A stretch of 60,332 nucleotides of DNA, from positions 1-60,332 of the forward strand of contig JADGPL010000018.1 in NCBI GenBank assembly GCA_017882455.1. The letters are read 5' to 3'. Below are positions 1-60,332 of this stretch, in pieces. The stretch's first letter is position 1, and each line of letters begins with the position of its first letter. The position numbers were made by a program, and so were the translations under genes. The stretch is from Solirubrobacteraceae bacterium (GTDB lineage: Bacteria; Actinomycetota; Thermoleophilia; Solirubrobacterales; Solirubrobacteraceae). Under the pieces are notes generated by a model, which saw only the letters and a list, made by a program, of their open reading frames with translations, ran no database searches and had not been told where the DNA came from.

Positions 1-14
1 ACGCCACACCCGAT

Positions 15-94
15 GTAAACGATGTGCCTGCGGCTCAAAAGCCAGCCGCGTAAACGATGTGCCTGCGGCTAGACGTAAACGATGTGCCTGCGGC
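15..94 (+). repeat. Cluster of three ~20-bp direct repeats
   Basis: Three copies of GTAAACGATGTGCCTGCGGC lie at 15-34, 50-69 and 75-94. The first two copies continue with a further T. Between copies 1 and 2, GCGGCT (30-35) and AGCCGC (44-49) can pair around an 8-nt loop. Copies 1 and 3 are in the same reading frame (both read DVNDVPAA), while copy 2 is shifted and brings an in-frame TAA at 51-53. The spacing is irregular and the copies are too few and too close for a CRISPR array. It looks like a small dispersed-repeat insertion or duplication at a gene end. Confidence 0.8.
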
Positions 95-272
95 CGTCAG
101 CTACGCGGCCGGCGCGCGCGAGATCCTCGAGTGCTTCTTCGACGGGCGCCCGATCCGCGAGGAATACCTGATCGTGGAGCGCGGCAAGCTCGCGGGGGCC
201 GGCGCGCATTCCTACAGCGAAGGCGACACGACCGGCGGCTCAGAGGAGGCCGCGCGCTTCAAGAGCACCTGA
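57..272 (+). pseudogene. 3' end of an unrecognised gene, interrupted by repeats
   Basis: The frame ending at 272 codes for a plausible C-terminal tail (AREILECFFDGRPIREEYL... AGAGAHSYS...). It has good codon structure from about position 93 onward. Upstream it runs into the repeat cluster, where copy 2 introduces a TAA at 51-53. The ATG at 57 lies inside repeat copy 2, so it is unlikely to be a genuine start. I do not recognise the family with confidence; the tail resembles the end of a cytosolic oxidoreductase-type enzyme. The 5' part lies outside the window or has been lost. It may be either a broken gene or a repeat-disrupted gene end. Confidence 0.4.
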
Positions 273-306
273 GGGCCGGCGGGAGCACCCGAGGGCTGGC
301 GCGGCC

Positions 307-1236
307 TCAATCGACCCTCAGCACGGCCTTGCCCGCGATGCGACGCTCCAGCAGCGCCTCGATCGCCGCGGGCGCCTCGCGCCAGGAGCCCTCGCGGTCG
401 ATCGAGCACTCCAGGCGACCGTCGGCCACGAGCGCGAGCAGGCGCGCCAGGTCCTGGGAGCCCGTGGGCTCGCGCTCGAGCATGCGGAAGAGGTAGAAGC
501 CGTGCAGTCGGGCGCCCGGGGCGCGCCCGAAGAACGAGCGCGTCGGGAACTCCACCGGGTCCGGGTCGCTCGAGGCGAAGGACACGATCGCGCCGAACCG
601 CGCCACGCGCTGAAGCGCCGCGCCGAGCGTGGCGCCGCCCACGCCCTCCACGATCGCGTCGAACTCCGGGCCCTGCGGCTCGAGCTGGCCCACCACCGCA
701 TCGGCGCCCAGCTCCACCAGCCCCCGCGCGCGCTCGGGGCTCGCCGACACGGCGGTCACGTGCGCGCCCGCCATCTTCGCGAGTTGAACCGCGAAGCGCC
801 CAACGCCGCCGCTGGCCCCGGTCACGAGCACGCGCCGGGCGAGCACTCCTCCGATGATGTCCAGGGCTTTCAGGGCAGTCATGCCCGCCACCGGCAGCGT
901 TGCCGCCTGAGCGTCCGAGACCCCCTCCGGCAGCGGGGCGAGCACGTGCGTGTCGATCGCCGCCAGCTGTGCCCAGCCCCTGCTCGGCGAGAGCCCGACC
1001 ACGCGCGTCCCCGGCTGCGGGCCGCTCCCGTCCGCCGCAGCTCGCTCGACCACGCCCGCGACATCCCAGCCGGTGAGCTCGCCGTCGCTCATGTCCGCGA
1101 GGCGCCTGGTCTCGCCGCGGTTGAGCGAGAAGGCGCTGACCCGCACCAGCGCCTGCCCCGAGAGCGGGTCCGGCTCGAGGACCTCGCGCAGCTCGACGTT
1201 TCCGCGTGCTCCGGGGGACGCCGTGAGAGCGAGCAT
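307..1236 (-). CDS. Zinc-free MDR alcohol dehydrogenase / quinone oxidoreductase-like
   Basis: A 309-aa protein of the medium-chain dehydrogenase/reductase superfamily, quinone-oxidoreductase branch, predicted to use NADPH to reduce quinones or activated alkenes in the cytosol. It shows an N-terminal GroES-like domain (residues ~1-120, with GWDVAGVV) and a Rossmann domain whose glycine motif is VTGASGGVGRFAVQLAK. There is no catalytic-zinc Cys/His set or structural four-Cys lobe, as in QOR/crotonyl reductases. Length is normal for the family. The start ATG sits 25 bp from the stop of the membrane gene at 1261, so the pair may be cotranscribed. Substrate cannot be deduced. Confidence 0.85.
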   Translation of the reverse strand: MLALTASPGARGNVELREVLEPDPLSGQALVRVSAFSLNRGETRRLADMSDGELTGWDVAGVVERAAADGSGPQPGTRVVGLSPSRGWAQLAAIDTHVLAPLPEGVSDAQAATLPVAGMTALKALDIIGGVLARRVLVTGASGGVGRFAVQLAKMAGAHVTAVSASPERARGLVELGADAVVGQLEPQGPEFDAIVEGVGGATLGAALQRVARFGAIVSFASSDPDPVEFPTRSFFGRAPGARLHGFYLFRMLEREPTGSQDLARLLALVADGRLECSIDREGSWREAPAAIEALLERRIAGKAVLRVD

Positions 1237-1260
1237 GCGCTCGATGCTAGCTCGCTCGCG

Positions 1261-1650
1261 TCAGCTCTCGGCGAAGCGCGCGACGGTGAAGGCGATCAAC
1301 ACCGGCACGTGGACGGCGAACACGACCAGCGACAGTGTGAGCACGACCAGCGGGCCGCCGCTGAGGTTGTTGCGCAGGAACGCGTACTCGATCATCCCGG
1401 CGATGATCAGGTAGGCGATCAGCGCCCAGCGGGCGATCTCGAAGAAGCGCGTCCACGCGAACCCCTGCACTCGTGCCAGCGATGCCAGGTTTCCCGCCAG
1501 CAGCAGCGCGGACGCGCACAGCAGGATCACCGCCGGGGCGAGCGAGACGTGGTTGGGGATGTGCGAGGAGAGGTAGATGCCGCCCGCCAGGATCAGCGCC
1601 AGCGACAGCATCCCCACCTGGGTGACCGGGGGCAGGCGGCGCTCGCTCAT
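1261..1650 (-). CDS. Small membrane protein (4 TM), unknown
   Basis: A 129-aa protein with about four hydrophobic segments and little else. The start ATG (1648-1650) overlaps the stop of the upstream membrane gene by 4 bp (ATGA), so the two are translationally coupled and probably form one complex. I chose this start over the longer open frame upstream because the latter is a shadow with arginine-rich nonsense composition. No motif identifies a function. Pairing with a DUF2269/CopD-like protein suggests a membrane complex, but that is inference. Confidence 0.75.
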   Translation of the reverse strand: MSERRLPPVTQVGMLSLALILAGGIYLSSHIPNHVSLAPAVILLCASALLLAGNLASLARVQGFAWTRFFEIARWALIAYLIIAGMIEYAFLRNNLSGGPLVVLTLSLVVFAVHVPVLIAFTVARFAES

Positions 1651-2267
1651 GCGCTCGCCAGCTTGGTCATGATCACGAACGTCGCCACCTGCATCAGCCC
1701 CGTGGCGCCCGCCGTGTAGATGAAGCGTTTCATCAGGCGCTCGATCACCTCGGGGTTGGGCCGCGGCTTCTTCATCTCCACCAGCACCGCGATGTTCGCC
1801 GGCTCCAGCAGTCCCAGGGCGATCACAGCCATGATCCCGACCACGATGTAGCTGGCCACGATCCACCCGTGCAGCGCATAGCTGGTCTGGGTGTTTCCGA
1901 GCTTGGTGGCCAGCTGCCAGCCGGCCGCCAGCGTGACCGTCACGGCCGTCGGCATGATCAGCACCATCTTGGGCATCAGCCGCGTGGTGAACTCCACCCG
2001 CGCCGGGATCGACATGCGCCCGATGATCGGCCCGAGGACGAATCCGAGGAACAGGTCGATGATCGTCCAGGCGGCGCCCCCCACGACGTGCAGGAACGTC
2101 AGCGGCCACAGTTCGTCGACCGCGATGCCCACGATCAGAAGCACCAGCACGAACGCCACGATCGGCAGGCCCGCGCGCGGAACGATCTGGAATTCGGGGC
2201 GCTCCATCGCGGGCGGATGCGCCTCCGTCACCGCCCCCGCTCCTGTCGTGATGGCAACGTCCGCCAT
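1647..2267 (-). CDS. Integral membrane protein, DUF2269/CopD-like
   Basis: A 206-aa protein with about five transmembrane segments. The segment LTFLHVVGGAAW, an H-x-x-G-G-x-x-W signature, resembles the first helix of DUF2269 and CopD-like membrane proteins, in which a histidine lies at the start of a helix. Family assignment is tentative. It overlaps the 129-aa membrane gene by 4 bp and follows another small membrane gene at 2277, so three consecutive minus-strand genes encode membrane proteins. Role unknown. Confidence 0.7.
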   Translation of the reverse strand: MADVAITTGAGAVTEAHPPAMERPEFQIVPRAGLPIVAFVLVLLIVGIAVDELWPLTFLHVVGGAAWTIIDLFLGFVLGPIIGRMSIPARVEFTTRLMPKMVLIMPTAVTVTLAAGWQLATKLGNTQTSYALHGWIVASYIVVGIMAVIALGLLEPANIAVLVEMKKPRPNPEVIERLMKRFIYTAGATGLMQVATFVIMTKLASA

Positions 2268-2276
2268 CCGCCCAAT

Positions 2277-2624
2277 CTAACGCGCGGGCGGACGGAATGC
2301 CAGGGGCGCGGCCGTTTCTTGGAGCAGGCGCGAATCGGCGCGCAACCATGTCACCGCGGCCGTCACCGCCGAGACCGCCAGCACCGAGGGCCAGGCTCCG
2401 ATCGCGAGGGCCAGCACGTGCGAGACGACGAACGCCGTGAAGGCCACGGCCGTCAGCTCGACGGCCGTTCGCGGGCCGTGGCGCAGCGTCCACGCGCGCA
2501 TGCACCACACACCGCCCGCGAGCATCACCACGCCGCCGAGCGGTCTCGAGCCGCTGGCCACCGCCACGCCGAAGCCCACGATCAGCGAGCCCGCGGCGAC
2601 CGGGGCTGTCGGAACGGGACGCAC
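2277..2624 (-). CDS. Small membrane protein, unknown
   Basis: A 115-aa protein with about four hydrophobic stretches and a GTG start at 2622-2624. It ends 10 bp before the start of the 206-aa membrane gene and probably opens a three-gene membrane operon. It is divergent from the cytochrome b module at 2819, with ~190 bp between them. No functional motif is visible. Confidence 0.65.
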   Translation of the reverse strand: MRPVPTAPVAAGSLIVGFGVAVASGSRPLGGVVMLAGGVWCMRAWTLRHGPRTAVELTAVAFTAFVVSHVLALAIGAWPSVLAVSAVTAAVTWLRADSRLLQETAAPLAFRPPAR

Positions 2625-2667
2625 CAGCGCAGCCTAGCGCCGGAGCCTCGGCTCACGCGCCGCAGGC

Positions 2668-2691
2668 GCCCCGCACACAGACGTGCGGGGC
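2668..2691. promoter_or_regulatory. 9-bp-stem hairpin in a divergent intergenic region
   Basis: GCCCCGCAC (2668-2676) and GTGCGGGGC (2683-2691) are perfectly complementary around a 6-nt loop. The region lies between a minus-strand start (2624) and the plus-strand cytochrome module (2819). A terminator is therefore not expected, and an operator or leader-RNA structure is more likely. An AT-rich patch with GGATTAATACGG follows at 2711-2722 and could hold a promoter for the cytochrome genes. Confidence 0.5.
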
Positions 2692-2818
2692 AAGGTACGG
2701 GATCGGAATAGCGGATTAATACGGATGCACCGGACGAGGTGGCGCACATAGGCTCAGCCCGATTGGCGCCCCGGATACGAGGGTGCTCAGAGCGATCCGA
2801 GGACCGAGGAGGCAGGTC

Positions 2819-3010
2819 TTGAGTCCTACCGGCACAACCGTAATCGGCGCAGTCTTCAACCTGAACCACCCCGCCCACGTCGTGCACTGGCACTTCTTCC
2901 AGATGTCCGTGTCCAACGTGGTCGTGATCGGCCTGATGCTCCTCGTCTTCGCGCTGGCGATCGCGCTGCCCTTCCCGGGCTCGACGCGGCGCAGGGGAGG
3001 CGGATCATGA
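2819..3010 (+). CDS. Small membrane subunit of the cytochrome b module
   Basis: A 63-aa protein with one transmembrane helix and an N-terminal region NHPAHVVHWHFFQMS that is rich in histidine. The start is TTG at 2819, chosen because GAGGAGG (2806-2812) sits 6 nt upstream; an ATG further upstream (2783) has no such site. The stop overlaps the cytochrome b ATG by 4 bp, so it is translationally coupled to it. I infer a small structural or haem-proximal subunit of the complex. Not recognised as a named family. Confidence 0.75.
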   Translation: MSPTGTTVIGAVFNLNHPAHVVHWHFFQMSVSNVVVIGLMLLVFALAIALPFPGSTRRRGGGS

Positions 3011-3693
3011 GCACCACACCGACACCGACACCGCACGGCTCATGGACGGGGCGCGTGCGCGAGGCTGCGGTCAGCGCGCTGCCGCCCGAGAAGCTCCTCC
3101 CCGAGGGCCAGCCGACCTATGTGGCGTCTTGGATCTACGTCTTCGGCGTGGCCAGCATCGCCTCGCTGGTCGTGATCATCGTCAGCGGGAGCATCCTGTC
3201 TCTCAAGGGCCCCGCCTGGTGGCACTACACCGGCGTCGGGCACTTCTTCAACAGCGTCCACCTGTGGGCCGTCGAGCTGTTCTTCTTCGTGATGGTCGTC
3301 CACCTGTGGGGCAAGTACTGGATGGCCGCCTGGCGTGGCGGGCGCACGCGCGTCTGGGTCACCGGCGCGATCACCTTCCTCGTCGCCGTCCCCACCGCCC
3401 TCACCGGCTACGTCTCGCAGCAGAACTTCGACGCGCAGTGGATCGCCACGCAGGCCAAGGACGGCCTGAACTCGGTCGGCGTGGGCGCCTTCTTCAACGT
3501 GACCAACTTCGGCCAGATGTACAGCTATCACGTGCTGCTGCTCCCGCTCGCCGTGGTCGCGCTCGTGACCGCGCACGTGCTGCTCGTGCGCCGCCATGGC
3601 GTGGTTCCGCCGTTCGCCCTCGAGAGCCGCCCGACCGGCGGCCCCCCGGAGCCTGTCGGCGAGCAGCCGCCGCCCGTCGGAGCCGTGTCGTGA
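3007..3693 (+). CDS. Cytochrome b, N-terminal (b6-type) subunit
   Basis: A 228-aa four-helix membrane protein equivalent to cytochrome b6 or the N-terminal half of cytochrome b, which carries haems bL and bH for quinol oxidation. Helix B has H85 and H99 (H-x13-H) and helix D has H175 and H190 (H-x14-H). The 14-residue gap in helix D is the b6-type spacing. The CD-loop region GYVSQQNFDAQW replaces the usual GYxLPWxQxxxW. A proline-rich C-terminal tail (201-228) follows. It overlaps the genes on both sides by 4 bp. There is no Rieske or cytochrome c1 gene in the window, so the electron acceptor is unknown. Confidence 0.85.
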   Translation: MSTTPTPTPHGSWTGRVREAAVSALPPEKLLPEGQPTYVASWIYVFGVASIASLVVIIVSGSILSLKGPAWWHYTGVGHFFNSVHLWAVELFFFVMVVHLWGKYWMAAWRGGRTRVWVTGAITFLVAVPTALTGYVSQQNFDAQWIATQAKDGLNSVGVGAFFNVTNFGQMYSYHVLLLPLAVVALVTAHVLLVRRHGVVPPFALESRPTGGPPEPVGEQPPPVGAVS

Positions 3694-4706
3694 GCCGCCT
3701 CAGCCAGGCCCTGCGGGGGCGCGACGACACCGGACCGTGGACCGGCGCCTATGCGCCCTACGACCTGATCAAAGAGCTCTGCATCGCCGTCGGCGTGATC
3801 GCCCTCCTGGCCGTCCTGCTGGCTGTGCTGTTCTCCTCGCCCGATGACAAGCCGAGCACGATCGCGCAGTGGTCGCGTCAGATGCCCATCAACTTCGTGA
3901 CCGCCGCCGCCAAGGAGCTCGACGGGACCAGCCCGACCGCCGAATACGGGCCGCCCTACAACCACAACGGCGAAGGCCAGCACGCAGCCTTCCTCTATCC
4001 GCAGAAATGGCTCGGCGTCAGCCATCCGATCAACACGGCCAACGACTTCGTGATCGACCCGCTGCGGACGGTCCCGAACGATCCCGCGCTTCAGAGCGCC
4101 ATCGCCCAGTATCAGGCAGCGCCCGAAAAGACGCAGAAGGCCTGGGGGGAAGCTTTCGCCAAGCCGCTCGAAGAATATGAAACGGCCCTGGAAGAAAAGA
4201 AGACGCCGACCACGGCCGTCGCCCTGAGCTCGACCACCGGCTCCGTGAGCGTTCAGGCGAGCGGCGCCGGACCGGTCCCCGCGCTGATGAGCGGGCTGCT
4301 GAGCCTCGCCAAGAGCGGCGGGCTCGACGGGAGCCTGCTGACCAGCAGACAGTTCTTCCAGACCGACTACACCAAGCCGCTGCTGTTCATGTCCGACGGC
4401 GGGCTCCTGGCCGAACGCGCCGAAGGCCAGCATCTGCTCGGCGAGCAGTGGGGGATGATGAACGAGACCGGCAGCTACCCCGGCCAGGTGTGGCTGTGGC
4501 TCTACACCCTCTGGTACCAGGTAGAACCCTTCAAGTCCTCCGAAAACGCCGACATCCTGGTGATGCTCGTGATGGGCGCGCTGAGCCTGGCCTTCATCTG
4601 CATCCCGCTGATCCCGGGCGTGCGCGACCTGCCCCGCCTCATACCCATCCACCGCCTGATCTGGCGAGAGCACTACCGCGCCGGCGGTCCGCCGCCCGCG
4701 GCCTAG
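3690..4706 (+). CDS. Membrane-anchored partner subunit of split cytochrome b
   Basis: A 338-aa protein starting at GTG 3690, overlapping the cytochrome b stop (GTGA). It has one helix near residues 28-48, a large ~240-aa hydrophilic region, and a second helix near 297-318 (ILVMLVMGALSLAFICIPLI). It occupies the position of subunit IV (PetD) or the C-terminal half of cytochrome b. I cannot find the PEWY quinol-oxidation motif, and only two helices are clear instead of three or four. The hydrophilic part contains EYGPPYNHNGEGQ and no CxxCH haem site. I infer an unusual second subunit of a quinone-reactive complex; function not established. Confidence 0.7.
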   Translation: MSRLSQALRGRDDTGPWTGAYAPYDLIKELCIAVGVIALLAVLLAVLFSSPDDKPSTIAQWSRQMPINFVTAAAKELDGTSPTAEYGPPYNHNGEGQHAAFLYPQKWLGVSHPINTANDFVIDPLRTVPNDPALQSAIAQYQAAPEKTQKAWGEAFAKPLEEYETALEEKKTPTTAVALSSTTGSVSVQASGAGPVPALMSGLLSLAKSGGLDGSLLTSRQFFQTDYTKPLLFMSDGGLLAERAEGQHLLGEQWGMMNETGSYPGQVWLWLYTLWYQVEPFKSSENADILVMLVMGALSLAFICIPLIPGVRDLPRLIPIHRLIWREHYRAGGPPPAA

Positions 4707-4725
4707 CGGGTCCGCCGCCCGCGGC

Positions 4726-5400
4726 TCAGCGGGCGATCAAGCCGCGGTCCAGGGCGTAGCCCACCAGCTCGGCGCGGGTGGAGAGGCGCAGCTTCTGCTG
4801 GATGTGGGAGCGGTGCGTCTCGACCGTGCGCACCGACAGGAAGAGCTGTTCCGCGATCTCGGCGTTGGTGTGCCCGAGCGCGATCAGGCGCAGCACGTCG
4901 ACCTCCCGCTCCGAGAGGTCGTCGGGCGGCCCCGGCGGGGGCTCGGAGGCGATCCGCGCTCCCAGCCGCGGGTTCAGATAGCTCTCGCCGACCGCCGCGC
5001 GGCGCACAGCTTCGACGAGCTCCTCGTCGGCCGCCTCCTTGAGCACGTAGCCGAGCGCGCCCGCGCCGAGCGCCTCGCGCGCGAAGGCGGGCTCCTGCTG
5101 CATCGTCAGCACCACGATCTGGGTGTCCGGAGACTCCTCGCGGATGATCGGGATCGCCTCGAGGCTCGACCCTCCCGGCATGTTCAGGTCGAGCACGAGC
5201 ACGTGCGGATGGTGCCCGCGCACATACCGCCCGGCGCTGTCCACGTCGCTCGCCTCGGCCACCACCTCGAGGCCCTGCTCGCTGTCCAGCAGCATGCGCA
5301 GGCCACTGCGCACGACCGCATGGTCGTCCGCGAGGACGATCCGGATCGGCTCGGGCGCCGCGTCTGCCGCGGCCTCATCGCCGGAATCGTGGGCGACCAT
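4726..5400 (-). CDS. NarL/DosR-type response regulator
   Basis: A 224-aa two-component regulator. The receiver domain (residues ~18-135) has the acidic pair in LADDHA, the phospho-acceptor Asp in VLDLNMPGGS and the conserved Lys in YVLKEA. The C-terminal LuxR-type helix-turn-helix (~160-222) contains LSEREVDVLRLIALG and SVRTVETHRSHI. It is a close paralogue of the regulator at 24339. No kinase lies beside it. It is next to a universal stress protein gene, an arrangement reminiscent of DosR regulons (inference). It converges on the cytochrome b operon. Confidence 0.9.
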   Translation of the reverse strand: MVAHDSGDEAAADAAPEPIRIVLADDHAVVRSGLRMLLDSEQGLEVVAEASDVDSAGRYVRGHHPHVLVLDLNMPGGSSLEAIPIIREESPDTQIVVLTMQQEPAFAREALGAGALGYVLKEAADEELVEAVRRAAVGESYLNPRLGARIASEPPPGPPDDLSEREVDVLRLIALGHTNAEIAEQLFLSVRTVETHRSHIQQKLRLSTRAELVGYALDRGLIAR

Positions 5401-5445
5401 CCGCTGAAGGTACCGACTATCGCGTCGGAATGGGTGACTGCGAGC

Positions 5446-6342
5446 TCACGCGCCGACGGGCGAGGAGGCCCCCGCGGCCGCGGGGGCCGGCTGATCCTGT
5501 GCCGCGCTGACGGCGCGGGGCAGCACGAGCAGCGAGCAGCGGGCGTGACGCTCGAGGAAGTCAGAGGTGCTGCCGAGCACCAGCCGGCGGACCGGGCCGT
5601 AGCTGCGCGAGCCGACCACGAGGATGTCCACCTCGTCGCTGAAGGCCGCCAGCTCCTCGCCGGTCAGGCCGTACACGGCGCGGCCCTGGACGTCCGGGAG
5701 CTGCCTGAGGCGCGCGGCCGCTTCGGCCAGCATCGCGTCGATGCCCTCGCCGATCGTCGGGGGCATCAGCCCCGTGTAGGCATACGTGGGGATCGAGACC
5801 ACTTCCAGCGCGTGGACCGTGGCGTGGGTCGGCGCGGCCACCGTCTTTGCGACCGCGAGCGCGGCCTTGGCCTCGGGCGAGTCGTTGTAGCCGACACCGA
5901 CCTTGGTGATGGGAGTCGGGTGCTCGGCGTAGCCACGGGGCGCGATCGCGACCGCACAGGGCGAGCCGTTGAGCGCCGCGCGGGTGTCGTCGCCGAGCAT
6001 CGCGCGCCCGAAGGCGCCGCGGCTGCACGAGCCGACCACGATCAGGTCGGCGCCGACCTCCTCGGCGTGGCGGTGAAGGCCGCCGCCCGGCGCCGAGGCC
6101 ACCACGCTGACGAGCTCCGCCTCGACATCCGCCTCCGCGCGCTCGTGCTCGAGCAGTTTCTCGGACTGATCGCGCTCTTCGGCGAGCAGGCCCGGGGTGA
6201 CGGCGTGCAGCGGATGCAGCTCGCCGGGGTGCACGTGGGCGAGCGTCAGCTTCCCCTCGGGATCCGCCAGGCGTGTGGCAAGAGCCAGTGCATCGCGGCT
6301 GTTGGGAGAGCCGTCCACACCTACAAGCACGTTCTTGAACAT
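5446..6342 (-). CDS. Tandem-domain universal stress protein (UspA family)
   Basis: A 298-aa cytosolic protein with two UspA domains (~1-145 and ~150-285). Each carries a nucleotide-binding loop of the G-S-x5-7-G type (VVGSCSRGAFGRAMLG and VVGSRSYGPVRRLVLGS). The start is ATG at 6340-6342, preceded by AAGGAGA at a 9-nt spacing; the longer frame to 6495 lacks a site. Tandem ATP-binding Usp proteins are typical stress- and dormancy-induced factors in actinobacteria. It is divergent from xfp with 214 bp between. An 8-bp palindrome CTACGTAG lies upstream at 6434-6441. Clients and signal are not deducible. Confidence 0.88.
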   Translation of the reverse strand: MFKNVLVGVDGSPNSRDALALATRLADPEGKLTLAHVHPGELHPLHAVTPGLLAEERDQSEKLLEHERAEADVEAELVSVVASAPGGGLHRHAEEVGADLIVVGSCSRGAFGRAMLGDDTRAALNGSPCAVAIAPRGYAEHPTPITKVGVGYNDSPEAKAALAVAKTVAAPTHATVHALEVVSIPTYAYTGLMPPTIGEGIDAMLAEAAARLRQLPDVQGRAVYGLTGEELAAFSDEVDILVVGSRSYGPVRRLVLGSTSDFLERHARCSLLVLPRAVSAAQDQPAPAAAGASSPVGA

Positions 6343-6556
6343 TTCAGAAGTCTCCTTGGGATCGCTGAATACGATCCTAGGCACGGCCGACCAGCACCAC
6401 CTCCGGATTAGGCACTCGCGCCATTGCGGACTTCTACGTAGATGGAACTCGCCGCGATCGGCCGTGGCTTTCAGCAGCTCGATCGAAATCGACACAGCAG
6501 CCAGGCGCCAAAGCGGGTATCACCTGAGAAGGCGCAGCCCAGCGCGCTGAACCCTC
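6343..6556. promoter_or_regulatory. Divergent promoter region, usp / xfp
   Basis: These 214 bp separate the divergent starts of the universal stress protein and phosphoketolase genes. They contain the palindrome CTACGTAG (6434-6441), also present at 27164-27171 upstream of the NDH-2-like gene. The stretch near 6520 (GGGTATCACC) may hold a -10 element for xfp. No convincing ORF is present. Confidence 0.4.
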
Positions 6557-8992
6557 GTGTCAGCCGATCCGACCCCCGACACCCCGCAGGGCCCGCTCAC
6601 CTCCACCGAGCTGGAGCGGCTGGACGCCTACTGGCGCGCCGCCAACTACCTGTCGGTCGGGCAGATCTACCTGCTCGCCAACCCGCTGCTGCGCGAGCCC
6701 CTGCGGATCGAGCACACCAAGCCGCGGCTGCTCGGCCACTGGGGCACCACCCCCGGGCTGAACTTCGTCTACGCCCATCTCAACCGGGTCATCCGCGAGC
6801 GCGACCTGGGCGCGATCTATCTCGCCGGCCCGGGACACGGGGGGCCTGGGCTCGTCGCAAATGTCTATCTCGAGGGCACCTACACCGAGGTCTACCCGCA
6901 CATCGGCCACGACGAGGAGGGCCTGCGCAGGCTCTTCCGCCAGTTCTCCTTTCCCGGCGGCATCCCCAGCCACGCCGCCCCGGAGACGCCGGGCTCGATC
7001 AACGAGGGCGGCGAGCTCGGCTACTCGCTCGTGCACGCCTATGGCGCCGTGTTCGACAACCCCGACCTGCTCGCCTGCTGCGTCGTCGGCGACGGCGAGG
7101 CCGAAACCGGGCCGCTGGCCGCCAGCTGGCACTCCAACAAGTTCCTCGACCCCGCCCGCGACGGGGCGGTGCTGCCGGTGCTGCACCTCAACGGCTACAA
7201 GATCGCCAGCCCCACCGTGCTCGCCAGGATCCCGCACGATGAGCTGAGAGCCCTGTTCGAGGGCTACGGCTATGCGCCGCGGTTCGTGGAGGGCTCCGAG
7301 CCGGCGAGCATGCACCAGCTGATGGCGGCCACGCTCGACGAGGTCACGCAGGAGATCGCCCAGATCCAGGAGCGGGCGCGCTCGGGCGCTGAGACCGCGC
7401 GGCCGCGCTGGCCGATGATCGTGCTGCGCACGCCCAAGGGCTGGACCGGGCCCAAGGAGGTCGACGGGCTCCCGGCCGAGGGCTCCTTCCGCTCCCACCA
7501 GGTGCCGCTCGCAGACCTCGCCACCAAGCCCGAGCACCTCGCCCAGCTCGAGCAGTGGCTGCGCTCCTACCGCCCCGAGGAGCTCTTCGACGAGGGCGGA
7601 GCGCTGCACGGCGAGCTCGCCGCGCTGGCACCCGCGGGCGAGCGGCGCATGGGCGCCAATCCCCATGCCAACGGCGGCCTGCTGCTGCGCGACCTGGAGA
7701 TGCCCGACTTCCGCGAGCACGCCGTCGCGGTGAGCGATCCCGCCGCCTCCACCAGCGAGGCCACACGCGTCCTCGGCGGCTTCCTGCGCGAGGTCATGCG
7801 CCGCAACGGCGAGAGCTTCCGCGTGATGGGACCCGACGAGACCGCCTCCAACCGCCTGGGGGCGCTGTTCGAGGTCACCGATCGCGCCTGGAACGCCGAG
7901 ACGCTCCCGGGCGACGAGCACCTCGCCCGCGACGGGCGCGTGATGGAGGTGCTCTCCGAGCACCTCTGCCAGGGCTGGCTCGAGGGCTATCTGCTCACCG
8001 GCCGCCACGGGCTGTTCAACTGCTACGAGGCCTTCATCCACATCGTCGACTCGATGTTCAACCAGCACGCCAAGTGGCTCAAGGTCACCCGCGACATCCC
8101 CTGGCGCAGGCCGATCGCCTCGCTGAACTACCTGCTCTCCTCGCACGTATGGCGCCAGGACCACAACGGCTTCTCACACCAGGACCCGGGCTTCATCGAC
8201 CACGTCGTCAACAAGAAGGCCGAGATCGTCCGCGTGTACCTGCCGCCCGACACCAACTGCCTGCTGTCCGTCGCCGACCACTGCCTGCGCAGCCGCGACT
8301 ACGTCAACGTGATCGTCGCCGGCAAGCAGCCCGCGCTCGACTACCTGACGATGGATCAGGCGATCGCCCACTGCACCCGCGGGATCGGCGTGTGGGACTG
8401 GGCCTCCAGCGACGAGGGCTCCGAGCCCGACGTGGTGCTGGCCTGCGCCGGCGACGTGCCGACGCTCGAGACCGTCGCTGCCGCCGCGATCCTCCGGCGG
8501 GATCTGCCCGAGCTGAAGGTCCGCGTCGTAAACGTCGTCGACCTGATGCGCCTGCAGCCCGACAGCGAGCACCCCCACGGCCTGCCCGAGGAGGAGTTCG
8601 ACGCGCTGTTCACGACCGGACGGCCGGTGATCTTCGCCTACCACGGCTACCCGTGGCTGATCCACCGCCTCACATACAGGCGCGCCAACCACCACAACCT
8701 CCACGTGCGCGGCTACAAGGAGGAGGGCACCACCACGACGCCGTTCGACATGGTGATGCTCAACGACCTCGACCGCTTCCACATCGTGATGGACGTGATC
8801 GACCGCGTCCCCGGCCTGGCCGAGCGCGCGTCCCACCTGCGCCAGCGGATGTCCGACGAGCGCCTGCGCCACCGCGCCTACACGCGCGAGCACGGCGAGG
8901 ATCCGCCTGACGTCCGTGACTGGGTGTGGCCCGCGACCGATCGGCCCGCGCCGGCGGCCACGCAGCCCGACACGGCCGCCGACAGCGGCTAG
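6557..8992 (+). CDS. xfp: Phosphoketolase (xylulose-5-P / fructose-6-P)
   Basis: An 811-aa thiamine diphosphate enzyme that splits xylulose 5-phosphate or fructose 6-phosphate with phosphate, giving acetyl phosphate plus glyceraldehyde 3-phosphate or erythrose 4-phosphate. Length is standard. The N-terminal region has [16 protein letters not shown], and the ThDP-binding motif is [10 protein letters not shown]. The C-terminal region has the family's [15 protein letters not shown] and [15 protein letters not shown] stretches. The start is GTG at 6557; no strong Shine-Dalgarno is visible. The ackA start lies 4 bp beyond the stop, so acetyl phosphate passes directly to acetate kinase with ATP formation. 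Confidence 0.96.
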
Positions 8993-8995
8993 GGC

Positions 8996-10093
8996 ATGCG
9001 CGTCCTGACCGTCAACGCCGGCTCGAGCAGCCTGAAGCTGGCGCTGATCGACGAGCAGGACGAGACGATCGAGGCGCGCGAGCTCGACGCCCCCGGCGCG
9101 CGCGTCGACCCCGACCAGCTGCGCGAGGCGCTCGGCTCGCCGCTGGGGCAGGCCGACGCGATCGGCCATCGGATCGTGCATGGAGGGCGACGCTTTCACA
9201 CCGCGGTGAGGATCGACGAGGAGGTGGAGGGCGCCCTGCGCGAGCTGAGCGACCTCGCGCCCCTGCACCAGCCGAAGTCGCTGGCCGCGCTCGATGCCGT
9301 CAGCGAGGTCCTGCCCGAGGTGCCCGCGGTGGCCTGCTTCGACACCGCCTTCCACGCAACGCTGCCCGACGCGGCCGCCACCTACGCGCTTCCGGCCGAG
9401 TGGCGCGAGCGCTGGGAGCTGCGCCGCTATGGCTTCCACGGCCTCTCCCACGCCTGGGTGGCGCGCCGCGTGCCGCAGATGCTCGACGCAGACGCCCGCG
9501 AGCTGCGGATCGTCAGCTGCCACCTCGGTGCCGGCGCCTCCCTGTGCGCGATCGCAGGCGGCGCCTCGCTCGACACGACGATGGGCTTCACCCCGCTCGA
9601 GGGCCTGGTGATGGCCACGCGCTCCGGCAGCCTCGACCCCGGGATGCTGCTGTGGCTGATGGAGCGCGAGGGCCTCTCAGCGACCGAGCTCACCGAGGCG
9701 CTCGAGCACCGCTCGGGACTGCTCGGCCTCGCCGGCAGCGCCGACATGCGCGTGATCCTCGAGCGGGTCGGCGCCGGCGATGAGAGCGCGGGCCTGGCCC
9801 TCGCCGTCTACCTCCACCGGCTGCGCGGCGCCGTCGCTGCTATGGCCGCCGCGCTGGGCGGGCTCGACGCGCTCGTCTTCACCGGCGGCGTCGGCGAGCG
9901 CGCCGCCGCGGTGCGAGCGGCCGCGGCCGCCGGGCTTGCGTTCCTCGGCGTCGCGCTCGACCCCCTCCGCAACGAGCACGCGCACGGCGACACCGAGATC
10001 GGCGCTGCCGACGCGGCCGTGCGCACGCTCGTGCTCGCCGCGCGCGAGGACCTCGAGATCGCGCTGCAGGTCAGAGCCCTGCTCGGGCCCTGA
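8996..10093 (+). CDS. ackA: Acetate kinase
   Basis: A 365-aa ASKHA-fold kinase that converts acetyl phosphate and ADP to acetate and ATP in the cytosol. The signature VNAGSSSLKL is at the N terminus. GHRIVHGGRRF, FDTAFHATLP and RYGFHGLSHAWV cover the active-site Arg, Asp and His, and HLGAGASLC and GFTPLEGLVMATRSG follow. It is about 30-40 residues shorter than most AckA proteins, but all motifs are present. It follows xfp with a 3-bp gap, defining a phosphoketolase-acetate kinase pathway. The stop lies ~40 bp from the convergent secreted-protein gene. Confidence 0.95.
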   Translation: MRVLTVNAGSSSLKLALIDEQDETIEARELDAPGARVDPDQLREALGSPLGQADAIGHRIVHGGRRFHTAVRIDEEVEGALRELSDLAPLHQPKSLAALDAVSEVLPEVPAVACFDTAFHATLPDAAATYALPAEWRERWELRRYGFHGLSHAWVARRVPQMLDADARELRIVSCHLGAGASLCAIAGGASLDTTMGFTPLEGLVMATRSGSLDPGMLLWLMEREGLSATELTEALEHRSGLLGLAGSADMRVILERVGAGDESAGLALAVYLHRLRGAVAAMAAALGGLDALVFTGGVGERAAAVRAAAAAGLAFLGVALDPLRNEHAHGDTEIGAADAAVRTLVLAAREDLEIALQVRALLGP

Positions 10094-10113
10094 CCGCAAG
10101 GCGCTCCCGCGGC

Positions 10114-10147
10114 GGCGCTATTTCTTCTTGGGCGCTATTTCTTCTTG
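10114..10147. repeat. Perfect 17-bp tandem duplication
   Basis: GGCGCTATTTCTTCTTG occurs at 10114-10130 and immediately again at 10131-10147. Copy 2 contains the stop codon and last lysine codons of the minus-strand gene ending at 10135. The duplication therefore leaves the protein unchanged and a ghost copy of its end lies downstream. Confidence 0.9.
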
Positions 10148-10941
10148 GGCGGACATTTCGCCTTGAAGTAGGCCGTGACCATCTGCTGGGGCAGGCCTCC
10201 GAGCGCCGCGAACGTCACTTCCGCCTTGACCGGGAAGCCGCCCTTCGGGCACTTCCTCGGCACCGTGCCGTAGTAGATCGTTTCGGTCTTCTTGTGCTTG
10301 CCCTTACCCGTGACCTTCTTGCGGGCCGCGCCGAGCTTGCCGATGATCCGTTCGACCGAGGCATCCGCAGCGCCCGGAACGGTTTCGACGAGCGGCACCT
10401 GAACGACCGCTTTGGGTCCGTAGCCGCCTCCGCCGCCAAAGGCCGTGAAGCGCCCCGTCGAGGTGATTTCGATCGAGGCCGGGGTGTGGCCTTCGACGTA
10501 GAAGTCGATGCCGCCGCCCGGCACGAAGTACGGTTCGATGCTGACCGTCTCGGGAACCCGTTCGCCGCCGAAGACGACGAAGCCGTAGGCGTGGCCCACC
10601 GGTCCCGCTTTGGAGCCCTTCGGGCACTTCGCCGGTTCGTGCTGCTGCTCGAGCAGCACGGCCGGGCACGTGGGGAAACCCGACGGATGCAGCTTCGTTC
10701 CGGTGGGCAGCGAGAGCGTCACGCCGATCACCGGCGGCGGGTAGCCGCCGTATTCGGTCCCTTTGATCGTGATTTCCCCTTCGACGTCGGCGCCCGCGCC
10801 GAGGATGTTGCCGGTGCCGGGGAAGCCCGGGATCGGAACGGCCCTGCCCTTGAGCGCGACGACCGGCGTCGCCGCCGCGCTACCGGCGAGCGCGAGCGCC
10901 GCGAGACTGAGCACGGCAATACAGGTGGCTGCTCTGCGCAT
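10135..10941 (-). CDS. Secreted hypothetical protein
   Basis: A 268-aa protein with a clear signal peptide: MRRAATC followed by a hydrophobic core and an AGSAAA cleavage region near residue 25. The rest is Gly/Pro-rich and beta-like, with paired cysteines (FPTCPAVLLEQQHEPAKCPKG, and RKCPKGG ... KCPPKKK near the end) and a lysine-rich segment KKVTGKGKHKKTE. I do not recognise a named domain; similar exported proteins are typical of Thermoleophilia. Probably a periplasmic or cell-envelope protein. It is divergent from ftsH. Confidence 0.75.
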   Translation of the reverse strand: MRRAATCIAVLSLAALALAGSAAATPVVALKGRAVPIPGFPGTGNILGAGADVEGEITIKGTEYGGYPPPVIGVTLSLPTGTKLHPSGFPTCPAVLLEQQHEPAKCPKGSKAGPVGHAYGFVVFGGERVPETVSIEPYFVPGGGIDFYVEGHTPASIEITSTGRFTAFGGGGGYGPKAVVQVPLVETVPGAADASVERIIGKLGAARKKVTGKGKHKKTETIYYGTVPRKCPKGGFPVKAEVTFAALGGLPQQMVTAYFKAKCPPKKK

Positions 10942-11087
10942 CGGACTCTCTCCCTCTTGCGATCGACAGGTCTTTCAGGTCAGGCACTCCCCATGCCCGA
11001 TTCAGCGGCTTCATACGATACCGACATCTCGTCGCCAGCGTGACACCTCACACCGGAGTCGCGGGCATCTATGCGTAGCATGGAGCC

Positions 11088-13178
11088 GTGCCCGATCAGC
11101 CCGACCAGGCTTCCGCCGAGCCCGATCTCCTGAGCAGCGATCGCTCCGAGCCGCATCCGCCGCTGCCGCGCGACAAACGCGGCTGGCAGGTCTCGCCCGC
11201 CCCGGACGGCCGCGGCATGCCCGAGCAGCCTCCCAGCGGGCCACCGGCGCACCGCCGGCCCGGGTTCCTGTGGTTCGTCGTGATCCTGATCGCGATCAAC
11301 TGGATCTCGGTCTTCCTGTTCCAGCCGACCACGGGCGAACAGCGCGTGACCGTGCCGTTCAGCCCCTACTTCCTCGAACAGGTCAAGGCCGGGAACGTCA
11401 AATCGATCTCCTCCAAGGGCGACACCGTCGAAGGCAACTTCAAGACCAAGCTGCGCTATCCGCCGAGCAAGAAGACGGCCACCCCCACGAAGCTGTTCGC
11501 CACGCAGGTGCCGAGCTTCTGGAACGGCAGCCAGCTCTCCGCGCTGCTGCAGGAAAGGGGCGTCGAGATCAACGCCAAGTCGACCACCACCAGCCAGTCG
11601 CTGGTGGCCGAGCTGCTGCTCGGCTTCGGCCCGACGCTGCTGATCGTCGGGCTGTTCGTGATGATCGCCAAACGCGCCGCGAGGATGGGCGGCGGGATGG
11701 GCGCCCTCGGGAGCTTCGGGAAATCCCAGGCGCGCCGCGTCGACCCCGACACCATCCGCGTGACCTTCGCCGACGTCGCCGGGATCGACGAGGCCAAGGC
11801 AGAGCTCTCGGAGATCGTCGACTTCCTGCGCAACCCCGACCGCTATGGCAGCCTCGGTGGGCGCATGCCCCACGGCGTGCTGCTCTCGGGCGCCCCCGGC
11901 ACCGGAAAGACACTGCTCGCGCGGGCCGTCGCCGGCGAGGCTCACGCGGCCTTCTTCTCGATCTCGGCCTCCGAGTTCATCGAGGCGATCGTCGGGGTCG
12001 GCGCCTCGCGCGTGCGCGACCTGTTCGCCAAGGCCAAGGAGGCCGCGCCCGCGATCATCTTCATCGACGAGCTCGACGCTATCGGGCGCTCGCGCCAGGG
12101 CTCGGTGTCCGTGACCGGCGCCAACGACGAGCGCGAGCAGACGCTCGACCAGATCCTCACCGAGATCGACGGCTTCGAGTCCTCCGAGGCGGTGATCGTG
12201 CTCGCGGCCACCAACCGACCCGACGTCCTCGACCCGGCGCTGCTGCGCGCAGGGCGCTTCGACCGCCGCGTGACCGTGCAGGCCCCCGACCGCAAGGGCC
12301 GCAAGGAAATCCTCGAAGTCCACACCCGCTCGATCCCGCTCGATCCCTCGGTCGAGCTGGACGCCGTGGCCGCGAGCACCCCCGGGATGGTCGGCGCCGA
12401 CCTCGCCAACCTCGCCAACGAGGCCGCGCTGCTGGCCGCCCGCCGCGGGCACGAGAAGGTGCAGATGGCCGACATCACCGACTCGCTGGAGAAGATCATG
12501 CTCGGCTCCCCGCGCGGCATCCTGCTCTCGCCCGCCGACCGCGAGCGCACCGCCCACCACGAGTCCGGCCATGCGCTCGTGGGCATGCTCACGCCCAGCG
12601 CCGACCCCGTGCGCAAGGTCTCGATCATCCCCCGGGGAATGGCCCTCGGGGTGACCCTCTCCACGCCCGACTCCGACCGGGTGTCCTACTCCCTCGACGA
12701 GCTGCAGGCGAAGATCAAGGTGGCACTCGGCGGGCGCGTGGCCGAGGAGATCGTCTACGGCACGATCACAACCGGCGCCGAGTCCGACATCCAGCAGCTC
12801 ACCATGATCGCCCGCCAGATGGTCGGCCACTGGGGCATGAGCGAGCAGATCGGGCCGATCTCCGTGCTCCCCGAAGACGGCCAGGGCCCGTTCCTGCCCG
12901 GGGTGAGCGCCACCTCCGAGCACACCCAGCGCACCGTCGACGCCGAGGTCCACCGGCTCGTCGAGGACGCCCACCGGGAGGTCACGAGCCTGCTCGGCGA
13001 GCACCGCGCCCAGCTCGACAGCCTCGCCCAGGCGCTGCTCACGGCCGAGACCCTGGACGCCCCCGAGGCCTACGCCGCGGCCGGCCTGGAGGTGCCGGAG
13101 ATGGAGCCTGACGTGACTGCGCCCCCCCTGGCCCCGGCCCCCCCGGCCGCGACCCCCCCGAGCGCGACCCCGGCGTAG
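11088..13178 (+). CDS. ftsH: ATP-dependent zinc metalloprotease FtsH
   Basis: A 696-aa membrane AAA+ protease that extracts and degrades membrane and cytosolic proteins as a hexamer. It has a helix near residues 61-82, a ~100-aa extracytoplasmic domain, and a second helix near 170-190. The AAA+ module shows Walker A GAPGTGKT, Walker [12 protein letters not shown] and the second region of homology [19 protein letters not shown]. The zinc site HHESGH, with AESDIQQLT supplying the acidic ligand, marks the protease domain. The C terminus is Pro/Ala-rich. The start is GTG at 11088. The N-terminal ~60-residue cytosolic extension is hydrophilic and unusual, so a later start is possible. Confidence 0.95.
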
Positions 13179-13182
13179 ACGC

Positions 13183-14355
13183 TCACGCCGCCGGCTCGGG
13201 CCCCGCCGCTTTCGCGCCCGCCGTGGCCGCCGCGGCGCGGGCGAGCATCTCCACGCCGAGCGTGCACACGGCGAGGCTGACCAGTGACGAGGCCACGATC
13301 GCCGTCGCCACGACCGGCGAGAGCAGGTGCTCGGAGAGCCCGAGCGAGGCCACCGCGGCCGGGACCCCGAGCTGTGCCGTGGCGGCCAGGGCGCCCGCGA
13401 CGCCTCTTCCCAGCAGCAGCGAAGCGAGCAGGTGGATGGCCACGTTGAGCAGCGCCAGGGCCGCGGCCAGCGCGAGCATCGCCGGGTCGTGCACGAGCCC
13501 CGCGAGGTCCAGCCGTGCCCCGAGCACGACGAAGTAGAGGGGGATGAAGAAGCCTTCCGCCACGCCTCGCACCTGCGTGGAGAGGCGTTTGGGGCCGCCG
13601 ATCACCGCCACCATCAGCCCCGCGCCGAAGCCGGCGATCAGAACGCTCGTCCCGCCCTTCTGCGCGACCCAGGAGAGCAGGAACAGGACCAGCAGCGAGA
13701 TCCGCAGGTCGAGCGCCCAGTGGCGATGCTTGGAGAGCTGGCGCACGCGGTGGATCCATTCGGCGCTGCCGACCAGCCGGGCCAGAGCGAACAGCGACGC
13801 GGCGAGCGCCGCCACCAGCAGGGCGCCGAGCGCGACGTGCCCCACGCGGCCGGGCTGCAGCACGATCGGCACCGACAGGATCGTGATCACGTCCGCGATC
13901 GCCACCTGCGCCATCACCGTCATCGCCGTGCCGCTCTCGAGGCCCAGCTCCTCGAACGCCGGCAGCAGCACGGCCGCCGAGCCGGAGGCGAGCACCACGG
14001 CGTAGACCACCGCGTGCCCCGTGCCCGCCACCGTCGCCGCGAGCAGCCCGCCGGGGAGCGCCAACACGCAGACCAGCGCCGCCAGCCACGCGCCCCCCTT
14101 GGCCGAGGCCGCCAGGCGCCTGTCTCGCAGCGGCAGGTGCATGCCGACCGTGAGCATCAGCATCGCGAAGCCGATTTCGCCGAGGAACGACACGGTGGCC
14201 CCCGCCGGATGCACCGCCCCGAGGACCGCCGGGCCGACGAGGATGCCGGCCAGGATCTCACCGGCCACGACCGGCACGAAGCGCCGACCGAGCACCCCCA
14301 GCAGCGGGCCCCCCAGGCCCGCCAGCACGATCACCGCGAGAGTCCCGAAGCTCAC
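13183..14355 (-). CDS. Cation:proton antiporter, CPA2/Kef family
   Basis: A 390-aa protein with about 11-12 transmembrane helices, of the monovalent cation:proton antiporter-2 family. Characteristic stretches are AGEILAGILVGPAVLG near the N terminus and the central helices around GTAMTVMAQVAIADVITI, which supply the buried acidic residue. There is no C-terminal TrkA-N/RCK domain, so it is a short transporter-only form. Its start overlaps the cydC stop by 4 bp, which places it last in the cyd transcript. Ion specificity (K+ or Na+) cannot be read from the sequence. Confidence 0.88.
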   Translation of the reverse strand: MSFGTLAVIVLAGLGGPLLGVLGRRFVPVVAGEILAGILVGPAVLGAVHPAGATVSFLGEIGFAMLMLTVGMHLPLRDRRLAASAKGGAWLAALVCVLALPGGLLAATVAGTGHAVVYAVVLASGSAAVLLPAFEELGLESGTAMTVMAQVAIADVITILSVPIVLQPGRVGHVALGALLVAALAASLFALARLVGSAEWIHRVRQLSKHRHWALDLRISLLVLFLLSWVAQKGGTSVLIAGFGAGLMVAVIGGPKRLSTQVRGVAEGFFIPLYFVVLGARLDLAGLVHDPAMLALAAALALLNVAIHLLASLLLGRGVAGALAATAQLGVPAAVASLGLSEHLLSPVVATAIVASSLVSLAVCTLGVEMLARAAAATAGAKAAGPEPAA

Positions 14356-15995
14356 ACGCTCAGTATGCGGTCAAAGCCCTCCAGCGCGTCGGCGTCGTGG
14401 GTGATGACGAGCAGCCCGCGATCGCCGCAGACGCTCGGCAGCCTGCGCATCACGCGCCGGGCCAGCTCCGGATCGAGATGCGCCGTCGGCTCGTCGAGTA
14501 TCAGGAAGCGCGCGTCCGCGAGCAGGGCGCGGGCGAGCGCGATCCGCGTGCGCTGGCCGCCCGAGACGAGCTCGCCGTCCTGGCCCACGAGCGTGTCCAG
14601 GCCGTGGGGGAGCCCGGCCACCCACTCCTGGAGCTCGACCGCCGCGAGCGCTCCCGCGATCTCCCGCTCGCCGGCCTCGCGCCGCGCCAGCAGCAGGTTC
14701 TCGCGGATGCTCGTGTTGAACACGTGGCAGTCCTGCGCGCACAGCACGATCGCCTCGCGGATCTGGGCCTGCGTGAGCTCGCGCAGGTCCACGCCGTCCA
14801 GGCTGACACGGCCGGCGAGCGGATCGTGGAAGCGCACGAGCAGCTCCGCGAGCGTGCTCTTGCCCGCGCCGCTCGGGCCGACGAGCGCGACCCGCTCGCC
14901 CGGGGCAAGGCGCAGCCCGACGTCCTTCAGCACCCACGGCTGCTCCGGCTCATAGCCGAAGCCCACGCCCTCCACGCGCAGCTCGCCCGTCCCCGTGAGC
15001 GCCCGCGGGGACGGCGGATCCGCGACCGCCGGCGGCGCGTGCGTGATCTCTCCCAGACGGGTCCCCGCCGTCGCGCACATGCGCGCCGAGCGCGCCGCCG
15101 CGGACAGCGGCAGGACGCTCTCGTAGGCGCCCAACAACAGGAATACGAGCGCCGCCAGCAGCACCGGGCTGAGGGTCCCCGCGTGCACCGCGGGAATCGC
15201 CACCGCCAGCAGCGCCAGCACTCCCGCTCCGGCCAGCACCTGCCCCGCGCCCGCCGCCACGGCGCTCGCCATCGCATCGCCGCGCCCGATGCGCGCCAGT
15301 CTCGCGTCGGCCGTCCGCAGGCGCTCCACGCGCTCCTCGGCGCGACCCGCGAGCGTCAGCTCCAGCGCCCCGTCGATGTCCTCGACCAGCTCGCTCGTCA
15401 GCTGCGCACGCGCCGGCGCCTGACGCCTGGCCGCGCGGGCGCTGACCGTCGCGCTCAACCACGGCAGCACGAGCGCCGCGAGCGCCAGCGCAGCGAGGAC
15501 CGCGAGCCCGGCGTCCGGGAGCATCACCCACGCGGCCGCCGCCGCGCCGGCGATGACCACGACCGCGAGCAGCGCCGGGATCACGACCCGCGGATAGAGG
15601 TCGCGAAGCGTGTCCACGTCGGCCACGAAGCGACTGAGCAGCTCGCCGCTGCGGCTGCCCAGAGCACCCGGCACGCGCGGCGCCAGCGCGCGGAAGAAGC
15701 TCAGGCGCAACCGCGCCAGGCGCCGCAGCGCGAGGTCGTGCGAGGACAGCCGTTCCGCATATCGCAGCCCGGCGCGGGCGATCCCGAATCCGCGCACCGC
15801 CACGATCGCCACCATCAGCGCGAGGATCTGCGGACGCTGCGCCGCGCGCGAGATCAGATAGCCCGAGGTCGCAAGCAGCGCGATCGCCGCGCCCGCCGCG
15901 CCCGCCGCCAGCGCCACCGACAGCGCCAGGCGCGCCCGCTCGCCCTCCCGCGGGCGCGCCAGGCGCGCAAGGCCACGTACGTCCGCCCGGCTCAT
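14352..15995 (-). CDS. cydC: Thiol reductant ABC exporter subunit CydC
   Basis: A 547-aa ABC exporter half (membrane domain ~1-310, ATPase ~330-547). With CydD it exports cysteine/glutathione and is needed to assemble cytochrome bd. The ATPase shows Walker A VGPSGAGKST, the Q-loop (VLCAQDCHVFNTS), signature LVSGGQRTRIALARALL and Walker B ARFLILDEPTAHLDPE. The ATG at 15993-15995 overlaps the cydD stop by 4 bp. Its position after cydA-cydB-cydD supports the assignment over a generic exporter. Confidence 0.92.
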   Translation of the reverse strand: MSRADVRGLARLARPREGERARLALSVALAAGAAGAAIALLATSGYLISRAAQRPQILALMVAIVAVRGFGIARAGLRYAERLSSHDLALRRLARLRLSFFRALAPRVPGALGSRSGELLSRFVADVDTLRDLYPRVVIPALLAVVVIAGAAAAAWVMLPDAGLAVLAALALAALVLPWLSATVSARAARRQAPARAQLTSELVEDIDGALELTLAGRAEERVERLRTADARLARIGRGDAMASAVAAGAGQVLAGAGVLALLAVAIPAVHAGTLSPVLLAALVFLLLGAYESVLPLSAAARSARMCATAGTRLGEITHAPPAVADPPSPRALTGTGELRVEGVGFGYEPEQPWVLKDVGLRLAPGERVALVGPSGAGKSTLAELLVRFHDPLAGRVSLDGVDLRELTQAQIREAIVLCAQDCHVFNTSIRENLLLARREAGEREIAGALAAVELQEWVAGLPHGLDTLVGQDGELVSGGQRTRIALARALLADARFLILDEPTAHLDPELARRVMRRLPSVCGDRGLLVITHDADALEGFDRILSV

Positions 15996-17767
15996 GGAGC
16001 CACCCCGCCGAGCGCCCCAGCCGCAACCCCGGCGCTCACCGCTCCCGGTGCGCGCTCCAGCCGACCGTCCTCGACGAGGTAGACCTCCTCAGCCATATCC
16101 GCGAGCAGCGGCTCATGCGCGATCAAGAGCGTCGTGCGCCCGCGCGCGAGGCGGGCGATCGCCTCGATCACGGTCGCGACGCTCCCGTCGTCGAGGTGGG
16201 CCGTGGGCTCGTCCATGATCAACAGCGGGCGGTCCGCGAGAAAGGCGCGCGCGAGCGCCACCCGCTGCGCCTGCCCGGCCGACAGGCGCCTGGCCCCCTC
16301 GCCGACGGGCGTGTCGAGGCCCGCCGGCAGGGCGTCGATGAGCTCCGACGCGTTCGCCGCCGCCGCCGCCCACCGGATCTCCGGGCGAGAGGCATCCGGC
16401 GAGTACAGGGCGATGTTCTCCGCGACGCTGCCCGCGAACAGCGTCGGGCGCTGGGGCACCCAGGCGATCCTCGAGCGCCACCGTCCCAGCTCGAGCTCGC
16501 GCAGGTCCACACCCGCGCACGTGATCCGGCCATCGCTCGGGTCGGCCAGGCGCATCAGCAGGCGCGCCAGCGTGCTCTTGCCGGCCCCGCTCGGGCCCAC
16601 CAGCGCCACCGTCCGTCCGGGGAGCAGCTCGAGCGAGACGTCCTCGAGCACCCGTCCCTCGCGTTGCGGGTACTCGTAGGAGACACCCTCAAAGCGAATC
16701 CGCGCGCTCGCCGGATCTGCCGGCTCGTATCCCGTTTCTGCCGACTCGCGCGCGTGCGAGTGCGGGTGCGCGGGCGCATGCGCGCGAGTCGCCGGGGCGA
16801 GTCCCATCGGGGCGTCGAGCGCCGCGAAGATCAGCTCCGAGGCCGTGCTCGCGTCGGCGCTCGCGTGGAACTGCTGGCCGACCGCCCGCAGCGGCGCATA
16901 CAGCTCCGGGGCGAGCAGCAGCACCGTCAGCCCGGCCCGCAGTCCGAGGGCGCCGTCGACGAGCTGCACACCGATCGTGGCCGCCACCAGCGCCGTGCCG
17001 ATCATCGCGCACAGCTCCAGCACGAGCGCCGAGAGGAAGGCGATGCGCAGGGTCGCCATCGTCTCGGCGCGGTAGCGCTCCCCCACCTCCCCCAGCGTCC
17101 GCTCCTGCGCTCGCTCACGGCCGTACGCGCGCAGCGTCGCAAGGCCCTGCACCACGTCGAGGAAGTGGGCGCCGAGCAGGCCCAGGGCCCGCCAGCGCCC
17201 GCGCGCCTGCGCGCGCGCCCCCTTTCCGATCAGCACCATGAACACGATCAGCACGGGCACCGTCAGCGCGAGGATGACCGCCGCCAGCGGGTCGAGCGTG
17301 AGCACCCAGCCGATCACCGCCAGCGGCACCGCCGCCGCGAGCACCAGCTGGGGCAGGTAGCCCGCGAAGTAGTCCTCGAGGGCGTCCACTCCCTGCACGG
17401 CCGTGCCCGCGAGCTCGCCCGTGCGTCCCCTGCCCGCACGCGCCTCCGGGCTTTCCACGAGCAGGCGCGACACCAGCCTGCCGCGCAGCTCCGACATCAC
17501 CCGCAGGGCGCCCAGGCGGCCCGACAGCTCAAAGCCCGCACCGCTGAGAGCGCACGCGCCGAGCACCGCCGCCAGCGCGATCAGCTGCGGGCGCAGCGAG
17601 GCGAGCGTCGCATGGTGCATCGCCGCGCGGTCGATCACATACGCCAGCAGCGCCGCCTGGGCGACGATCAGCACGGCCGAGACGACCCCCAGCCCGCCCG
17701 CCAGGATCAGGTGCGTGCGCGCGGCGCGGCTCTCGCCGAGCAGCCGGCGGTCCACGGGCGAGGCCAC
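15992..17767 (-). CDS. cydD: Thiol reductant ABC exporter subunit CydD
   Basis: A 591-aa ABC exporter half, partner of CydC. I use the GTG at 17765-17767, 1 bp after the cydB stop; the open frame continues to 17836 inside cydB with arginine-rich shadow residues. The membrane domain covers ~1-320. The ATPase has GPSGAGKST, the Q-loop IAWVPQRPTLFAG, signature RLSAGQAQRVALARAFL and Walker B PLLIMDEPTAHLDDGS. The linker between membrane and ATPase domains is unusual, with the histidine/alanine-rich stretch RAHAPAHPHSHARES. It could interact with haem or metal (speculative). Confidence 0.92.
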   Translation of the reverse strand: MASPVDRRLLGESRAARTHLILAGGLGVVSAVLIVAQAALLAYVIDRAAMHHATLASLRPQLIALAAVLGACALSGAGFELSGRLGALRVMSELRGRLVSRLLVESPEARAGRGRTGELAGTAVQGVDALEDYFAGYLPQLVLAAAVPLAVIGWVLTLDPLAAVILALTVPVLIVFMVLIGKGARAQARGRWRALGLLGAHFLDVVQGLATLRAYGRERAQERTLGEVGERYRAETMATLRIAFLSALVLELCAMIGTALVAATIGVQLVDGALGLRAGLTVLLLAPELYAPLRAVGQQFHASADASTASELIFAALDAPMGLAPATRAHAPAHPHSHARESAETGYEPADPASARIRFEGVSYEYPQREGRVLEDVSLELLPGRTVALVGPSGAGKSTLARLLMRLADPSDGRITCAGVDLRELELGRWRSRIAWVPQRPTLFAGSVAENIALYSPDASRPEIRWAAAAANASELIDALPAGLDTPVGEGARRLSAGQAQRVALARAFLADRPLLIMDEPTAHLDDGSVATVIEAIARLARGRTTLLIAHEPLLADMAEEVYLVEDGRLERAPGAVSAGVAAGALGGVAP

Positions 17768-17768
17768 C

Positions 17769-18842
17769 TCAGCTTCCCGCGCCGAGCCTCGTCTTCTCGA
17801 GCACCGCCATCGGCGTCGGCGTCCCCTCGAAGTCATCCCGTCCGAGGCGGTGGCGGAAGACCCAGTAGGTCCACCCCTGATACGCGAGCACGATCGGGAC
17901 GAAGATGACCGCCACGACCGTCATCACCGTCTGGGTGTAGTGCGTCGAGGACGACGCCGCCAGCGACAGGTCGTAGGCGTGGCTCGTGGTCGAGGGCAGC
18001 GCGTTCGGGTAGAGGCTCACGAACAGGCTCACGAACAGCAGGGCGATCGCTCCCGCGCTGAGGGCGAAGGCGCGCCCGTCGCGCTCGCGCGCCAGCGCGA
18101 ACGGGACCACGCTTGCCAGCCCCACGGCCGCGACCGCGAGGACGAGGGCCGAGACCTTCAGGCCGCCCGGGCTCGACTGGTCGACCGTCGTCCACGCCAG
18201 GAACGCCGTCATCAGCGCCGCCGCGAGCAGCGAGACACGGCTCGCGAGCGCTCGCGAGCGCCGCACGAGATCGCCCTTGGTGCGAAGCGAGAGGAAGATC
18301 GCGCCGTGGCTCAGGAACAGGGCCAGGGTGGTGAGGCCGCCGAGCAGCGCATAGGGGTGCAGCAGGTCCCACAGCGAGGCCGTGACGTTGTGGTGGGAGT
18401 TCATCGGGACGCCGTGCAGGATGTCCGCCCAGCCGACCCCCCACAGCAGGGCCGCCAGGAAGCTGCCGACGGCCGCCGCCCACTCCCAGGTGGCGCGCCA
18501 GCGCGGCGAGTCCTCCTTGCCCCAGAACTCGAAGGAGACCCCGCGGATGATCAGCGCGACGAGGATCAGGAACAGGGCGATGTAGAAGCCCGAGAAGAGG
18601 CTCGCATACCAGCCGGGGAAGGCCGCGAAGGTCGCTCCGCCGGCTGTCAGCAGCCACACCTCGTTGCCGTCCCACACCGGTCCGATCGCGTGGATGATCA
18701 TGCGCTTCTCGGTGCGATCGCCGCCGAGGATGCGCAGCAGCATGCCCACACCGAAGTCGAAGCCCTCGAGGATGAAGTAGCCGACCCAGAGCACGCCGAT
18801 CAACAGGAACCAGAGCGTCTGCAGGAAGTTGGGGTCGCGCAC
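17769..18842 (-). CDS. cydB: Cytochrome bd ubiquinol/menaquinol oxidase subunit II
   Basis: A 357-aa membrane protein, subunit II of the high-affinity terminal oxidase. It has about eight to nine helices and the family's N-terminal signature LWFLLIGVLWVGYFILEGFD. A DGNEVWLLTAGGATFAAFPG stretch follows, and the long Q-less body is of normal length. The start is GTG 18840-18842, with GAGAGGAGCGGAG just upstream. It sits 15 bp after cydA and 1 bp before cydD. An internal 20-bp palindromic repeat of GCTCGCGAGC lies at 18240-18259, within the coding sequence. Confidence 0.96.
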   Translation of the reverse strand: MRDPNFLQTLWFLLIGVLWVGYFILEGFDFGVGMLLRILGGDRTEKRMIIHAIGPVWDGNEVWLLTAGGATFAAFPGWYASLFSGFYIALFLILVALIIRGVSFEFWGKEDSPRWRATWEWAAAVGSFLAALLWGVGWADILHGVPMNSHHNVTASLWDLLHPYALLGGLTTLALFLSHGAIFLSLRTKGDLVRRSRALASRVSLLAAALMTAFLAWTTVDQSSPGGLKVSALVLAVAAVGLASVVPFALARERDGRAFALSAGAIALLFVSLFVSLYPNALPSTTSHAYDLSLAASSSTHYTQTVMTVVAVIFVPIVLAYQGWTYWVFRHRLGRDDFEGTPTPMAVLEKTRLGAGS

Positions 18843-18857
18843 TCCTCCGCTCCTCTC

Positions 18858-20273
18858 TCAGTAGGCCAGGACGAGGTCGGGGTGGGGGCCGGACTCGCCC
18901 TGCTCGCGGGCCCCGTCCTCGTCGGGCTTCTCCTGCGGGCCGTGGGCGATCTCGCGCAGGAACAGACGCCCGCCGACCAGGAGCAGCACGCCGTAGAGCA
19001 GCGTGTAGCCCACGAGGCTGAGGATGATCGTGCCCGAGCCCACCAGCGGCGAGCGGGCGTCGCTGGTCTTCAAGAGCCCGTAGACGACCCACGGCTGGCG
19101 GCCCATCTCGGTGAAGATCCAGCCGCTCAGGTTGGCCAGCGGCGGCAGGAAGGCCCCGCCGATCGCCAGCCACAGAAAGCGGCGCGAGCGCTCGAGCGAG
19201 CCGCGGCGCAACAGCCACAGCCCGAGCAGCGGGAGCAGCAGCAGCGCGACTCCCACGCCGGCCATCAGGCGGAAGGTCCAGTAGGTCACGCCGAGGATCG
19301 GGACGTAGTCGCCCGGGCCGTATTTCCTCTGGTCTTCCGCGTTGAGCTGGTTGACGCCCTTGACCTCGCCGTTCCAGGAGGCCGTGCCGAGGATCGAGAG
19401 CAGGTGGGGGATGCGGATGTCCGTGTTCAGGCGCTTGGGAAAGTGCTCGAACGGACCGACCGCGAAGATCGACAGGCTCGCGCCCTTGGTGGTCTTGTAC
19501 AGCGCCTCAGCGGCGGCCATCTTCATCGGCTGCTGTTCCTCCATCAGCATCCCCTGCGTGTGCCCGAAGGCTCCCGTGAGGATCGCCGCGGCGAGCGTGA
19601 GCGGCAGCACCAGTCGCACCGAGCGCGAGTACACGTCGGATCTGCGCCCGCGCAGCAGGCCGAGCGCGGAGATCCCCAGCACGAGGAAGCCGCCTGTGCA
19701 CAGCGCCGCGAAGATCGTGTGCGGGAAGGCGAGCAGCAGCGTCGAGTTCGTGAGCACCGCGAAGATGCTCTTCATCTCAGCCCGGTGGGTGGCGTGGTTG
19801 ATCACGTAGCCGACCGGGTGCTGCATCCACGAGTTGGCCGCGAGGATGAAGTAGGCCGAGAGGACCGCCCCGAAGGCCGTCAGCCACATCGTCGCCAGGT
19901 GCACCTTCGGCGAGAGCCGGCCCCACCCGAACAGCCACAGGCCGAGGAAGGTCGACTCCAGGAAGAAGGCCATCAGCCCCTCCATCGCCAGCGGCGCCCC
20001 GAAGATGTCGCCCACGTAGCGCGAGTATTCCGACCAGTTCATCCCGAACTGGAACTCCTGCACGAGGCCCGTGACCACGCCGATCGCCAGCGAGATCAGC
20101 ATGAACTTGCCCCAGAAGCGGGTCATCCGCAGGTAGACCTCGTCCCCCGAGCGGTACCAGCGCGTCTGGCAGTAGGCGACCCACACGGCCAGACCGATCG
20201 ACATCGGCACGAAGATGAAGTGGAAGACCGTCGTGACCCCGAACTGCAGGCGGGCGAGTTCCAGAGTGTTCAC
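18858..20273 (-). CDS. cydA: Cytochrome bd oxidase subunit I
   Basis: A 471-aa subunit I that oxidises quinol and reduces O2 at haems b558, b595 and d. The N terminus LELARLQFGVTTVFHFIFVP contains the conserved haem-ligand His region. GRQPWVVYGLLKT near the C terminus is the family signature. The length suggests the short Q-loop form typical of Gram-positive enzymes. The start is GTG at 20271-20273. It begins a cydA-B-D-C-antiporter block; an 80-bp gap separates it from the TreT-like gene, so a promoter may lie there. High-affinity oxidases support respiration at low O2. Confidence 0.96.
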   Translation of the reverse strand: MNTLELARLQFGVTTVFHFIFVPMSIGLAVWVAYCQTRWYRSGDEVYLRMTRFWGKFMLISLAIGVVTGLVQEFQFGMNWSEYSRYVGDIFGAPLAMEGLMAFFLESTFLGLWLFGWGRLSPKVHLATMWLTAFGAVLSAYFILAANSWMQHPVGYVINHATHRAEMKSIFAVLTNSTLLLAFPHTIFAALCTGGFLVLGISALGLLRGRRSDVYSRSVRLVLPLTLAAAILTGAFGHTQGMLMEEQQPMKMAAAEALYKTTKGASLSIFAVGPFEHFPKRLNTDIRIPHLLSILGTASWNGEVKGVNQLNAEDQRKYGPGDYVPILGVTYWTFRLMAGVGVALLLLPLLGLWLLRRGSLERSRRFLWLAIGGAFLPPLANLSGWIFTEMGRQPWVVYGLLKTSDARSPLVGSGTIILSLVGYTLLYGVLLLVGGRLFLREIAHGPQEKPDEDGAREQGESGPHPDLVLAY

Positions 20274-20354
20274 GCCGAGAAATCTAAAGGGAGACGAAGG
20301 CCCCCATATCGGCCCCTCGTCGCACTAATCCTGCGGCAAACTACCGAGCACGCC
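20274..20354. promoter_or_regulatory. cyd upstream region
   Basis: These 81 bp lie between the stop of the TreT-like gene and cydA. On the minus strand, TTGCCG (-35-like) is followed about 19-20 bp later by an AT-containing CGATATG (-10-like). No clear inverted repeat is visible. The region may give cydABDC its own promoter apart from the upstream genes. Confidence 0.35.
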
Positions 20355-21587
20355 TCAGCCGAGCGAAGCGAGCAGGCGCAGCTCGTCGCGCAGCAGGCGC
20401 GGGAGCAGGAAGTGCTCGCGCACCTGCTCGTGCCCGGAGCGGCCGAGCTCCCGCGCGAGCTCGCGGTCGCGCAGCAGCTCGAGCATCGCCGCCGCGCACT
20501 CCTCGGTGCTCGAAACGAGCCGTCCGCCCGTGCCCTCGGGCATCTGCAGCGGGATGCCGCCCGCGCGGCCCGCCACGACCGGGGTCCGCTTCCACAGCGA
20601 CTCCGAGACGACGAGGCCGAAGCCCTCGCGGATCGACTTCTGCACGACGACCTCCGACAGGCGTTGGAAGGCGTTGACCTCGACGTTGCTCACGCCCGTG
20701 AGGTTCGTGAAGAGGTTGATCAGCGGGTCGTGATCGGCGGCCTCGGAGACTTCGCGGTAGACCCCCCAGCCCTCGGGGTCGTCGAGGGCCATCGAGCCGA
20801 TGAGCGCCAGCTGCAGCTCGCCGATCTCCTCGCGCACGATGCGGTAGGCCTCGATCACGCCGAGGGGGTCCTTCCACGGGTCAAAGCGCGAGACCTGGGT
20901 GACGAGCCGCCCGGGCAGATCGACGCCGATCCAGTCGAGGATCTGGCCCGCCGTCCCCACGTCGAGATTGATGTTCTTGGGACTCAGCGGATCGATCGCC
21001 GGAGCGATCGCCTCGACGCGGGCGCACGGGAAGCCGGGGGGCACGAACTCGGGCATCGTGAAGACGGCGGCGTCATAGTCGGCCAACAGGCCTCGCAGGA
21101 AGCTCCACGCCTGCGGGTTGGGCTCGCTCGTGTCGATGTGGCAGCGCCACACCCAGCGCGCGCCGCCCCGGCCGTGCGCGCTCAAGAGCCCCGCCGGCTG
21201 GGGGTCGTGCACGATCACGTAGTCGTAGTCGTCGTCCATCGTCACGGCGTTCTCGGCCACGCAGTCCATGTACGCGCGCCGCTCGGCGTCCGTGAGCGCT
21301 CGCGGCGAGCCCTGCAGCGCGTTGTGCAGGGCCTTGGTCGCGGCGAAGAACTCGGGGCTCCCGCCCATCACCTTCCAGTCGACCGCCAGGCCGAGGTCGC
21401 GCAGCAGCGGCACGCACGAGCGCAGCAGCTCGGACACGCCGCCTCCATACGGGGTCGCGTTCACCTGCAGGATGCGCGCCCCCGCGAGGCCGCGCGCCAG
21501 CTCCCGCAGCTCCTCGAGGATCGGCGCGGGCGCGATCCCCTCGTAGGCGTCGAGCGACCAGCGCCCCACGTTCACCTTCTGCAGCAT
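20355..21587 (-). CDS. Trehalose synthase TreT-like, GT4 glycosyltransferase
   Basis: A 410-aa GT-B glycosyltransferase. The N-terminal domain has ARILQVNATPYGGGVSELLRS, typical of the trehalose glycosyltransferring synthase (TreT) branch, which joins NDP-glucose and glucose into trehalose. The C-terminal GT4 domain has TQVSRFDPWKDPLGVIEAY, the QKSIREGFGLVVSESLW acidic motif, and VVAGRAGGIPLQM. The start ATG at 21585-21587 follows the ABC permease stop by 13 bp. Trehalose would serve as osmolyte and reserve under stress (inference). Donor specificity is not visible. Confidence 0.85.
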   Translation of the reverse strand: MLQKVNVGRWSLDAYEGIAPAPILEELRELARGLAGARILQVNATPYGGGVSELLRSCVPLLRDLGLAVDWKVMGGSPEFFAATKALHNALQGSPRALTDAERRAYMDCVAENAVTMDDDYDYVIVHDPQPAGLLSAHGRGGARWVWRCHIDTSEPNPQAWSFLRGLLADYDAAVFTMPEFVPPGFPCARVEAIAPAIDPLSPKNINLDVGTAGQILDWIGVDLPGRLVTQVSRFDPWKDPLGVIEAYRIVREEIGELQLALIGSMALDDPEGWGVYREVSEAADHDPLINLFTNLTGVSNVEVNAFQRLSEVVVQKSIREGFGLVVSESLWKRTPVVAGRAGGIPLQMPEGTGGRLVSSTEECAAAMLELLRDRELARELGRSGHEQVREHFLLPRLLRDELRLLASLG

Positions 21588-21600
21588 CGAAGGCTCCCGT

Positions 21601-23190
21601 TCATTCGCCGATCAGGTCCCGTCGACCGAAGGCCCACAGCGCCGCCGCGCCGGCGGCCGCCGCGAGCGCGAGCATGACCACGGCGTCGGTGACACGGAAC
21701 GCCTGGGCGGGCACGAAGCCCACGTGTTGGAAGGGCGTCAGTTCGAGCAGCCACTTCGGCGCGCCGAGCAGGCCGCCGAGCAACTGCCAGACGAAGGCGA
21801 CCGCCACGAGACCGTAGGCGAGTCCGGTGGTCGCGCGCGGGATCAGCGCGAACGCCAGCGCCGCCACACCGAGGAACAGCAGAGCCACGGGCAGGCAGTT
21901 GACGCCCGCTTCGAGCATGCTCGCCAGCGAGATGTGGGCGTTCCGGGAGGCTGCTCCCGCCCACGCGAGCACCCCGCACGCAAGCGAGATCACCACGGCG
22001 CCCGCGACCGCCAGCCCGAGCCGCCCCGCCAGCCAGCGCCGGCGGGCGATCGGGAGCGAGAGCAGGGTCTCCAGGCGCTCCTCGGATTCCTCGTGACGCG
22101 CCGCGGTCAGCTGGGCGCAGGCGAACAGGCTGACGAGCAGGATGAAGAACAGGAAGCTGAGACCGACATAGCCCGCCGGCGTGGTGATCGACACGGCCGC
22201 CACCTTCTGCAGCTGGCGCTGGAGGTTGTTGGAGATGCCGGCCGAGGAGACGCTCGTCGAGATCGCACCTACGATCACGGCGTAGAGACCGGCGCCGAAG
22301 AGCCAGGCCGCGAGACTGCCTCGCTCTTCGCGCAGCGCGAGCGCGGTCGGCGAGGAGAGCAGCCGCAGCCGCGGCGGGGCGTCGTCAGAGCTCGCGAGCA
22401 GGCCGCTGCCCACGTCGCGGCGCGATGCGAGCCCCCCGGCGAGTGCGAGCAGCGCTCCCGACGCCGCCAGCGCCAGCAGGAGCACGAGCGGCTGCGCGCC
22501 CGTGAACGGGCGCAGCTCCTCGGCCCAGCCCAGCGGCGTGGCCCAGCGCAGCCATTCCAGTCCCGAGGCCGTGTCGGCCACGACGCGCAGCAGCAGCGCC
22601 ACGGCGAGGACAGCGCTCGAGAGCTCGATCGCGAGCCTGCGCGTCGGCGCGAGCTGGCTGGCGAGCGCACCCACCCCCACGAACACGGGCGCGACCGCCA
22701 CCGTGGCGAGCGCCAGGTAGGCCGATTCGCCGGCCGGCAGCGAGGCGCCGAGCAGGCCGAGGAAGACGGCCAGCCACAGCAGCGCCACGCCGGCGCCACT
22801 CGCCATGAGTGCCGCCAGATAGGGCGCGCGGCGGGCTATGGGGGCGGCGAGCACGAGCTCCTGGCGGCCCGAGTCCTCCTCGGTCTTGAGCGCGCGCACG
22901 GCCGCCAGCACTCCCCATACGGCCGCGAAGATCGACATCAGGCCGCCGATGCGCCAGGCCGAGTAGCCGCCCACGCTCAGCAGGTCGTAGGGCCTGCCGT
23001 AGAAGAGGCGCAGGCTGGCGTTGCCGCCGAAGGCGTGGGCGAAGTCCAGGCGGGACCTCACGGTCGGATAGGTGCTGCGGTACCCGACCACGTTGGCGTA
23101 GGCGACGAGCCCGAAGAACGCCGCGTAGGAGAGGTTGCGCGTACGCGAGTCGGCCAGCGCCCGGCGGACCATGGCGCTAGTCGCCGACAC
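21601..23190 (-). CDS. ABC exporter permease (~12 TM)
   Basis: A 529-aa integral membrane protein of two similar six-helix halves, like the permeases annotated as polyketide/multidrug ABC exporters in actinobacteria. The conserved cytoplasmic loops EESEERLETLLSLPIARRRWL and TEEDSGRQELVLAAPIARRAP lie in equivalent places in the two halves. The start overlaps the ATPase gene stop (23177) by 14 bp, so the two are coupled. The substrate is unknown. It lies upstream of the trehalose synthase and cyd genes in the same orientation. Confidence 0.85.
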   Translation of the reverse strand: MSATSAMVRRALADSRTRNLSYAAFFGLVAYANVVGYRSTYPTVRSRLDFAHAFGGNASLRLFYGRPYDLLSVGGYSAWRIGGLMSIFAAVWGVLAAVRALKTEEDSGRQELVLAAPIARRAPYLAALMASGAGVALLWLAVFLGLLGASLPAGESAYLALATVAVAPVFVGVGALASQLAPTRRLAIELSSAVLAVALLLRVVADTASGLEWLRWATPLGWAEELRPFTGAQPLVLLLALAASGALLALAGGLASRRDVGSGLLASSDDAPPRLRLLSSPTALALREERGSLAAWLFGAGLYAVIVGAISTSVSSAGISNNLQRQLQKVAAVSITTPAGYVGLSFLFFILLVSLFACAQLTAARHEESEERLETLLSLPIARRRWLAGRLGLAVAGAVVISLACGVLAWAGAASRNAHISLASMLEAGVNCLPVALLFLGVAALAFALIPRATTGLAYGLVAVAFVWQLLGGLLGAPKWLLELTPFQHVGFVPAQAFRVTDAVVMLALAAAAGAAALWAFGRRDLIGE

Positions 23191-24136
23191 GACCGTCCGA
23201 GGAGTCGTAGTGGTGCAGGAAGATCTCCTCCAGCGACGGCTCGCGGCTGGTTAGCGCGAGCACCGGGTGGCGCGCGAGCGCGGCGATCACCGGCCCGACG
23301 CTGCCACTGACCTCCAGGCGCAGCGCGTTGGCGCCCGCGCTTGCCACCTGCACGCCCGGCAGGCCATCCAGCTGCGGCGCGGGGCCGTCGAAGGTGACCT
23401 CGATCGTCTGCGCGCTGAGATGGCGCAGCTCCTCCAGGGTGCCCTCGTCGACCAGCCTGCCCGCGCGCAGGATGCCGACGCGGTCGCACAGCGCCTCGAC
23501 CTCGCTGAGGATGTGCGAGGAGAGGAAGACCGTCTGGCCCCGCCGCTTCGCCTCGCTGACCGTCTCGCGGAACGCCACCTCCATCAGGGGGTCCAGACCC
23601 GAGGTCGGCTCGTCGAGGATCAGCAGCTCGGCGCGGCTCGCGAACGCCGCGACCAGCTGGATCTTCTGACGGTTGCCCTTCGACAGCGCCCTGACCCGCT
23701 TGCCGGTGTCGAGCTGGAAGCGCTCGACGAGCGTCCCGCGGTAGGCCACGTCCGCGCCGCCGCGCAGGTTGGCGAGATACGCGAAGGTCTCATCGCTCGT
23801 CAGCGCCGGCCACAGGAACGGCTCGCCGGCGACGTAGGCCACGTCCCGATGGGCTGACACGGGATCGCGCCAGCCGTCCAGCCCGAACAGCTCGGCCCGC
23901 CCGGCGCTCGGACGGTGCAGCCCCAGCAGCAGGCGGATCGTCGTCGTCTTGCCAGAGCCGTTGGGGCCCAGATATCCGTAGACCTCACCGCGGGCGACCG
24001 TCAGGTCGAGATCGTCGAGGGCGAGCGTGCGGCCGTAGCGCTTGCTGAGGCCCTGCGTGCGGATCGCCGGCGCATCGCCGTCGTCGAGCTCGGATGGGCG
24101 TGGGGTCTGGGTCTGCTGCTGGAGGGTCTCTGCCAT
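23177..24136 (-). CDS. ABC transporter ATP-binding protein
   Basis: A 319-aa ATPase, partner of the 12-TM permease. It has Walker A GPNGSGKTT, signature LSKGNRQKIQLVAAFA, Walker B ELLILDEPTSGLDP and the H-loop VFLSSHIL. A C-terminal extension of ~80 residues is typical of DrrA-like exporters. I use the ATG at 24134-24136 (MAETLQQQ); an ATG at 24172 is also in frame, and neither has a strong ribosome site. Likely exports a hydrophobic or toxic compound. Confidence 0.85.
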   Translation of the reverse strand: MAETLQQQTQTPRPSELDDGDAPAIRTQGLSKRYGRTLALDDLDLTVARGEVYGYLGPNGSGKTTTIRLLLGLHRPSAGRAELFGLDGWRDPVSAHRDVAYVAGEPFLWPALTSDETFAYLANLRGGADVAYRGTLVERFQLDTGKRVRALSKGNRQKIQLVAAFASRAELLILDEPTSGLDPLMEVAFRETVSEAKRRGQTVFLSSHILSEVEALCDRVGILRAGRLVDEGTLEELRHLSAQTIEVTFDGPAPQLDGLPGVQVASAGANALRLEVSGSVGPVIAALARHPVLALTSREPSLEEIFLHHYDSSDGRVGD

Positions 24137-24338
24137 GCGGTCAGGATCGCGTTGATCGACGGCCTGCGACATCCGGGTTTTTCCCGCAGGCGGCCGCGGA
24201 ATCGCCGTGCAGCCAAGCGCCCGACTGGATCTCCGTGCTCCCGTGGCGCCCTCCGGGGCCAGCATCCGTGCTTACCCGCGGGCGATTGGAGTGTTTACCC
24301 GGTAGCGAAGCGCGCCTCGCCGGGGCTACCTTCGACAC

Positions 24339-25034
24339 ATGGCTGCACATCTACACGTTGCGCCAATGCTCACAGCTTCCAGCCAGGCCGCCGACGGGAA
24401 GCTCACCGACCCGATCCGCGTGGTGCTGGCCGACGACCACGTGCCGATGCGCCGGAGCCTGCGCCTGCTGCTGGACGGCGAGGACGGCCTGGAGGTCGTG
24501 GCCGAGGCCGGCGACCACAACACGGCCGCTCGCCACGTCCACGGGCACCAGCCCGAGGTGCTCGTGCTCGACCTGGGCCTGCGCGACGGCTCGAGCATCG
24601 AAACGATCCGCTCGCTGAGCGAACGGGCGCCGCGGACGAAGATCGTGATCCTGACGATGGAGGACAACCCCGTGTTCGCCCAGCGCACGCTCACGGCCGG
24701 GGCGCTCGCCTTCGTCGCCAAGGACCTCGCCGACGCCGAGCTGCCCGACGCGATCCGCGCGGCCGCACGCGGCGAGGAATACGTCAGCCCGCGGGTCGCG
24801 GCGCGGCTTGACGCCCTGCACAGGGCGCTGACCGACAACAAGCTCACCCAGCGCGAGGTCGAGGTCCTGCGCCTGATCGCCTTCGGTCACACGAGCGTCG
24901 AGATCGCCCGCATGCTGCACCTCTCGCCGCGCACGATCGAGACCCACCGCGCGCACATCCACAAGAAGCTCGGGCTCGCCACCCGCGCCGAGCTGGTGCG
25001 CTACGCGCTGCGACGCGGGCTGATCGGAGCCTGA
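24339..25034 (+). CDS. NarL/DosR-type response regulator (second paralogue)
   Basis: A 231-aa regulator. The receiver has LADDHVPMR, the Asp in LVLDLGLRDGS and the Lys in FVAKDLA. The LuxR-type DNA-binding domain has LTQREVEVLRLIAFGHTSVEIARML and SPRTIETHRAHIHKKL. It is similar throughout to the regulator at 4726. Its last 34 bp overlap the 3' end of the convergent histidine kinase gene, its likely cognate sensor. The first ~27 residues could be skipped if translation starts at the later ATG (24366). Confidence 0.9.
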   Translation: MAAHLHVAPMLTASSQAADGKLTDPIRVVLADDHVPMRRSLRLLLDGEDGLEVVAEAGDHNTAARHVHGHQPEVLVLDLGLRDGSSIETIRSLSERAPRTKIVILTMEDNPVFAQRTLTAGALAFVAKDLADAELPDAIRAAARGEEYVSPRVAARLDALHRALTDNKLTQREVEVLRLIAFGHTSVEIARMLHLSPRTIETHRAHIHKKLGLATRAELVRYALRRGLIGA

Positions 25035-26725
25035 GCGCTCGCGCCGGGCTCCCCTCGCGCGCCGCGCCTGATGGGCAGACGCGCGGTCAGCAGCGTCCCC
25101 CCCTCACCCGACGCGACGCTCAGCGTGCCGCCAGCCAGCCCCACACGCTCCTTCATGCCCGCCAGCCCGAAGCCCTTATCGACGGTGAGCGGGTCGAAGC
25201 CGGCGCCGTCGTCCTTGACCTCGATCAGCAGCTCGCCGTCCGACTCCCTGACGGCCACTCGTGCGAGAGACGCACGCGCGTGCTTGACGACGTTGGTGAG
25301 GGCCTCCTGCACGAGCCGGTAGACGGCCGTCTCGAGCTCCTCGTCGAGGCGCTCCACCCCCCCGGTGGCACGCGCGAGCGAGATCTCGTGCTCGACCTCC
25401 AGCCCGCTGCGCTCGTGGTGGCGGTCGAGCAGCGACTCGATCGCGGCGGCAAGCCCGAGCTCGTCGAGCGCGGCCGGACGCAGGTCGGTGATGATCGCGC
25501 GCAGGTTCTCGATCTCCTGCTCGATGCGCTGCACCGCCTCGCGCATCGCCTCCTGTGCCAGCTCCGGATCGTCACGGCGCAACGCCGCGGAGAGAAGCAG
25601 GCGCAGGCCGCCGAGGCCCTGAAGGGTCTCGTCGTGGAGCTCGCGGGCCCAGTGGCCCCGCTCGGCATCGGCTGCGGCCTGAGCGCTGCGCAGGCGATCC
25701 GCCATCACGCTCTGGGCAAGGGCCACAGCGGTCGCGGCGCTCGCCGCGAAGGTCCGCAGCGTCTGCTCGTCGTCCTCGCTGAAGGTGTCCGCGTCCTCGC
25801 CACGGTCGAAGGCCGCCAGGACTCCCACCGCGCCCCCGCGGTAGAGCATCGGAACCAGCAGCGCCGTCTGCGCGTCCCGCACGCCGAACTCCTCGGGGGC
25901 GATCCCCAGGCGGGCGCCCACGTCGACGACGCGCTCGGCGCGGCCACGCTCGAGCACCTGGCCCGAGATGGAGTCGGAGATCGGCAGGCGAGCCCCGTGG
26001 CTCCCACGCACGTGCCCGGCGCTGGCGTGCACGACGAGATCCTCGCGCTCGCGAAGCATGATCACGAGGCTCCTCGCGCCGATCAGAGCCCGTCCACGCT
26101 TGGCGATCAGCTCGAGCACGTGCTCGAGCGCGATCTCCCCGCCGATCGCCACCGCCACGTCGCGCGTCGCCTCGAGGCCCCGCACCGCTTTCTCGAGCTC
26201 GCGGCGGCGCAGCTCGCTCGTCTCGAACAGGCGCGCGTTGTTGATCGCGACCGCCGCCCAGTCGGCGAGGATCACCGCCGTCTGCTCGTCCTGCTCGGTG
26301 AACGCGCCCCCCTGCTTCTCGGCGAGGTACAGGTTCCCCCACGCCTCGCCCCGCACGAGCACCGGCACCCCGAGGAAGCTGCTCATCGGCGGATGTCCCA
26401 CCGGGAATCCATAGCTGCGCGGGTGAAGGCCGACATCGGGGAGGCGCAGCGGCTCGGGGTGTTCGATCAGCACGCCGAGCACGCCCCGGCCCCGCGGCAG
26501 ATCGCCGATCGCCCTGCGGGTCTCCGCGCCGATGCCCGAGGTCAGGAACTGCGCGAGCTCGGTCCGGCGGTCGTTGAGGACCCCCAGAGCGGCGTACCTA
26601 GCCCCCGTCAGCTCGCGCGCGGTCTCGAGGACGCGCTCGAGCACCGTGTCGAGGTCGAGCTCGGTCACGAGCGCCCGACCCACGTCGAGCAGGCGACGAA
26701 GCCACAGGTCGTCGGTTGGAGCCAT
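25001..26725 (-). CDS. GAF-domain sensor histidine kinase (DosS/NarX-like)
   Basis: A 574-aa soluble kinase: GAF domain 1 (~20-165), GAF domain 2 (~190-340), HisKA_3 dimerisation domain with the phospho-acceptor His in ARELHDETLQGLGG, and a HATPase domain with the N-box (VQEALTNVVKHA) and G-box (VKDDGAGFDP). The architecture matches DosS/DosT-like kinases, whose first GAF binds haem and senses O2/NO/CO; haem binding here is untested. I start at ATG 26723-26725 (MAPTDDLW). The gene's 3' end overlaps its probable partner regulator by 34 bp. Confidence 0.9.
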   Translation of the reverse strand: MAPTDDLWLRRLLDVGRALVTELDLDTVLERVLETARELTGARYAALGVLNDRRTELAQFLTSGIGAETRRAIGDLPRGRGVLGVLIEHPEPLRLPDVGLHPRSYGFPVGHPPMSSFLGVPVLVRGEAWGNLYLAEKQGGAFTEQDEQTAVILADWAAVAINNARLFETSELRRRELEKAVRGLEATRDVAVAIGGEIALEHVLELIAKRGRALIGARSLVIMLREREDLVVHASAGHVRGSHGARLPISDSISGQVLERGRAERVVDVGARLGIAPEEFGVRDAQTALLVPMLYRGGAVGVLAAFDRGEDADTFSEDDEQTLRTFAASAATAVALAQSVMADRLRSAQAAADAERGHWARELHDETLQGLGGLRLLLSAALRRDDPELAQEAMREAVQRIEQEIENLRAIITDLRPAALDELGLAAAIESLLDRHHERSGLEVEHEISLARATGGVERLDEELETAVYRLVQEALTNVVKHARASLARVAVRESDGELLIEVKDDGAGFDPLTVDKGFGLAGMKERVGLAGGTLSVASGEGGTLLTARLPIRRGARGEPGASAQAPISPRRSA

Positions 26726-26764
26726 CGACTTCGAGCTTAGACCCATTGGAGAAATATATGAGCT

Positions 26765-26778
26765 TTCTCACATGAGAA
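26765..26778. promoter_or_regulatory. Inverted repeat upstream of the histidine kinase
   Basis: TTCTCA (26765-26770) and TGAGAA (26773-26778) form an inverted repeat with a 2-bp spacer, 40 bp before the kinase start. On the minus strand an AT-rich TCATATATTTC follows closer to the gene and could be the -10 region. This may be an operator for the kinase. Confidence 0.4.
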
Positions 26779-26939
26779 GAAGACACCTGGGGAGACGCGC
26801 GCGCGGGATCTGCCCCTGTCAAGGACGTCGGAGGTCCCCATGTCAAGCCCACGGAGAATCCTCATCGGTAGTTGACCGCGCTTCTCTGCGGCGTGCCAAC
26901 ATTGGCGCGCCCGCCGCCGGCCCCTAACTTCCAGGGGTG

Positions 26940-27131
26940 ATGTCCGATTCGCTGAACTGCCACCACTGCGGCGAGCCGATCGGCGTCTACGAGCCCTTGG
27001 TCACATTCATGGACGGTCGCCCCCGCGAGACCTCTCGCGCCGCCGAGGGACATCCGGGGCGTCTGCGGGACGCGTGCTTCCACCGCGCCTGCTTCGAGCT
27101 CACCCATGACGAGCTTGCGCTCCCGGCTTGA
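26940..27131 (+). CDS. Small zinc-finger-like protein
   Basis: A 63-aa protein (64 if the GTG at 26937 is used) with a CHHC motif near the N terminus and a second Cys pair in DACFHRACFEL near the C terminus. A four-cysteine zinc site is likely. AGGGG immediately precedes the start. It is hydrophilic and has no signal peptide. I do not recognise a named family; function unknown. It lies between the kinase (divergent) and the NDH-2-like gene (codirectional). Confidence 0.7.
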   Translation: MSDSLNCHHCGEPIGVYEPLVTFMDGRPRETSRAAEGHPGRLRDACFHRACFELTHDELALPA

Positions 27132-27237
27132 CGACCGGCGCCCGCCCGCGGCACACCCGCGGCCTACGTAGTTTTCCCTCCACGACGGCGGCTTTACTCG
27201 GCTTCCGCTCGGCGCCGCCCGGGACTAAGTTGTGCCC

Positions 27238-28380
27238 ATGTCCACTCAAGAGCAAACCTCCAAGCTCCGGGTAGTGATCGCCGGCGGCGGCGTCGCCGGC
27301 CTGGAGGCCGCACTGGCCCTGGGCGAGCTCGCACCGGGCCTGACGGCCACCACCGTCCTCGCCCCCAACAGCGAGTTCGTCGACCGCCCGATGACCGTGC
27401 GCGAGCCGTTCGCATACCCCCAGGCCAACCGCTACGCGCTCGAGCCGATCGTGCGCGACGCCGGCGCCGAGCTCGTGGCCGACGAGCTCGCGTGGGTCGA
27501 TCCCGTCAAGCGGGTCGTGCACACCCGCTCCGACGGGGAGCTCGAGTACGACGTGCTCGTGCTGGCGCTCGGCGCGCGCATCACGCCGCGCTACAAGCAC
27601 GCCATCACGATCGACGACCGCCAGCTCGACGAGACCCTGCACGGGCTGATCCAGGACGTGGAGGAGGGTTACGTCAAGAGCGTGGCATTCGTGGCGCCAG
27701 GCCGGATGGCCTGGCCGCTGCCGCTGTACGAGCTCGCCCTCATGACCTCGACGCGCGCCTTCGACATGGACGTGGAGGTCGACATCACGATCGTCACCCC
27801 CGAGGACAGCCCCCTCGCCATCTTCGGCTCGCTCGCCAGCAGCGCGATCGGCGACCGTCTCACGAAGGCGAAGATCAAGACGATCACCTCCGCCTACGCC
27901 GAGATCCCGCGCACCGGGGAGATCGTGATCAACCCAGGCGACCGTTATCTGAAGGTCGACAGGGTGGTGGCGCTGCCCGAGCTCTACGGGCCTTCCGTGC
28001 GCGGCGTTCCCCTCAGCGAACACGGCTTCCTGCGGGTCGACTCCCACTGCAAGCTGGTTGACATGGAGGGGATCTACGCTGCCGGCGACGCCACCGAGTT
28101 CGCCATCAAGCACGGCGGCGTCTCCTCGCAGCAGGCCGATGCGGCGGCCGAATCGATCGCGGCCCTGGCCGGCGCGCCGCTCACGCCCCAGCAGTTCCAT
28201 CCGGTGATCCGCGGCATGCTCCTGACCGGCGAAGAGCCCCTCTACCTCACCGCCCGGATCACGGGCGGGCAGGGCTTCAGCTCGGAGATAACCGACGAGC
28301 CGACATGGTCTCCCCCGAGCAAGGTCGCCTCGAAGTACCTCGCCCCCTACCTCGCGGCTCAGGCCCCCGCGACGAGATGA
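27238..28380 (+). CDS. NDH-2/SQR-like FAD-dependent oxidoreductase
   Basis: A 380-aa flavoprotein of the two-dinucleotide-binding-domain family. It has an N-terminal FAD site VVIAGGGVAGLEAALAL, an LVLALGA motif before the NAD(P)H domain, and a second FAD contact GIYAAGDATEF. Only one cysteine is present, so the redox Cys pair of sulfide:quinone reductases is missing and an NADH:quinone or related activity is more likely. The ATG at 27238 is preferred to an upstream in-frame GTG. The stop overlaps the next usp gene (ATGA). CTACGTAG lies at 27164-27171 upstream. Confidence 0.85.
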   Translation: MSTQEQTSKLRVVIAGGGVAGLEAALALGELAPGLTATTVLAPNSEFVDRPMTVREPFAYPQANRYALEPIVRDAGAELVADELAWVDPVKRVVHTRSDGELEYDVLVLALGARITPRYKHAITIDDRQLDETLHGLIQDVEEGYVKSVAFVAPGRMAWPLPLYELALMTSTRAFDMDVEVDITIVTPEDSPLAIFGSLASSAIGDRLTKAKIKTITSAYAEIPRTGEIVINPGDRYLKVDRVVALPELYGPSVRGVPLSEHGFLRVDSHCKLVDMEGIYAAGDATEFAIKHGGVSSQQADAAAESIAALAGAPLTPQQFHPVIRGMLLTGEEPLYLTARITGGQGFSSEITDEPTWSPPSKVASKYLAPYLAAQAPATR

Positions 28381-28817
28381 CCGGCGAGCAGGCCTCCGCG
28401 CGCTGCCTGGTCCTCGGCTACGACCGCTCCGAGGGCTCGCGTGCAGCCGCACGCTGGGCGCTCGAGCAGCTGCATCCCGACGGCAGGCTCGTGATCGTCC
28501 ACGCGGGCCGACCGCTGCACGCCCCGCCCTCGCCGTTGACGAGCCCCCAGGAGCGGACGCAGCTCGGGCGCGCGATCGTCGACGAGCTGCTGCTCGAGGG
28601 CGACGATCGCATGCGCGATCTGGACCTCGCCGTCGAGATCCTCGACGAGGACCCCGTCAACGCGCTGATCGACGCCGCCGCCCGCCACCAGGCGGACGCG
28701 ATCGTGATCGGCTCGAAGGCCCACTCGCGCCTGCACCGTGCGATCGGAATAGTCACCGACGAGCTGCTCTCGCGCTCGCCAGTGCCCGTGATCGCAGTGC
28801 CGCTTGCCGTCGCCTAG
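28377..28817 (+). CDS. Universal stress protein (single UspA domain)
   Basis: A 146-aa UspA-domain protein. It begins CLVLGYDRSEGSRAAARWAL and ends with the nucleotide-binding loop VIGSKAHSRLHRAIGIVTDELL followed by SPVPVIAVP. The ATG at 28377 overlaps the oxidoreductase stop by 4 bp, so it is translationally coupled and likely functions in the same stress response. The gene converges on a small minus-strand gene, with only 4 bp between stops. Confidence 0.88.
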   Translation: MTGEQASARCLVLGYDRSEGSRAAARWALEQLHPDGRLVIVHAGRPLHAPPSPLTSPQERTQLGRAIVDELLLEGDDRMRDLDLAVEILDEDPVNALIDAAARHQADAIVIGSKAHSRLHRAIGIVTDELLSRSPVPVIAVPLAVA

Positions 28818-28821
28818 CTGG

Positions 28822-29085
28822 CTAGGCGAGCGCGCCGGCGGGCAGCACGTAGCGCAGCGGCGCCCGCGGTGGCGCACCGGCGCCGTCGAGCCGTGCGCCG
28901 TGCAGACCCTTCGGCGCGGAGGCCTTTGCCGCCTCGGGCACGCCTGCGTGATCGTCGATCCAGTGCATGATCGACGGGAAGTCATCGCCCTCGGCGAGAA
29001 TCGCGGCCCGCTCGACCACGTCGCCGCCCGATGGGTGGGGCCGCGACAGGCGCTTTACGAGAACGCGGATGCCGTCATCGTCCAT
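28822..29085 (-). CDS. Small hypothetical protein, second gene of a two-gene operon
   Basis: An 87-aa soluble protein with an acidic N-terminal half (MDDDGIRVLVKRL ... DFPSIMHWIDDHAG) and a basic/Pro-rich end. The ATG at 29083-29085 overlaps the 3' end of the 53-aa gene upstream by 11 bp, so the two are coupled. No known domain is recognised. The two-gene, overlapping, small-protein layout is like toxin-antitoxin or phage accessory pairs, but nothing proves that. Confidence 0.6.
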   Translation of the reverse strand: MDDDGIRVLVKRLSRPHPSGGDVVERAAILAEGDDFPSIMHWIDDHAGVPEAAKASAPKGLHGARLDGAGAPPRAPLRYVLPAGALA

Positions 29086-29236
29086 TGCGCCGCCCCTTGG
29101 ACGGCACTGGCGGATAGCGCTTGCGCTCCTCGGCGGTCATCTTGCGGATGGTGAGCGAGCCTTCCTTTAGCTGACGCTCCATCTCCTCGAGCCTCACTCG
29201 CCTTCTCTCAGCTGCCCTATCCGCCTGCGTGATCAT
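29075..29236 (-). CDS. Very small basic protein, first gene of a two-gene operon
   Basis: A 53-aa open frame from ATG 29234-29236, reading MITQADRAAERRRVRLEEM... TIRKMTAEERKRYPPVP... and ending at TGA 29075-29077. It is highly charged and predicted helical, with a Pro-rich basic tail. It overlaps the following gene by 11 bp. The composition and the MTAEERKRYPP stretch look like genuine actinobacterial small proteins rather than chance. Function unknown. Confidence 0.6.
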   Translation of the reverse strand: MITQADRAAERRRVRLEEMERQLKEGSLTIRKMTAEERKRYPPVPSKGRRNGR

Positions 29237-29275
29237 CTATTCCAGGATAGCGCGTCGAGTGGGGCATTTACCGCT

Positions 29276-30343
29276 TTAACCACTATTCACAGGAATCACG
29301 GCGGAGGCGCGCAGCGCCTGGCGGGCCTCGGCGAATGTGACCAGTCGCCTGCCATCCTCGTCCCACAGCTTGAAGCGCACGGCGCGCACGCCGTCCCACA
29401 GGGAGAGCGTGGGCACCTCGTGGAAGATCGGATTCTCGTCGTGGGCCCGCTGCAGGTTGTAGTTGGGAATGCGAGCGCTCAAATGGTGAACATGGTGCAG
29501 GCCGATGTTCCCGGAGAAGAACTGGAGCACCTTGGGCAGCTTCAGGTAGGAGCTGCCGCGCAGCGCGGCGTCGGCGTAGCTCCAGCTCTCGGCGCTCTCC
29601 CAGTAGGCGTCCTCGAACTGGTGCTGCACATAGAAGAGCCAGATCCCGGCCGAGCCGGCGAGCAGCACGGTCGGCGCCTGCACGAGCAGATAGTCGCTCC
29701 AGCCCATCAGCCAGCAGAGCGCCGCCACGAGCACGGCCAGCGCGACGTTGGTGCCGATCACGCTGCGGCGCATGCGCGGACGCGCCGAGCGCGAGACCAG
29801 GCGCGGTCCCACCAGCAGCGCGACTATCGGGCCGATGCCGAACATGATCAGCGGGTTGCGGAACAGGCGGTAGCCGAGGCGCCCGCGCCAGGGAAGATCG
29901 AGATACTCGGACACTGTGAGCGTGCGGACGTCGCCGCCGCCGCGGCGATCGAGATCGCCGGAGCTCGCATGGTGGATCGCGTGATCGTGGCGCCAGCGCA
30001 GGAAGGGTGAGTACACGAGCAGCCCCAGGACCGTGCCCAGCCACATGTTGGCCCGCTTGGAGGGCAGGAACGAACCGTGGGAGCAGTCATGGAAGAGGAT
30101 GAACGTGCGCACCAGGAAGCCCGAGGCGGGGATCGCGATGGCGAGCGTGAGCAGGTAGGAGACGCCCAGCGACAGGTACATCAGATACGACAGCGCCAGG
30201 TAGGGCACCACCGAGGTCGCAAGGTCCAGCAGGCTGCGACCGAGATGCGGTTGCGCGTAAGGACCCAGAGCCTCTCGCCAGAAGGCGCCTTGAGGATGCG
30301 AGCTCCCGGCTGTGGCGGCGCGGGTCGCCGGTGCTTCGCTCAT
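29276..30343 (-). CDS. Membrane fatty acid desaturase (DesA/omega-6 type)
   Basis: A 355-aa di-iron membrane desaturase. The three histidine boxes are HDCSHGS, HDHAIHH and HHVHHL, on a backbone with about four to six helices. It introduces double bonds into membrane lipids using O2 and reduced ferredoxin or a similar donor. I prefer the ATG at 30341-30343 (MSEAPATRA), preceded by AAAAAGAG; an upstream in-frame GTG at 30370 would add nine residues. It is unlike the second desaturase at 33171, so two classes are encoded here. Regiospecificity cannot be read. Confidence 0.88.
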   Translation of the reverse strand: MSEAPATRAATAGSSHPQGAFWREALGPYAQPHLGRSLLDLATSVVPYLALSYLMYLSLGVSYLLTLAIAIPASGFLVRTFILFHDCSHGSFLPSKRANMWLGTVLGLLVYSPFLRWRHDHAIHHASSGDLDRRGGGDVRTLTVSEYLDLPWRGRLGYRLFRNPLIMFGIGPIVALLVGPRLVSRSARPRMRRSVIGTNVALAVLVAALCWLMGWSDYLLVQAPTVLLAGSAGIWLFYVQHQFEDAYWESAESWSYADAALRGSSYLKLPKVLQFFSGNIGLHHVHHLSARIPNYNLQRAHDENPIFHEVPTLSLWDGVRAVRFKLWDEDGRRLVTFAEARQALRASAVIPVNSG

Positions 30344-30460
30344 CTCTTTTTCTTCGGATCCCCTTGCCACCGACCGGTGACTCGATCGCCGGGACGTTCA
30401 TGAACCGGCGGGTTGATCGGCTGTGAGCATACTCGCCACGCCGGCCCCCGGCGCCAATTA

Positions 30461-30474
30461 GGGGGTTAACCCCC
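30461..30474. promoter_or_regulatory. 14-bp perfect palindrome GGGGGTTAACCCCC
   Basis: The palindrome overlaps the stop codon of the GNAT gene (30466-30468) and sits ~120 bp upstream of the desaturase start on the same strand. It could be a terminator hairpin for the GNAT transcript or an operator for the desaturase. No U-rich tract follows on the minus strand. Confidence 0.5.
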
Positions 30475-30933
30475 CATTCGCTCATGGGCGTCGAGTTGCA
30501 GCGCCATCCACACATGCGGGATGCCCGCATCGTCGAACTGATCCGATTCCACCACGAAGCCCGCCTGCTCGTAGAGGCCCGTCACCTGCAGTTGAGCGGC
30601 CAGCCGCGCTTCGGTGCAGCCGTCTGCTCGCGCCCGCTCCAGGGCGAGCTCGAGCATCCGCGCGGCGATGCCCCGGCGGCGCCAGTCGCGTTCGACCGCC
30701 ACGCGCCCCACCTTGGCCCGTCGCCCATCCTCGAGCAGTCGCAGGGTGGCGATCACCCGCCCGCCGCCCGGCTCGAGCGCGACCACGTGCTGCGCCTCGC
30801 CGTCGCGCCCGTCCAGCTCCTCCTCCCGCGGCACGCCCTGTTCGCAACAGAAGACCCGCTCGCGCACGGCCACCGCGCCCCGCAGCTCCTCGGACGAGCT
30901 GGCCCAGCGGACGGTGATCGCAAGGGGCTCCAC
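30466..30933 (-). CDS. GNAT family N-acetyltransferase
   Basis: A 155-aa acetyltransferase. The acetyl-CoA-binding region is VGRVAVERDWRRRGIAARMLELAL, containing the R/Q-x-x-G-x-G/A-type loop, followed by LAAQLQVTGLYEQAGFV. I take the GTG at 30931-30933 (VEPLAITVRW); the longer frame upstream is a shadow of the MFS gene. It starts 14 bp after the MFS gene's stop, so it may be the third gene of the MarR-MFS transcript. The substrate (amine, amino acid or drug) is unknown. Confidence 0.85.
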   Translation of the reverse strand: MEPLAITVRWASSSEELRGAVAVRERVFCCEQGVPREEELDGRDGEAQHVVALEPGGGRVIATLRLLEDGRRAKVGRVAVERDWRRRGIAARMLELALERARADGCTEARLAAQLQVTGLYEQAGFVVESDQFDDAGIPHVWMALQLDAHERMGG

Positions 30934-30947
30934 GACAGCGCCTGCGC

Positions 30948-32201
30948 CTAGCGCGTGCTCGTGGCGAAGGTGGCCCTGACCGAGCGCGGCGTCAGGCGGC
31001 GCACCGCCATCAGCCCGAGCAGCGCCACGAGCAGGCAGGTGATCGCCCCGATGCCGAGCCCGGCGCGAGCGCCGAGCGCCGCCATCAGCCAGCCCACGAT
31101 CGGACCGCCGATCGGAGTGGAGCCCTGGAAGGCGACGAACCACAGCGACATCACCCGCCCGCGCATGCTCGGCGCGGCGTTCAGCTGCAGGGTGGAGTTG
31201 CCGGTGGACATGAACGAGATGCTCGCCCCGCCGACCAGCGCCAGGGCGAGGAGCTCGATCGGAAGGTTGGGAGCGAGGCCTGCGAACGCCAGCAGCACAC
31301 CGAAGGCCGTGGCCGCCGCAACCAGCGTCGGAAGGCCCGTCTTGCCCTTGGTGGCGACCACGAGGCCGCCCACCACCGCGCCCACCCCCATGGCCGAGGT
31401 CATGAAGCCGAAGCCGGTCGCCCCGACGTGCAGCCCCTGACTCGCCATCACCGGCAGCGTGACCTGGAACTCGTATGCCAGGCAGCCGACCAGCGCCATC
31501 ATCACCAGCGGTACGCCCAGCTCGGGCGTCGCACGTATGTAGCGCAGGCCCTCGCGCAGCTGCCCGGGCTCACGACCGCTCGGCGGGCTGGGCACGATCG
31601 CGCTCGCGTCCAGCGTGGTCAGCGAGGCGACGACCGCCACGAAGCTCGCCGCGTTGACGAGGAAGCACGTGCCCTCGCCGACCGTGGCGATCAGCACGCC
31701 GGCCACCGCCGGTCCGATCACTCGCGCGACGTTGACGACCACCGAGTTGAGGCTCACGGCGTTGCGCAGGCTCTCGGCGCCCACCATCTCGAGCATGAAC
31801 GACTGCCGTGCGGGGTTCTCGAAGGCGTTGTTGAGCCCCAGCAGCGCGGCCAGGAGGCCGATCTCCCACAGCTGGACTGCGCCCGTCACGGTCAGCAGCC
31901 CGAGCGCGAGCGCCTGCAGGCCCATGGCGATCTGCAGGATGACCATCAGCCGGCGCTTGTCAACGCGGTCGGCGATCACGCCACCGTAGGGCCCGAGCAG
32001 GAGCACCGGCAGCGTCTGCAGGGCCACGATCACACCCAGCGTGGTCGAGGAGTGGGTGATGGTGAGGACCAGCCAGGACTGGGCGGCCATCTGCATCCAG
32101 GTCCCGATCAACGACACCGACTGCCCGGCGATGTAGCGGCGGTAGTTGGGGATCGCAAGCGCTGCGAAGGTGACGCGCCCGACGCTCTTCAGACGCGTCA
32201 T
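30948..32201 (-). CDS. MFS transporter (drug/metabolite efflux type)
   Basis: A 417-aa major facilitator with about 12 helices, of the MFS_3/EntS-like branch. Typical features are FAALAIPNYRRYIAGQSVSLIGTW at the N terminus and GGVIADRVDKRRLMV in the loop between helices 2 and 3. The ATG at 32199-32201 overlaps the MarR gene stop by 4 bp. Control by the upstream MarR-type repressor is therefore likely, which is the common layout for efflux pumps. The start is supported by coupling; the longer frame to 32783 is a shadow. Confidence 0.9.
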   Translation of the reverse strand: MTRLKSVGRVTFAALAIPNYRRYIAGQSVSLIGTWMQMAAQSWLVLTITHSSTTLGVIVALQTLPVLLLGPYGGVIADRVDKRRLMVILQIAMGLQALALGLLTVTGAVQLWEIGLLAALLGLNNAFENPARQSFMLEMVGAESLRNAVSLNSVVVNVARVIGPAVAGVLIATVGEGTCFLVNAASFVAVVASLTTLDASAIVPSPPSGREPGQLREGLRYIRATPELGVPLVMMALVGCLAYEFQVTLPVMASQGLHVGATGFGFMTSAMGVGAVVGGLVVATKGKTGLPTLVAAATAFGVLLAFAGLAPNLPIELLALALVGGASISFMSTGNSTLQLNAAPSMRGRVMSLWFVAFQGSTPIGGPIVGWLMAALGARAGLGIGAITCLLVALLGLMAVRRLTPRSVRATFATSTR

Positions 32202-32680
32202 CGGCGCCCTCCGGGAAGTCGCTCGGCGAGCTCTTCGAGCACTGGGAGCGCCTCCCACAGCGCCTCGCGCTGGCGCTGCTCGAGCTCCGCGACGTGGGCG
32301 CCGAGCGCCTGCGCGCGCTCGCGGTGGATGCGCTCGCGGATGCGCCTGCCCGCGGCGCTCGCCTGCACGAACGCAGCGCGGCGGTCGCCCGGATCGGCCG
32401 ATCGGCGGATCAGGCCCGCGTCGCACAGCTGCCCCGTGATCCGCGAGAGCATCGTCGGGTTGAGGCTCTCGACGTCGGCCAGCTCGGACAGGCGGATCGG
32501 GCCGAAGCGCACCACGCTGAAGAGAACCGAGATCTGGGAGGGAGTCAGACCCGAGCCGGCCACGGTCGGGCGCAGGCGCCGCGAGAGCCTGCTGATCACA
32601 GCGCGCAGGCGGGCCGTCGACTCGGCCTCCGACGCCTCCGAGGCGGGGGTCGCAACTAGATCGGTCGGTGCGCCTGACAA
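32198..32680 (-). CDS. MarR-family transcriptional regulator
   Basis: A 160-aa winged-helix repressor. The DNA-binding region covers SGLTPSQISVLFSVVRFGPIRLSELADVESLNPTMLSRI, with a wing DPGDRRAAFVQASAAGR. I choose the TTG at 32678-32680 because the ATG at 32720-32722 falls inside a TATAAT -10 element. The purine-rich GGAAAGAGAAGG sits just before the TTG, although very close. If the upstream ATG is used the protein has 174 residues. It probably represses itself and the MFS gene. Confidence 0.85.
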   Translation of the reverse strand: MSGAPTDLVATPASEASEAESTARLRAVISRLSRRLRPTVAGSGLTPSQISVLFSVVRFGPIRLSELADVESLNPTMLSRITGQLCDAGLIRRSADPGDRRAAFVQASAAGRRIRERIHRERAQALGAHVAELEQRQREALWEALPVLEELAERLPGGRR

Positions 32681-32706
32681 CTCCTTCTCTTTCCTGAAAA
32701 TTACTT

Positions 32707-32726
32707 GCTTGCCGGCAAGCATTATA
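32707..32726 (-). promoter_or_regulatory. MarR promoter: TATAAT box next to 14-bp palindrome operator
   Basis: On the minus strand TATAAT (32726-32721) is followed at once by the perfect palindrome GCTTGCCGGCAAGC (32720-32707), which would cover the transcription start. This is an expected placement for MarR autorepression. The -35 hexamer is not obvious. Confidence 0.65.
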
Positions 32727-32901
32727 GCGGCTTGCGGGTTGGTGCTCGACCGGGGCCGCATGGCATCCAGTGCCCGCGTGCATCTGCTGCTACCGTTGGC
32801 GGATCAGGTTGGGCAGCTTGCCCAACATCGCAGTGCCAGCGCTCGTAGCCTTTGCTCAGCAATCTCCGCGTTCGCAGCACTTCAACGCAGGAGGAAAGAC
32901 A

Positions 32902-33105
32902 ATGGCTACAGGAACCGTAAAGTGGTTCAGCGACGACAAGGGCTTCGGGTTCATCACCCCCGATGACCAATCGAAGGACCTGTTCGTCCATCACAGCGCG
33001 ATCGTCGGCGAGGGCTACCGCTCTCTGGCCGAAGGCGCGAAGGTCTCCTATGACGCCGAGGCCGGCGACAAGGGACCCAAGGCCGCAAACGTGCAGCTGG
33101 TCTAG
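32902..33105 (+). CDS. Cold-shock protein, CspA family
   Basis: A 67-aa single cold-shock domain, normal in length. It binds single-stranded RNA/DNA through RNP-1 (KGFGFITPD) and RNP-2 (DLFVHHSAI). It starts [15 protein letters not shown] strong GGAGGAAAG precedes the ATG (start 32902). It lies just upstream of a desaturase gene, so the two may act together in membrane/RNA adaptation to cold, although a hairpin separates them. Confidence 0.96.
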
Positions 33106-33112
33106 CGCCGCG

Positions 33113-33146
33113 CGGGCCTGCCGGCCGTGACCGGCTTGCAGGCCCG
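33113..33146 (+). terminator. Hairpin after the cold-shock gene
   Basis: CGGGCCTGC (33113-33121) pairs perfectly with GCAGGCCCG (33138-33146). The loop contains further CCGG pairing. It begins 8 bp after the csp stop and lies before the desaturase start (33171). No U-tract follows, as is common in high-GC actinobacterial terminators. Confidence 0.7.
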
Positions 33147-33170
33147 AGACGCTTCCCGGCCGCGACAGCG

Positions 33171-34103
33171 ATGCCACCCCAAACAGTCGAGGACTCCCTC
33201 GCCATCCGCCACGAGACGCTCGACCGTCTCGCCAACGTAGTGGTGACCGTGGTCCCGCTCGCACTCCTGGGCCTCGCAGTATTCCTCGCCTGGGGCAACT
33301 CACTGCACTGGCAGGACCTCGTCGTCCTGGCCATCAGCTACCTGCTGACCGTCGTGGGGATCACCGTGGGCTACCACCGGCTGTTCACCCACCGCAGCTT
33401 CAAGACCGGACGCGCGCTGCGCGCGCTGTTCGCCGTGCTCGGATCGGCCGCCGTCGAGGGACCCGTGATCGAGTGGGTCGCCACACACCGCAAGCACCAC
33501 CGCTTCAGCGACGTCGCCGGCGACCCCCACAGCCCCCACACCGAGCAGGGCGTCGGCTGGCGTGGGGCGATCCGCGGCCTCTTCCACGCCCACGTCGGCT
33601 GGATGTTCCGCGGCGTCGACCGCGCCAACCCCCAGCGCTACGCGAAGGACCTGCTCGCCGATCCGATCCTCCGCGTGGTCGACCGCATGTTCCTGCTCTG
33701 GGTCGTCGTCGGGCTCGCGTTCCCCTTCGGGCTCGGCGTGGCGCTGACCGGCTCGATCGTCGGCGGCCTCACCGGCCTCTTGTGGGGCGGCGCCGTGCGC
33801 ATCCTGTTCCTGCACCACGCGACCTTCTCGATCAACTCCCTGTGCCACTTCTTCGGTCGCCGTCGCTTCCCCACGGGCGATCAGTCGCGCAACCTCGCTT
33901 GGCTCGCCCTCCCCACCTTCGGCGAGGCCTGGCACAACAACCACCACGCCTTTCCCACCTCCGCCCACCACGGCCTCACCCGCTGGCAGCTCGATCCCGG
34001 CGGCTGGCTGATCGACGCGCTCGAGCGCCTCGGCCTGGCCTGGGATGTCGTCCGGATCGCCCCGAGCGCCCAGCTGGCGAAGCTCAACTCGACGCCTTCC
34101 TGA
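33171..34103 (+). CDS. Acyl-CoA desaturase (delta-9 type)
   Basis: A 310-aa di-iron membrane desaturase of the stearoyl-CoA type. The histidine boxes are HRLFTH, HRKHHR and HNNHHAF, in the order and spacing of the acyl-CoA delta-9 class. It has about four membrane helices. It follows the cold-shock gene. Expected role: inserting a double bond into acyl-CoA to keep membranes fluid. The start ATG at 33171 has no strong ribosome-binding site. Confidence 0.92.
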   Translation: MPPQTVEDSLAIRHETLDRLANVVVTVVPLALLGLAVFLAWGNSLHWQDLVVLAISYLLTVVGITVGYHRLFTHRSFKTGRALRALFAVLGSAAVEGPVIEWVATHRKHHRFSDVAGDPHSPHTEQGVGWRGAIRGLFHAHVGWMFRGVDRANPQRYAKDLLADPILRVVDRMFLLWVVVGLAFPFGLGVALTGSIVGGLTGLLWGGAVRILFLHHATFSINSLCHFFGRRRFPTGDQSRNLAWLALPTFGEAWHNNHHAFPTSAHHGLTRWQLDPGGWLIDALERLGLAWDVVRIAPSAQLAKLNSTPS

Positions 34104-34162
34104 TCCGCTCAGGTGCTGTGCCGTGCCGTGCGCTGCCGCGTCCTGCCGCCCGGCACCGCACT

Positions 34163-34189
34163 CGCGCGCGTGCGTGCGTGTGCGTGTGC
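34163..34189. repeat. 27-bp alternating purine-pyrimidine tract
   Basis: From 34163 to 34189 the sequence strictly alternates pyrimidine and purine (CGCGCGCG then TGCG/TGTG steps). Such tracts can adopt Z-DNA under negative supercoiling. It lies between the desaturase stop and the GntR start. Confidence 0.7.
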
Positions 34190-34202
34190 CGCGCCCACGC
34201 TG

Positions 34203-34228
34203 GTAGCAATGACGCTACTATGAGTAGC
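34203..34228 (+). promoter_or_regulatory. GTAGC inverted/direct repeats at the GntR start
   Basis: GTAGC (34203-34207) and GCTAC (34214-34218) form an inverted repeat with a 6-bp spacer, and a third GTAGC lies at 34224-34228. They cover the translation start (34220), suggesting GntR autoregulation. Confidence 0.45.
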
Positions 34229-34579
34229 ACGATGCTGGACAGCGCGATCGACCGCTCGGATCCCACCCCCCTGCACGATCAGGTTGCCGGGCAGATCCGC
34301 CGTGCGATCGCGGAAGACGAGGCGAAGCCCGGGGAGCGCCTGCCACCGGCCCGTGACCTCGCGGCCGTGATGAAGGTGAACACCAACACCGTCCTGCGGG
34401 CGATGCGCGTGTTGCGCGAGGAGGGTCTGCTGGAGTTCCGCCGCGGCCACGGCATCCGCGTGACCGGGACGCCTCAGCGCAGCGCCGTGATCGCCCGCGC
34501 CCGTGACCTCGTGCGCTTCGCCCGCCTGCAGGGCTACCAGCCCGAGGAGTTGATCACGATCATCCAGGGCATCCGTTGA
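34220..34579 (+). CDS. GntR-family regulator, YtrA-like
   Basis: A 119-aa regulator made of an N-terminal GntR winged-helix domain (PLHDQVAGQIRRAIAEDEAKPGERLPPARDLA, then VNTNTVLRAMRVLREEGLLEFRRGHGI) and only a short C-terminal helix (~40 aa). This is the YtrA subfamily, which lacks a large ligand domain and usually sits before ABC transporter genes. Here the next gene (3 bp after the stop) is a single membrane-anchored protein, not an ABC transporter. The start is ATG 34220; no Shine-Dalgarno is clear, so it may be leaderless. Confidence 0.88.
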   Translation: MSSTMLDSAIDRSDPTPLHDQVAGQIRRAIAEDEAKPGERLPPARDLAAVMKVNTNTVLRAMRVLREEGLLEFRRGHGIRVTGTPQRSAVIARARDLVRFARLQGYQPEELITIIQGIR

Positions 34580-34582
34580 GCG

Positions 34583-35635
34583 ATGCCCCAGCTGCTCGCC
34601 CACGACCGCGCCGCCGCCGAGGCCTCGCCTGAGCGGAGCGGCCCCGATCAGGGCGTCATCAAAGAGGCGCGCCGCCGCCAGCGCAGGCGGCGCATGTATG
34701 CGGCGCTCGGTGGCGCGCTGGTTGCGGCAGCGATCGCCACCACCGCCTGGGCGCTCGGGGGCGAAGCGGCGCGCACGCGCGCGGGGCATGGCGTCGCCAG
34801 AGCAGGCGCCCGCGCCGTGGCAACGCGCGGTCCGCGGCCGGCGGCCTTCGACGTTCGCCTGGTGCCCACGCTCGCCGTCGGCCATGCGGGGTGGTGCGTG
34901 GTGATCGAGGAACACGGCACGACCGGCGGCAGCGCCTGCGGAGGAGCCCCCACGACCGCCTCGCCGTTCCTGCAGGAGTACGGCTGGGGTCAGGCCGGCT
35001 CACACCGCGAGACCGAGGTGGCAGTCACGACCCCGCAGGTCCGCGCCATCCTCGTCGGCGGAAGGCACCCCGTGGCAACCCTGGCCGTCCCGGGGCTCCC
35101 CTACGGCCTGCGCGCGATGCGGGTGGTGGTTCCCCTCAAGCGACCATATGGACCAGGCCCGAGCCTGGTGGCCCTCGACGGAGCCGGCCATCCACTCGCA
35201 CCCGGCACGCCCAGCGATCCAGGCCAGGCCACCGTTCGCTCATGGCGGGGCACGCGCCAGCCAGCGAGCGGCGCATGCCGGTTGCATGCCAGCGGAGTGC
35301 CGGGTCTGGGTGAACGCGGAGGGCAGCTCGCCACCGCCGTCATTCCCTTCCCCGGTCAGCTCATCGGGCATGCCTTCGTCTCGTGCATCGACGCCGAATA
35401 CCAGTTGCAGGGCATGCCGATCGACGCCGAGCTCCTGCTCGATGCCGCCCACCCCGGCGCGCGCCCGGCCACCCTGCCCGACTGGAGGCCCGTACGCGGG
35501 GCGCCCGGCTTCTTCTTCGAGGGCGGCCTCACCGCGAGGCGCTACGGGAACGCCTGGCTGCTGGCCAGGCAGGGCAGCGGTCTCGCTCAGCGCATGCGCC
35601 TGCTGCGCCACCTCACGGTGAGCGTGCGGGTGTAG
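34583..35635 (+). CDS. Membrane-anchored hypothetical protein
   Basis: A 350-aa protein: a ~35-aa basic cytosolic segment (EARRRQRRRR), one transmembrane helix (~38-58), and a ~290-aa extracytoplasmic domain with cysteines at C102, C114, C228 and C264 that could form disulfides. The extracytoplasmic part resembles no family I can name. It follows the GntR gene by 3 bp and is probably controlled by it. Envelope stress sensing or cell-wall function is possible but not shown. Confidence 0.7.
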   Translation: MPQLLAHDRAAAEASPERSGPDQGVIKEARRRQRRRRMYAALGGALVAAAIATTAWALGGEAARTRAGHGVARAGARAVATRGPRPAAFDVRLVPTLAVGHAGWCVVIEEHGTTGGSACGGAPTTASPFLQEYGWGQAGSHRETEVAVTTPQVRAILVGGRHPVATLAVPGLPYGLRAMRVVVPLKRPYGPGPSLVALDGAGHPLAPGTPSDPGQATVRSWRGTRQPASGACRLHASGVPGLGERGGQLATAVIPFPGQLIGHAFVSCIDAEYQLQGMPIDAELLLDAAHPGARPATLPDWRPVRGAPGFFFEGGLTARRYGNAWLLARQGSGLAQRMRLLRHLTVSVRV

Positions 35636-35712
35636 GGCCGCAGCCTGCAATCGCTCGTCGGTACTAGACGGCGTACAACACCCGGAGCAGTTCCAACTGT
35701 TAGTATCGAGAT

Positions 35713-35940
35713 ATGGAGGGCGGACAGCGGACAGAACACGACAGGCTCAGCAGCATGCGCCGGCACGTAGCGACGTCTGAACCGGGGTCACTGTCGCTCT
35801 CGGCAAGCGGGCTTTCGACGCTCGCTGGAGGCGTGACAATCGGAGCGGCACTCGGCGGCCCATTCGGCGCGCTCGCCGGAGGAGTCTTGGGCGCCGTCTT
35901 GGCTGGTGCCATCGCCGCCGGCATTCGCGGCCAGCGCTAG
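35713..35940 (+). CDS. Small Gly-rich membrane protein
   Basis: A 75-aa protein with a hydrophobic Gly/Ala-rich C-terminal half of glycine-zipper type (GGVTIGAALGGPFGALAGG...). The start ATG at 35713 has no strong site. Codon usage is less GC-biased than in the metabolic genes. Might insert into the membrane as a small pore-like or stress peptide; function unknown. Confidence 0.5.
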   Translation: MEGGQRTEHDRLSSMRRHVATSEPGSLSLSASGLSTLAGGVTIGAALGGPFGALAGGVLGAVLAGAIAAGIRGQR

Positions 35941-35959
35941 CCAACCCTTTCTTCAACTC

Positions 35960-36436
35960 ATGTCTTTCTGGGTGCGCATGGCGTTCTTCTGTGGCCTCGC
36001 GCTCAGCGTCGCCTATATGGCTGGGCGCACGTACCGGCACAAAGGAATGCACTGGCCGGTGACCGACTTTCTAGAGGCGATGGGGCTGGTGCTTGCGCCC
36101 ACGCCGCTACCTCCGATGATCGATATCTTCAGGGCTGCAGTTGGATCGAAGGGGTTGCCGATCTTCAATGACACAGAGCATCGTGCGGTCCTTGTCATCG
36201 GCTCTGCAGTGCTCATCGGAGCGATCGCCTGCGGTGTCGCCTCTCTCCTGAGCCGAGCATTCAGGAAGGTGGACACTAGTACTGGCTCTAACGAGCGGGC
36301 TGTTGCGGATCGTGCTGGTCGGCGCTTCGTCCAGCCTGCCCGAGGATCTCAACTCGATCGCCTGGAACGACGCATTGACCGCCCTAGCCCAGGAGCCACA
36401 ACAAGATCGGATGACTCCCAGTCGTCGGGGTCGTGA
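35960..36436 (+). CDS. Hypothetical membrane protein (2 TM)
   Basis: A 158-aa protein from ATG 35960 (MSFWVRMAFF), with one hydrophobic helix at ~3-20 and a second at ~77-100 (AVLVIGSAVLIGAIACGVASLL). A highly charged tail follows. An upstream in-frame start (35906) would overlap the preceding gene. Not recognised. The tail's shift in composition makes the 3' end uncertain. Confidence 0.45.
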   Translation: MSFWVRMAFFCGLALSVAYMAGRTYRHKGMHWPVTDFLEAMGLVLAPTPLPPMIDIFRAAVGSKGLPIFNDTEHRAVLVIGSAVLIGAIACGVASLLSRAFRKVDTSTGSNERAVADRAGRRFVQPARGSQLDRLERRIDRPSPGATTRSDDSQSSGS

Positions 36437-36753
36437 TGATGCGTGTCCAAGCGCTTCAGGGAGCCCAGCGCGCCAGCCACCGATGAAGACCACGGCAGCG
36501 CGATGTCGTAGATCACAAGGAACACGAGGACCGTGACCTCTCGGCACGGATGCCGTGCTCGAGACAGAGACGTTCCGCTCTCGCGTCGTCTACGTTCGCT
36601 CCCCGCGCGCAGAGAGAACAGCCGCATGCAACACGTCTTTCACGGACTCCCAGATACGCCGTCGATACTGCGAGGCGGCTCTAGGCTATAGCAGGGAAGA
36701 CCAGTTAGAGGTGGAAGGCTCAGGCCTGGACGGAGGATCGACGATAGAGACGC
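36437..36753. other. Intergenic region, no supported gene
   Basis: About 317 bp without a convincing gene. A minus-strand frame (36349-36627) encodes one hydrophobic segment followed by an Asp/His-rich stretch, but it lacks a good start and overlaps the preceding ORF. GGAGG at 36731-36735 may be a distant ribosome site for the next gene. Confidence 0.5.
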
Positions 36754-38703
36754 ATGCGCACTGACGCCGCTCGACCGATGATGTCCAGTTCCGAGCTCGA
36801 CGCTTCGTCGTCCCGGGCGCGTCGCGGCGAGTCCGGCCAGCCGACGGACACGGATCGCCCGTTCCCCTCGGCTCAACCCCTCTACATCGCCAGCCACGAC
36901 GAAGCGGTCTTTGCGATGCTCCACCCGGCGCGGGGGCCCGCGCGCGACGCCGCCGTGGTCATGTGCCCTCCGTTCGGCTGGGAGGACATGTGCTCCTACC
37001 GCAGCCGCCGGGAGTGGGCATCGCTGCTCGCCGCCGCGGGCTTCGCGGTTCTCCGCATCGACCTTCCCGGTAGCGGAGACAGCAGCGGAGGACCGCGCGA
37101 TCCAGAACGACTCCGTGCCTGGACCGACGCCGTGACTTCCTCGGCGCAGTGGCTGTCGAGCGCCTCCGGCGCTTCGCGCATCGTCGCAATCGGGATCGGC
37201 CTGGGCGGAGCGGTGGCCTACCGCGCCGCCGCACTCGGAGCCCCCATCGACGACCTCGTGCTGTGGGGAGTCTCCTCGCGCGGACGCAGGCACGTGCGTG
37301 AGCTGCGCGCGTTCTCACAGATGGAGAGCGCGTCCGACGTGGGCGACACGGCGGCGCCATCCGCCACAGCCGGCCCCGGCGACGGCTCGTTGACCGTGGC
37401 CGGCTACTTCCTCAGCGAGGGCACCCAGCGAGAGCTGGACGCCCTCGATCTGGCCGAGCTCGACTGTGGCCGGCTGGGCTCGGCTCGCGTGCTGATGCTC
37501 GGACGCGACGGGCGCGCCGTCGACTCCAGGCTCCAGGAGGCGCTGGAGGGCTGCGGCGCAGAGGTGACCGTGGGCGCGGGAGACGGCTACGCGGAGATGA
37601 TGATGGCCGAGCTACCCCACGCGGTCAGCGCCCACTCGGTCTTCGAGGCCGTCACAGCGTGGCTGGTCGATCGGAGTCACAGCGCCCCCGCAAAGCAGGC
37701 CGCGATATCGCCAGCGGCGCAGGCGTCCACCGAGATCTCGATGCCAGACGGCACGCGCGTGCGCGAGACACCGATCACGATCCCGCACCCGTTGGGCGAC
37801 CCGATCGGGATCCTGACCGAGCCGGTTGGGCCGGCCGTGGCGGTGTGCGCGGTCTGGCTGAACGCCGGTCCCCAGCGACGAACCGGCCCCAATCGCATGT
37901 GGGTGGAGACAGCCCGTCGCTGGGCGGCGCTCGGGGTGCCGAGCTTCCGCGTCGACCTCGCCGCCATCGGCGACGCCGACGGCGACTCTCGCTCGCTGCT
38001 GGACGTCCGCTCCTACTACACCGGCGATCACCTGGAGCAGGTGCGCGTCGTGCTCGACGCGCTACAGGCCCGCGGCCTGCCTGACCGCTTCATCCTGGGG
38101 GGGCTGTGCGCGGGCGCACACTGGGCGCTTCGCATCGCCCAGGAGGACACTCGCGTGTCCGCTGTGGCAGTGCTCAACCCCGGATACCTCGTCTATGACG
38201 GAGGCCTGTCGAACGCCATCGGCCAGAGCCGCTCGCTGGCCGCGATGCTGCTCAAGCCCTCGACGTGGAGCCGCGTGGTGCGCGGCCAGGTCACGCCCTC
38301 GGCGCATCTGGCCTCCTTGCGCACGCTGCTCGCAGCGTTCGGCCGCAAGCTGCTGAGGCTCCCCTCACGCATTCTGAGGCGAGGGAATGCGCAGCGTGGA
38401 GGGAACGAGCTCACGGAGGTCTTCGACCGGCTCCGCGAACAGGACCAGCGCGCGCTCATCATGTTCGCCGGGGAGGAGCGGCTGTACGCGCAACTGCTCG
38501 CCGCGGGTCGGCTGAGCGGCCTCGAGCGCTGGCCCAACATCTCGCTCGAGCACGTGGCCTTCCCGGGCGAGATGCACACGCTGCGCCCGCTGGTGCTGCA
38601 GCGAGAGGCGCATCGGCTGGTCGATGAGCTGCTGCAGCGGGAGCTCGAGCGGATCGGCGCCCAGGCCGATGCGGCTCCTGTCGAGCCCAGGCCGACCGGG
38701 TAG
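36754..38703 (+). CDS. Tandem alpha/beta hydrolase with atypical nucleophiles
   Basis: A 649-aa protein made of two consecutive alpha/beta-hydrolase domains (~40-305 and ~330-640). In domain 1 the nucleophile elbow reads G147-I-G149-L-G151, where Gly replaces the catalytic residue, so that half is probably inactive. In domain 2 the elbow is G450-L-C452-A-G454, with cysteine in place of serine, as in dienelactone-hydrolase-like enzymes. A late His in GEMHTL may complete the triad. Similar hydrolases accompany carrier-protein pathways in exosortase loci. It converges on the aminoacyl-carrier ligase operon (7 bp between stops). I infer off-loading or proof-reading of carrier-bound products. Confidence 0.75.
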   Translation: MRTDAARPMMSSSELDASSSRARRGESGQPTDTDRPFPSAQPLYIASHDEAVFAMLHPARGPARDAAVVMCPPFGWEDMCSYRSRREWASLLAAAGFAVLRIDLPGSGDSSGGPRDPERLRAWTDAVTSSAQWLSSASGASRIVAIGIGLGGAVAYRAAALGAPIDDLVLWGVSSRGRRHVRELRAFSQMESASDVGDTAAPSATAGPGDGSLTVAGYFLSEGTQRELDALDLAELDCGRLGSARVLMLGRDGRAVDSRLQEALEGCGAEVTVGAGDGYAEMMMAELPHAVSAHSVFEAVTAWLVDRSHSAPAKQAAISPAAQASTEISMPDGTRVRETPITIPHPLGDPIGILTEPVGPAVAVCAVWLNAGPQRRTGPNRMWVETARRWAALGVPSFRVDLAAIGDADGDSRSLLDVRSYYTGDHLEQVRVVLDALQARGLPDRFILGGLCAGAHWALRIAQEDTRVSAVAVLNPGYLVYDGGLSNAIGQSRSLAAMLLKPSTWSRVVRGQVTPSAHLASLRTLLAAFGRKLLRLPSRILRRGNAQRGGNELTEVFDRLREQDQRALIMFAGEERLYAQLLAAGRLSGLERWPNISLEHVAFPGEMHTLRPLVLQREAHRLVDELLQRELERIGAQADAAPVEPRPTG

Positions 38704-38709
38704 CCGCGC

Positions 38710-39645
38710 TCACACTCGCCACAGCTGGCCGCGGACCTCCTGCGGCCACGCCTCGATCTCGAGTCCGTGCGCTCGGAACAGGGCGAGCGCGATGCGCTCC
38801 ACCCCGAAGCCCAGGCACGCCGTGTGCGCCTCCGCGCCGCCCGCGAGCTCGATGCCATAGACCGAGGCGAAGTGATCCTGGTGGTAGTTGAAGGAAGCCA
38901 CGGCGGTCGGCTCGGGGCCGGCGATCTGAACGACCACCTCGAACTTGAGCTCCTGCTCGCGCTGGCTGGCCGCGAGCATGCGTCCGGCGCGCCCGAAGAA
39001 CGGGTCCGTCGCGACCGCGAGCTCGGCGTCCAGCCCGACCTCGCGCAGGAGCGAGGTGGTGCGGTCGCGCCACACGTCGCGCCAGGCAACGACCGCGTCG
39101 GGCTCGCCGATGCGCACGATCTCGCGCTGGTGGAACATCTGCATCCGCGCGGGGTCGCCCGAGGGCTCGTGGCGAAACACGTAGGCACTGCCCGCATCCA
39201 CGGTCACACCGCCCGCAGGGAGCTCGCCACGGGCGGCGATCGCGGGGTACACGGGGTAGCAGGCGGCTGGCGTGAGCACGAGCTCGGTCATCGATTGGAA
39301 CTCGCTCCAGTCCTCGTGCCTGCAGGCGCGGTCGAACTGCTCGGCGGCCTGGCCTTCGCTGCCCTCGAACGCAAAGATGCTGCCGGCGAGATGCGGAAAG
39401 GTCTTCAGGTAGCCGACCGACTCGAGGTCCCGCCGAGGGAGCAGCGGCGGAAAGCGCAGCTGCTCGGGCTGCTCGGGGGCGCCGGCCCGTGTGACCATGT
39501 CGCCGACGCGCCCGCATACCTCCTCGAAGTCCGCGCCGCGTCCATACAGGCCGGCCACGCTCGTCTGGATCAGAAGGCGTCGATCGAGCAGCTCGGCGAG
39601 GAAGGCCGCCTGGTCGGGCGTGCCCGGGCGATAGTCGGCCATCAC
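38710..39645 (-). CDS. Amino acid:[carrier protein] ligase, SerRS-like
   Basis: A 311-aa class II aminoacyl-tRNA-synthetase catalytic core without the tRNA-binding arm. This is the known family that activates an amino acid with ATP and transfers it to the phosphopantetheine of a dedicated carrier protein. Motif 2 is FRHEPSGDPARMQMFHQREI and motif 3 is CLGFGVERIALALF. C129, E175 and C277 lie where this family and methanogen-type SerRS bind the zinc that holds the substrate amino group. The start overlaps the carrier-protein stop by 4 bp. The amino acid (Gly or Ala in characterised relatives) cannot be read. Confidence 0.88.
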   Translation of the reverse strand: MMADYRPGTPDQAAFLAELLDRRLLIQTSVAGLYGRGADFEEVCGRVGDMVTRAGAPEQPEQLRFPPLLPRRDLESVGYLKTFPHLAGSIFAFEGSEGQAAEQFDRACRHEDWSEFQSMTELVLTPAACYPVYPAIAARGELPAGGVTVDAGSAYVFRHEPSGDPARMQMFHQREIVRIGEPDAVVAWRDVWRDRTTSLLREVGLDAELAVATDPFFGRAGRMLAASQREQELKFEVVVQIAGPEPTAVASFNYHQDHFASVYGIELAGGAEAHTACLGFGVERIALALFRAHGLEIEAWPQEVRGQLWRV

Positions 39646-39884
39646 ACCTGCGGCTGCAGCTCGGCCAACGCCGCCGTGATCGTGGTGACGCTTTCGAACA
39701 CGCTGCGCTTGAGCATGCTGTCGGGGAACTCGACGTCGAAGCCCGCCTCCAGCGCGAGCATCAGGTTGACGGTCGCGTGCGAGGTCATGCCGGCCTCGTA
39801 GAGGCTGGCGTCGTCAGCGAGGGTGCCGACGTCCACGGCGAGGCGCGCGTGTTCGGCGATGAGCTTTCTGATCTCCGGGTTCAT
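39642..39884 (-). CDS. Acyl carrier protein for aminoacyl loading
   Basis: An 80-aa acidic carrier protein beginning MNPEIRKLIAEHARL. The phosphopantetheine site is Ser35 in AGMTSHATVNLMLALE, the variant (T-S-H/F rather than D-S-L) typical of carriers served by aminoacyl:CP ligases. Helix II-III and the EFPDSMLKRSVFESV region are conserved. It is translationally coupled to the ligase gene. An 88-bp gap separates it from the esterase gene upstream; an internal promoter is possible. Confidence 0.88.
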   Translation of the reverse strand: MNPEIRKLIAEHARLAVDVGTLADDASLYEAGMTSHATVNLMLALEAGFDVEFPDSMLKRSVFESVTTITAALAELQPQV

Positions 39885-39972
39885 GGATGCAGTATCGACG
39901 AATCGGGCGCTTCCTAAACTGCCCGCGAGCGGCCATGCATCCTGAGGACGGGAACCGAGATCGAGCCCGGCG

Positions 39973-40893
39973 CTAGGTTGCGGGAGCACCTGGATGCTGC
40001 TGAAGGAAGCCGGCGACGAGCTCACCCACGTTCGACGGCCAGCCGTGTCCGGCGCCCTGCAGCGAGCGCAGCTGTACGACCGCATGAGCGCGACAGGCCG
40101 AGTAGGTCGTCACGATCGTCGCCTGAGCCCTGTCCGCCGTCTGGCCATGGCGCGTGCAGCGATCCAGCGAGGCCCATCGAGCGGCGGTTGCCGGTGCCGA
40201 GAGGACCGTCGTTCCGCCGCCGACCCCCGGGAAGGGACCGCCCCCGTAGGGGATCGACTGGTCGGCCGTGCCGTGCATCTCGAGCACCGATATCGGGCGT
40301 GCCGGCTGGCAGCTCGGCGACACGGAAACGGGGAGCGGTCCGGCGACGGGCGCCACGAGGGTCAGGCGCTTGGCCAGGCGACAGCCGAGCAGCTCGGTCA
40401 GGAGCGCGCCGTTGGAGAAGCCCGTCGCGGCGATGCGGGTGCGATCGATCGAGGAGCGAGCCTCGATCTGGCTGAGCACCGCGGAGGTGAACGCCACGTC
40501 GTCGACGTGGGCGACCTCGGCGGGGGTATGCCCGGCCCCCTCGTTCCAGGTGTCTTCGTATCCCTGCAGGAAGGCGACGACCGATCCACTCTGCGCGGCC
40601 ACCTGCACGAAGTCCGTTTCCTGGGTGGTCTGTTCGGCCGTTCCCTCCGCGCCGTGGAACACGAGCACCAACGGTTTCCGCCTCGGGCCGCCGGTGGGCA
40701 CGTAGAGGACGTAGGAGCGTTCGCGGCCTTCGGGGGTCATCACCGTGACGTGGGTCGCGCTGACGCCGAGAGCCGCCTTGGCACGAGCTCTCGGGAGCTG
40801 GGCGGCAGAGCCGCAGCCGGCGAACAGAAGGCTGGCGAGCACGCCGACGAGCACGAGCACCGACCGCGTGTATCGAGGAGGCCCGTCAGTCAC
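39973..40893 (-). CDS. Secreted lipoprotein esterase, PHB-depolymerase/LpqC-like
   Basis: A 306-aa alpha/beta hydrolase with a lipoprotein signal (lipobox LLFAGC, Cys27) that anchors it outside the cell membrane. The catalytic set is Ser in ATGFSNGALL, Asp in EMHGTADQSIPY and His in GAGHGWPS. The family includes feruloyl esterases and polyhydroxybutyrate depolymerases. Its start overlaps the ATP-grasp stop by 8 bp, so an extracellular step is apparently part of the carrier-protein operon, perhaps acting on an exported product (inference). Confidence 0.85.
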   Translation of the reverse strand: MTDGPPRYTRSVLVLVGVLASLLFAGCGSAAQLPRARAKAALGVSATHVTVMTPEGRERSYVLYVPTGGPRRKPLVLVFHGAEGTAEQTTQETDFVQVAAQSGSVVAFLQGYEDTWNEGAGHTPAEVAHVDDVAFTSAVLSQIEARSSIDRTRIAATGFSNGALLTELLGCRLAKRLTLVAPVAGPLPVSVSPSCQPARPISVLEMHGTADQSIPYGGGPFPGVGGGTTVLSAPATAARWASLDRCTRHGQTADRAQATIVTTYSACRAHAVVQLRSLQGAGHGWPSNVGELVAGFLQQHPGAPAT

Positions 40894-42163
40894 CGCTGAT
40901 CCGAACCTCGGTGTTGGCGTATCGCTCGATCGTCCTCAGCATCTCGTAGGTCGCAACCGATCCGCGCACGGAGAATACGTGGCCGTGGTTGCCCGCGCGC
41001 CAGTCGACCGAGGAGCCGGGGCCCCGGTTGAGCGTGACTTCCTGCACCCCGGTGAGCGCGCGCAGTCCGTCGAGCCCGTCCACCGCGCGGATCGTCCTCA
41101 TGGCCAAGGGTGCCTGGATGTAGAGCAGGTAGCCGATGTGGGCGCACCGCGGCATCGTGTCGAACACGATCGACTCGCCGAGCGCCACCCGCAACGCGAT
41201 CTCCAGCAGCTCCACCCCGGTGGCGTCAGCGAGCATCTCGGGCACGCCCCCTCCGATGCGCCCGTTGAGCTCGATCACCCGCGGCCCGTCCGGTGTGAGC
41301 TTGACCTCGGTGTGCAACAGGCCGACGTCCACCCCGACTCCCCGCACGGCGGCGGTTGCCACCTCGGCGATCGCCGCGCACTGATCCTCCTCCAGCGCAC
41401 AGGGAATGAAGAACCCGGTCTCCCGGAAGGGCTCGGCGGGCGGAAAGCGTCCGGTGATCGCAAGATGGCTGATCTGTCCGTCGCTGACCACGCTCTCGAC
41501 CGATACGTAGTCCGCGAAGTGATGGTCGGCGGCCTCGGGCCGATCCCGCAGGTACTCCTCGAGCACCAGCTGAGGACGGCGCGATCCCGCCGCGTCGGGG
41601 GTCGCGGCGACCATCGAACGCAGCTCCTCGAGAGACTCCACCCGCACCGTGTCCCTGCTGGCTTCGCCGCTGCGCGGCTTGAGCACCGCGGGGAACCTCG
41701 CCGCCTGCGCCAACGCCGTCCACGCACTTTCGTCATCGGCGTCGGGGATCTGCCAGAACCCGGGCACCGGAAGCCCGGCGTGCTGCAATGCGAGCCGCTG
41801 CAGGTGCTTGTCGGTGAGCGCTTCGGCGACCTCCGGGGCAAGGAAACGGAGGTCCAGCAGCTCGGCGAGTCGCGCCGTCCACACGAGCAGGCTGTCGGCC
41901 AGCGCGAGGATGCCGTCGGGCCGCGCAGCCGCGATCGAGGACGCGGCCTGCTCGAGCGAGGAGCCGGCGACGTCCACCACGTCGCCGAGTCGGCGCAACA
42001 GCCGCGACATCGAGCTGATCTCGGGATCGCTCGTATCGAGGATCCAGATCAACTCACAGATCCCCTCTGCGGCCTCCGCTATGGCCATCGTGCCGAAGGA
42101 GCGCGGGTGGTAGGCGAAGGCCAGGCGCGGGCGCTCGCCGGCGCTGGAGCTGCTCTCGGGCAT
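40886..42163 (-). CDS. ATP-grasp ligase
   Basis: A 425-aa ATP-grasp protein (carboxylate-amine/thiol ligase type). It has an N-terminal pre-ATP-grasp domain (~1-115). The ATP-binding lysine is in FPAVLKPRSG (K162), LVLEEYL supplies the hinge acidic residues, and the Mg site follows in HTEVK (284-288) and VIELNGRIGGG (E298, N300). A ~100-aa C-terminal domain follows. Such enzymes make peptide or amide bonds via an acyl-phosphate. In this operon it could join a carrier-bound or free amino acid to another amine. It lies 10 bp after the dehydrogenase gene. Confidence 0.87.
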   Translation of the reverse strand: MPESSSSAGERPRLAFAYHPRSFGTMAIAEAAEGICELIWILDTSDPEISSMSRLLRRLGDVVDVAGSSLEQAASSIAAARPDGILALADSLLVWTARLAELLDLRFLAPEVAEALTDKHLQRLALQHAGLPVPGFWQIPDADDESAWTALAQAARFPAVLKPRSGEASRDTVRVESLEELRSMVAATPDAAGSRRPQLVLEEYLRDRPEAADHHFADYVSVESVVSDGQISHLAITGRFPPAEPFRETGFFIPCALEEDQCAAIAEVATAAVRGVGVDVGLLHTEVKLTPDGPRVIELNGRIGGGVPEMLADATGVELLEIALRVALGESIVFDTMPRCAHIGYLLYIQAPLAMRTIRAVDGLDGLRALTGVQEVTLNRGPGSSVDWRAGNHGHVFSVRGSVATYEMLRTIERYANTEVRISGD

Positions 42164-42173
42164 CCTCAGATCG

Positions 42174-43355
42174 TCACAGATGCTTGCGTGCCAGCAGCAT
42201 CTCGGCGTTGGCGCGCAGATAGCGCTCGTTGCTCACCATCACCACCGAGCCGTGTGCATCGCGGATCTGGCGATCGAGGGTGAACGGCGTGCCACGCTTG
42301 AATCCGGCGATCCCACAGATCGAGAGCGCCCCGGTCGTTATCCGCACGGCCAGCTCTGAGGTCGAGACCTTGACGTTGCGCACGGAGGCGAGGAAGCCCG
42401 GGCTTTCCATCTCCGGCGATGCTTCGAAGGCGGTGAACGCGTTCGCGGCCGTCGCGAGCAGGCCGCGTGACTGCTGCAGTTCGGTGGCGAGCACCGCGAG
42501 GTGCCCGGCGGCAGGAGGGATCGTGCCGATGCTGCGCCGGGCGGCCGCACGGACATACTCGTGCGCCTTGGCGGCAGCAGCCTCGGACAAGCCGACCCAG
42601 GCAGAGCTGAGCAGGATGGTCGATGCCTGAATGCCGCCGTTGCTCGCGATCGTGGCGAAGGGCACCGGATAGATCATCCCCGCATCGACCTTCGCCACCA
42701 GGCGGAAGCCGTTGCTGCACGTGCCGCGCAGGCCGAGCGCGTCCCAATCCGAGGTTTGCTCGAGCGTGAGGTCCGGCCGGCGGCAGATGACCTGCACCTG
42801 GTCGGTCTGCTCGCTGTCGGGCGCTCGCCGAGCGGTCGCGACGACGGCGTCGGCGTGCTCGCCGTAGGAGATCGCCAGGCACTGCTTCTCCAGCGTCATG
42901 CCCCCGTCCGTGGGCTCGACGGCGCAGATGCTGCGACCGACATCGCCACCGATGCCGACCTCGCTGTTGGCATTCGCGATCAGCAGCTGCTTGGAGGCGA
43001 TCTCGGCCTGCAGCTCCTGCAGGGGCTTCGAGGTCCCATGACGAACGAGGTTGGAGACCTCGATGCTGTGCATCGCGAGCACGAGAGCGCTCGCGGTGCA
43101 ATGAGATGCGAGCGCACGCACGGCGCCGGCGACTTCCGCCAGCGTTGCCCCACCCCCGCCGAGCTGCTCGGGAATCAGAGCCGACAGAAGCCCGGCTCGC
43201 TTCAGCTCCTCGACGGCCTCGCGCGGAAAGCGTGACTCACGGTCGACCTCGTCGGCCACCGGCCCGGCCACATCGACACCGATCTTCCAGGCAACGCTCT
43301 CCAAGGGTCCAGTCGACTCGGCAGGGCCCGTCAGGCCGCTCAGAAGCTCACTCAT
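42174..43355 (-). CDS. Acyl-CoA dehydrogenase-like flavoprotein
   Basis: A 393-aa protein of the acyl-CoA dehydrogenase fold: N-terminal helical domain (SRFPREAVEELKRAGLLSALIPEQLGG), middle beta domain, and C-terminal helical domain (SICGIAGFKRGTPFTLDRQIRDAHGSVVM). ATG 43353-43355 is preceded by AAGGAGG with 7-nt spacing, so the upstream in-frame start is rejected. I cannot place the catalytic Glu of acyl-CoA dehydrogenases with confidence. Next to an aminoacyl carrier system it may oxidise the carrier-bound amino acid, as prolyl-carrier dehydrogenases do (inference). Confidence 0.82.
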   Translation of the reverse strand: MSELLSGLTGPAESTGPLESVAWKIGVDVAGPVADEVDRESRFPREAVEELKRAGLLSALIPEQLGGGGATLAEVAGAVRALASHCTASALVLAMHSIEVSNLVRHGTSKPLQELQAEIASKQLLIANANSEVGIGGDVGRSICAVEPTDGGMTLEKQCLAISYGEHADAVVATARRAPDSEQTDQVQVICRRPDLTLEQTSDWDALGLRGTCSNGFRLVAKVDAGMIYPVPFATIASNGGIQASTILLSSAWVGLSEAAAAKAHEYVRAAARRSIGTIPPAAGHLAVLATELQQSRGLLATAANAFTAFEASPEMESPGFLASVRNVKVSTSELAVRITTGALSICGIAGFKRGTPFTLDRQIRDAHGSVVMVSNERYLRANAEMLLARKHL

Positions 43356-43474
43356 CACGCCACCTCCTTGATATGCCAGCACGCTCGCGGTCGCCGCGCA
43401 TGAGCACTGTGGTCGGGAAACTGCAGGTCAAGAGGCCGCCCTCGTCATCAAGCGCTCGGGGCGACACAGAACCC

Positions 43475-43870
43475 CTATCGGCAGCCATCGCGCAATTCTG
43501 CAATCACGACGGCGCACGCCTGCGTTCCCTCGTGCGTGATGCTCAGCTGGAGCTCCTCGATGCCGGCCTGCTCGGCCAGCTCGGCGGCGGCACCTCCCAG
43601 CTCCAGCGAGACCCAGCCGCCGGCTGCGCTCAGCACCTCGATCGAAGGCCAGGGAATCGCATCCTGCGAGCTCGGCCGCAGCACCTTCATGGCGGCCTCC
43701 TTGGCGGCGAAGCGAGCCGCCAGGCGCTCGACCGCGATGCCGGTGGCGCTGCGACAGGCGTCGAGCTCGCGGTCGGTGTACACGCGGGCGAGGTACTGCT
43801 CGCCGTGGGTGTCGAGGGACTCGCTCACCGCATCCACGTCGACCAGGTCGATTCCAACGCGCAGCGGCAT
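43475..43870 (-). CDS. Holo-ACP synthase-type phosphopantetheinyl transferase
   Basis: A 131-aa AcpS-type transferase that puts phosphopantetheine from CoA on the carrier protein. The Mg-binding residues are D8 in GIDLVDVDAV and E58 in RFAAKEAAMKVL; LSITHEGTQACAVVIAE is the C-terminal motif. GGGAGG lies 9 nt before the ATG at 43868-43870; an ATG at 43879 directly abuts it and is less likely. It is the first gene of the operon and probably a dedicated enzyme for the nearby ACP, though it could also serve fatty acid synthesis. Confidence 0.88.
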   Translation of the reverse strand: MPLRVGIDLVDVDAVSESLDTHGEQYLARVYTDRELDACRSATGIAVERLAARFAAKEAAMKVLRPSSQDAIPWPSIEVLSAAGGWVSLELGGAAAELAEQAGIEELQLSITHEGTQACAVVIAELRDGCR

Positions 43871-43924
43871 TCGATCCATCCTCCCAAACCGCGCGGCGCC
43901 AGAGCCCGGGCGTAAAGTGGTGGC

Positions 43925-44475
43925 ATGACACGCGTCGCTGCCGCGGCGGGCCTGATCTCGCTCCTCGGCTGTAGCGCGTCCCTCGCGTCTGTCCCGGCAA
44001 CCGTGCCGACCGGGCCGGCGCCGCACCCAGCTCGCCAGCTCCTGGTGGTGAGCGCTCACGCGTACGGCGACACGCACGCGACGCTCACCGCTTATGAGAC
44101 GAGCGGTGGACGTCGTCGCATCGCCTTCGGGCCGTGGGCAGCGCGGATCGGTTACAACGGCTTCGCGCCGCCGGGGCGCAAGCGCGAGGGCGATGGCCGA
44201 ACACCGAGCGGCACCTACGCCTTCCACTTCATCTTCGGGATCGCGGGCAACCCCGGTGTGCGCTATCCGTACCGCAGGGTGCACGCCTACGACGTGTGGG
44301 ACGACGATCCGTCGAGCCCGCTGTACAACAGATGGGTCGACGAGCGCACCCGCGATCCTGGCTGCTCGAGGTGTTGCGGTGGCTGGACCCGGCTCGCTCG
44401 CCGCGGATCGAGATGGGGGTCGGCGCGGGCGCGCCCAGACCCAAGGCAAATGCAGGAGATCTTATAAGTTTGTAA
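43925..44475 (+). pseudogene. L,D-transpeptidase remnant with internal deletion
   Basis: The frame from 43925 has a signal peptide (MTRVAAAAGLISLLGCS...) and the N-terminal part of an exported L,D-transpeptidase (YkuD fold): RIGYNGFAPPGRKREGDGRTPSGTY and HAYDVWDDDPSSPLYNRWVD. It should continue to the catalytic HGx-TxGC motif but instead shifts to nonsense. A different frame then gives a proper C-terminal tail (WLLEVLRWLDPARSPRIEMGVG) ending at 44475. The catalytic core is thus absent, best explained by an internal deletion near 44345-44360 that also changed frame. An inactive gene is likely. Confidence 0.75.
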
Positions 44476-44479
44476 ACTT
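44463..44479 (+). promoter_or_regulatory. ArsR promoter/operator
   Basis: A -10-like TATAAG (44463-44468) overlaps the inverted repeat AAGTTT-GT-AAACTT (44466-44479), 8 bp before the ArsR start. AT-rich imperfect dyads of this kind are typical ArsR operators, implying autorepression of the arsR-hydrogenase transcript. Confidence 0.6.
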
Positions 44480-44486
44480 TAGATCT

Positions 44487-44855
44487 ATGTGGTCTTCACG
44501 CGCCGGTCAGCCTCCGATCTACGCCCTGAAGGCCGACTTCTTCCGGGTGCTCGGTCATCCGGCGAGGGTCCAACTGCTTCAGCTCCTGCGTGAGGGCGAG
44601 CGGTCGGTTGGGAGCTTGCGGGATGCGCTCGAGCTTGATTCGAGCAGCACCTCCCAGCATCTGGCGGCGTTGCGGGCGCAGGGTCTGGTCGTGAGCCGCA
44701 AGGAGGGCACGAGCGTCTACTACCGGATCAAGGATCGGCGCACCCTGGAGTTGCTCGAGCTCGCGAAGGAGATCATCGCGGGAGCACTGGAAAACAACCG
44801 AGCGCTGCTCGACGACCTCGCTGTGGAGGACTTCGGGCCTCGGGTTCGCGGATAG
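44487..44855 (+). CDS. ArsR-family winged-helix regulator
   Basis: A 122-aa repressor. The helix-turn-helix is LDSSSTSQHLAALRAQGLV with the wing SRKEGTSVYYRIKD. It has no cysteine at all, so thiol-based metal(loid) or persulfide sensing as in ArsR/BigR is excluded; His/Asp metal binding or another signal remains possible. No Shine-Dalgarno precedes the ATG, and the leader would be only ~12 nt. The hydrogenase operon begins 2 bp after its stop, so it is almost certainly the operon's regulator. Confidence 0.88.
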   Translation: MWSSRAGQPPIYALKADFFRVLGHPARVQLLQLLREGERSVGSLRDALELDSSSTSQHLAALRAQGLVVSRKEGTSVYYRIKDRRTLELLELAKEIIAGALENNRALLDDLAVEDFGPRVRG

Positions 44856-44857
44856 CC

Positions 44858-46816
44858 GTGGGCACGCTCGATGCCGTTGCGCTCGCTGGAGCCGCGACGG
44901 TCGCTCTCGGAGGACTGCTCGCAGCGATCGGTGGCGGTTTGCGCGCCGGCCTCGCGGTGCAGGCGGCGGGCATGGCGCTGCTCGGCGCTGGCGGCCTGGC
45001 GGTTCTGACAGGCGGCGATGCTCTCGGGGCAGCCTTCAGGAGCACGATCGGGCCGGCCCTCGGCCTCGATCCGCTCAGCGGCTTCTTCCTCGCGGTGCTC
45101 GCTCTGACGGCTGTGCCGACGCTGGTGTTCGCGCGGGACTACCTGCCCACGAGCCCGGGTGCGCGGGCCGTCGGCGCGTTGACGGCCGCATTCCTCCTGG
45201 CGCTGGTCGGCGTCCTGGCCGCCCGCGACGTGACCAGCTTTCTCGCCTTCTGGGAGCTGATGACGCTCCTGCCGGCAGCAGCGATCCTCGTCGCCAGGCG
45301 CGACCAGGCCGTTCGCTCGGCGGTCTACGCGTATCTGGCGATCACGCATCTCGGTGGCGCGGGAGTGTGGATCGCGTTGCTAGCGCTCGCGCATCATGGC
45401 GCGCTCGGCGACCCGTCCGCGCTCGCGGCAGCCGGGACCGGCGCCCAGACAGTGGTGGCACTGGCAGCGCTGATCGGCTTTGGCACCAAGGCGGGGTTCA
45501 TCCCACTGCACGCCTGGTTGCCACGCGCACACCCGGTCGCACCGGCCCATCTATCGGCGCTGATGTCGGGAATGATGATCAAGGTCGCCCTGTACGGACT
45601 GATCCGGGTCGAGTTTCAGTGGATCGGCGCGACACCGCGATGGCTGGGGCTCGCGCTGCTCGCGATCGGTCTGCTGTCCTCGCTGGGCGGCGTGCTGTGG
45701 GCGCTGGTGCAACACGAGCTCAAGCGTCTGCTCGCGTATCACTCGATCGAGAACGTCGGCATCATCGCGCTCGGGCTCGGCGCATCGTTGCTGTTCGCGG
45801 ATGCCGGACAGAGGACGTGGGCCGCGATCGCGTTTGCGGCCGCACTGCTGCACGTCGCCAACCACGCGATCTTCAAGGCGCTCCTGTTCCTCGGCGCCGG
45901 GACCCTGGAGCGAGCGGTTGGCGGCCTGGACCTGGACCACCTCGGCGGACTGTTGCGGCGGATGCCATGGGCGGGCGGTGCGTTTCTGGTCGGGTCGATG
46001 GCGATCGCAGGGCTGCCGCCACTGAACGGGTTCGCGTCGGAGTGGCTGGTGCTGCAGTCGCTTCTGCACGTCGCCCTCCACCGTCCCCTGGGTGTAGCGC
46101 TCGCGGGCGCGGTGGCACTTGCCGGCCTCGCGATGACCGCGGCCCTCGCGCTGCTGTGCTTTGCGAAGGTCGTCGGCCTCGTTCTGCTCGGTCCGCCGCG
46201 GCGAGCCGAGTGCGCGCAGGCGGTCGACCCGCCCATGGGCATGCGAGCCGGAATGGTCGCGCTGGCGGCGATGTGCATCGCACTCGGCCTCGTGCCGGGC
46301 TTGGTGGTGCCGACGCTCACCGGCCTTGCGCCCGGCGTGCACGGCACTGTGTTGGCCAGACATGCAGGCCTCGTGCTGCCCGGGACGGGCTCGTTCCCGT
46401 CGCTCGCTCTCGGGCTGGCGCTGGCCGTCCTCACGACCGCCCTGATCGGCGTCCGTGGCAAGCGCCGCGCCGCGACGAGCCCAACCTGGGTTTGTGGGCA
46501 GCCGGTCGCGAGAGCCCTCGGCTGGACTTCGGCCGGGTTCACCAAGCCGCTGAGGCTCGTGCTCGAGGCGCTCCTGCGCCCGCACCGCGCGATCGAGGTC
46601 GAGCGGGACGGCGGGATGGTGCAGAGCATCACCTACACGGGCCATGTCCCCTCGCTGCTTGACGCGGCTCTCTACGAGCCCGCCGTCCGCGCCGGCCTGC
46701 GTGCGGCCGCCGTCGCGCGGCGCCTGCAGTCTGGAAACGTGCGCACGTACGCCGCGTACCTGCTCGGGCTGGTCATCGGGTTGCTCGTGCTTGCGCACAC
46801 GGGGGCACTCGGATGA
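44858..46816 (+). CDS. Group 4 hydrogenase membrane subunit, HyfB/HycC-like
   Basis: A 652-aa antiporter-like subunit related to NuoL/MrpA, with ~14-16 helices. It carries proton-pumping residues: the Glu in AFWELMTLLP, the Lys in GTKAGFIPLHAWLPRAHPVAP, SALMSGMMIKVALYGLIRV, and SIENVGIIALGLG (typical of HyfB/HycC). The start is GTG 44858, 2 bp after the ArsR stop. It is the first structural gene of the six-gene operon, each overlapping the next by 1-8 bp. Confidence 0.9.
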   Translation: MGTLDAVALAGAATVALGGLLAAIGGGLRAGLAVQAAGMALLGAGGLAVLTGGDALGAAFRSTIGPALGLDPLSGFFLAVLALTAVPTLVFARDYLPTSPGARAVGALTAAFLLALVGVLAARDVTSFLAFWELMTLLPAAAILVARRDQAVRSAVYAYLAITHLGGAGVWIALLALAHHGALGDPSALAAAGTGAQTVVALAALIGFGTKAGFIPLHAWLPRAHPVAPAHLSALMSGMMIKVALYGLIRVEFQWIGATPRWLGLALLAIGLLSSLGGVLWALVQHELKRLLAYHSIENVGIIALGLGASLLFADAGQRTWAAIAFAAALLHVANHAIFKALLFLGAGTLERAVGGLDLDHLGGLLRRMPWAGGAFLVGSMAIAGLPPLNGFASEWLVLQSLLHVALHRPLGVALAGAVALAGLAMTAALALLCFAKVVGLVLLGPPRRAECAQAVDPPMGMRAGMVALAAMCIALGLVPGLVVPTLTGLAPGVHGTVLARHAGLVLPGTGSFPSLALGLALAVLTTALIGVRGKRRAATSPTWVCGQPVARALGWTSAGFTKPLRLVLEALLRPHRAIEVERDGGMVQSITYTGHVPSLLDAALYEPAVRAGLRAAAVARRLQSGNVRTYAAYLLGLVIGLLVLAHTGALG

Positions 46817-47730
46817 ACACGCTCGCCGCGCTCGTGCAGATCGCCGGTGTCGCGCTCGCGCCGCTGCTGCCCGGCTCGATCCAGGCGCTCAAGGCACGGC
46901 TGCAGGGCCGCCGAGGCCCGTCGGCGGTGCAGCCCTACAGGACATTGCGACGTCTGTGGCACAAGAGCGCCGTTGACCCTGAGGGAACGAGTGTGATCTA
47001 TTGGATCGCGCCGCCGCTCGTCGCCGCCTGCATGCTCGCGACTCTGGCCATCGTTCCGGTGGGCGGGCACGCGGGTCCCTTCGGACTCGGCCACGACGCC
47101 CTCGTGCTCGTCGGCCTGCTCGCCCTCGCCCGGTTCGCGTTGGCCGCCGCGGCGTGGGACACGGGCAACGGCTTTTCGCTGATGGCGGCTGCGCGCGAGC
47201 TGATGATCTCGGTCTTCGGAGAGGCGCTGCTCGTGCTGGCGCTGCTCCTCGCCGCGCTCCCCGCCCACAGCACGGACCTGCGCGCGATGAGTGTGGCAGC
47301 GGCCAGCGGACACATCTGGAGCGCGCCCGCCCACTGGTGCGGCGCCCTGGCGTTCATGCTCGTGATCCTCCTCGAGACCGGCCGCCAGCCGATCGACAAC
47401 CCGGACACGCATCTCGAGCTGACCATGATCCACGAGGGGCCCCTGCTTGAGTACGGCGGCCGCGACCTCGCGTTTCTGCAGTGGGCGGCGGGCGCACGCC
47501 ACTGGGTCATGCTCATCCTGGGCGCCGAGCTGTTCCTGCCGCATTGGGGCGGATTCGCGGCGAGCCTGGGCCTGCTCCTCGCGGGCGTGACGTTCCTCTG
47601 CGGCTCGCTGGCGCTGATCGAGACGACGCAGGCGAAGCTGCGAATCCTGCGCGTCCCGGCGCTCCTGGGAGTCGGATGCGCGATCGCGCTCGCGGGCGCA
47701 GGCATGTGGGTCGGGGGGGTGGGCACGTGA
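46813..47730 (+). CDS. Group 4 hydrogenase membrane subunit, HyfC/HycD-like (NuoH homologue)
   Basis: A 305-aa subunit with about eight helices that links the hydrogenase module to the ion-pumping arm. The cytoplasmic loops are conserved: LKARLQGRRGPSAVQPYRTLRRL and ETGRQPIDNPDTHLELTMIHE followed by GPLLEYGGRDLAFLQW, both diagnostic of HyfC/HycD rather than NuoH of complex I. The ATG overlaps the HyfB-like stop by 4 bp. Confidence 0.92.
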   Translation: MNTLAALVQIAGVALAPLLPGSIQALKARLQGRRGPSAVQPYRTLRRLWHKSAVDPEGTSVIYWIAPPLVAACMLATLAIVPVGGHAGPFGLGHDALVLVGLLALARFALAAAAWDTGNGFSLMAAARELMISVFGEALLVLALLLAALPAHSTDLRAMSVAAASGHIWSAPAHWCGALAFMLVILLETGRQPIDNPDTHLELTMIHEGPLLEYGGRDLAFLQWAAGARHWVMLILGAELFLPHWGGFAASLGLLLAGVTFLCGSLALIETTQAKLRILRVPALLGVGCAIALAGAGMWVGGVGT

Positions 47731-48344
47731 ACGGCGCGCTCGTCGACGCGATGCTCGTGCTCGGGCTGGCCGTGATCGTCGTGCGCCGCCGATCTGTTGC
47801 GATCGGGCTGCTGGCCGCGCAGTCGCTAGCGCTCGGCGTCGGCGCGCTCAGCCTCACCGGCGGCCGCTCGAGCGACTCCCTCGTCGCGAGCTTCGTGCTC
47901 TTGAGCAAGGCGATCGTGCTCCCGCTGCTTCTATATGCGCTCATCCGCAGAACGCGCGAGCCGGGCCTGGTGGTGGCTGCCGCGAGCGGGCTCGTGCGTC
48001 TGGCATGCGCCGGCGCGGTGGTTCTGTGCGCCGTCGTCCTGGTGCCGTCAATCGGACTTGGCGATGCGCACACCGAACACGCCGCGGTCGCGCTCGTCCT
48101 GCTCGGCATCACGATCGTCGTCGCGCGACGTCCGATCCTGTTCCAGCTGCTCGGGCTGATCGTGGCCGAGAACGGCCTGTCGCTGCTTGCGGTCTCGGTG
48201 CCGGGAGGGCTGTCCTACGTGATCGAGCTCGGCGCGCTGTTCGACCTCGCGCTGATCGTGACCGTCGCTGCGGCGTTCGCACACCGGATCCACACCGAGC
48301 TGGGAACCGGAGACACCGAGCTGCTTCGAGGCCTGCGTGACTGA
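47727..48344 (+). CDS. Group 4 hydrogenase membrane subunit, HyfE-like
   Basis: A 205-aa protein with about six helices; its C-terminal half is NuoK-like, with a Glu in LGLIVAENGLSLLAVS. The GTG at 47727 overlaps the preceding stop (GTGA). HyfE-type subunits are found in Hyf/four-subunit ion-pumping group 4 hydrogenases but not in Hyc, so the operon is Hyf-like. Confidence 0.87.
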   Translation: MNGALVDAMLVLGLAVIVVRRRSVAIGLLAAQSLALGVGALSLTGGRSSDSLVASFVLLSKAIVLPLLLYALIRRTREPGLVVAAASGLVRLACAGAVVLCAVVLVPSIGLGDAHTEHAAVALVLLGITIVVARRPILFQLLGLIVAENGLSLLAVSVPGGLSYVIELGALFDLALIVTVAAAFAHRIHTELGTGDTELLRGLRD

Positions 48345-49827
48345 CCTCGTGCCGATCCTCGTCGTCGTCGTGCCGGCGCTGGCGCTCGTGGGGATGCTGC
48401 TCGCGCTACTGGCGCGCACTCCGCGCCAGGCCCACCTTCTCGCGCTCGCCACCGCGGTGCCGACCGCCGCCGGAGCGCTGGCCCTCGCCGCCACAGCGCT
48501 CGCGCGCGGTGGGCTGCCAGCCCTGCGCGGCCAGTGGTACTTCCTCGATGGCGCCAGCGGACTGATGCTCGCCGTGATCGCGATCGTGGGCATCTGCAGC
48601 ATCGCCGTCTCGCCCGCCTACCTGCGAACGAGTGGCCGCAGATGGTCGACTGCCGCACGATCGCAGAGCCTCTACTACGCCGCCCTGTTCCTCTTCTGGG
48701 CGGCCCTGCTCGCCGTGCCGATCGTCGGCAACCTCGCGGCGGCGTGGTTGATCATCGAGGCCACGACCGCCGCTTCTGCACTGCTCGTGGCCTTCAGCGG
48801 CCGGCGCGACGCGCTGGAGGCCGGCTGGAAGTACCTCGTGCTGACCACACTCGGGCTCTCGGTAGCGCTGCTCGGGATCATCGTCCTCGCCATCAGCCAG
48901 GCGAACCTCGGACACCACGGTCTCCACGCGCTCGACTGGCACTCGCTACGGGCGGCCGCCCACGGGCTACCCAGGGACTCGACGCTGATCGCGTTCGTGC
49001 TCCTGCTCGCCGGGCTGGCGACCAAGATCGGTTGGGCACCGGTTCACAACTGGCTGCCGGACGCACACAGTGAGGCGCCGGCTCCGATCAGCGCTCTGCT
49101 CTCCGCCGCGCTGCTGCCAAGCGTGCTCCTGGTGGCCTGGCGGGTGAAGTCGATCCTCGAGCCATCCGTGGGCAGCGCCACCACGCGTGGCGTGTTCATC
49201 GCGTTCGGCCTGACCTCGATCCTCGTCGCCGTGCCGTTCCTCTGGCGATCGCTGCCATGGAAGCGACTGCTCGCCTACTCGAGCCTCGAGCACATGGGCG
49301 TGATCGGCCTTGGAATCGGGTTCGGCACACCATTGGCGATCGCCGGCGTCGTGCTCCACGTCGCCGGCCATGCGCTCGCCAAGGCGCTCGGCTTCTACGC
49401 CGCCCTGCCGCTGCTGCGGATCGACCCCGACGCAGCCAAACGCGCACCTGAGGGCGTTGTCGGCGACAGTCCCTCCACGGCCGCCGCGATGGGCGTCAGC
49501 CTCCTGACGCTCTCCGGCCTGCCGCCCTCGCCCCTGTTCCTGTCCGAGCTGCTGATCCTGCTCGGCGGCATCGCCGCCGGCGACGCGCTCGTCAGCGCGA
49601 TCGCGCTCATCGCTCTGGCGCTCGGGTTCCTCGGGCTGCTCCACGCGCTGATCGAGGGCGTGGTCGGAGAACACGCTCGACACCACCGGCGGGCGCGGTC
49701 GCGCGCCGAGCGACCGATCATCGCGCTCACCGCGGTGCTCGGCAGCGGGCTGCTGGCTCTCACCGCGGCGGGCCTGCTGCTTCCCGGCTCGGGCTTCGTG
49801 GACACGCTCGCGAAGGGAGCGCTGTGA
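48337..49827 (+). CDS. Group 4 hydrogenase membrane subunit, HyfF-like (NuoN/M homologue)
   Basis: A 496-aa antiporter-like subunit with ~14 helices. Landmark stretches are LAAAWLIIEATTAASALLVAFSG, ATKIGWAPVHNWLPDAHSEAPAPISALLSAALL and AYSSLEHMGVIGLGIGFG, which carry the conserved Glu, Lys and Glu/His of the proton channel. The GTG start overlaps the HyfE stop by 8 bp. With the HyfB-like protein this gives two candidate pumping subunits. Confidence 0.9.
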   Translation: MTDLVPILVVVVPALALVGMLLALLARTPRQAHLLALATAVPTAAGALALAATALARGGLPALRGQWYFLDGASGLMLAVIAIVGICSIAVSPAYLRTSGRRWSTAARSQSLYYAALFLFWAALLAVPIVGNLAAAWLIIEATTAASALLVAFSGRRDALEAGWKYLVLTTLGLSVALLGIIVLAISQANLGHHGLHALDWHSLRAAAHGLPRDSTLIAFVLLLAGLATKIGWAPVHNWLPDAHSEAPAPISALLSAALLPSVLLVAWRVKSILEPSVGSATTRGVFIAFGLTSILVAVPFLWRSLPWKRLLAYSSLEHMGVIGLGIGFGTPLAIAGVVLHVAGHALAKALGFYAALPLLRIDPDAAKRAPEGVVGDSPSTAAAMGVSLLTLSGLPPSPLFLSELLILLGGIAAGDALVSAIALIALALGFLGLLHALIEGVVGEHARHHRRARSRAERPIIALTAVLGSGLLALTAAGLLLPGSGFVDTLAKGAL

Positions 49828-51236
49828 CAGCGATCGAGCACGTGGCGCCGCGCGCGTGGCGCGAGACGGTCGCGCAAGCCCTTCTCCGCGGGGAGCGCTT
49901 TGGGGGCGCCTGGGCGAGCGGACGCGAGGGGAGCCTGGCCTGGCGCGCGCTGCTCACATCCCCCCAAGGCGAGCGCGTGATCTCATGCCAGGCGAACGAA
50001 CGGCAGGTCGAGAGCATCGTCGATCTCGTCGAGGCCGCAGGATGGGATGAGCGCGAGGCCCATGACCTCTATGACATGGCGTTCCCCGGCCATTCACCGC
50101 TGCGCGCGCTGGCGGCGCATCCGGAGGATCCCGCGCAGTGGATGACGCCAGTGACAGGCGATGGAGTGCACCAGGTGGCCGTGGGTCCGATCCACGCCGG
50201 CGTGATCGAGTCCGGCCACTTCCGCTTTCACGTCGTGGGCGAGCGCATCCTCGCGGTGGACCCGCGGCTCTTCTACAAGCACCGGGGACTCGAGCGCGCC
50301 GCCGAGGGCAGCAACAGCGAACAGGCGCTCCAATACGCCCAGCGGGCGTGCGGAGCCTGCTCTGTCTCCAACACGCTCGCCTACGCGCACGCGGTCGAGG
50401 ACGCTCTGGCGCTGAGACCGGATCGCGAGCTGCGGGTCAACCGAACGGTGCTGCTGGAGCTCGAGCGCCTGTACAACCACCTGCACGACATCGGCGCCAT
50501 CTGCGCAGGCGTCGGCTTCGCGCCCGGGTCGATGGCGTTCGCCGCGCTGAAGGATCGCGCCCAGCAGGTCAACCAGCGCGCATTCGGACATCGCTTCCTG
50601 TTCGGGAGCGTTTGCGTCGGACGCGGAGGGTTCGAGCTCGACGCCTCGAGCACGGACTCCGCACGAGGGGCGATCCGCGAGCTGCACGCGGACGCAGCGG
50701 CCGCCTGGCGCGAGCTCGAGTTCGCCGGCTCGGTGCAGGCCCGGCTCGACGGTGTCGGTGTGCTCTCGCACTCGGACGCCCAACGGCTCGGAGCCGTCGG
50801 ACCGGCGGCACGAGCTGCCGGCATCCGCGAGGACGCCCGCGGCACGAGCCCGCGCCTCGCCTACGACGGCTTCACGCCCGCGTCCCCAACCGCGGCGGCC
50901 GGCGATGTTGCAGCACGTCTGAGGATGCGCGCGATCGAGCTCGAGAGCACCTGCGAGCTGCTCGAGGATCTGCTCAGACAGCCACTCGCTCCGGGCACCA
51001 CGACCGCCGGCGGCGCAGCCGCGACAACGCTCGGCGTCGGCACCGTCGAGAGCCCGCGCGGGGCCACGACGTGCGCCGTCGAGCTCGACGGCGCCCGGGT
51101 CGCCCGCCTGCACCTGCGCACCGGCTCCTACGCCAACTGGCCGGCGCTCGCCCATGCAGCCGCCGACAACCTGCTGCCCGACTTCCCGCTGATCAACAAG
51201 AGCTTCGAGCTCTGCTACGCCTGCGTGGACCGCTGA
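49824..51236 (+). CDS. Group 4 [NiFe]-hydrogenase large subunit, HyfG-like (NuoC-NuoD fusion)
   Basis: A 470-aa subunit: NuoC-like N-terminal domain (~1-105, with DEREAHDLYDMAFPGH) and NuoD/large-subunit domain. The Ni-Fe ligands are present as RAC176GAC179 and C464YAC467 at the extreme C terminus (CYACVDR-stop). This separates it from complex I NuoD, which lacks these cysteines. VAVGPIHAGVIESGHFRF is typical of the Hyf/Hyc family. The His three residues after the first motif (CGxCxxxH) is Asn183 here. No C-terminal extension follows Arg470, so no maturation peptidase would be needed. The GTG start overlaps hyfF by 4 bp. Confidence 0.92.
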   Translation: MTAIEHVAPRAWRETVAQALLRGERFGGAWASGREGSLAWRALLTSPQGERVISCQANERQVESIVDLVEAAGWDEREAHDLYDMAFPGHSPLRALAAHPEDPAQWMTPVTGDGVHQVAVGPIHAGVIESGHFRFHVVGERILAVDPRLFYKHRGLERAAEGSNSEQALQYAQRACGACSVSNTLAYAHAVEDALALRPDRELRVNRTVLLELERLYNHLHDIGAICAGVGFAPGSMAFAALKDRAQQVNQRAFGHRFLFGSVCVGRGGFELDASSTDSARGAIRELHADAAAAWRELEFAGSVQARLDGVGVLSHSDAQRLGAVGPAARAAGIREDARGTSPRLAYDGFTPASPTAAAGDVAARLRMRAIELESTCELLEDLLRQPLAPGTTTAGGAAATTLGVGTVESPRGATTCAVELDGARVARLHLRTGSYANWPALAHAAADNLLPDFPLINKSFELCYACVDR

Positions 51237-51682
51237 TGTACGTGCTGCTGCGCCAGCTCGCCACGATCCGCCGCGAGGCCCGCCTGACCCGCGGCCAGCC
51301 GCGCTCGCTCGCGATACGCCACGTCGACGCCGGCTCGTGCAACGGCTGCGAGCACGAGCTCGGCGCCGTAGCCAACCCCTTCCACGACCTTCAGCGCCAC
51401 GGGCTCGACATCGTCGCCTCCCCTCGACACGCCGACATCCTGCTCGTCACCGGACCCGTCACCACCCGGATGCTCGGGCCACTGCTCACGGCCTACCGGG
51501 CGATGCCCGAGCCCCGCCTCGTGGCCGCACTCGGCGACTGCGCGCTTGGCTGCAACGTCCTCGGCGACCCCGCCGAGATCGTGGGCGCCCTGGAGGACGT
51601 GCTCCCGGTCAACATCCGCATCCCTGGCTGTCCGCCGACACCGGACGCGATCGCCGAACACATACTCGCCGCGCTCGGATAA
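51236..51682 (+). CDS. Group 4 [NiFe]-hydrogenase small subunit, HyfI-like (NuoB homologue)
   Basis: A 148-aa subunit that binds the proximal [4Fe-4S] cluster next to the Ni-Fe site. Ligands are C35 and C38 (GSCNGCE), C102 (LGDCALG) and C132 (IPGCPPTP). The ATG overlaps the large-subunit stop by 1 bp. It is the last gene; the next gene is on the other strand. No HyfH/HycF-like 8Fe-ferredoxin subunit follows, which is the usual next step toward the electron donor. Confidence 0.92.
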   Translation: MYVLLRQLATIRREARLTRGQPRSLAIRHVDAGSCNGCEHELGAVANPFHDLQRHGLDIVASPRHADILLVTGPVTTRMLGPLLTAYRAMPEPRLVAALGDCALGCNVLGDPAEIVGALEDVLPVNIRIPGCPPTPDAIAEHILAALG

Positions 51683-51731
51683 GAGCGCCCGGCCACCCGT
51701 GTCGAGGCGCGATCAGTGCCGCTCGTGGCGC

Positions 51732-52106
51732 TCACCGCCGCTTGGCCGCATGGCGTCGCGCGTAGAGCTTCTCTCGAATCGTCATCGCACCGGGATGGCC
51801 GCTCCCCGGCCATGGGGCGAGCAACAGCAGCAATCGAGCATCGGAGGATGCGCACACCTCGTGGCGTTCCCCTGGAGCGAATTCGATCAGCAGCCCGCCG
51901 CCTCCGCCTGTGTGCTCGCCGGCTGCTGTAGTCACCTCGATCGCTCCCTCGATCACGAGAATCCACGCCCGCTCGTGAACTTCGTGCTCTGACAGGGTCT
52001 CGCCCGCTGCCAAGTCGAGCGCAATCACCCGCGCCGCATCGCTCGACGAGAGGATCTCGGGCAAGCGCGGCTTGAGGTCAAGGGTCCTCAGGTCCCAAGT
52101 GTTCAA
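51732..52106 (-). CDS. Cupin-domain protein
   Basis: A 124-aa single-domain cupin. The first motif is EHEVHERAWILVIEGAIEV, which resembles a metal-binding G-x5-H-x-H set in degenerate form; FAPGERHEVCASSDARLLLLLAP is the second motif. It may be a small metal-dependent enzyme or ligand-binding protein. It converges on the hydrogenase operon with 49 bp between stops. No link to the hydrogenase is shown. Confidence 0.75.
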   Translation of the reverse strand: MNTWDLRTLDLKPRLPEILSSSDAARVIALDLAAGETLSEHEVHERAWILVIEGAIEVTTAAGEHTGGGGGLLIEFAPGERHEVCASSDARLLLLLAPWPGSGHPGAMTIREKLYARRHAAKRR

Positions 52107-52291
52107 CCACGCCCCCTTTGATCGGCGAGTATCCGCGGCGATCGCCGCAGCCTGATCAGATTAGCTCTCATCCGCGCGCAGATGGGCGGAGGGATCCGGA
52201 CGCGCACCTTCAGCCACGCACCTCGGCCTCCCGGGAGCGACACGTTCGGGTGGGATAGGCTCGGCCGACCCAATGGAGAGGATCCAAACCG

Positions 52292-52573
52292 ATGGCATAC
52301 CTGATTACGCACTTCTGGCCGGGCGCGACCGAGGATCAGTACAACGCGACAGTGGCGGTGGTGCACCCGCCGGAGGGCCTGCCCGAGGGGCAGGTCTACC
52401 ATGCCGCCGGCCCGACGGACGGCGGCATCCTCATCACGGCCGTGTGGGACTCCAAGGAGCAATACGAGCGCTTCCTGCACGACAAGCTGATGGCGAGCAT
52501 GCCGATCGAGGGGGGCTTTGCGGGCCAGCCCGAGGAGCGCAGCGCCGAGATCGTGAACCTCTTGACGGCGTGA
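52292..52573 (+). CDS. Small hypothetical protein, dimeric alpha-beta barrel-like
   Basis: A 93-aa soluble protein (MAYLITHFWPGATEDQYNA...). GGAGAGG (52275-52281) lies 10 nt upstream of the ATG. The pattern, with the early strand, VYHAAGPTDGGILITAVWDSKEQYERF and a final helix, looks like ABM/dimeric ferredoxin-fold proteins common in actinobacteria. Function unknown. Its neighbour at 52747 has a similar size and may share the fold. Confidence 0.7.
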   Translation: MAYLITHFWPGATEDQYNATVAVVHPPEGLPEGQVYHAAGPTDGGILITAVWDSKEQYERFLHDKLMASMPIEGGFAGQPEERSAEIVNLLTA

Positions 52574-52600
52574 CGCACGAGTAGAGCCTGCGGGGCGGCG

Positions 52601-52622
52601 CGCGTGCGTGCGCACGCACGCG
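52601..52622. repeat. 22-bp perfect palindrome of alternating purine/pyrimidine
   Basis: The palindrome is centred between 52611 and 52612 and consists of CG, TG and CA steps only. It lies 27 bp after the stop of the 93-aa gene. It can extrude as a hairpin (terminator-like) or form Z-DNA. Confidence 0.75.
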
Positions 52623-52746
52623 TGTGCGCCCCCGTGGCCTGACCGGCCATCCTGCGACATCGAAGCGGCGAGGGCATGAGGAAACGGGTTAGGGTTGCTC
52701 TCGCTAACCAACACTTCACGGCTTCTTGCCGTGGGAAAGACGAGGC

Positions 52747-53010
52747 ATGATGGCAACGGTACTTGTGCTCCACGACGTGGACGATGTCGACCACTGGCTC
52801 AGCTCACCGAAGCGAGAGGAGCTCTTCGGCCCCTTGGGTATCACTGCGCGCACCTTCCGGGGCGCGGAGGGTTCGAAGCAGGTTGGGCTTGTCGCAGAGA
52901 TCCCCGATATGGCTGTCTGGCAGGATGCTCTGCAGTCCGAGGCGGGGGCCGATGCAATGAAGTTCGACGGCGTTCACCCCGAGACGATCGTGGTCCTGAC
53001 CGAGGGATGA
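52747..53010 (+). CDS. Small hypothetical protein
   Basis: An 87-aa soluble protein starting at ATG 52747 (a second ATG follows at once). GACGAGG lies just upstream. It reads ATVLVLHDVDDVDHWLSSPKREELF... and has no known motif. The size and secondary-structure pattern suggest a ferredoxin-like dimeric barrel (inference). Confidence 0.65.
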   Translation: MMATVLVLHDVDDVDHWLSSPKREELFGPLGITARTFRGAEGSKQVGLVAEIPDMAVWQDALQSEAGADAMKFDGVHPETIVVLTEG

Positions 53011-53023
53011 CGCTGCGCTTCTG

Positions 53024-53401
53024 CTAAGCGTCCGCCTCGACCAACCTCCTGATCGCATCGAGGGTGCCCATCACCTCGCTGTCAGGCGCGTCGCCGCGCG
53101 AGGTCGCCAGGAACAGCGTCAGCCGCGAGCCCTCGGCCTCCGGACTCACCTGCAACCAACCGTGGTACTCGCTGCCCTCGGCACCCCATTCGACCTTTCG
53201 CGCCGACTCGTCGGCTCGAAACCAGCCCTCTCCGTGCTGGGTGTGGCCCTCGTAGCGCGCCTCGATGGAGACGTTGTCGCCGTCACCGCGACGAGCCGCG
53301 ATCACCTGCGGGAAGTAGCGCGGGAGGTTGCCTACGTCCGCCAGCGCCGCGAACACGCTGTCCGGCGGGGCGGCGACGTACTGCGTGTGCTCATGCTCCA
53401 T
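53024..53401 (-). CDS. SRPBCC (START-like/polyketide cyclase) family protein
   Basis: A 125-aa protein with the helix-grip start typical of SRPBCC members (HTQYVAAPPDSVFAALADVGNLPRYFPQV). A WGAEGSEYHGWLQV strand follows and the C-terminal helix TLDAIRRLVEA ends the fold. ATG 53399-53401 has GAAAGGA at 9 nt; the upstream start is rejected. The family binds hydrophobic ligands; ligand unknown. It converges on the 87-aa gene. Confidence 0.82.
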   Translation of the reverse strand: MEHEHTQYVAAPPDSVFAALADVGNLPRYFPQVIAARRGDGDNVSIEARYEGHTQHGEGWFRADESARKVEWGAEGSEYHGWLQVSPEAEGSRLTLFLATSRGDAPDSEVMGTLDAIRRLVEADA

Positions 53402-53519
53402 GGCTGGTGTCCTTTCAAGGGCGGGCCTCGGGTCTGTTGCGGTCACAGCATGACGCCATGTCCAGTCGGCCCGCGCGTGGCCTCTCGAAAGAAAGCGGGA
53501 GCGACGGGAGTCAGACGCG

Positions 53520-53538
53520 CGTTTGGCACCTCATCGAG
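53520..53538. repeat. Degenerate 19-bp repeat, copy 1
   Basis: CGTTTGGCACCTCATCGAG. Related copies lie at 54224-54242 and 55208-55226; consensus CGTTYGGCACCNCRTYGAG. All three are outside coding regions and flank the first toxin-antitoxin module and the GST gene. Confidence 0.55.
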
Positions 53539-53592
53539 GCTCGAGCTAGGCATTGAGCACCATGTGCGTCGAGCCCACCACCGAGACTTGCT

Positions 53593-53895
53593 TCAATCGA
53601 GATCGAAGGCAGCTCGAATCGCCTCGCTGAGCTGCGGCTCCTGATCGTCGAGCAGCACACCAATCTGATCCTGCAGAGCCTCGGCTGGAATTGTGGTGAC
53701 GTTGTCACAGCTGACGACCGACTGTTGAGAGAGACCGTTGGCCGCGTCAACATGCACCTCGGTGGAAAGTCCGCGAATCGTGGTCGTGATCGGCGCAACC
53801 GTGACGGTCGTCAGATGTGGCCGCACGAGCTCACGAGTAAGCACGAGCACCGGGCGTGCCTTGTCGAGCTGCGCGACGTAGATCGGGCGCATCAC
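53593..53895 (-). CDS. MazF/PemK-type endoribonuclease toxin
   Basis: A 100-aa toxin of the MazF/PemK family that cleaves mRNA. It starts MRPIYVAQLDKARPVLVLTRE, has VTVAPITTTIRGLSTEV, and a conserved VVSCDNVTTIPAEAL region including the Ser/Cys and Asp-Asn typical of the fold. Its start overlaps the antitoxin stop by 4 bp. It has a normal length and no disruption. Confidence 0.9.
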   Translation of the reverse strand: MMRPIYVAQLDKARPVLVLTRELVRPHLTTVTVAPITTTIRGLSTEVHVDAANGLSQQSVVSCDNVTTIPAEALQDQIGVLLDDQEPQLSEAIRAAFDLD

Positions 53896-54125
53896 GCAAG
53901 CGCAGAGGGCGCGCCTGCAGCATGCTCCGCCAGCCCAGCAAGCTCGGGGTCCGGGCCAGTACGAGCAAGGATCTCGGCATCCCTTTCGGCGACAGTACGC
54001 CGGCGCTCACGCTCTAGCGCTCGGGTAACCACCGAGGCACGGCTCCGCGCGCTGCCAGAGGCGACAACCCTGTCCACAAAGTCAACAAGCTCGTCTGGGA
54101 GGCGTACGGCGATCTGCTTGCTCAT
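53892..54125 (-). CDS. MazE-like ribbon-helix-helix antitoxin
   Basis: A 77-aa antitoxin with an N-terminal RHH domain (SKQIAVRLPDELVDFVDRVVASGSARSRASVVTRALERE) and a C-terminal acidic tail that would wrap the toxin. I use ATG 54123-54125 (MSKQIAV); the upstream in-frame start lies within the operator. It precedes the MazF gene with a 4-bp overlap. Confidence 0.88.
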   Translation of the reverse strand: MSKQIAVRLPDELVDFVDRVVASGSARSRASVVTRALERERRRTVAERDAEILARTGPDPELAGLAEHAAGAPSALA

Positions 54126-54151
54126 ACCAATATGGTAGCAGATTGCTACCA
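54125..54151. promoter_or_regulatory. Toxin-antitoxin operator with two overlapping inverted repeats
   Basis: TACCA-ATA-TGGTA (54125-54137) overlaps TGGTAGCA-GAT-TGCTACCA (54133-54151). Both sit at the antitoxin start, a standard place for RHH autoregulation. Confidence 0.75.
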
Positions 54152-54223
54152 CGTAATCGTAGGCCGGCGCTGTGAATTACCCCTGCAGACAATAGGTTGC
54201 GGTCCTCCTGTGGGTGGAGGCCT

Positions 54224-54242
54224 CGTTTGGCACCCCGTCGAG
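54224..54242. repeat. Degenerate 19-bp repeat, copy 2
   Basis: CGTTTGGCACCCCGTCGAG, 17 of 19 positions like copy 1 (53520-53538). It lies in the ~175-bp gap between the MazEF-like module and the GST gene. Confidence 0.55.
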
Positions 54243-54302
54243 ATCAGGGCCGCGCGAGGTGAAAATGGGGTCGTGACTCGTGCTCAAGTAGACAGCGGCG
54301 CA

Positions 54303-55055
54303 CTAGGCACCGTCGATACGGCTCGCGAACAGCGAAAGTGCGTAAGCACCCGCCGGATGCTCGCGCGCTCGAACGACCAGCGCCGCCATCTCCGGACGCA
54401 TCTGGGCCGGCTGCGGCAGCGCCACGCCGTACACGGGCGGTACGAGGACCGCTGCCGAGAGGGACGCGAAGGTCAGATCGGCTGCAGTGAATCGCTGCCC
54501 GCAAAGGTGCGGGCGCCCATCGGCGAGCATTTCCGCCACAAAGTCGAGCTCACCCCAGACGGCGACCTCGTCATCCAGCTCCACACCCGGCCGAATCTCG
54601 AGCACGCGCCTGATCACCATCTGGATCGCCGGCCAGCCATAGCGGATGGTCCGCTCCTCCCAAGCCGGTACGCCGTCGTTATTGAAGCGCAGCGCCAGCG
54701 GGCGATCACGCAGCATGTGCACGTACATCAGCCGCCGTGCCCTCGGCCCGAGCACCGTGTCGAAGCGGCGGCAGAGGCGATCAACCTCAGCGCGCGAGCG
54801 CTGATCCTGCGGGAACAGACGATCCTCGGCCGGCGTGTGCTCGTCGACCCATTCAAGGATCTGCTGCGACTCGCCGATCGGCCCTTCCGGCGTGACCAGC
54901 ACCGGCACCGTTGCGCCACCGCCGGCCCGTCTTGCAGCCAACCTGTGGATGCCCTGCACGTGGCGCTCCTCGCGGTAGTCGATGCCCGCCCGCTGAAGGC
55001 TCCACCGCGCCTTCTCGCAGTAGTGGCTGATCGGAATCGTGATCAGGCGCAACAC
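54303..55055 (-). CDS. Glutathione S-transferase-like protein
   Basis: A 250-aa protein with a thioredoxin-like N-terminal domain: LRLITIPISHYCEKARWSLQRAGI, where the SHYCEK stretch holds the catalytic Ser/Cys, then VPVLVTPEGPIGESQQILEWV with the cis-Pro and Glu-Ser GSH-binding pair. A helical C-terminal domain ends with FTAADLTFASLSA. I start at GTG 55053-55055; a GTG at 55094 is also in frame. Actinobacteria often use mycothiol instead of glutathione, so the true thiol is uncertain. Confidence 0.82.
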   Translation of the reverse strand: MLRLITIPISHYCEKARWSLQRAGIDYREERHVQGIHRLAARRAGGGATVPVLVTPEGPIGESQQILEWVDEHTPAEDRLFPQDQRSRAEVDRLCRRFDTVLGPRARRLMYVHMLRDRPLALRFNNDGVPAWEERTIRYGWPAIQMVIRRVLEIRPGVELDDEVAVWGELDFVAEMLADGRPHLCGQRFTAADLTFASLSAAVLVPPVYGVALPQPAQMRPEMAALVVRAREHPAGAYALSLFASRIDGA

Positions 55056-55361
55056 TCGACCGCCAAGTATCGCGAGTCCGTGGACGCGGCCCACAGCGAA
55101 CGTTCGCCGTCACACATTGGTCGCGGACGGGACCGGAGGACGGTTGAACCACGAGGTCCTTGGTTCGACCTTCGGGCGAAACATGGTCCCCCGCGGGGTC
55201 GAACCCTCGTTCGGCACCACATTGAGATTCGGGCGAGAGACCGGGCGGTCGATCGCCCTTCGATCGGACGCCCCAGCGATCGACTGTAGCGCTTGTGTTA
55301 CACTTCGATAGAGCAGGGGCACGGACAGCGGTCCCGATTCCACCCGCGCTAGTCCCCAATC
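55056..55361. other. Intergenic region with repeat copy 3 and a promoter
   Basis: About 306 bp. It holds the third 19-bp repeat (CGTTCGGCACCACATTGAG, 55208-55226), several CG-rich dyads around 55185-55206, and a possible promoter near 55293-55311 (CTTGTGTTACACTTCGATA) for the downstream toxin-antitoxin pair. No gene or tRNA is visible. Confidence 0.5.
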
Positions 55362-55706
55362 GTGACCAAGACTCTCGACACCAGCTACTACGAAAAGCGC
55401 CGCCAAGACTGGCTCGCGGACGAGGACACTCAAACGGAGTACGAGCGAGCCCGGAGCGAGATAGAGCAGATCGATGCCGTCATCCGCTCACTGGACGAGC
55501 TACGCGAGGACGCCGGAATGTCCAAGGCCGAGCTCGCACGGCGCGTGGGACGCAACCCTGCCAGCATCAGACGCCTGTTCACGGCCGAGCAGGCCCGCCC
55601 AGAGCTACCGCTCATCATCTCGATAGCCAACGCTCTCGACGCCAGCATCGAGATCAAGCGCCGCCCACGCAGATCAAACGGCAAGCGCGCCGCTGTACGA
55701 GCCTGA
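55362..55706 (+). CDS. XRE-family antitoxin (HigA-like)
   Basis: A 114-aa protein with an N-terminal helix (SYYEKRRQDWLADEDTQTEYERARSEI) and a helix-turn-helix (MSKAELARRVGRNPASIRRLF). A short basic tail ends it. The start is GTG 55362. This is a known architecture for antitoxins paired with Gp49/HigB toxins. The toxin gene follows after 41 bp, so the antitoxin comes first. Confidence 0.87.
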   Translation: MTKTLDTSYYEKRRQDWLADEDTQTEYERARSEIEQIDAVIRSLDELREDAGMSKAELARRVGRNPASIRRLFTAEQARPELPLIISIANALDASIEIKRRPRRSNGKRAAVRA

Positions 55707-55747
55707 CGGGCTTCAATAACGGCCGCGCCGGTTCGTAGGCCGCGGCA

Positions 55748-56167
55748 ATGGCGTGGGACGTCATCTTCTATGCGACCGCTGAGGGCTCCGTGCCGGGAGC
55801 GGATTTCCTCGACGACTGCCCCGCGAAGGTCCGTGGAACGATCCTGGCCGTACTCGACGCTGTCGCGGCCGCCCCGCCGCCCGCATTCTCCGGGGGAGGC
55901 AAGTGGGAGGCCATGCACGGCGACATGGGCGGCCACTACGAGATCCGCGTCACCGGACCAGGCCGCGAGCAGTTCCGCCTCTTCTGCGTGCTGGAGAACG
56001 CCGACGAGCGCACGTTGACGGCGCGCGGTCTACGTGGGCCGACTATCGCCGTGATCACCGGGATGCGCAAGAAAACCGGGGCGGTCTTCAGCGACCGCGA
56101 CTACACCAAGGTCCGACAGCTTGGCAGCGACCACACCACGCAGACACCCCGACGCATCGCCGAATAG
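55748..56167 (+). CDS. HigB/Gp49-like RelE-superfamily toxin
   Basis: A 139-aa toxin with the Gp49-type pattern: FLDDCPAKVRGTILAVLDAVAAAPPPAFSGGGKWEAMHGDMGGHYEIRV. It continues with REQFRLFCVLE and VITGMRKKTGAVFSDRDYTKVRQLG. The basic residues in the latter stretch would position mRNA on the ribosome. Intact. It ends exactly where the decayed recombinase remnant begins. Confidence 0.88.
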   Translation: MAWDVIFYATAEGSVPGADFLDDCPAKVRGTILAVLDAVAAAPPPAFSGGGKWEAMHGDMGGHYEIRVTGPGREQFRLFCVLENADERTLTARGLRGPTIAVITGMRKKTGAVFSDRDYTKVRQLGSDHTTQTPRRIAE

Positions 56168-56499
56168 ACCGGCGTACCGCACAAGTCGAAGCACTTGGGG
56201 AAGAACTCCAACGCCAACGACCACCGGCCAAACCGACGATCGACCGCGCTCGAGCGCTGCTCGACGAGTTCCCCCGCTTCTGGGACCTCGAGACCCAACC
56301 TGCCGAGCGGCGCAAGCTCCCCCTCGCGCTATTCGAGGAAATCTGGGCGCAGAACGGGCAGATCGTCGCCGTGCAACCACACGACGACTTCCTGCCCTAC
56401 TTCCAAGCCATCCAACACGGGACGGCACCAGGTGGTGCCGAAGGCGGGACGTTCGGGACGAGCTGCGAACCTGGACCGGCTCCTGGGGCAAGTGCTTGA
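56167..56499 (+). pseudogene. C-terminal remnant of a large serine recombinase
   Basis: A frame without its own start that matches the C-terminal end of zinc-ribbon serine recombinases: RALLDEFPRFWDLETQPAERRKLPLALFEEIWAQNGQIVAVQPHDDFLPYF. The catalytic N-terminal domain and the zinc ribbon are missing, and it abuts the stop of the toxin gene. A second frame continues 56440-56572 with LLGQVLEALLEPIGLKARRR, perhaps further decay. I infer past integration of an element here, later lost. Confidence 0.65.
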
Positions 56500-56568
56500 G
56501 GCGCTGCTGGAGCCGATTGGCTTGAAAGCCCGTCGCCGGGCGGCGGAGGCGATCCGGCGCGGCCAAAG

Positions 56569-56787
56569 CTAGCCTCGCCCGAAGGCGCTCTCGTCCAGAC
56601 CGGCCTGCCGCAGGATCGAGCGGAAGGTGCCGCGCGGGATCTGCTTGCGGCCGGCGGGGACGATGACGGTGAGCGTCAGGCTGCCGGCCTTGCGGTACTT
56701 GACGTGGCTGCCACGCTGGGAGATGAAGACGAAGCCCTCGCGCTCGAGGGTCTTGACGATCTGCTCCGAGGAGTAGAGCTTAGGCAC
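56569..56787 (-). CDS. hicA: HicA-type mRNA interferase toxin
   Basis: A 72-aa dsRBD-like toxin. SSEQIVKTLEREGFVFISQRGSHVKYRKAG includes the catalytic His of the RGSHxxY motif; VIVPAGRKQIPRGTFRSILRQAGL follows. The start is GTG 56785-56787, overlapping the antitoxin stop by 8 bp. Intact and of normal length. Confidence 0.92.
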   Translation of the reverse strand: MPKLYSSEQIVKTLEREGFVFISQRGSHVKYRKAGSLTLTVIVPAGRKQIPRGTFRSILRQAGLDESAFGRG

Positions 56788-56998
56788 GTTGGAGCGTTAG
56801 CGTGCGAACCTCCGCGGCCTCTACTTGGGCCGCGTCGCTGGCCGGGGCATCCTCGAAGTAGAGCTCGAGGGCCTCCTGGAGGTTGGCGAGCGCTTCGGCC
56901 TCGCTGGCGCCAAAGCTGGACACGTCGATGTTGAGGCACTGCGCGACGTAGTGCTCGCCCTCGCGGTAAACGACTGACTGTAGGTTGAGATTGCTCAT
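56780..56998 (-). CDS. hicB: HicB-type antitoxin
   Basis: A 72-aa partial-RNase-H-fold antitoxin: VVYREGEHYVAQCLNIDVSSFGASEAEALANLQEALELYFED. It lacks an obvious C-terminal DNA-binding domain (short form), so autoregulation may need another factor. It is the first gene of hicBA. ATG 56996-56998 is preceded by AAAGG. Confidence 0.9.
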   Translation of the reverse strand: MSNLNLQSVVYREGEHYVAQCLNIDVSSFGASEAEALANLQEALELYFEDAPASDAAQVEAAEVRTLTLQRA

Positions 56999-57126
56999 AG
57001 CCTTTGGTTCCTTCTGCTCCTATTCTACCGGACGGCTATGGGTGACGGCAAGCTGTTCTGGCTCTCCGCGTCGCTCTGCCTTAAAATGGCACCCATGACG
57101 TGTGTCACAACATTCTGGGCGTATCG

Positions 57127-58272
57127 ATGACTCACCTGCAAGATAGGTCTGTCTACGAGGAGCGCTACGACCAGATCACGGTCGAGCTATGTCGCATGCG
57201 TGAGCAAATAGTGACCGACAGGCTCGGTGAGCGACCGCCACTCGACGCGCGAGGCGATGCTGACCCCGCCAACGGTTACTACATCTACAGCATGTTCTAC
57301 TTTCAGTTCGTTGAATCGCTGGCCGGTGAACGCTGGCAAGAGCGCGAGGAGAAGATCCAAGAGTGGATGACTGCGGACGAGGAGAAGGACCAGCGCCTGG
57401 CTGCGGCAAAGTCGTCAACCACCCCGTACTGCCGGTCGTGCGGCGAGGACATGGAGATCACAAGCCGTCTTTACCACCCTCGCAAGGAAGGGCGTGGGAC
57501 CAAAGCCGAGGACGCGATCCTCTTCATGTTCGACTGCAAACAGTGCAAGAAGCGGCTGGCCTTTTGGCAGGACGGTACTGGGTGGAAGCCTCCGCAAGCT
57601 CGCTGCGAGCAGTGCAACGCGCCGGTCGATGAGACAACCAAACGGCGTGGCGATCTGATTACTACGACCTACACATGCACCAGTTGTGGCCATAAGCACA
57701 AAAGCAGTTGGCGTCTCGGTGGCGACAGCGAGCCAGCCGCTCCCGACCCGTTGTATAAGCTCGACCGTCGGCGCTTCTGCTTCGATGCGGCCACCGGCAA
57801 GAAGTACCTCGCTCGCAAGGCGCATATTGAGCACATCACGAAGCTGCTCGAACAAGGCCAACAACAGGCCAAGGGAGTCCCAGCGACATCCGATCCCGTG
57901 GGCGAGGCCGCAAGCCAGATCAAGGTGCTCAAGGTGGCTGAGGTCGCCAGGCTACTTGCGACGGCCGCAACCAAGAAGGGCTACACCGATTTCAAGCTGG
58001 GTGATCCGCAGGCCGGCCGCGAGTTCGCCGTGCCGTTCAGTTGCCTCGATAACCAGCCAGAGCGTGAGGCTTACGCCAGTCGTATGGTCCTCAAAAAACT
58101 CATCACCACCGCGCTCGCCAACACTAACTGGCGGCTGATGAGCGAAGGCGTGAGCCATCGGCTCGGCTACCTCAGTGGCCGCGTACGGGCCTATGAGGGC
58201 GACGAGGATCTGCGAAAGCTCGTCGGGAAGCGCCCGAAACCGACAGCGATGCCCGCACCAGCACCTGAGTGA
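57127..58272 (+). CDS. Hypothetical protein with multiple CxxC zinc ribbons
   Basis: A 381-aa protein from ATG 57127; an in-frame GTG at 57100 would add nine residues and neither has a strong ribosome site. The N-terminal ~100 residues are helical and charged. Four CxxC pairs (CRSC, CKQC, CEQC, CTSC) span roughly residues 102-195 and can form two zinc ribbons. The C-terminal ~160 residues are helical with no known motif. The architecture suggests a nucleic-acid-binding or scaffold protein. Not recognised. It sits in the accessory island beside hicBA. Confidence 0.7.
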   Translation: MTHLQDRSVYEERYDQITVELCRMREQIVTDRLGERPPLDARGDADPANGYYIYSMFYFQFVESLAGERWQEREEKIQEWMTADEEKDQRLAAAKSSTTPYCRSCGEDMEITSRLYHPRKEGRGTKAEDAILFMFDCKQCKKRLAFWQDGTGWKPPQARCEQCNAPVDETTKRRGDLITTTYTCTSCGHKHKSSWRLGGDSEPAAPDPLYKLDRRRFCFDAATGKKYLARKAHIEHITKLLEQGQQQAKGVPATSDPVGEAASQIKVLKVAEVARLLATAATKKGYTDFKLGDPQAGREFAVPFSCLDNQPEREAYASRMVLKKLITTALANTNWRLMSEGVSHRLGYLSGRVRAYEGDEDLRKLVGKRPKPTAMPAPAPE

Positions 58273-58511
58273 GCGGCCGACTCCCGCAGAGCCTCCGCCA
58301 TCTCCAACACGTGCGCGGCGCGGGAAACAGCGCAGCGTACGAGCGCGGGGCATACTCCATTCCGACCTCCACATCCTCATCCCGCCCCGGGAAACGAAAA
58401 AGCGACCCTCGAAGACCAAAGAGAGGAGGGCGTAGGTCGAGCCTGCAGCATTGCTGGCTCGCCAACTGTGTGCCGCACTGATCCATCGGCGAGCAGTCGT
58501 ACTCTTGGACG
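58273..58511. other. Intergenic region, nothing supported
   Basis: About 240 bp between the zinc-ribbon gene and the PIN-like gene. Short Ser/Arg-rich frames occur on the plus strand, but none has a plausible start site or composition. Confidence 0.5.
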
Positions 58512-59498
58512 ATGCTCCGCGTGTATCTCGACGAGAACAAGTGGATCGATCTCGCGCGCGCCGTGAGTGGGCATCCGCAGGGCGAGAAGTTCAATACGGT
58601 CGCAATGATGGTCGCCGCGGCCGTCAGTCACAGCGAAGCGTCGTTTCCGCTCTCGGCCGGGCATATGTTCGAGACCTGGAAGCAGAAAAGCGGCCGGCGT
58701 CGGCGCGAAGTCGCTACGACGATGCTGACGATCTCAAAGAATCACGCGATCGCTCCACATTGGCAATTGGTTCCCGGTGAGATCGATCGCGCTCTGCGCC
58801 GTCGATTTGGCCGGCCCATCAACTGCCTTCCGATTCGTCCATTCGGACAGGGGATCACGCATCGCTCCGGGAGATACGCCCCGCCGATCCCGGAGACGCT
58901 GCGCGCCCACGTACTCGCCTCCGAGCCGAGCTTGAGCCAGAGTGAGCTGAGCGACGCGATTGATCTCATTCTGCTCGCTGGCCCGCGGGAGGATCTGCCG
59001 ATAGCCGGAGTTGCCTCACCGCCGACAAAACCCGCCCAGGACTTCGCGAGAGAGCAGAACGAACAGGTTCAGCGTTTCATCGATCATGCCGCTGATAAGG
59101 ACATGCGGCGGCGCGGAGTAGCTGCGCGTGAGCTCATTGGTATGCAGGATGTACTCGAAGCCGGGTTGGCGCGCGCGAACGTTTCGTGGCACGAACTCAT
59201 GGAGCTAGGAGCTAGCGAAGTCACGGCCTTCATGCTTGACCTACCCTCCCGCGCTGCGGGACTGGAGTTGATGTGGAGACAGTTCGATAATCAGCAAACA
59301 GAGTGGAAGCCAAACGACCTGATCGACATTGGCTATCTGTCCTCCGCCGTGGCGTACTGCGACGTCGTCGTTACGGAGCGCAAGTGGATGCACATGCTCA
59401 ATCAGAGCGGCGTGTCTAAACGCCTTGGCGCGATCGTCATTAGCGATCTGAACGACCTCACGGAACTACTGGTGAGCGCGAGCGCTGCCGCAGCGTAG
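58512..59498 (+). CDS. PIN-like domain protein with large insertion
   Basis: A 328-aa protein. The first strand VYLDENKWIDLARA provides an early Asp, and the C-terminal part has NDLIDIGYLSSAVAYCDVVVTERKW and IVISDLNDLTELL. This arrangement of acidic residues (Asp7, Asp in DLIDIGYL, Asp in CDVVVTE) is that of PIN-like ribonucleases, with a ~230-aa helical insertion between the halves. It lacks an adjacent small antitoxin. A role as a stand-alone nuclease, defence effector or toxin is inferred, not shown. Confidence 0.65.
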   Translation: MLRVYLDENKWIDLARAVSGHPQGEKFNTVAMMVAAAVSHSEASFPLSAGHMFETWKQKSGRRRREVATTMLTISKNHAIAPHWQLVPGEIDRALRRRFGRPINCLPIRPFGQGITHRSGRYAPPIPETLRAHVLASEPSLSQSELSDAIDLILLAGPREDLPIAGVASPPTKPAQDFAREQNEQVQRFIDHAADKDMRRRGVAARELIGMQDVLEAGLARANVSWHELMELGASEVTAFMLDLPSRAAGLELMWRQFDNQQTEWKPNDLIDIGYLSSAVAYCDVVVTERKWMHMLNQSGVSKRLGAIVISDLNDLTELLVSASAAAA

Positions 59499-59557
59499 CG
59501 GCCGCGCCAAGCTGCGGTTCCGACTCCGGTTACGGCCTCCGGGATCAGGCGGACCAG

Positions 59558-60196
59558 CTAGGCGGCGGCTTGGTCGGGTAGTGCGTCTTCGCCTCCATAG
59601 AAAAGGAGGAACGAATCTACAATCTCCTTAAAGGATGCGACGGCATTTTGGCTAGTCGCGTGGAGGATATCTGCGAGTTCGCCCGATTTGCTTGCTGGTT
59701 CGTTCGTCAGCCGGAGCAGCCGGTCGAAGCTCTCAACAAGCCAAGGCAGCGGGGCGCTGTGAATCGTCTTGAGCATTCCGATCGGGACGGCCATTTGCTC
59801 GATCTCGTCTGGCTGACGATTGCGATCCGCGAGCAGCCGGATCAGCTCTGCTCGTTCAGTGGGTCCAAGGACCTTCAACTCCTTCGTGCGCCCGAGCCGA
59901 GCTGCAAGCTGTTTGACGTCGGCCCTGGATACCCGCGCCTGGATCGCTGCGTACACCAACTTGGCCTCGACTTTGGCGGCGAGCACAACCGACCAAACCA
60001 GTGCCGCGGCGATGTTGACGAGCCCCAGCGCACCCAGGCCCCACCAGCCAAGCGACACAACAGCGAGCCCGAGCCCCAAGAGCTCGAGGAACGTAAGCGC
60101 AGTCGCCGGAAACGAGCCGAACTCTAGACGTCGACGGCCGCTCAGCAACAAGGCGAGCGAAGCAACAAGCGTGGCTATGGAAATGGCGAACTCCAT
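59558..60196 (-). CDS. Hypothetical membrane protein
   Basis: A 212-aa protein from ATG 60194-60196 (MEFAISIATL); a longer frame begins at 60250. About three hydrophobic helices (~5-18, 30-50, 55-75) are followed by a ~140-aa soluble helical domain. It has no recognised motif. The sequence is noticeably less GC-biased than the metabolic genes. Confidence 0.6.
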   Translation of the reverse strand: MEFAISIATLVASLALLLSGRRRLEFGSFPATALTFLELLGLGLAVVSLGWWGLGALGLVNIAAALVWSVVLAAKVEAKLVYAAIQARVSRADVKQLAARLGRTKELKVLGPTERAELIRLLADRNRQPDEIEQMAVPIGMLKTIHSAPLPWLVESFDRLLRLTNEPASKSGELADILHATSQNAVASFKEIVDSFLLFYGGEDALPDQAAA

Positions 60197-60239
60197 GCCT
60201 CGCGATTTTAATGGCATCGTCGGGCGAAAGGGACTACGG

Positions 60240-60332
60240 ATGAATGTCAAATCACGGAGCGCGTTGCATGGGATCGTGCAACAGTTCTTGGTGGGCGTCG
60301 GTGACGACGAGCTAAAGCGCAGGCGTTTGGGC
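60240..60332 (+). CDS. 5' end of an unknown gene, cut by the window edge
   Basis: The frame from ATG 60240 stays open to the last base (31 codons, MNVKSRSALHGIVQQF...). AAAGGGA (60227-60233) gives a good ribosome site 6 nt upstream. It is divergent from the membrane gene, with 43 bp between starts. Too short to identify. Confidence 0.55.
   Translation, partial: MNVKSRSALHGIVQQFLVGVGDDELKRRRLG

Follow-up and report, generated by a model that had tools for sequence, protein, structure and literature searches.

An ATP-grasp subtype of a free-standing aminoacyl-carrier gene cluster in a bacterium of the Solirubrobacteraceae

What pathway is served by a small carrier protein that is encoded next to an amino acid:[carrier protein] ligase, a flavoenzyme, an ATP-grasp ligase, and a secreted esterase? 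What amino acids do on such carriers was still described as unknown in a 2022 review (PMC9437257). The locus studied here lies in a 60,332-nucleotide stretch of DNA from a member of the Solirubrobacteraceae, a soil bacterium; this whole stretch is referred to as the window.

Gene content and arrangement

The preliminary description of the window had named six minus-strand genes. All six were found, and the ligase and the carrier pass curated cut-offs, but the set was incomplete: a convergent hydrolase gene of the same system had been overlooked. The genes and their predicted products are as follows.

38710..39642, minus strand: amino acid:[carrier protein] ligase with a SerRS-like catalytic core, without the tRNA-binding arm
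39642..39884, minus strand: dedicated carrier protein; the serine of GMTSH is the phosphopantetheine site
39973..40893, minus strand: secreted lipoprotein esterase, PHB-depolymerase-like, with an LFAGC lipobox and a G-F-S-N-G motif
40886..42163, minus strand: ATP-grasp ligase of the L-amino-acid ligase/BacD type (PF13535)
42174..43355, minus strand: acyl-CoA-dehydrogenase-fold flavoenzyme of the ATP-grasp-linked clade (PF02771/PF00441), without the canonical catalytic glutamate
43475..43870, minus strand: AcpS-type phosphopantetheinyl transferase (PPTase; PF01648 and TIGR00556)
36778..38703, plus strand: double α/β-hydrolase with hydr2_PEP and hydr1_PEP halves, below cut-off

The claimed coupling of carrier to ligase and of esterase to ATP-grasp ligase is borne out by overlaps of 1 and 8 nt. 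The carrier stop and the ligase start share one nucleotide in TGATG, and the GTG start of the esterase lies within the end of the ATP-grasp gene. Besides these two overlaps and the 10-nt spacing from the flavoenzyme gene to the ATP-grasp gene there are wider gaps between PPTase and flavoenzyme (∼119 nt) and between esterase and carrier (88 nt). AAGGAGGTG sits immediately upstream of the flavoenzyme gene. The hydrolase gene converges on the ligase gene, with 6 bp between them.

Family assignments and catalytic residues

In profile searches, the ligase scores 404.9 bits against NF005479 (cut-off 357) and the carrier 104.9 bits against NF005480 (cut-off 72). The best PDB match of the ligase is Bll0957 (E 1.5e-77), to which its 310 residues align over nearly the full length. 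It consists of a class II core without the tRNA-binding domain, and its zinc ligands C/E/C are kept in 47 of 47 homologues; the phosphopantetheine serine of the carrier is kept in all 52. Judged by these matches, ligase and carrier are members of an established family, that of the amino acid:[carrier protein] ligases, as had been assigned. The carrier falls below the cut-off of the DltC model (27.5 versus 68). The PPTase, whose gene repeatedly adjoins the carrier gene in relatives, matches PF01648 (49.9 bits) and TIGR00556 (70.2 bits, cut-off 45.35). The stand-alone carrier is the only carrier-domain match in the window. The cluster contains neither A nor C domains, which rules out an NRPS fragment. 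The free-standing aminoacyl-carrier system that had been proposed is supported.

The ATP-grasp ligase belongs to the L-amino-acid ligase type. Its profile matches include 3vot (E 3.7e-34) and BacD (7.3e-24), its nearest solved relatives are BL00235, an L-amino acid ligase that makes dipeptides, and BacD, and the Mg/ATP residues E, E, N, and R are kept in 38 of 38 homologues. The scores against the BacD and DdaF models themselves are far below the cut-offs (38.7 versus 850 and 23.2 versus 840 bits). BL00235 and BacD use free amino acids as substrates, and we know of no carrier protein that is involved.

The hydrolase is organized in two domains. The N-terminal domain is devoid of a serine nucleophile, and the C-terminal domain features a cysteine nucleophile in the motif G-L-C-A-G, the cysteine being found in 28 of 30 homologues. 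The two halves are related to the exosortase-A-associated hydrolases 1 and 2 without being members, with scores below the cut-offs of both models (82.7 versus 202.75 and 75 versus 168.45 bits). A fold search returned only generic α/β-hydrolases and the thioesterase DcsB. The gene is linked to the cluster in the neighborhoods of relatives also. The cysteine hydrolase, overlooked before, is the likelier off-loading enzyme. A cysteine nucleophile suits transfer as well as hydrolysis.

The flavoenzyme assumes the acyl-CoA dehydrogenase (ACAD) fold (PF02771 and PF00441; AF2 model with pLDDT 83, its C-terminal part of low confidence; Foldseek), and dehydrogenases and oxygenases both align near TM 0.8. 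However, none of 48 homologues has a glutamate at the position of MCAD-376 or IVD-254, whereas among 18 comparison sequences the first column holds a glutamate in 5 and the second in 6. Because both canonical glutamates are absent, α,β-dehydrogenation by an ordinary acyl-CoA dehydrogenase is doubtful; of the earlier term “dehydrogenase-like,” the fold stands and the reaction is in doubt. The same absence would agree with an N-oxygenase-type ACAD (compare KijD3, DnmZ, and ORF36) that yields an N-hydroxy or oxime aminoacyl-carrier, and “monooxygenation” was predicted in 2010 for a related cluster (PMC2922099, note in proof). In both profile and fold searches, the scores of KijD3 and DnmZ are about level with those of dehydrogenases, but short-chain acyl-CoA dehydrogenases do equally well, and a flavin reductase was not found in the cluster. 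We consider an N-oxygenase less likely than not.

Conservation and exchange of the second module

Co-occurrence of the genes in relatives had been set beforehand as a test, and it proved to be conserved. Most relatives and Alphaproteobacteria possess a usual cluster of carrier, flavoenzyme, ligase, DUF1839, GH2, and hydrolase, in which the window subtype has the ATP-grasp ligase and secreted esterase in place of DUF1839 and GH2. DUF1839 (PF08893), which adjoins the ligase in relatives, is absent from the whole genome of the host, and GH2 has no match in the window. The ATP-grasp subtype also occurs in Acidimicrobiia, in other Actinomycetota, and in an Acidobacteria bin, and in two loci (L083 and L087) it forms a tight seven-gene operon with 4-nt overlaps. 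A scan by the ATP-grasp ligase alone, blind to the amino acid:[carrier protein] ligase, led to loci in which genes for carrier, ligase, hydrolase, flavoenzyme, and esterase surround it.

The two partner sets exclude each other within a locus. Among 68 ligase loci, 14 have only the ATP-grasp ligase, 38 only DUF1839, none both, and 16 neither; the loci are phylogenetically related, and Fisher p-values on them overstate significance. GH2 is present in 34 DUF1839 loci and the esterase in 15 ATP-grasp loci, each in no others; in L054 the esterase was not found within the short contig. Of 232 genomes of the order, 9 have a strong ATP-grasp match. The ligase is present in 8 of these 9, compared with 41 of the 232 overall. 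More distant ATP-grasp proteins (L090, L092, L096, L100, and the second copy in L103) adjoin a MetA-like protein and a Cys/Met-type PLP enzyme, both assigned by eye from sequence, among others; we ascribe them to a different pathway and left them out of the support.

The cluster may thus be read as two modules, the first made up of PPTase, carrier, ligase, and cysteine hydrolase, and the second, in the window, of flavoenzyme, ATP-grasp ligase, and secreted esterase, which has displaced the usual flavoenzyme, papain-like DUF1839, and GH2. Because some loci (L070 and L075) hold PPTase, carrier, ligase, and hydrolase alone, the second module is not obligatory. The flavoenzyme tree divides exactly by partner; the ATP-grasp-linked clade, including the window, has a support of 100/99, and the flavoenzymes of the window and L054 are sisters (97/85). 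By contrast, the window ligase nests among DUF1839-type ligases of the same genus (98/95), and forcing it together with the L054 ligase is rejected (p-AU 6e-6). The window hydrolase likewise groups with same-genus hydrolases (100/98). These conflicting histories demonstrate that the second module was swapped as a unit, whereas ligase and hydrolase were inherited with the genus. At 77% identity across the two partner sets, the loading enzyme is nearly the same.

The combination of genes had been thought undescribed. A literature search of openly licensed papers indeed turned up no account of the ATP-grasp subtype. Part of the ligase neighborhood, however, was already described in 2010 in a note in proof by Iyer and Aravind (PMC2922099), and the gene set is a subtype of this wider cluster.

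Proposed route and related systems

From what the computation established, namely family identities, intact catalytic residues, linkage, mutual exclusion, and swap, we propose, with a probability of roughly 45%, that a carrier-bound amino acid is oxidized and amide-modified, and that the cysteine hydrolase then passes it on to an acceptor. The first module would prime the carrier, load the amino acid on its phosphopantetheine, and off-load the product. The flavoenzyme, working without the usual glutamate, would oxidize the carrier-bound amino acid, either at the C–N bond to an imine or by N-oxygenation. The ATP-grasp ligase could then amidate the carrier-bound amine or join a second amino acid to it, in the manner of BtrJ in butirosin synthesis. 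The hydrolase cysteine would take over the acyl group from the carrier for transfer to an acceptor with an amine or a hydroxyl, in most cases perhaps an envelope glycan intermediate, and the outer esterase may trim or mature the exported product. GT2 accounts for 14 of the 135 nearest flanking genes of the loci, compared with 31 matches in the whole 3.3-Mb genome of the host. No glycan genes lie near the window cluster, and the glycan acceptor is therefore an extrapolation for the window.

The same lack of glycan genes would fit a small diffusible product made without any glycan acceptor. The ATP-grasp ligase, whose relatives BL00235 and BacD use free amino acids, would join a free amino acid to the oxidized one, the hydrolase would be a plain thioesterase, and the esterase, which is secreted and travels with the ATP-grasp gene, would activate an exported pro-form. 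A diaminobutyrate aminotransferase beside the L069 cluster points the same way. However, related loci have glycosyltransferase-rich flanks, recurrence of an exporter or a regulator alongside the module was not observed, and the widely kept hydrolase cysteine is no less compatible with transfer; we regard a diffusible product as less likely than not, though to be taken seriously. That the genes are chance neighbors, as the two gaps of ∼90–120 nt and the convergent gene might suggest, is rejected with near certainty by the conserved linkage of the same seven genes across classes, in tight operons and in the one-gene scan, and by the mutual exclusion and module swap.

Aminoacyl-carrier pathways of the free-standing kind are not new, as butirosin and Dlt exemplify. 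The AHBA side chain of butirosin is built with the carrier BtrI, the ATP-grasp enzyme BtrJ, the flavin enzyme BtrO, and the papain-like transferase BtrH. The proposed route resembles it in logic: a free carrier, an ATP-grasp enzyme whose substrate is an amino acid held on that carrier, oxidation by a flavin enzyme, and transfer to a sugar amine are combined. Butirosin loads by ATP-grasp and the window by a SerRS-like ligase. The papain-like fold of BtrH is also the one assigned to DUF1839 (PMC10318531). In Dlt D-alanylation, a free-standing carrier receives a single amino acid that is destined for an envelope polymer (PMC9338922), but DltA is an A-domain-type enzyme. In the aminomalonyl-ACP pathway of zwittermicin (ZmaH, ZmaI, and ZmaJ), an ACAD-type enzyme works on an aminoacyl-ACP (PMC6395733), although with A-domain-type loading and in a PKS/NRPS setting.

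Also related are the Bll0957 and Atu2573 systems, whose amino acid:[carrier protein] ligases were reportedly the subject of Mocibob et al. in 2010 and 2013. They have the same ligase and carrier families, an adjoining redox enzyme, and no NRPS, whereas the window possesses an ATP-grasp ligase, a secreted esterase, and a flavoenzyme of another clade. The known neighborhood includes a glycosidase and an Atu2574-like protein, a predicted amide former (PMC2922099), which corresponds to DUF1839 in the clusters compared here. Plasmids of Azospirillum, Phyllobacterium, and Rhizobium (L174–L176) share carrier, flavoenzyme, ligase, and α/β-hydrolase with the window, the hydrolase being convergent in the latter two, but contain DUF1839 and GH2 and neither ATP-grasp ligase nor esterase.

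An exchangeable second partner set narrows the chemistry, because an amide-forming ATP-grasp ligase with a secreted esterase can replace DUF1839 and GH2, in agreement with the amide-forming role that was predicted in 2010 for the Atu2574/DUF1839-type protein. More tentatively than the route itself, we suggest that flavoenzyme, ATP-grasp ligase, and esterase are a plug-in that turns a widespread aminoacyl-carrier loading system into a route to oxidized, amide-linked amino-acid decorations or metabolites of a new class. DUF1839, as a papain-like transferase, and ATP-grasp would then be two chemically different ways to form an amide from the same aminoacyl-carrier. The two routes lend themselves to direct comparison, for instance in the isolate Flexivirga caeni BO-16, where both types of the second module are present at separate loci.

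Components of the cluster

The window lies on contig 30 of a 51-contig, 3.3-Mb assembly. The six minus-strand genes of the preliminary description (AcpS-type PPTase, ACAD-fold flavoenzyme, ATP-grasp, lipoprotein esterase, carrier, and ligase) are all present, their coordinates and overlaps are correct, and their types are confirmed by Pfam and NCBIfam. However, the set was incomplete, as an adjacent gene had been overlooked:

36778-38703, plus strand, double α/β-hydrolase, 3′ end 6 bp from the ligase gene

The halves of this hydrolase resemble exosortase-associated hydrolases 2 (first half) and 1 (second half), both below the family cut-offs. The N-terminal half lacks a serine nucleophile; in the C-terminal half, 28 of 30 homologues carry a cysteine within a G-L-C-[AS]-G motif, alongside a conserved histidine. 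The gene lies close to the ligase gene in many relatives, within the operon at two loci from other genomes (L083 and L087, tight operons with 4-nt overlaps between genes), and as the last gene of the cluster in Azospirillum, Phyllobacterium, and Rhizobium. We regard this gene as a member of the system.

With the NCBIfam model for amino acid--[acyl-carrier-protein] ligase (cut-off 357), the ligase reaches 404.9 bits; its closest solved structure is Bll0957 (E 1.5e-77). The carrier scores 104.9 bits against the dedicated carrier model of this ligase family (cut-off 72). All three zinc ligands of the ligase are kept in 47/47 homologues, and the carrier serine in 52/52. Family membership supports the predicted loading of the carrier with an amino acid. 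Two reduced clusters (L070 and L075), in which the flavoenzyme of the system, DUF1839, and ATP-grasp are all missing, consist of just the PPTase, carrier, ligase, and hydrolase genes and perhaps represent a minimal form of the system.

Two alternative gene sets

Within the order, 41 of 232 genomes have the ligase; in a sample from the whole phylum, 10 of 396 do. The prevailing layout in ligase-bearing genomes is PPTase, carrier, flavoenzyme, ligase, DUF1839, GH2, and hydrolase. Of the 232 genomes of the order, 32 have DUF1839, which adjoins the ligase wherever both are on the same stretch. Annotated plasmids of Alphaproteobacteria (Azospirillum, Phyllobacterium, Rhizobium) show the same gene order but lack the PPTase. 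Part of this neighborhood was already noted in 2010, when an Atu2574-like protein was predicted to form an amide with a cell-surface sugar (PMC2922099). According to a 2023 study, DUF1839 has a papain-like fold and a C-(T/S)-H site, and a domain from this superfamily is also found in the acyl-carrier:aminoglycoside acyltransferase BtrH (PMC10318531). The parts and conservation proposed in the preliminary description hold, but its claim of novelty was too broad and missed the link to the DUF1839-type cluster.

DUF1839 is absent from the entire genome containing the window. In its stead, the window encodes an ATP-grasp followed by a secreted esterase; the profile of the ATP-grasp matches BL00235, an L-amino acid ligase (3.7e-34), and BacD. 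Scanning ∼85,000 genomes with the ATP-grasp as the sole query yielded 36 loci. At identities of at least ∼50%, the same flavoenzyme lies directly upstream in nearly all loci, and the esterase adjoins in most. The hosts belong to Acidimicrobiia, Solirubrobacterales, and other Actinomycetota, among them Flexivirga caeni, and include one Acidobacteria bin. The ligase set is found within the ATP-grasp locus or elsewhere in the genome (L078, L079, L082, L094); the genomes of L080 and L103 yielded no ligase.

Among 68 ligase loci, 14 carry the ATP-grasp, 38 DUF1839, none both, and 16 neither (p ∼1e-6, which overstates the significance because the loci have common ancestry, so that the trees weigh more). 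All 15 loci with the esterase have the ATP-grasp, and all 34 with GH2 have DUF1839. Genome-level counts within the order agree (ligase in 8/9 genomes with a strong ATP-grasp).

In the flavoenzyme tree, ATP-grasp-linked and DUF1839-linked sequences fall on opposite sides of one branch (100/99), also with alphaproteobacterial sequences added (100/100), and the flavoenzymes of the window and of another locus, L054, are sisters (97/85). In contrast, the window ligase groups with four DUF1839-type ligases of the same genus (98/95), and constraining the window and L054 ligases together is rejected (p-AU 6e-6). In the hydrolase tree, the window pairs with a DUF1839-type cluster of the same genus (100/98) and L054 with the DUF1839-type L041 (98/91). 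Therefore, the flavoenzyme–ATP-grasp(–esterase) set has a separate history; most simply, it was swapped more than once onto resident loading genes.

The named isolate Flexivirga caeni has a DUF1839-type ligase cluster plus, on another contig, a flavoenzyme–ATP-grasp–esterase set (L135, L082), the latter beside rhamnose-type sugar genes. In L069 (3600-19900), the ligase–hydrolase–carrier set occurs twice; this locus also has a tandem pair of ATP-grasp genes, a third copy at its edge, and a diaminobutyrate aminotransferase gene adjoining that of the esterase. In Acidimicrobiaceae, the ATP-grasps of L090, L092, L096, L100, and L103 form a more distant group. By eye, their neighbors look like a MetA-like protein, a PLP enzyme of the Cys/Met type, and an FAD/NAD-binding protein; they belong to a different ligation pathway, apparently an undescribed one.

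Proposed pathway and acceptor

Glutamate is absent from both the MCAD-376 and the IVD-254 position in all 48 flavoenzyme homologues, whereas 5 of 18 comparison sequences have it in the first column and 6 in the second. One of these 18 is from a relative, and the other 17, some of them read from imperfect frames, are from the genome containing the window. In profile and fold searches, dehydrogenases, DszC, and the N-oxygenases KijD3 and DnmZ come out at equal distance from the flavoenzyme. We infer that it may oxidize a carrier-bound amino acid, for which the ACAD-type enzyme acting on aminoacyl-ACP in zwittermicin synthesis is a precedent (PMC6395733).

In a butirosin-like logic, the carrier would be loaded with an amino acid, which would then be oxidized and amide-modified while on the carrier; the cysteine hydrolase would transfer the product, which would finally be trimmed outside. 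The steps after loading are drawn by analogy. In butirosin synthesis, the ATP-grasp BtrJ acts on a carrier-bound amino acid.

Of the 135 closest genes outside the core in the flanks of ∼50 related loci, 14 are GT2 and 15 are methyltransferase genes; the entire 3.3-Mb genome containing the window has 31 GT2 matches. The GT2-rich flanks point to envelope glycans as the acceptor, but there are no glycan genes near the cluster in the window, and the Phyllobacterium cluster adjoins plasmid replication genes. The window subtype is of solid interest, since no role is known for the parent system.

Divergent from the PPTase gene lies a gene for a short secreted protein (43925-44467, plus strand) without a Pfam or NCBIfam match, with a weak codon signal and a possibly frameshifted 3′ part. 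By eye, the genes at 44858-51682 (plus strand) encode a series of membrane subunits resembling those of proton-pumping NADH dehydrogenase/hydrogenase-4 and immediately follow an ArsR-type regulator gene.
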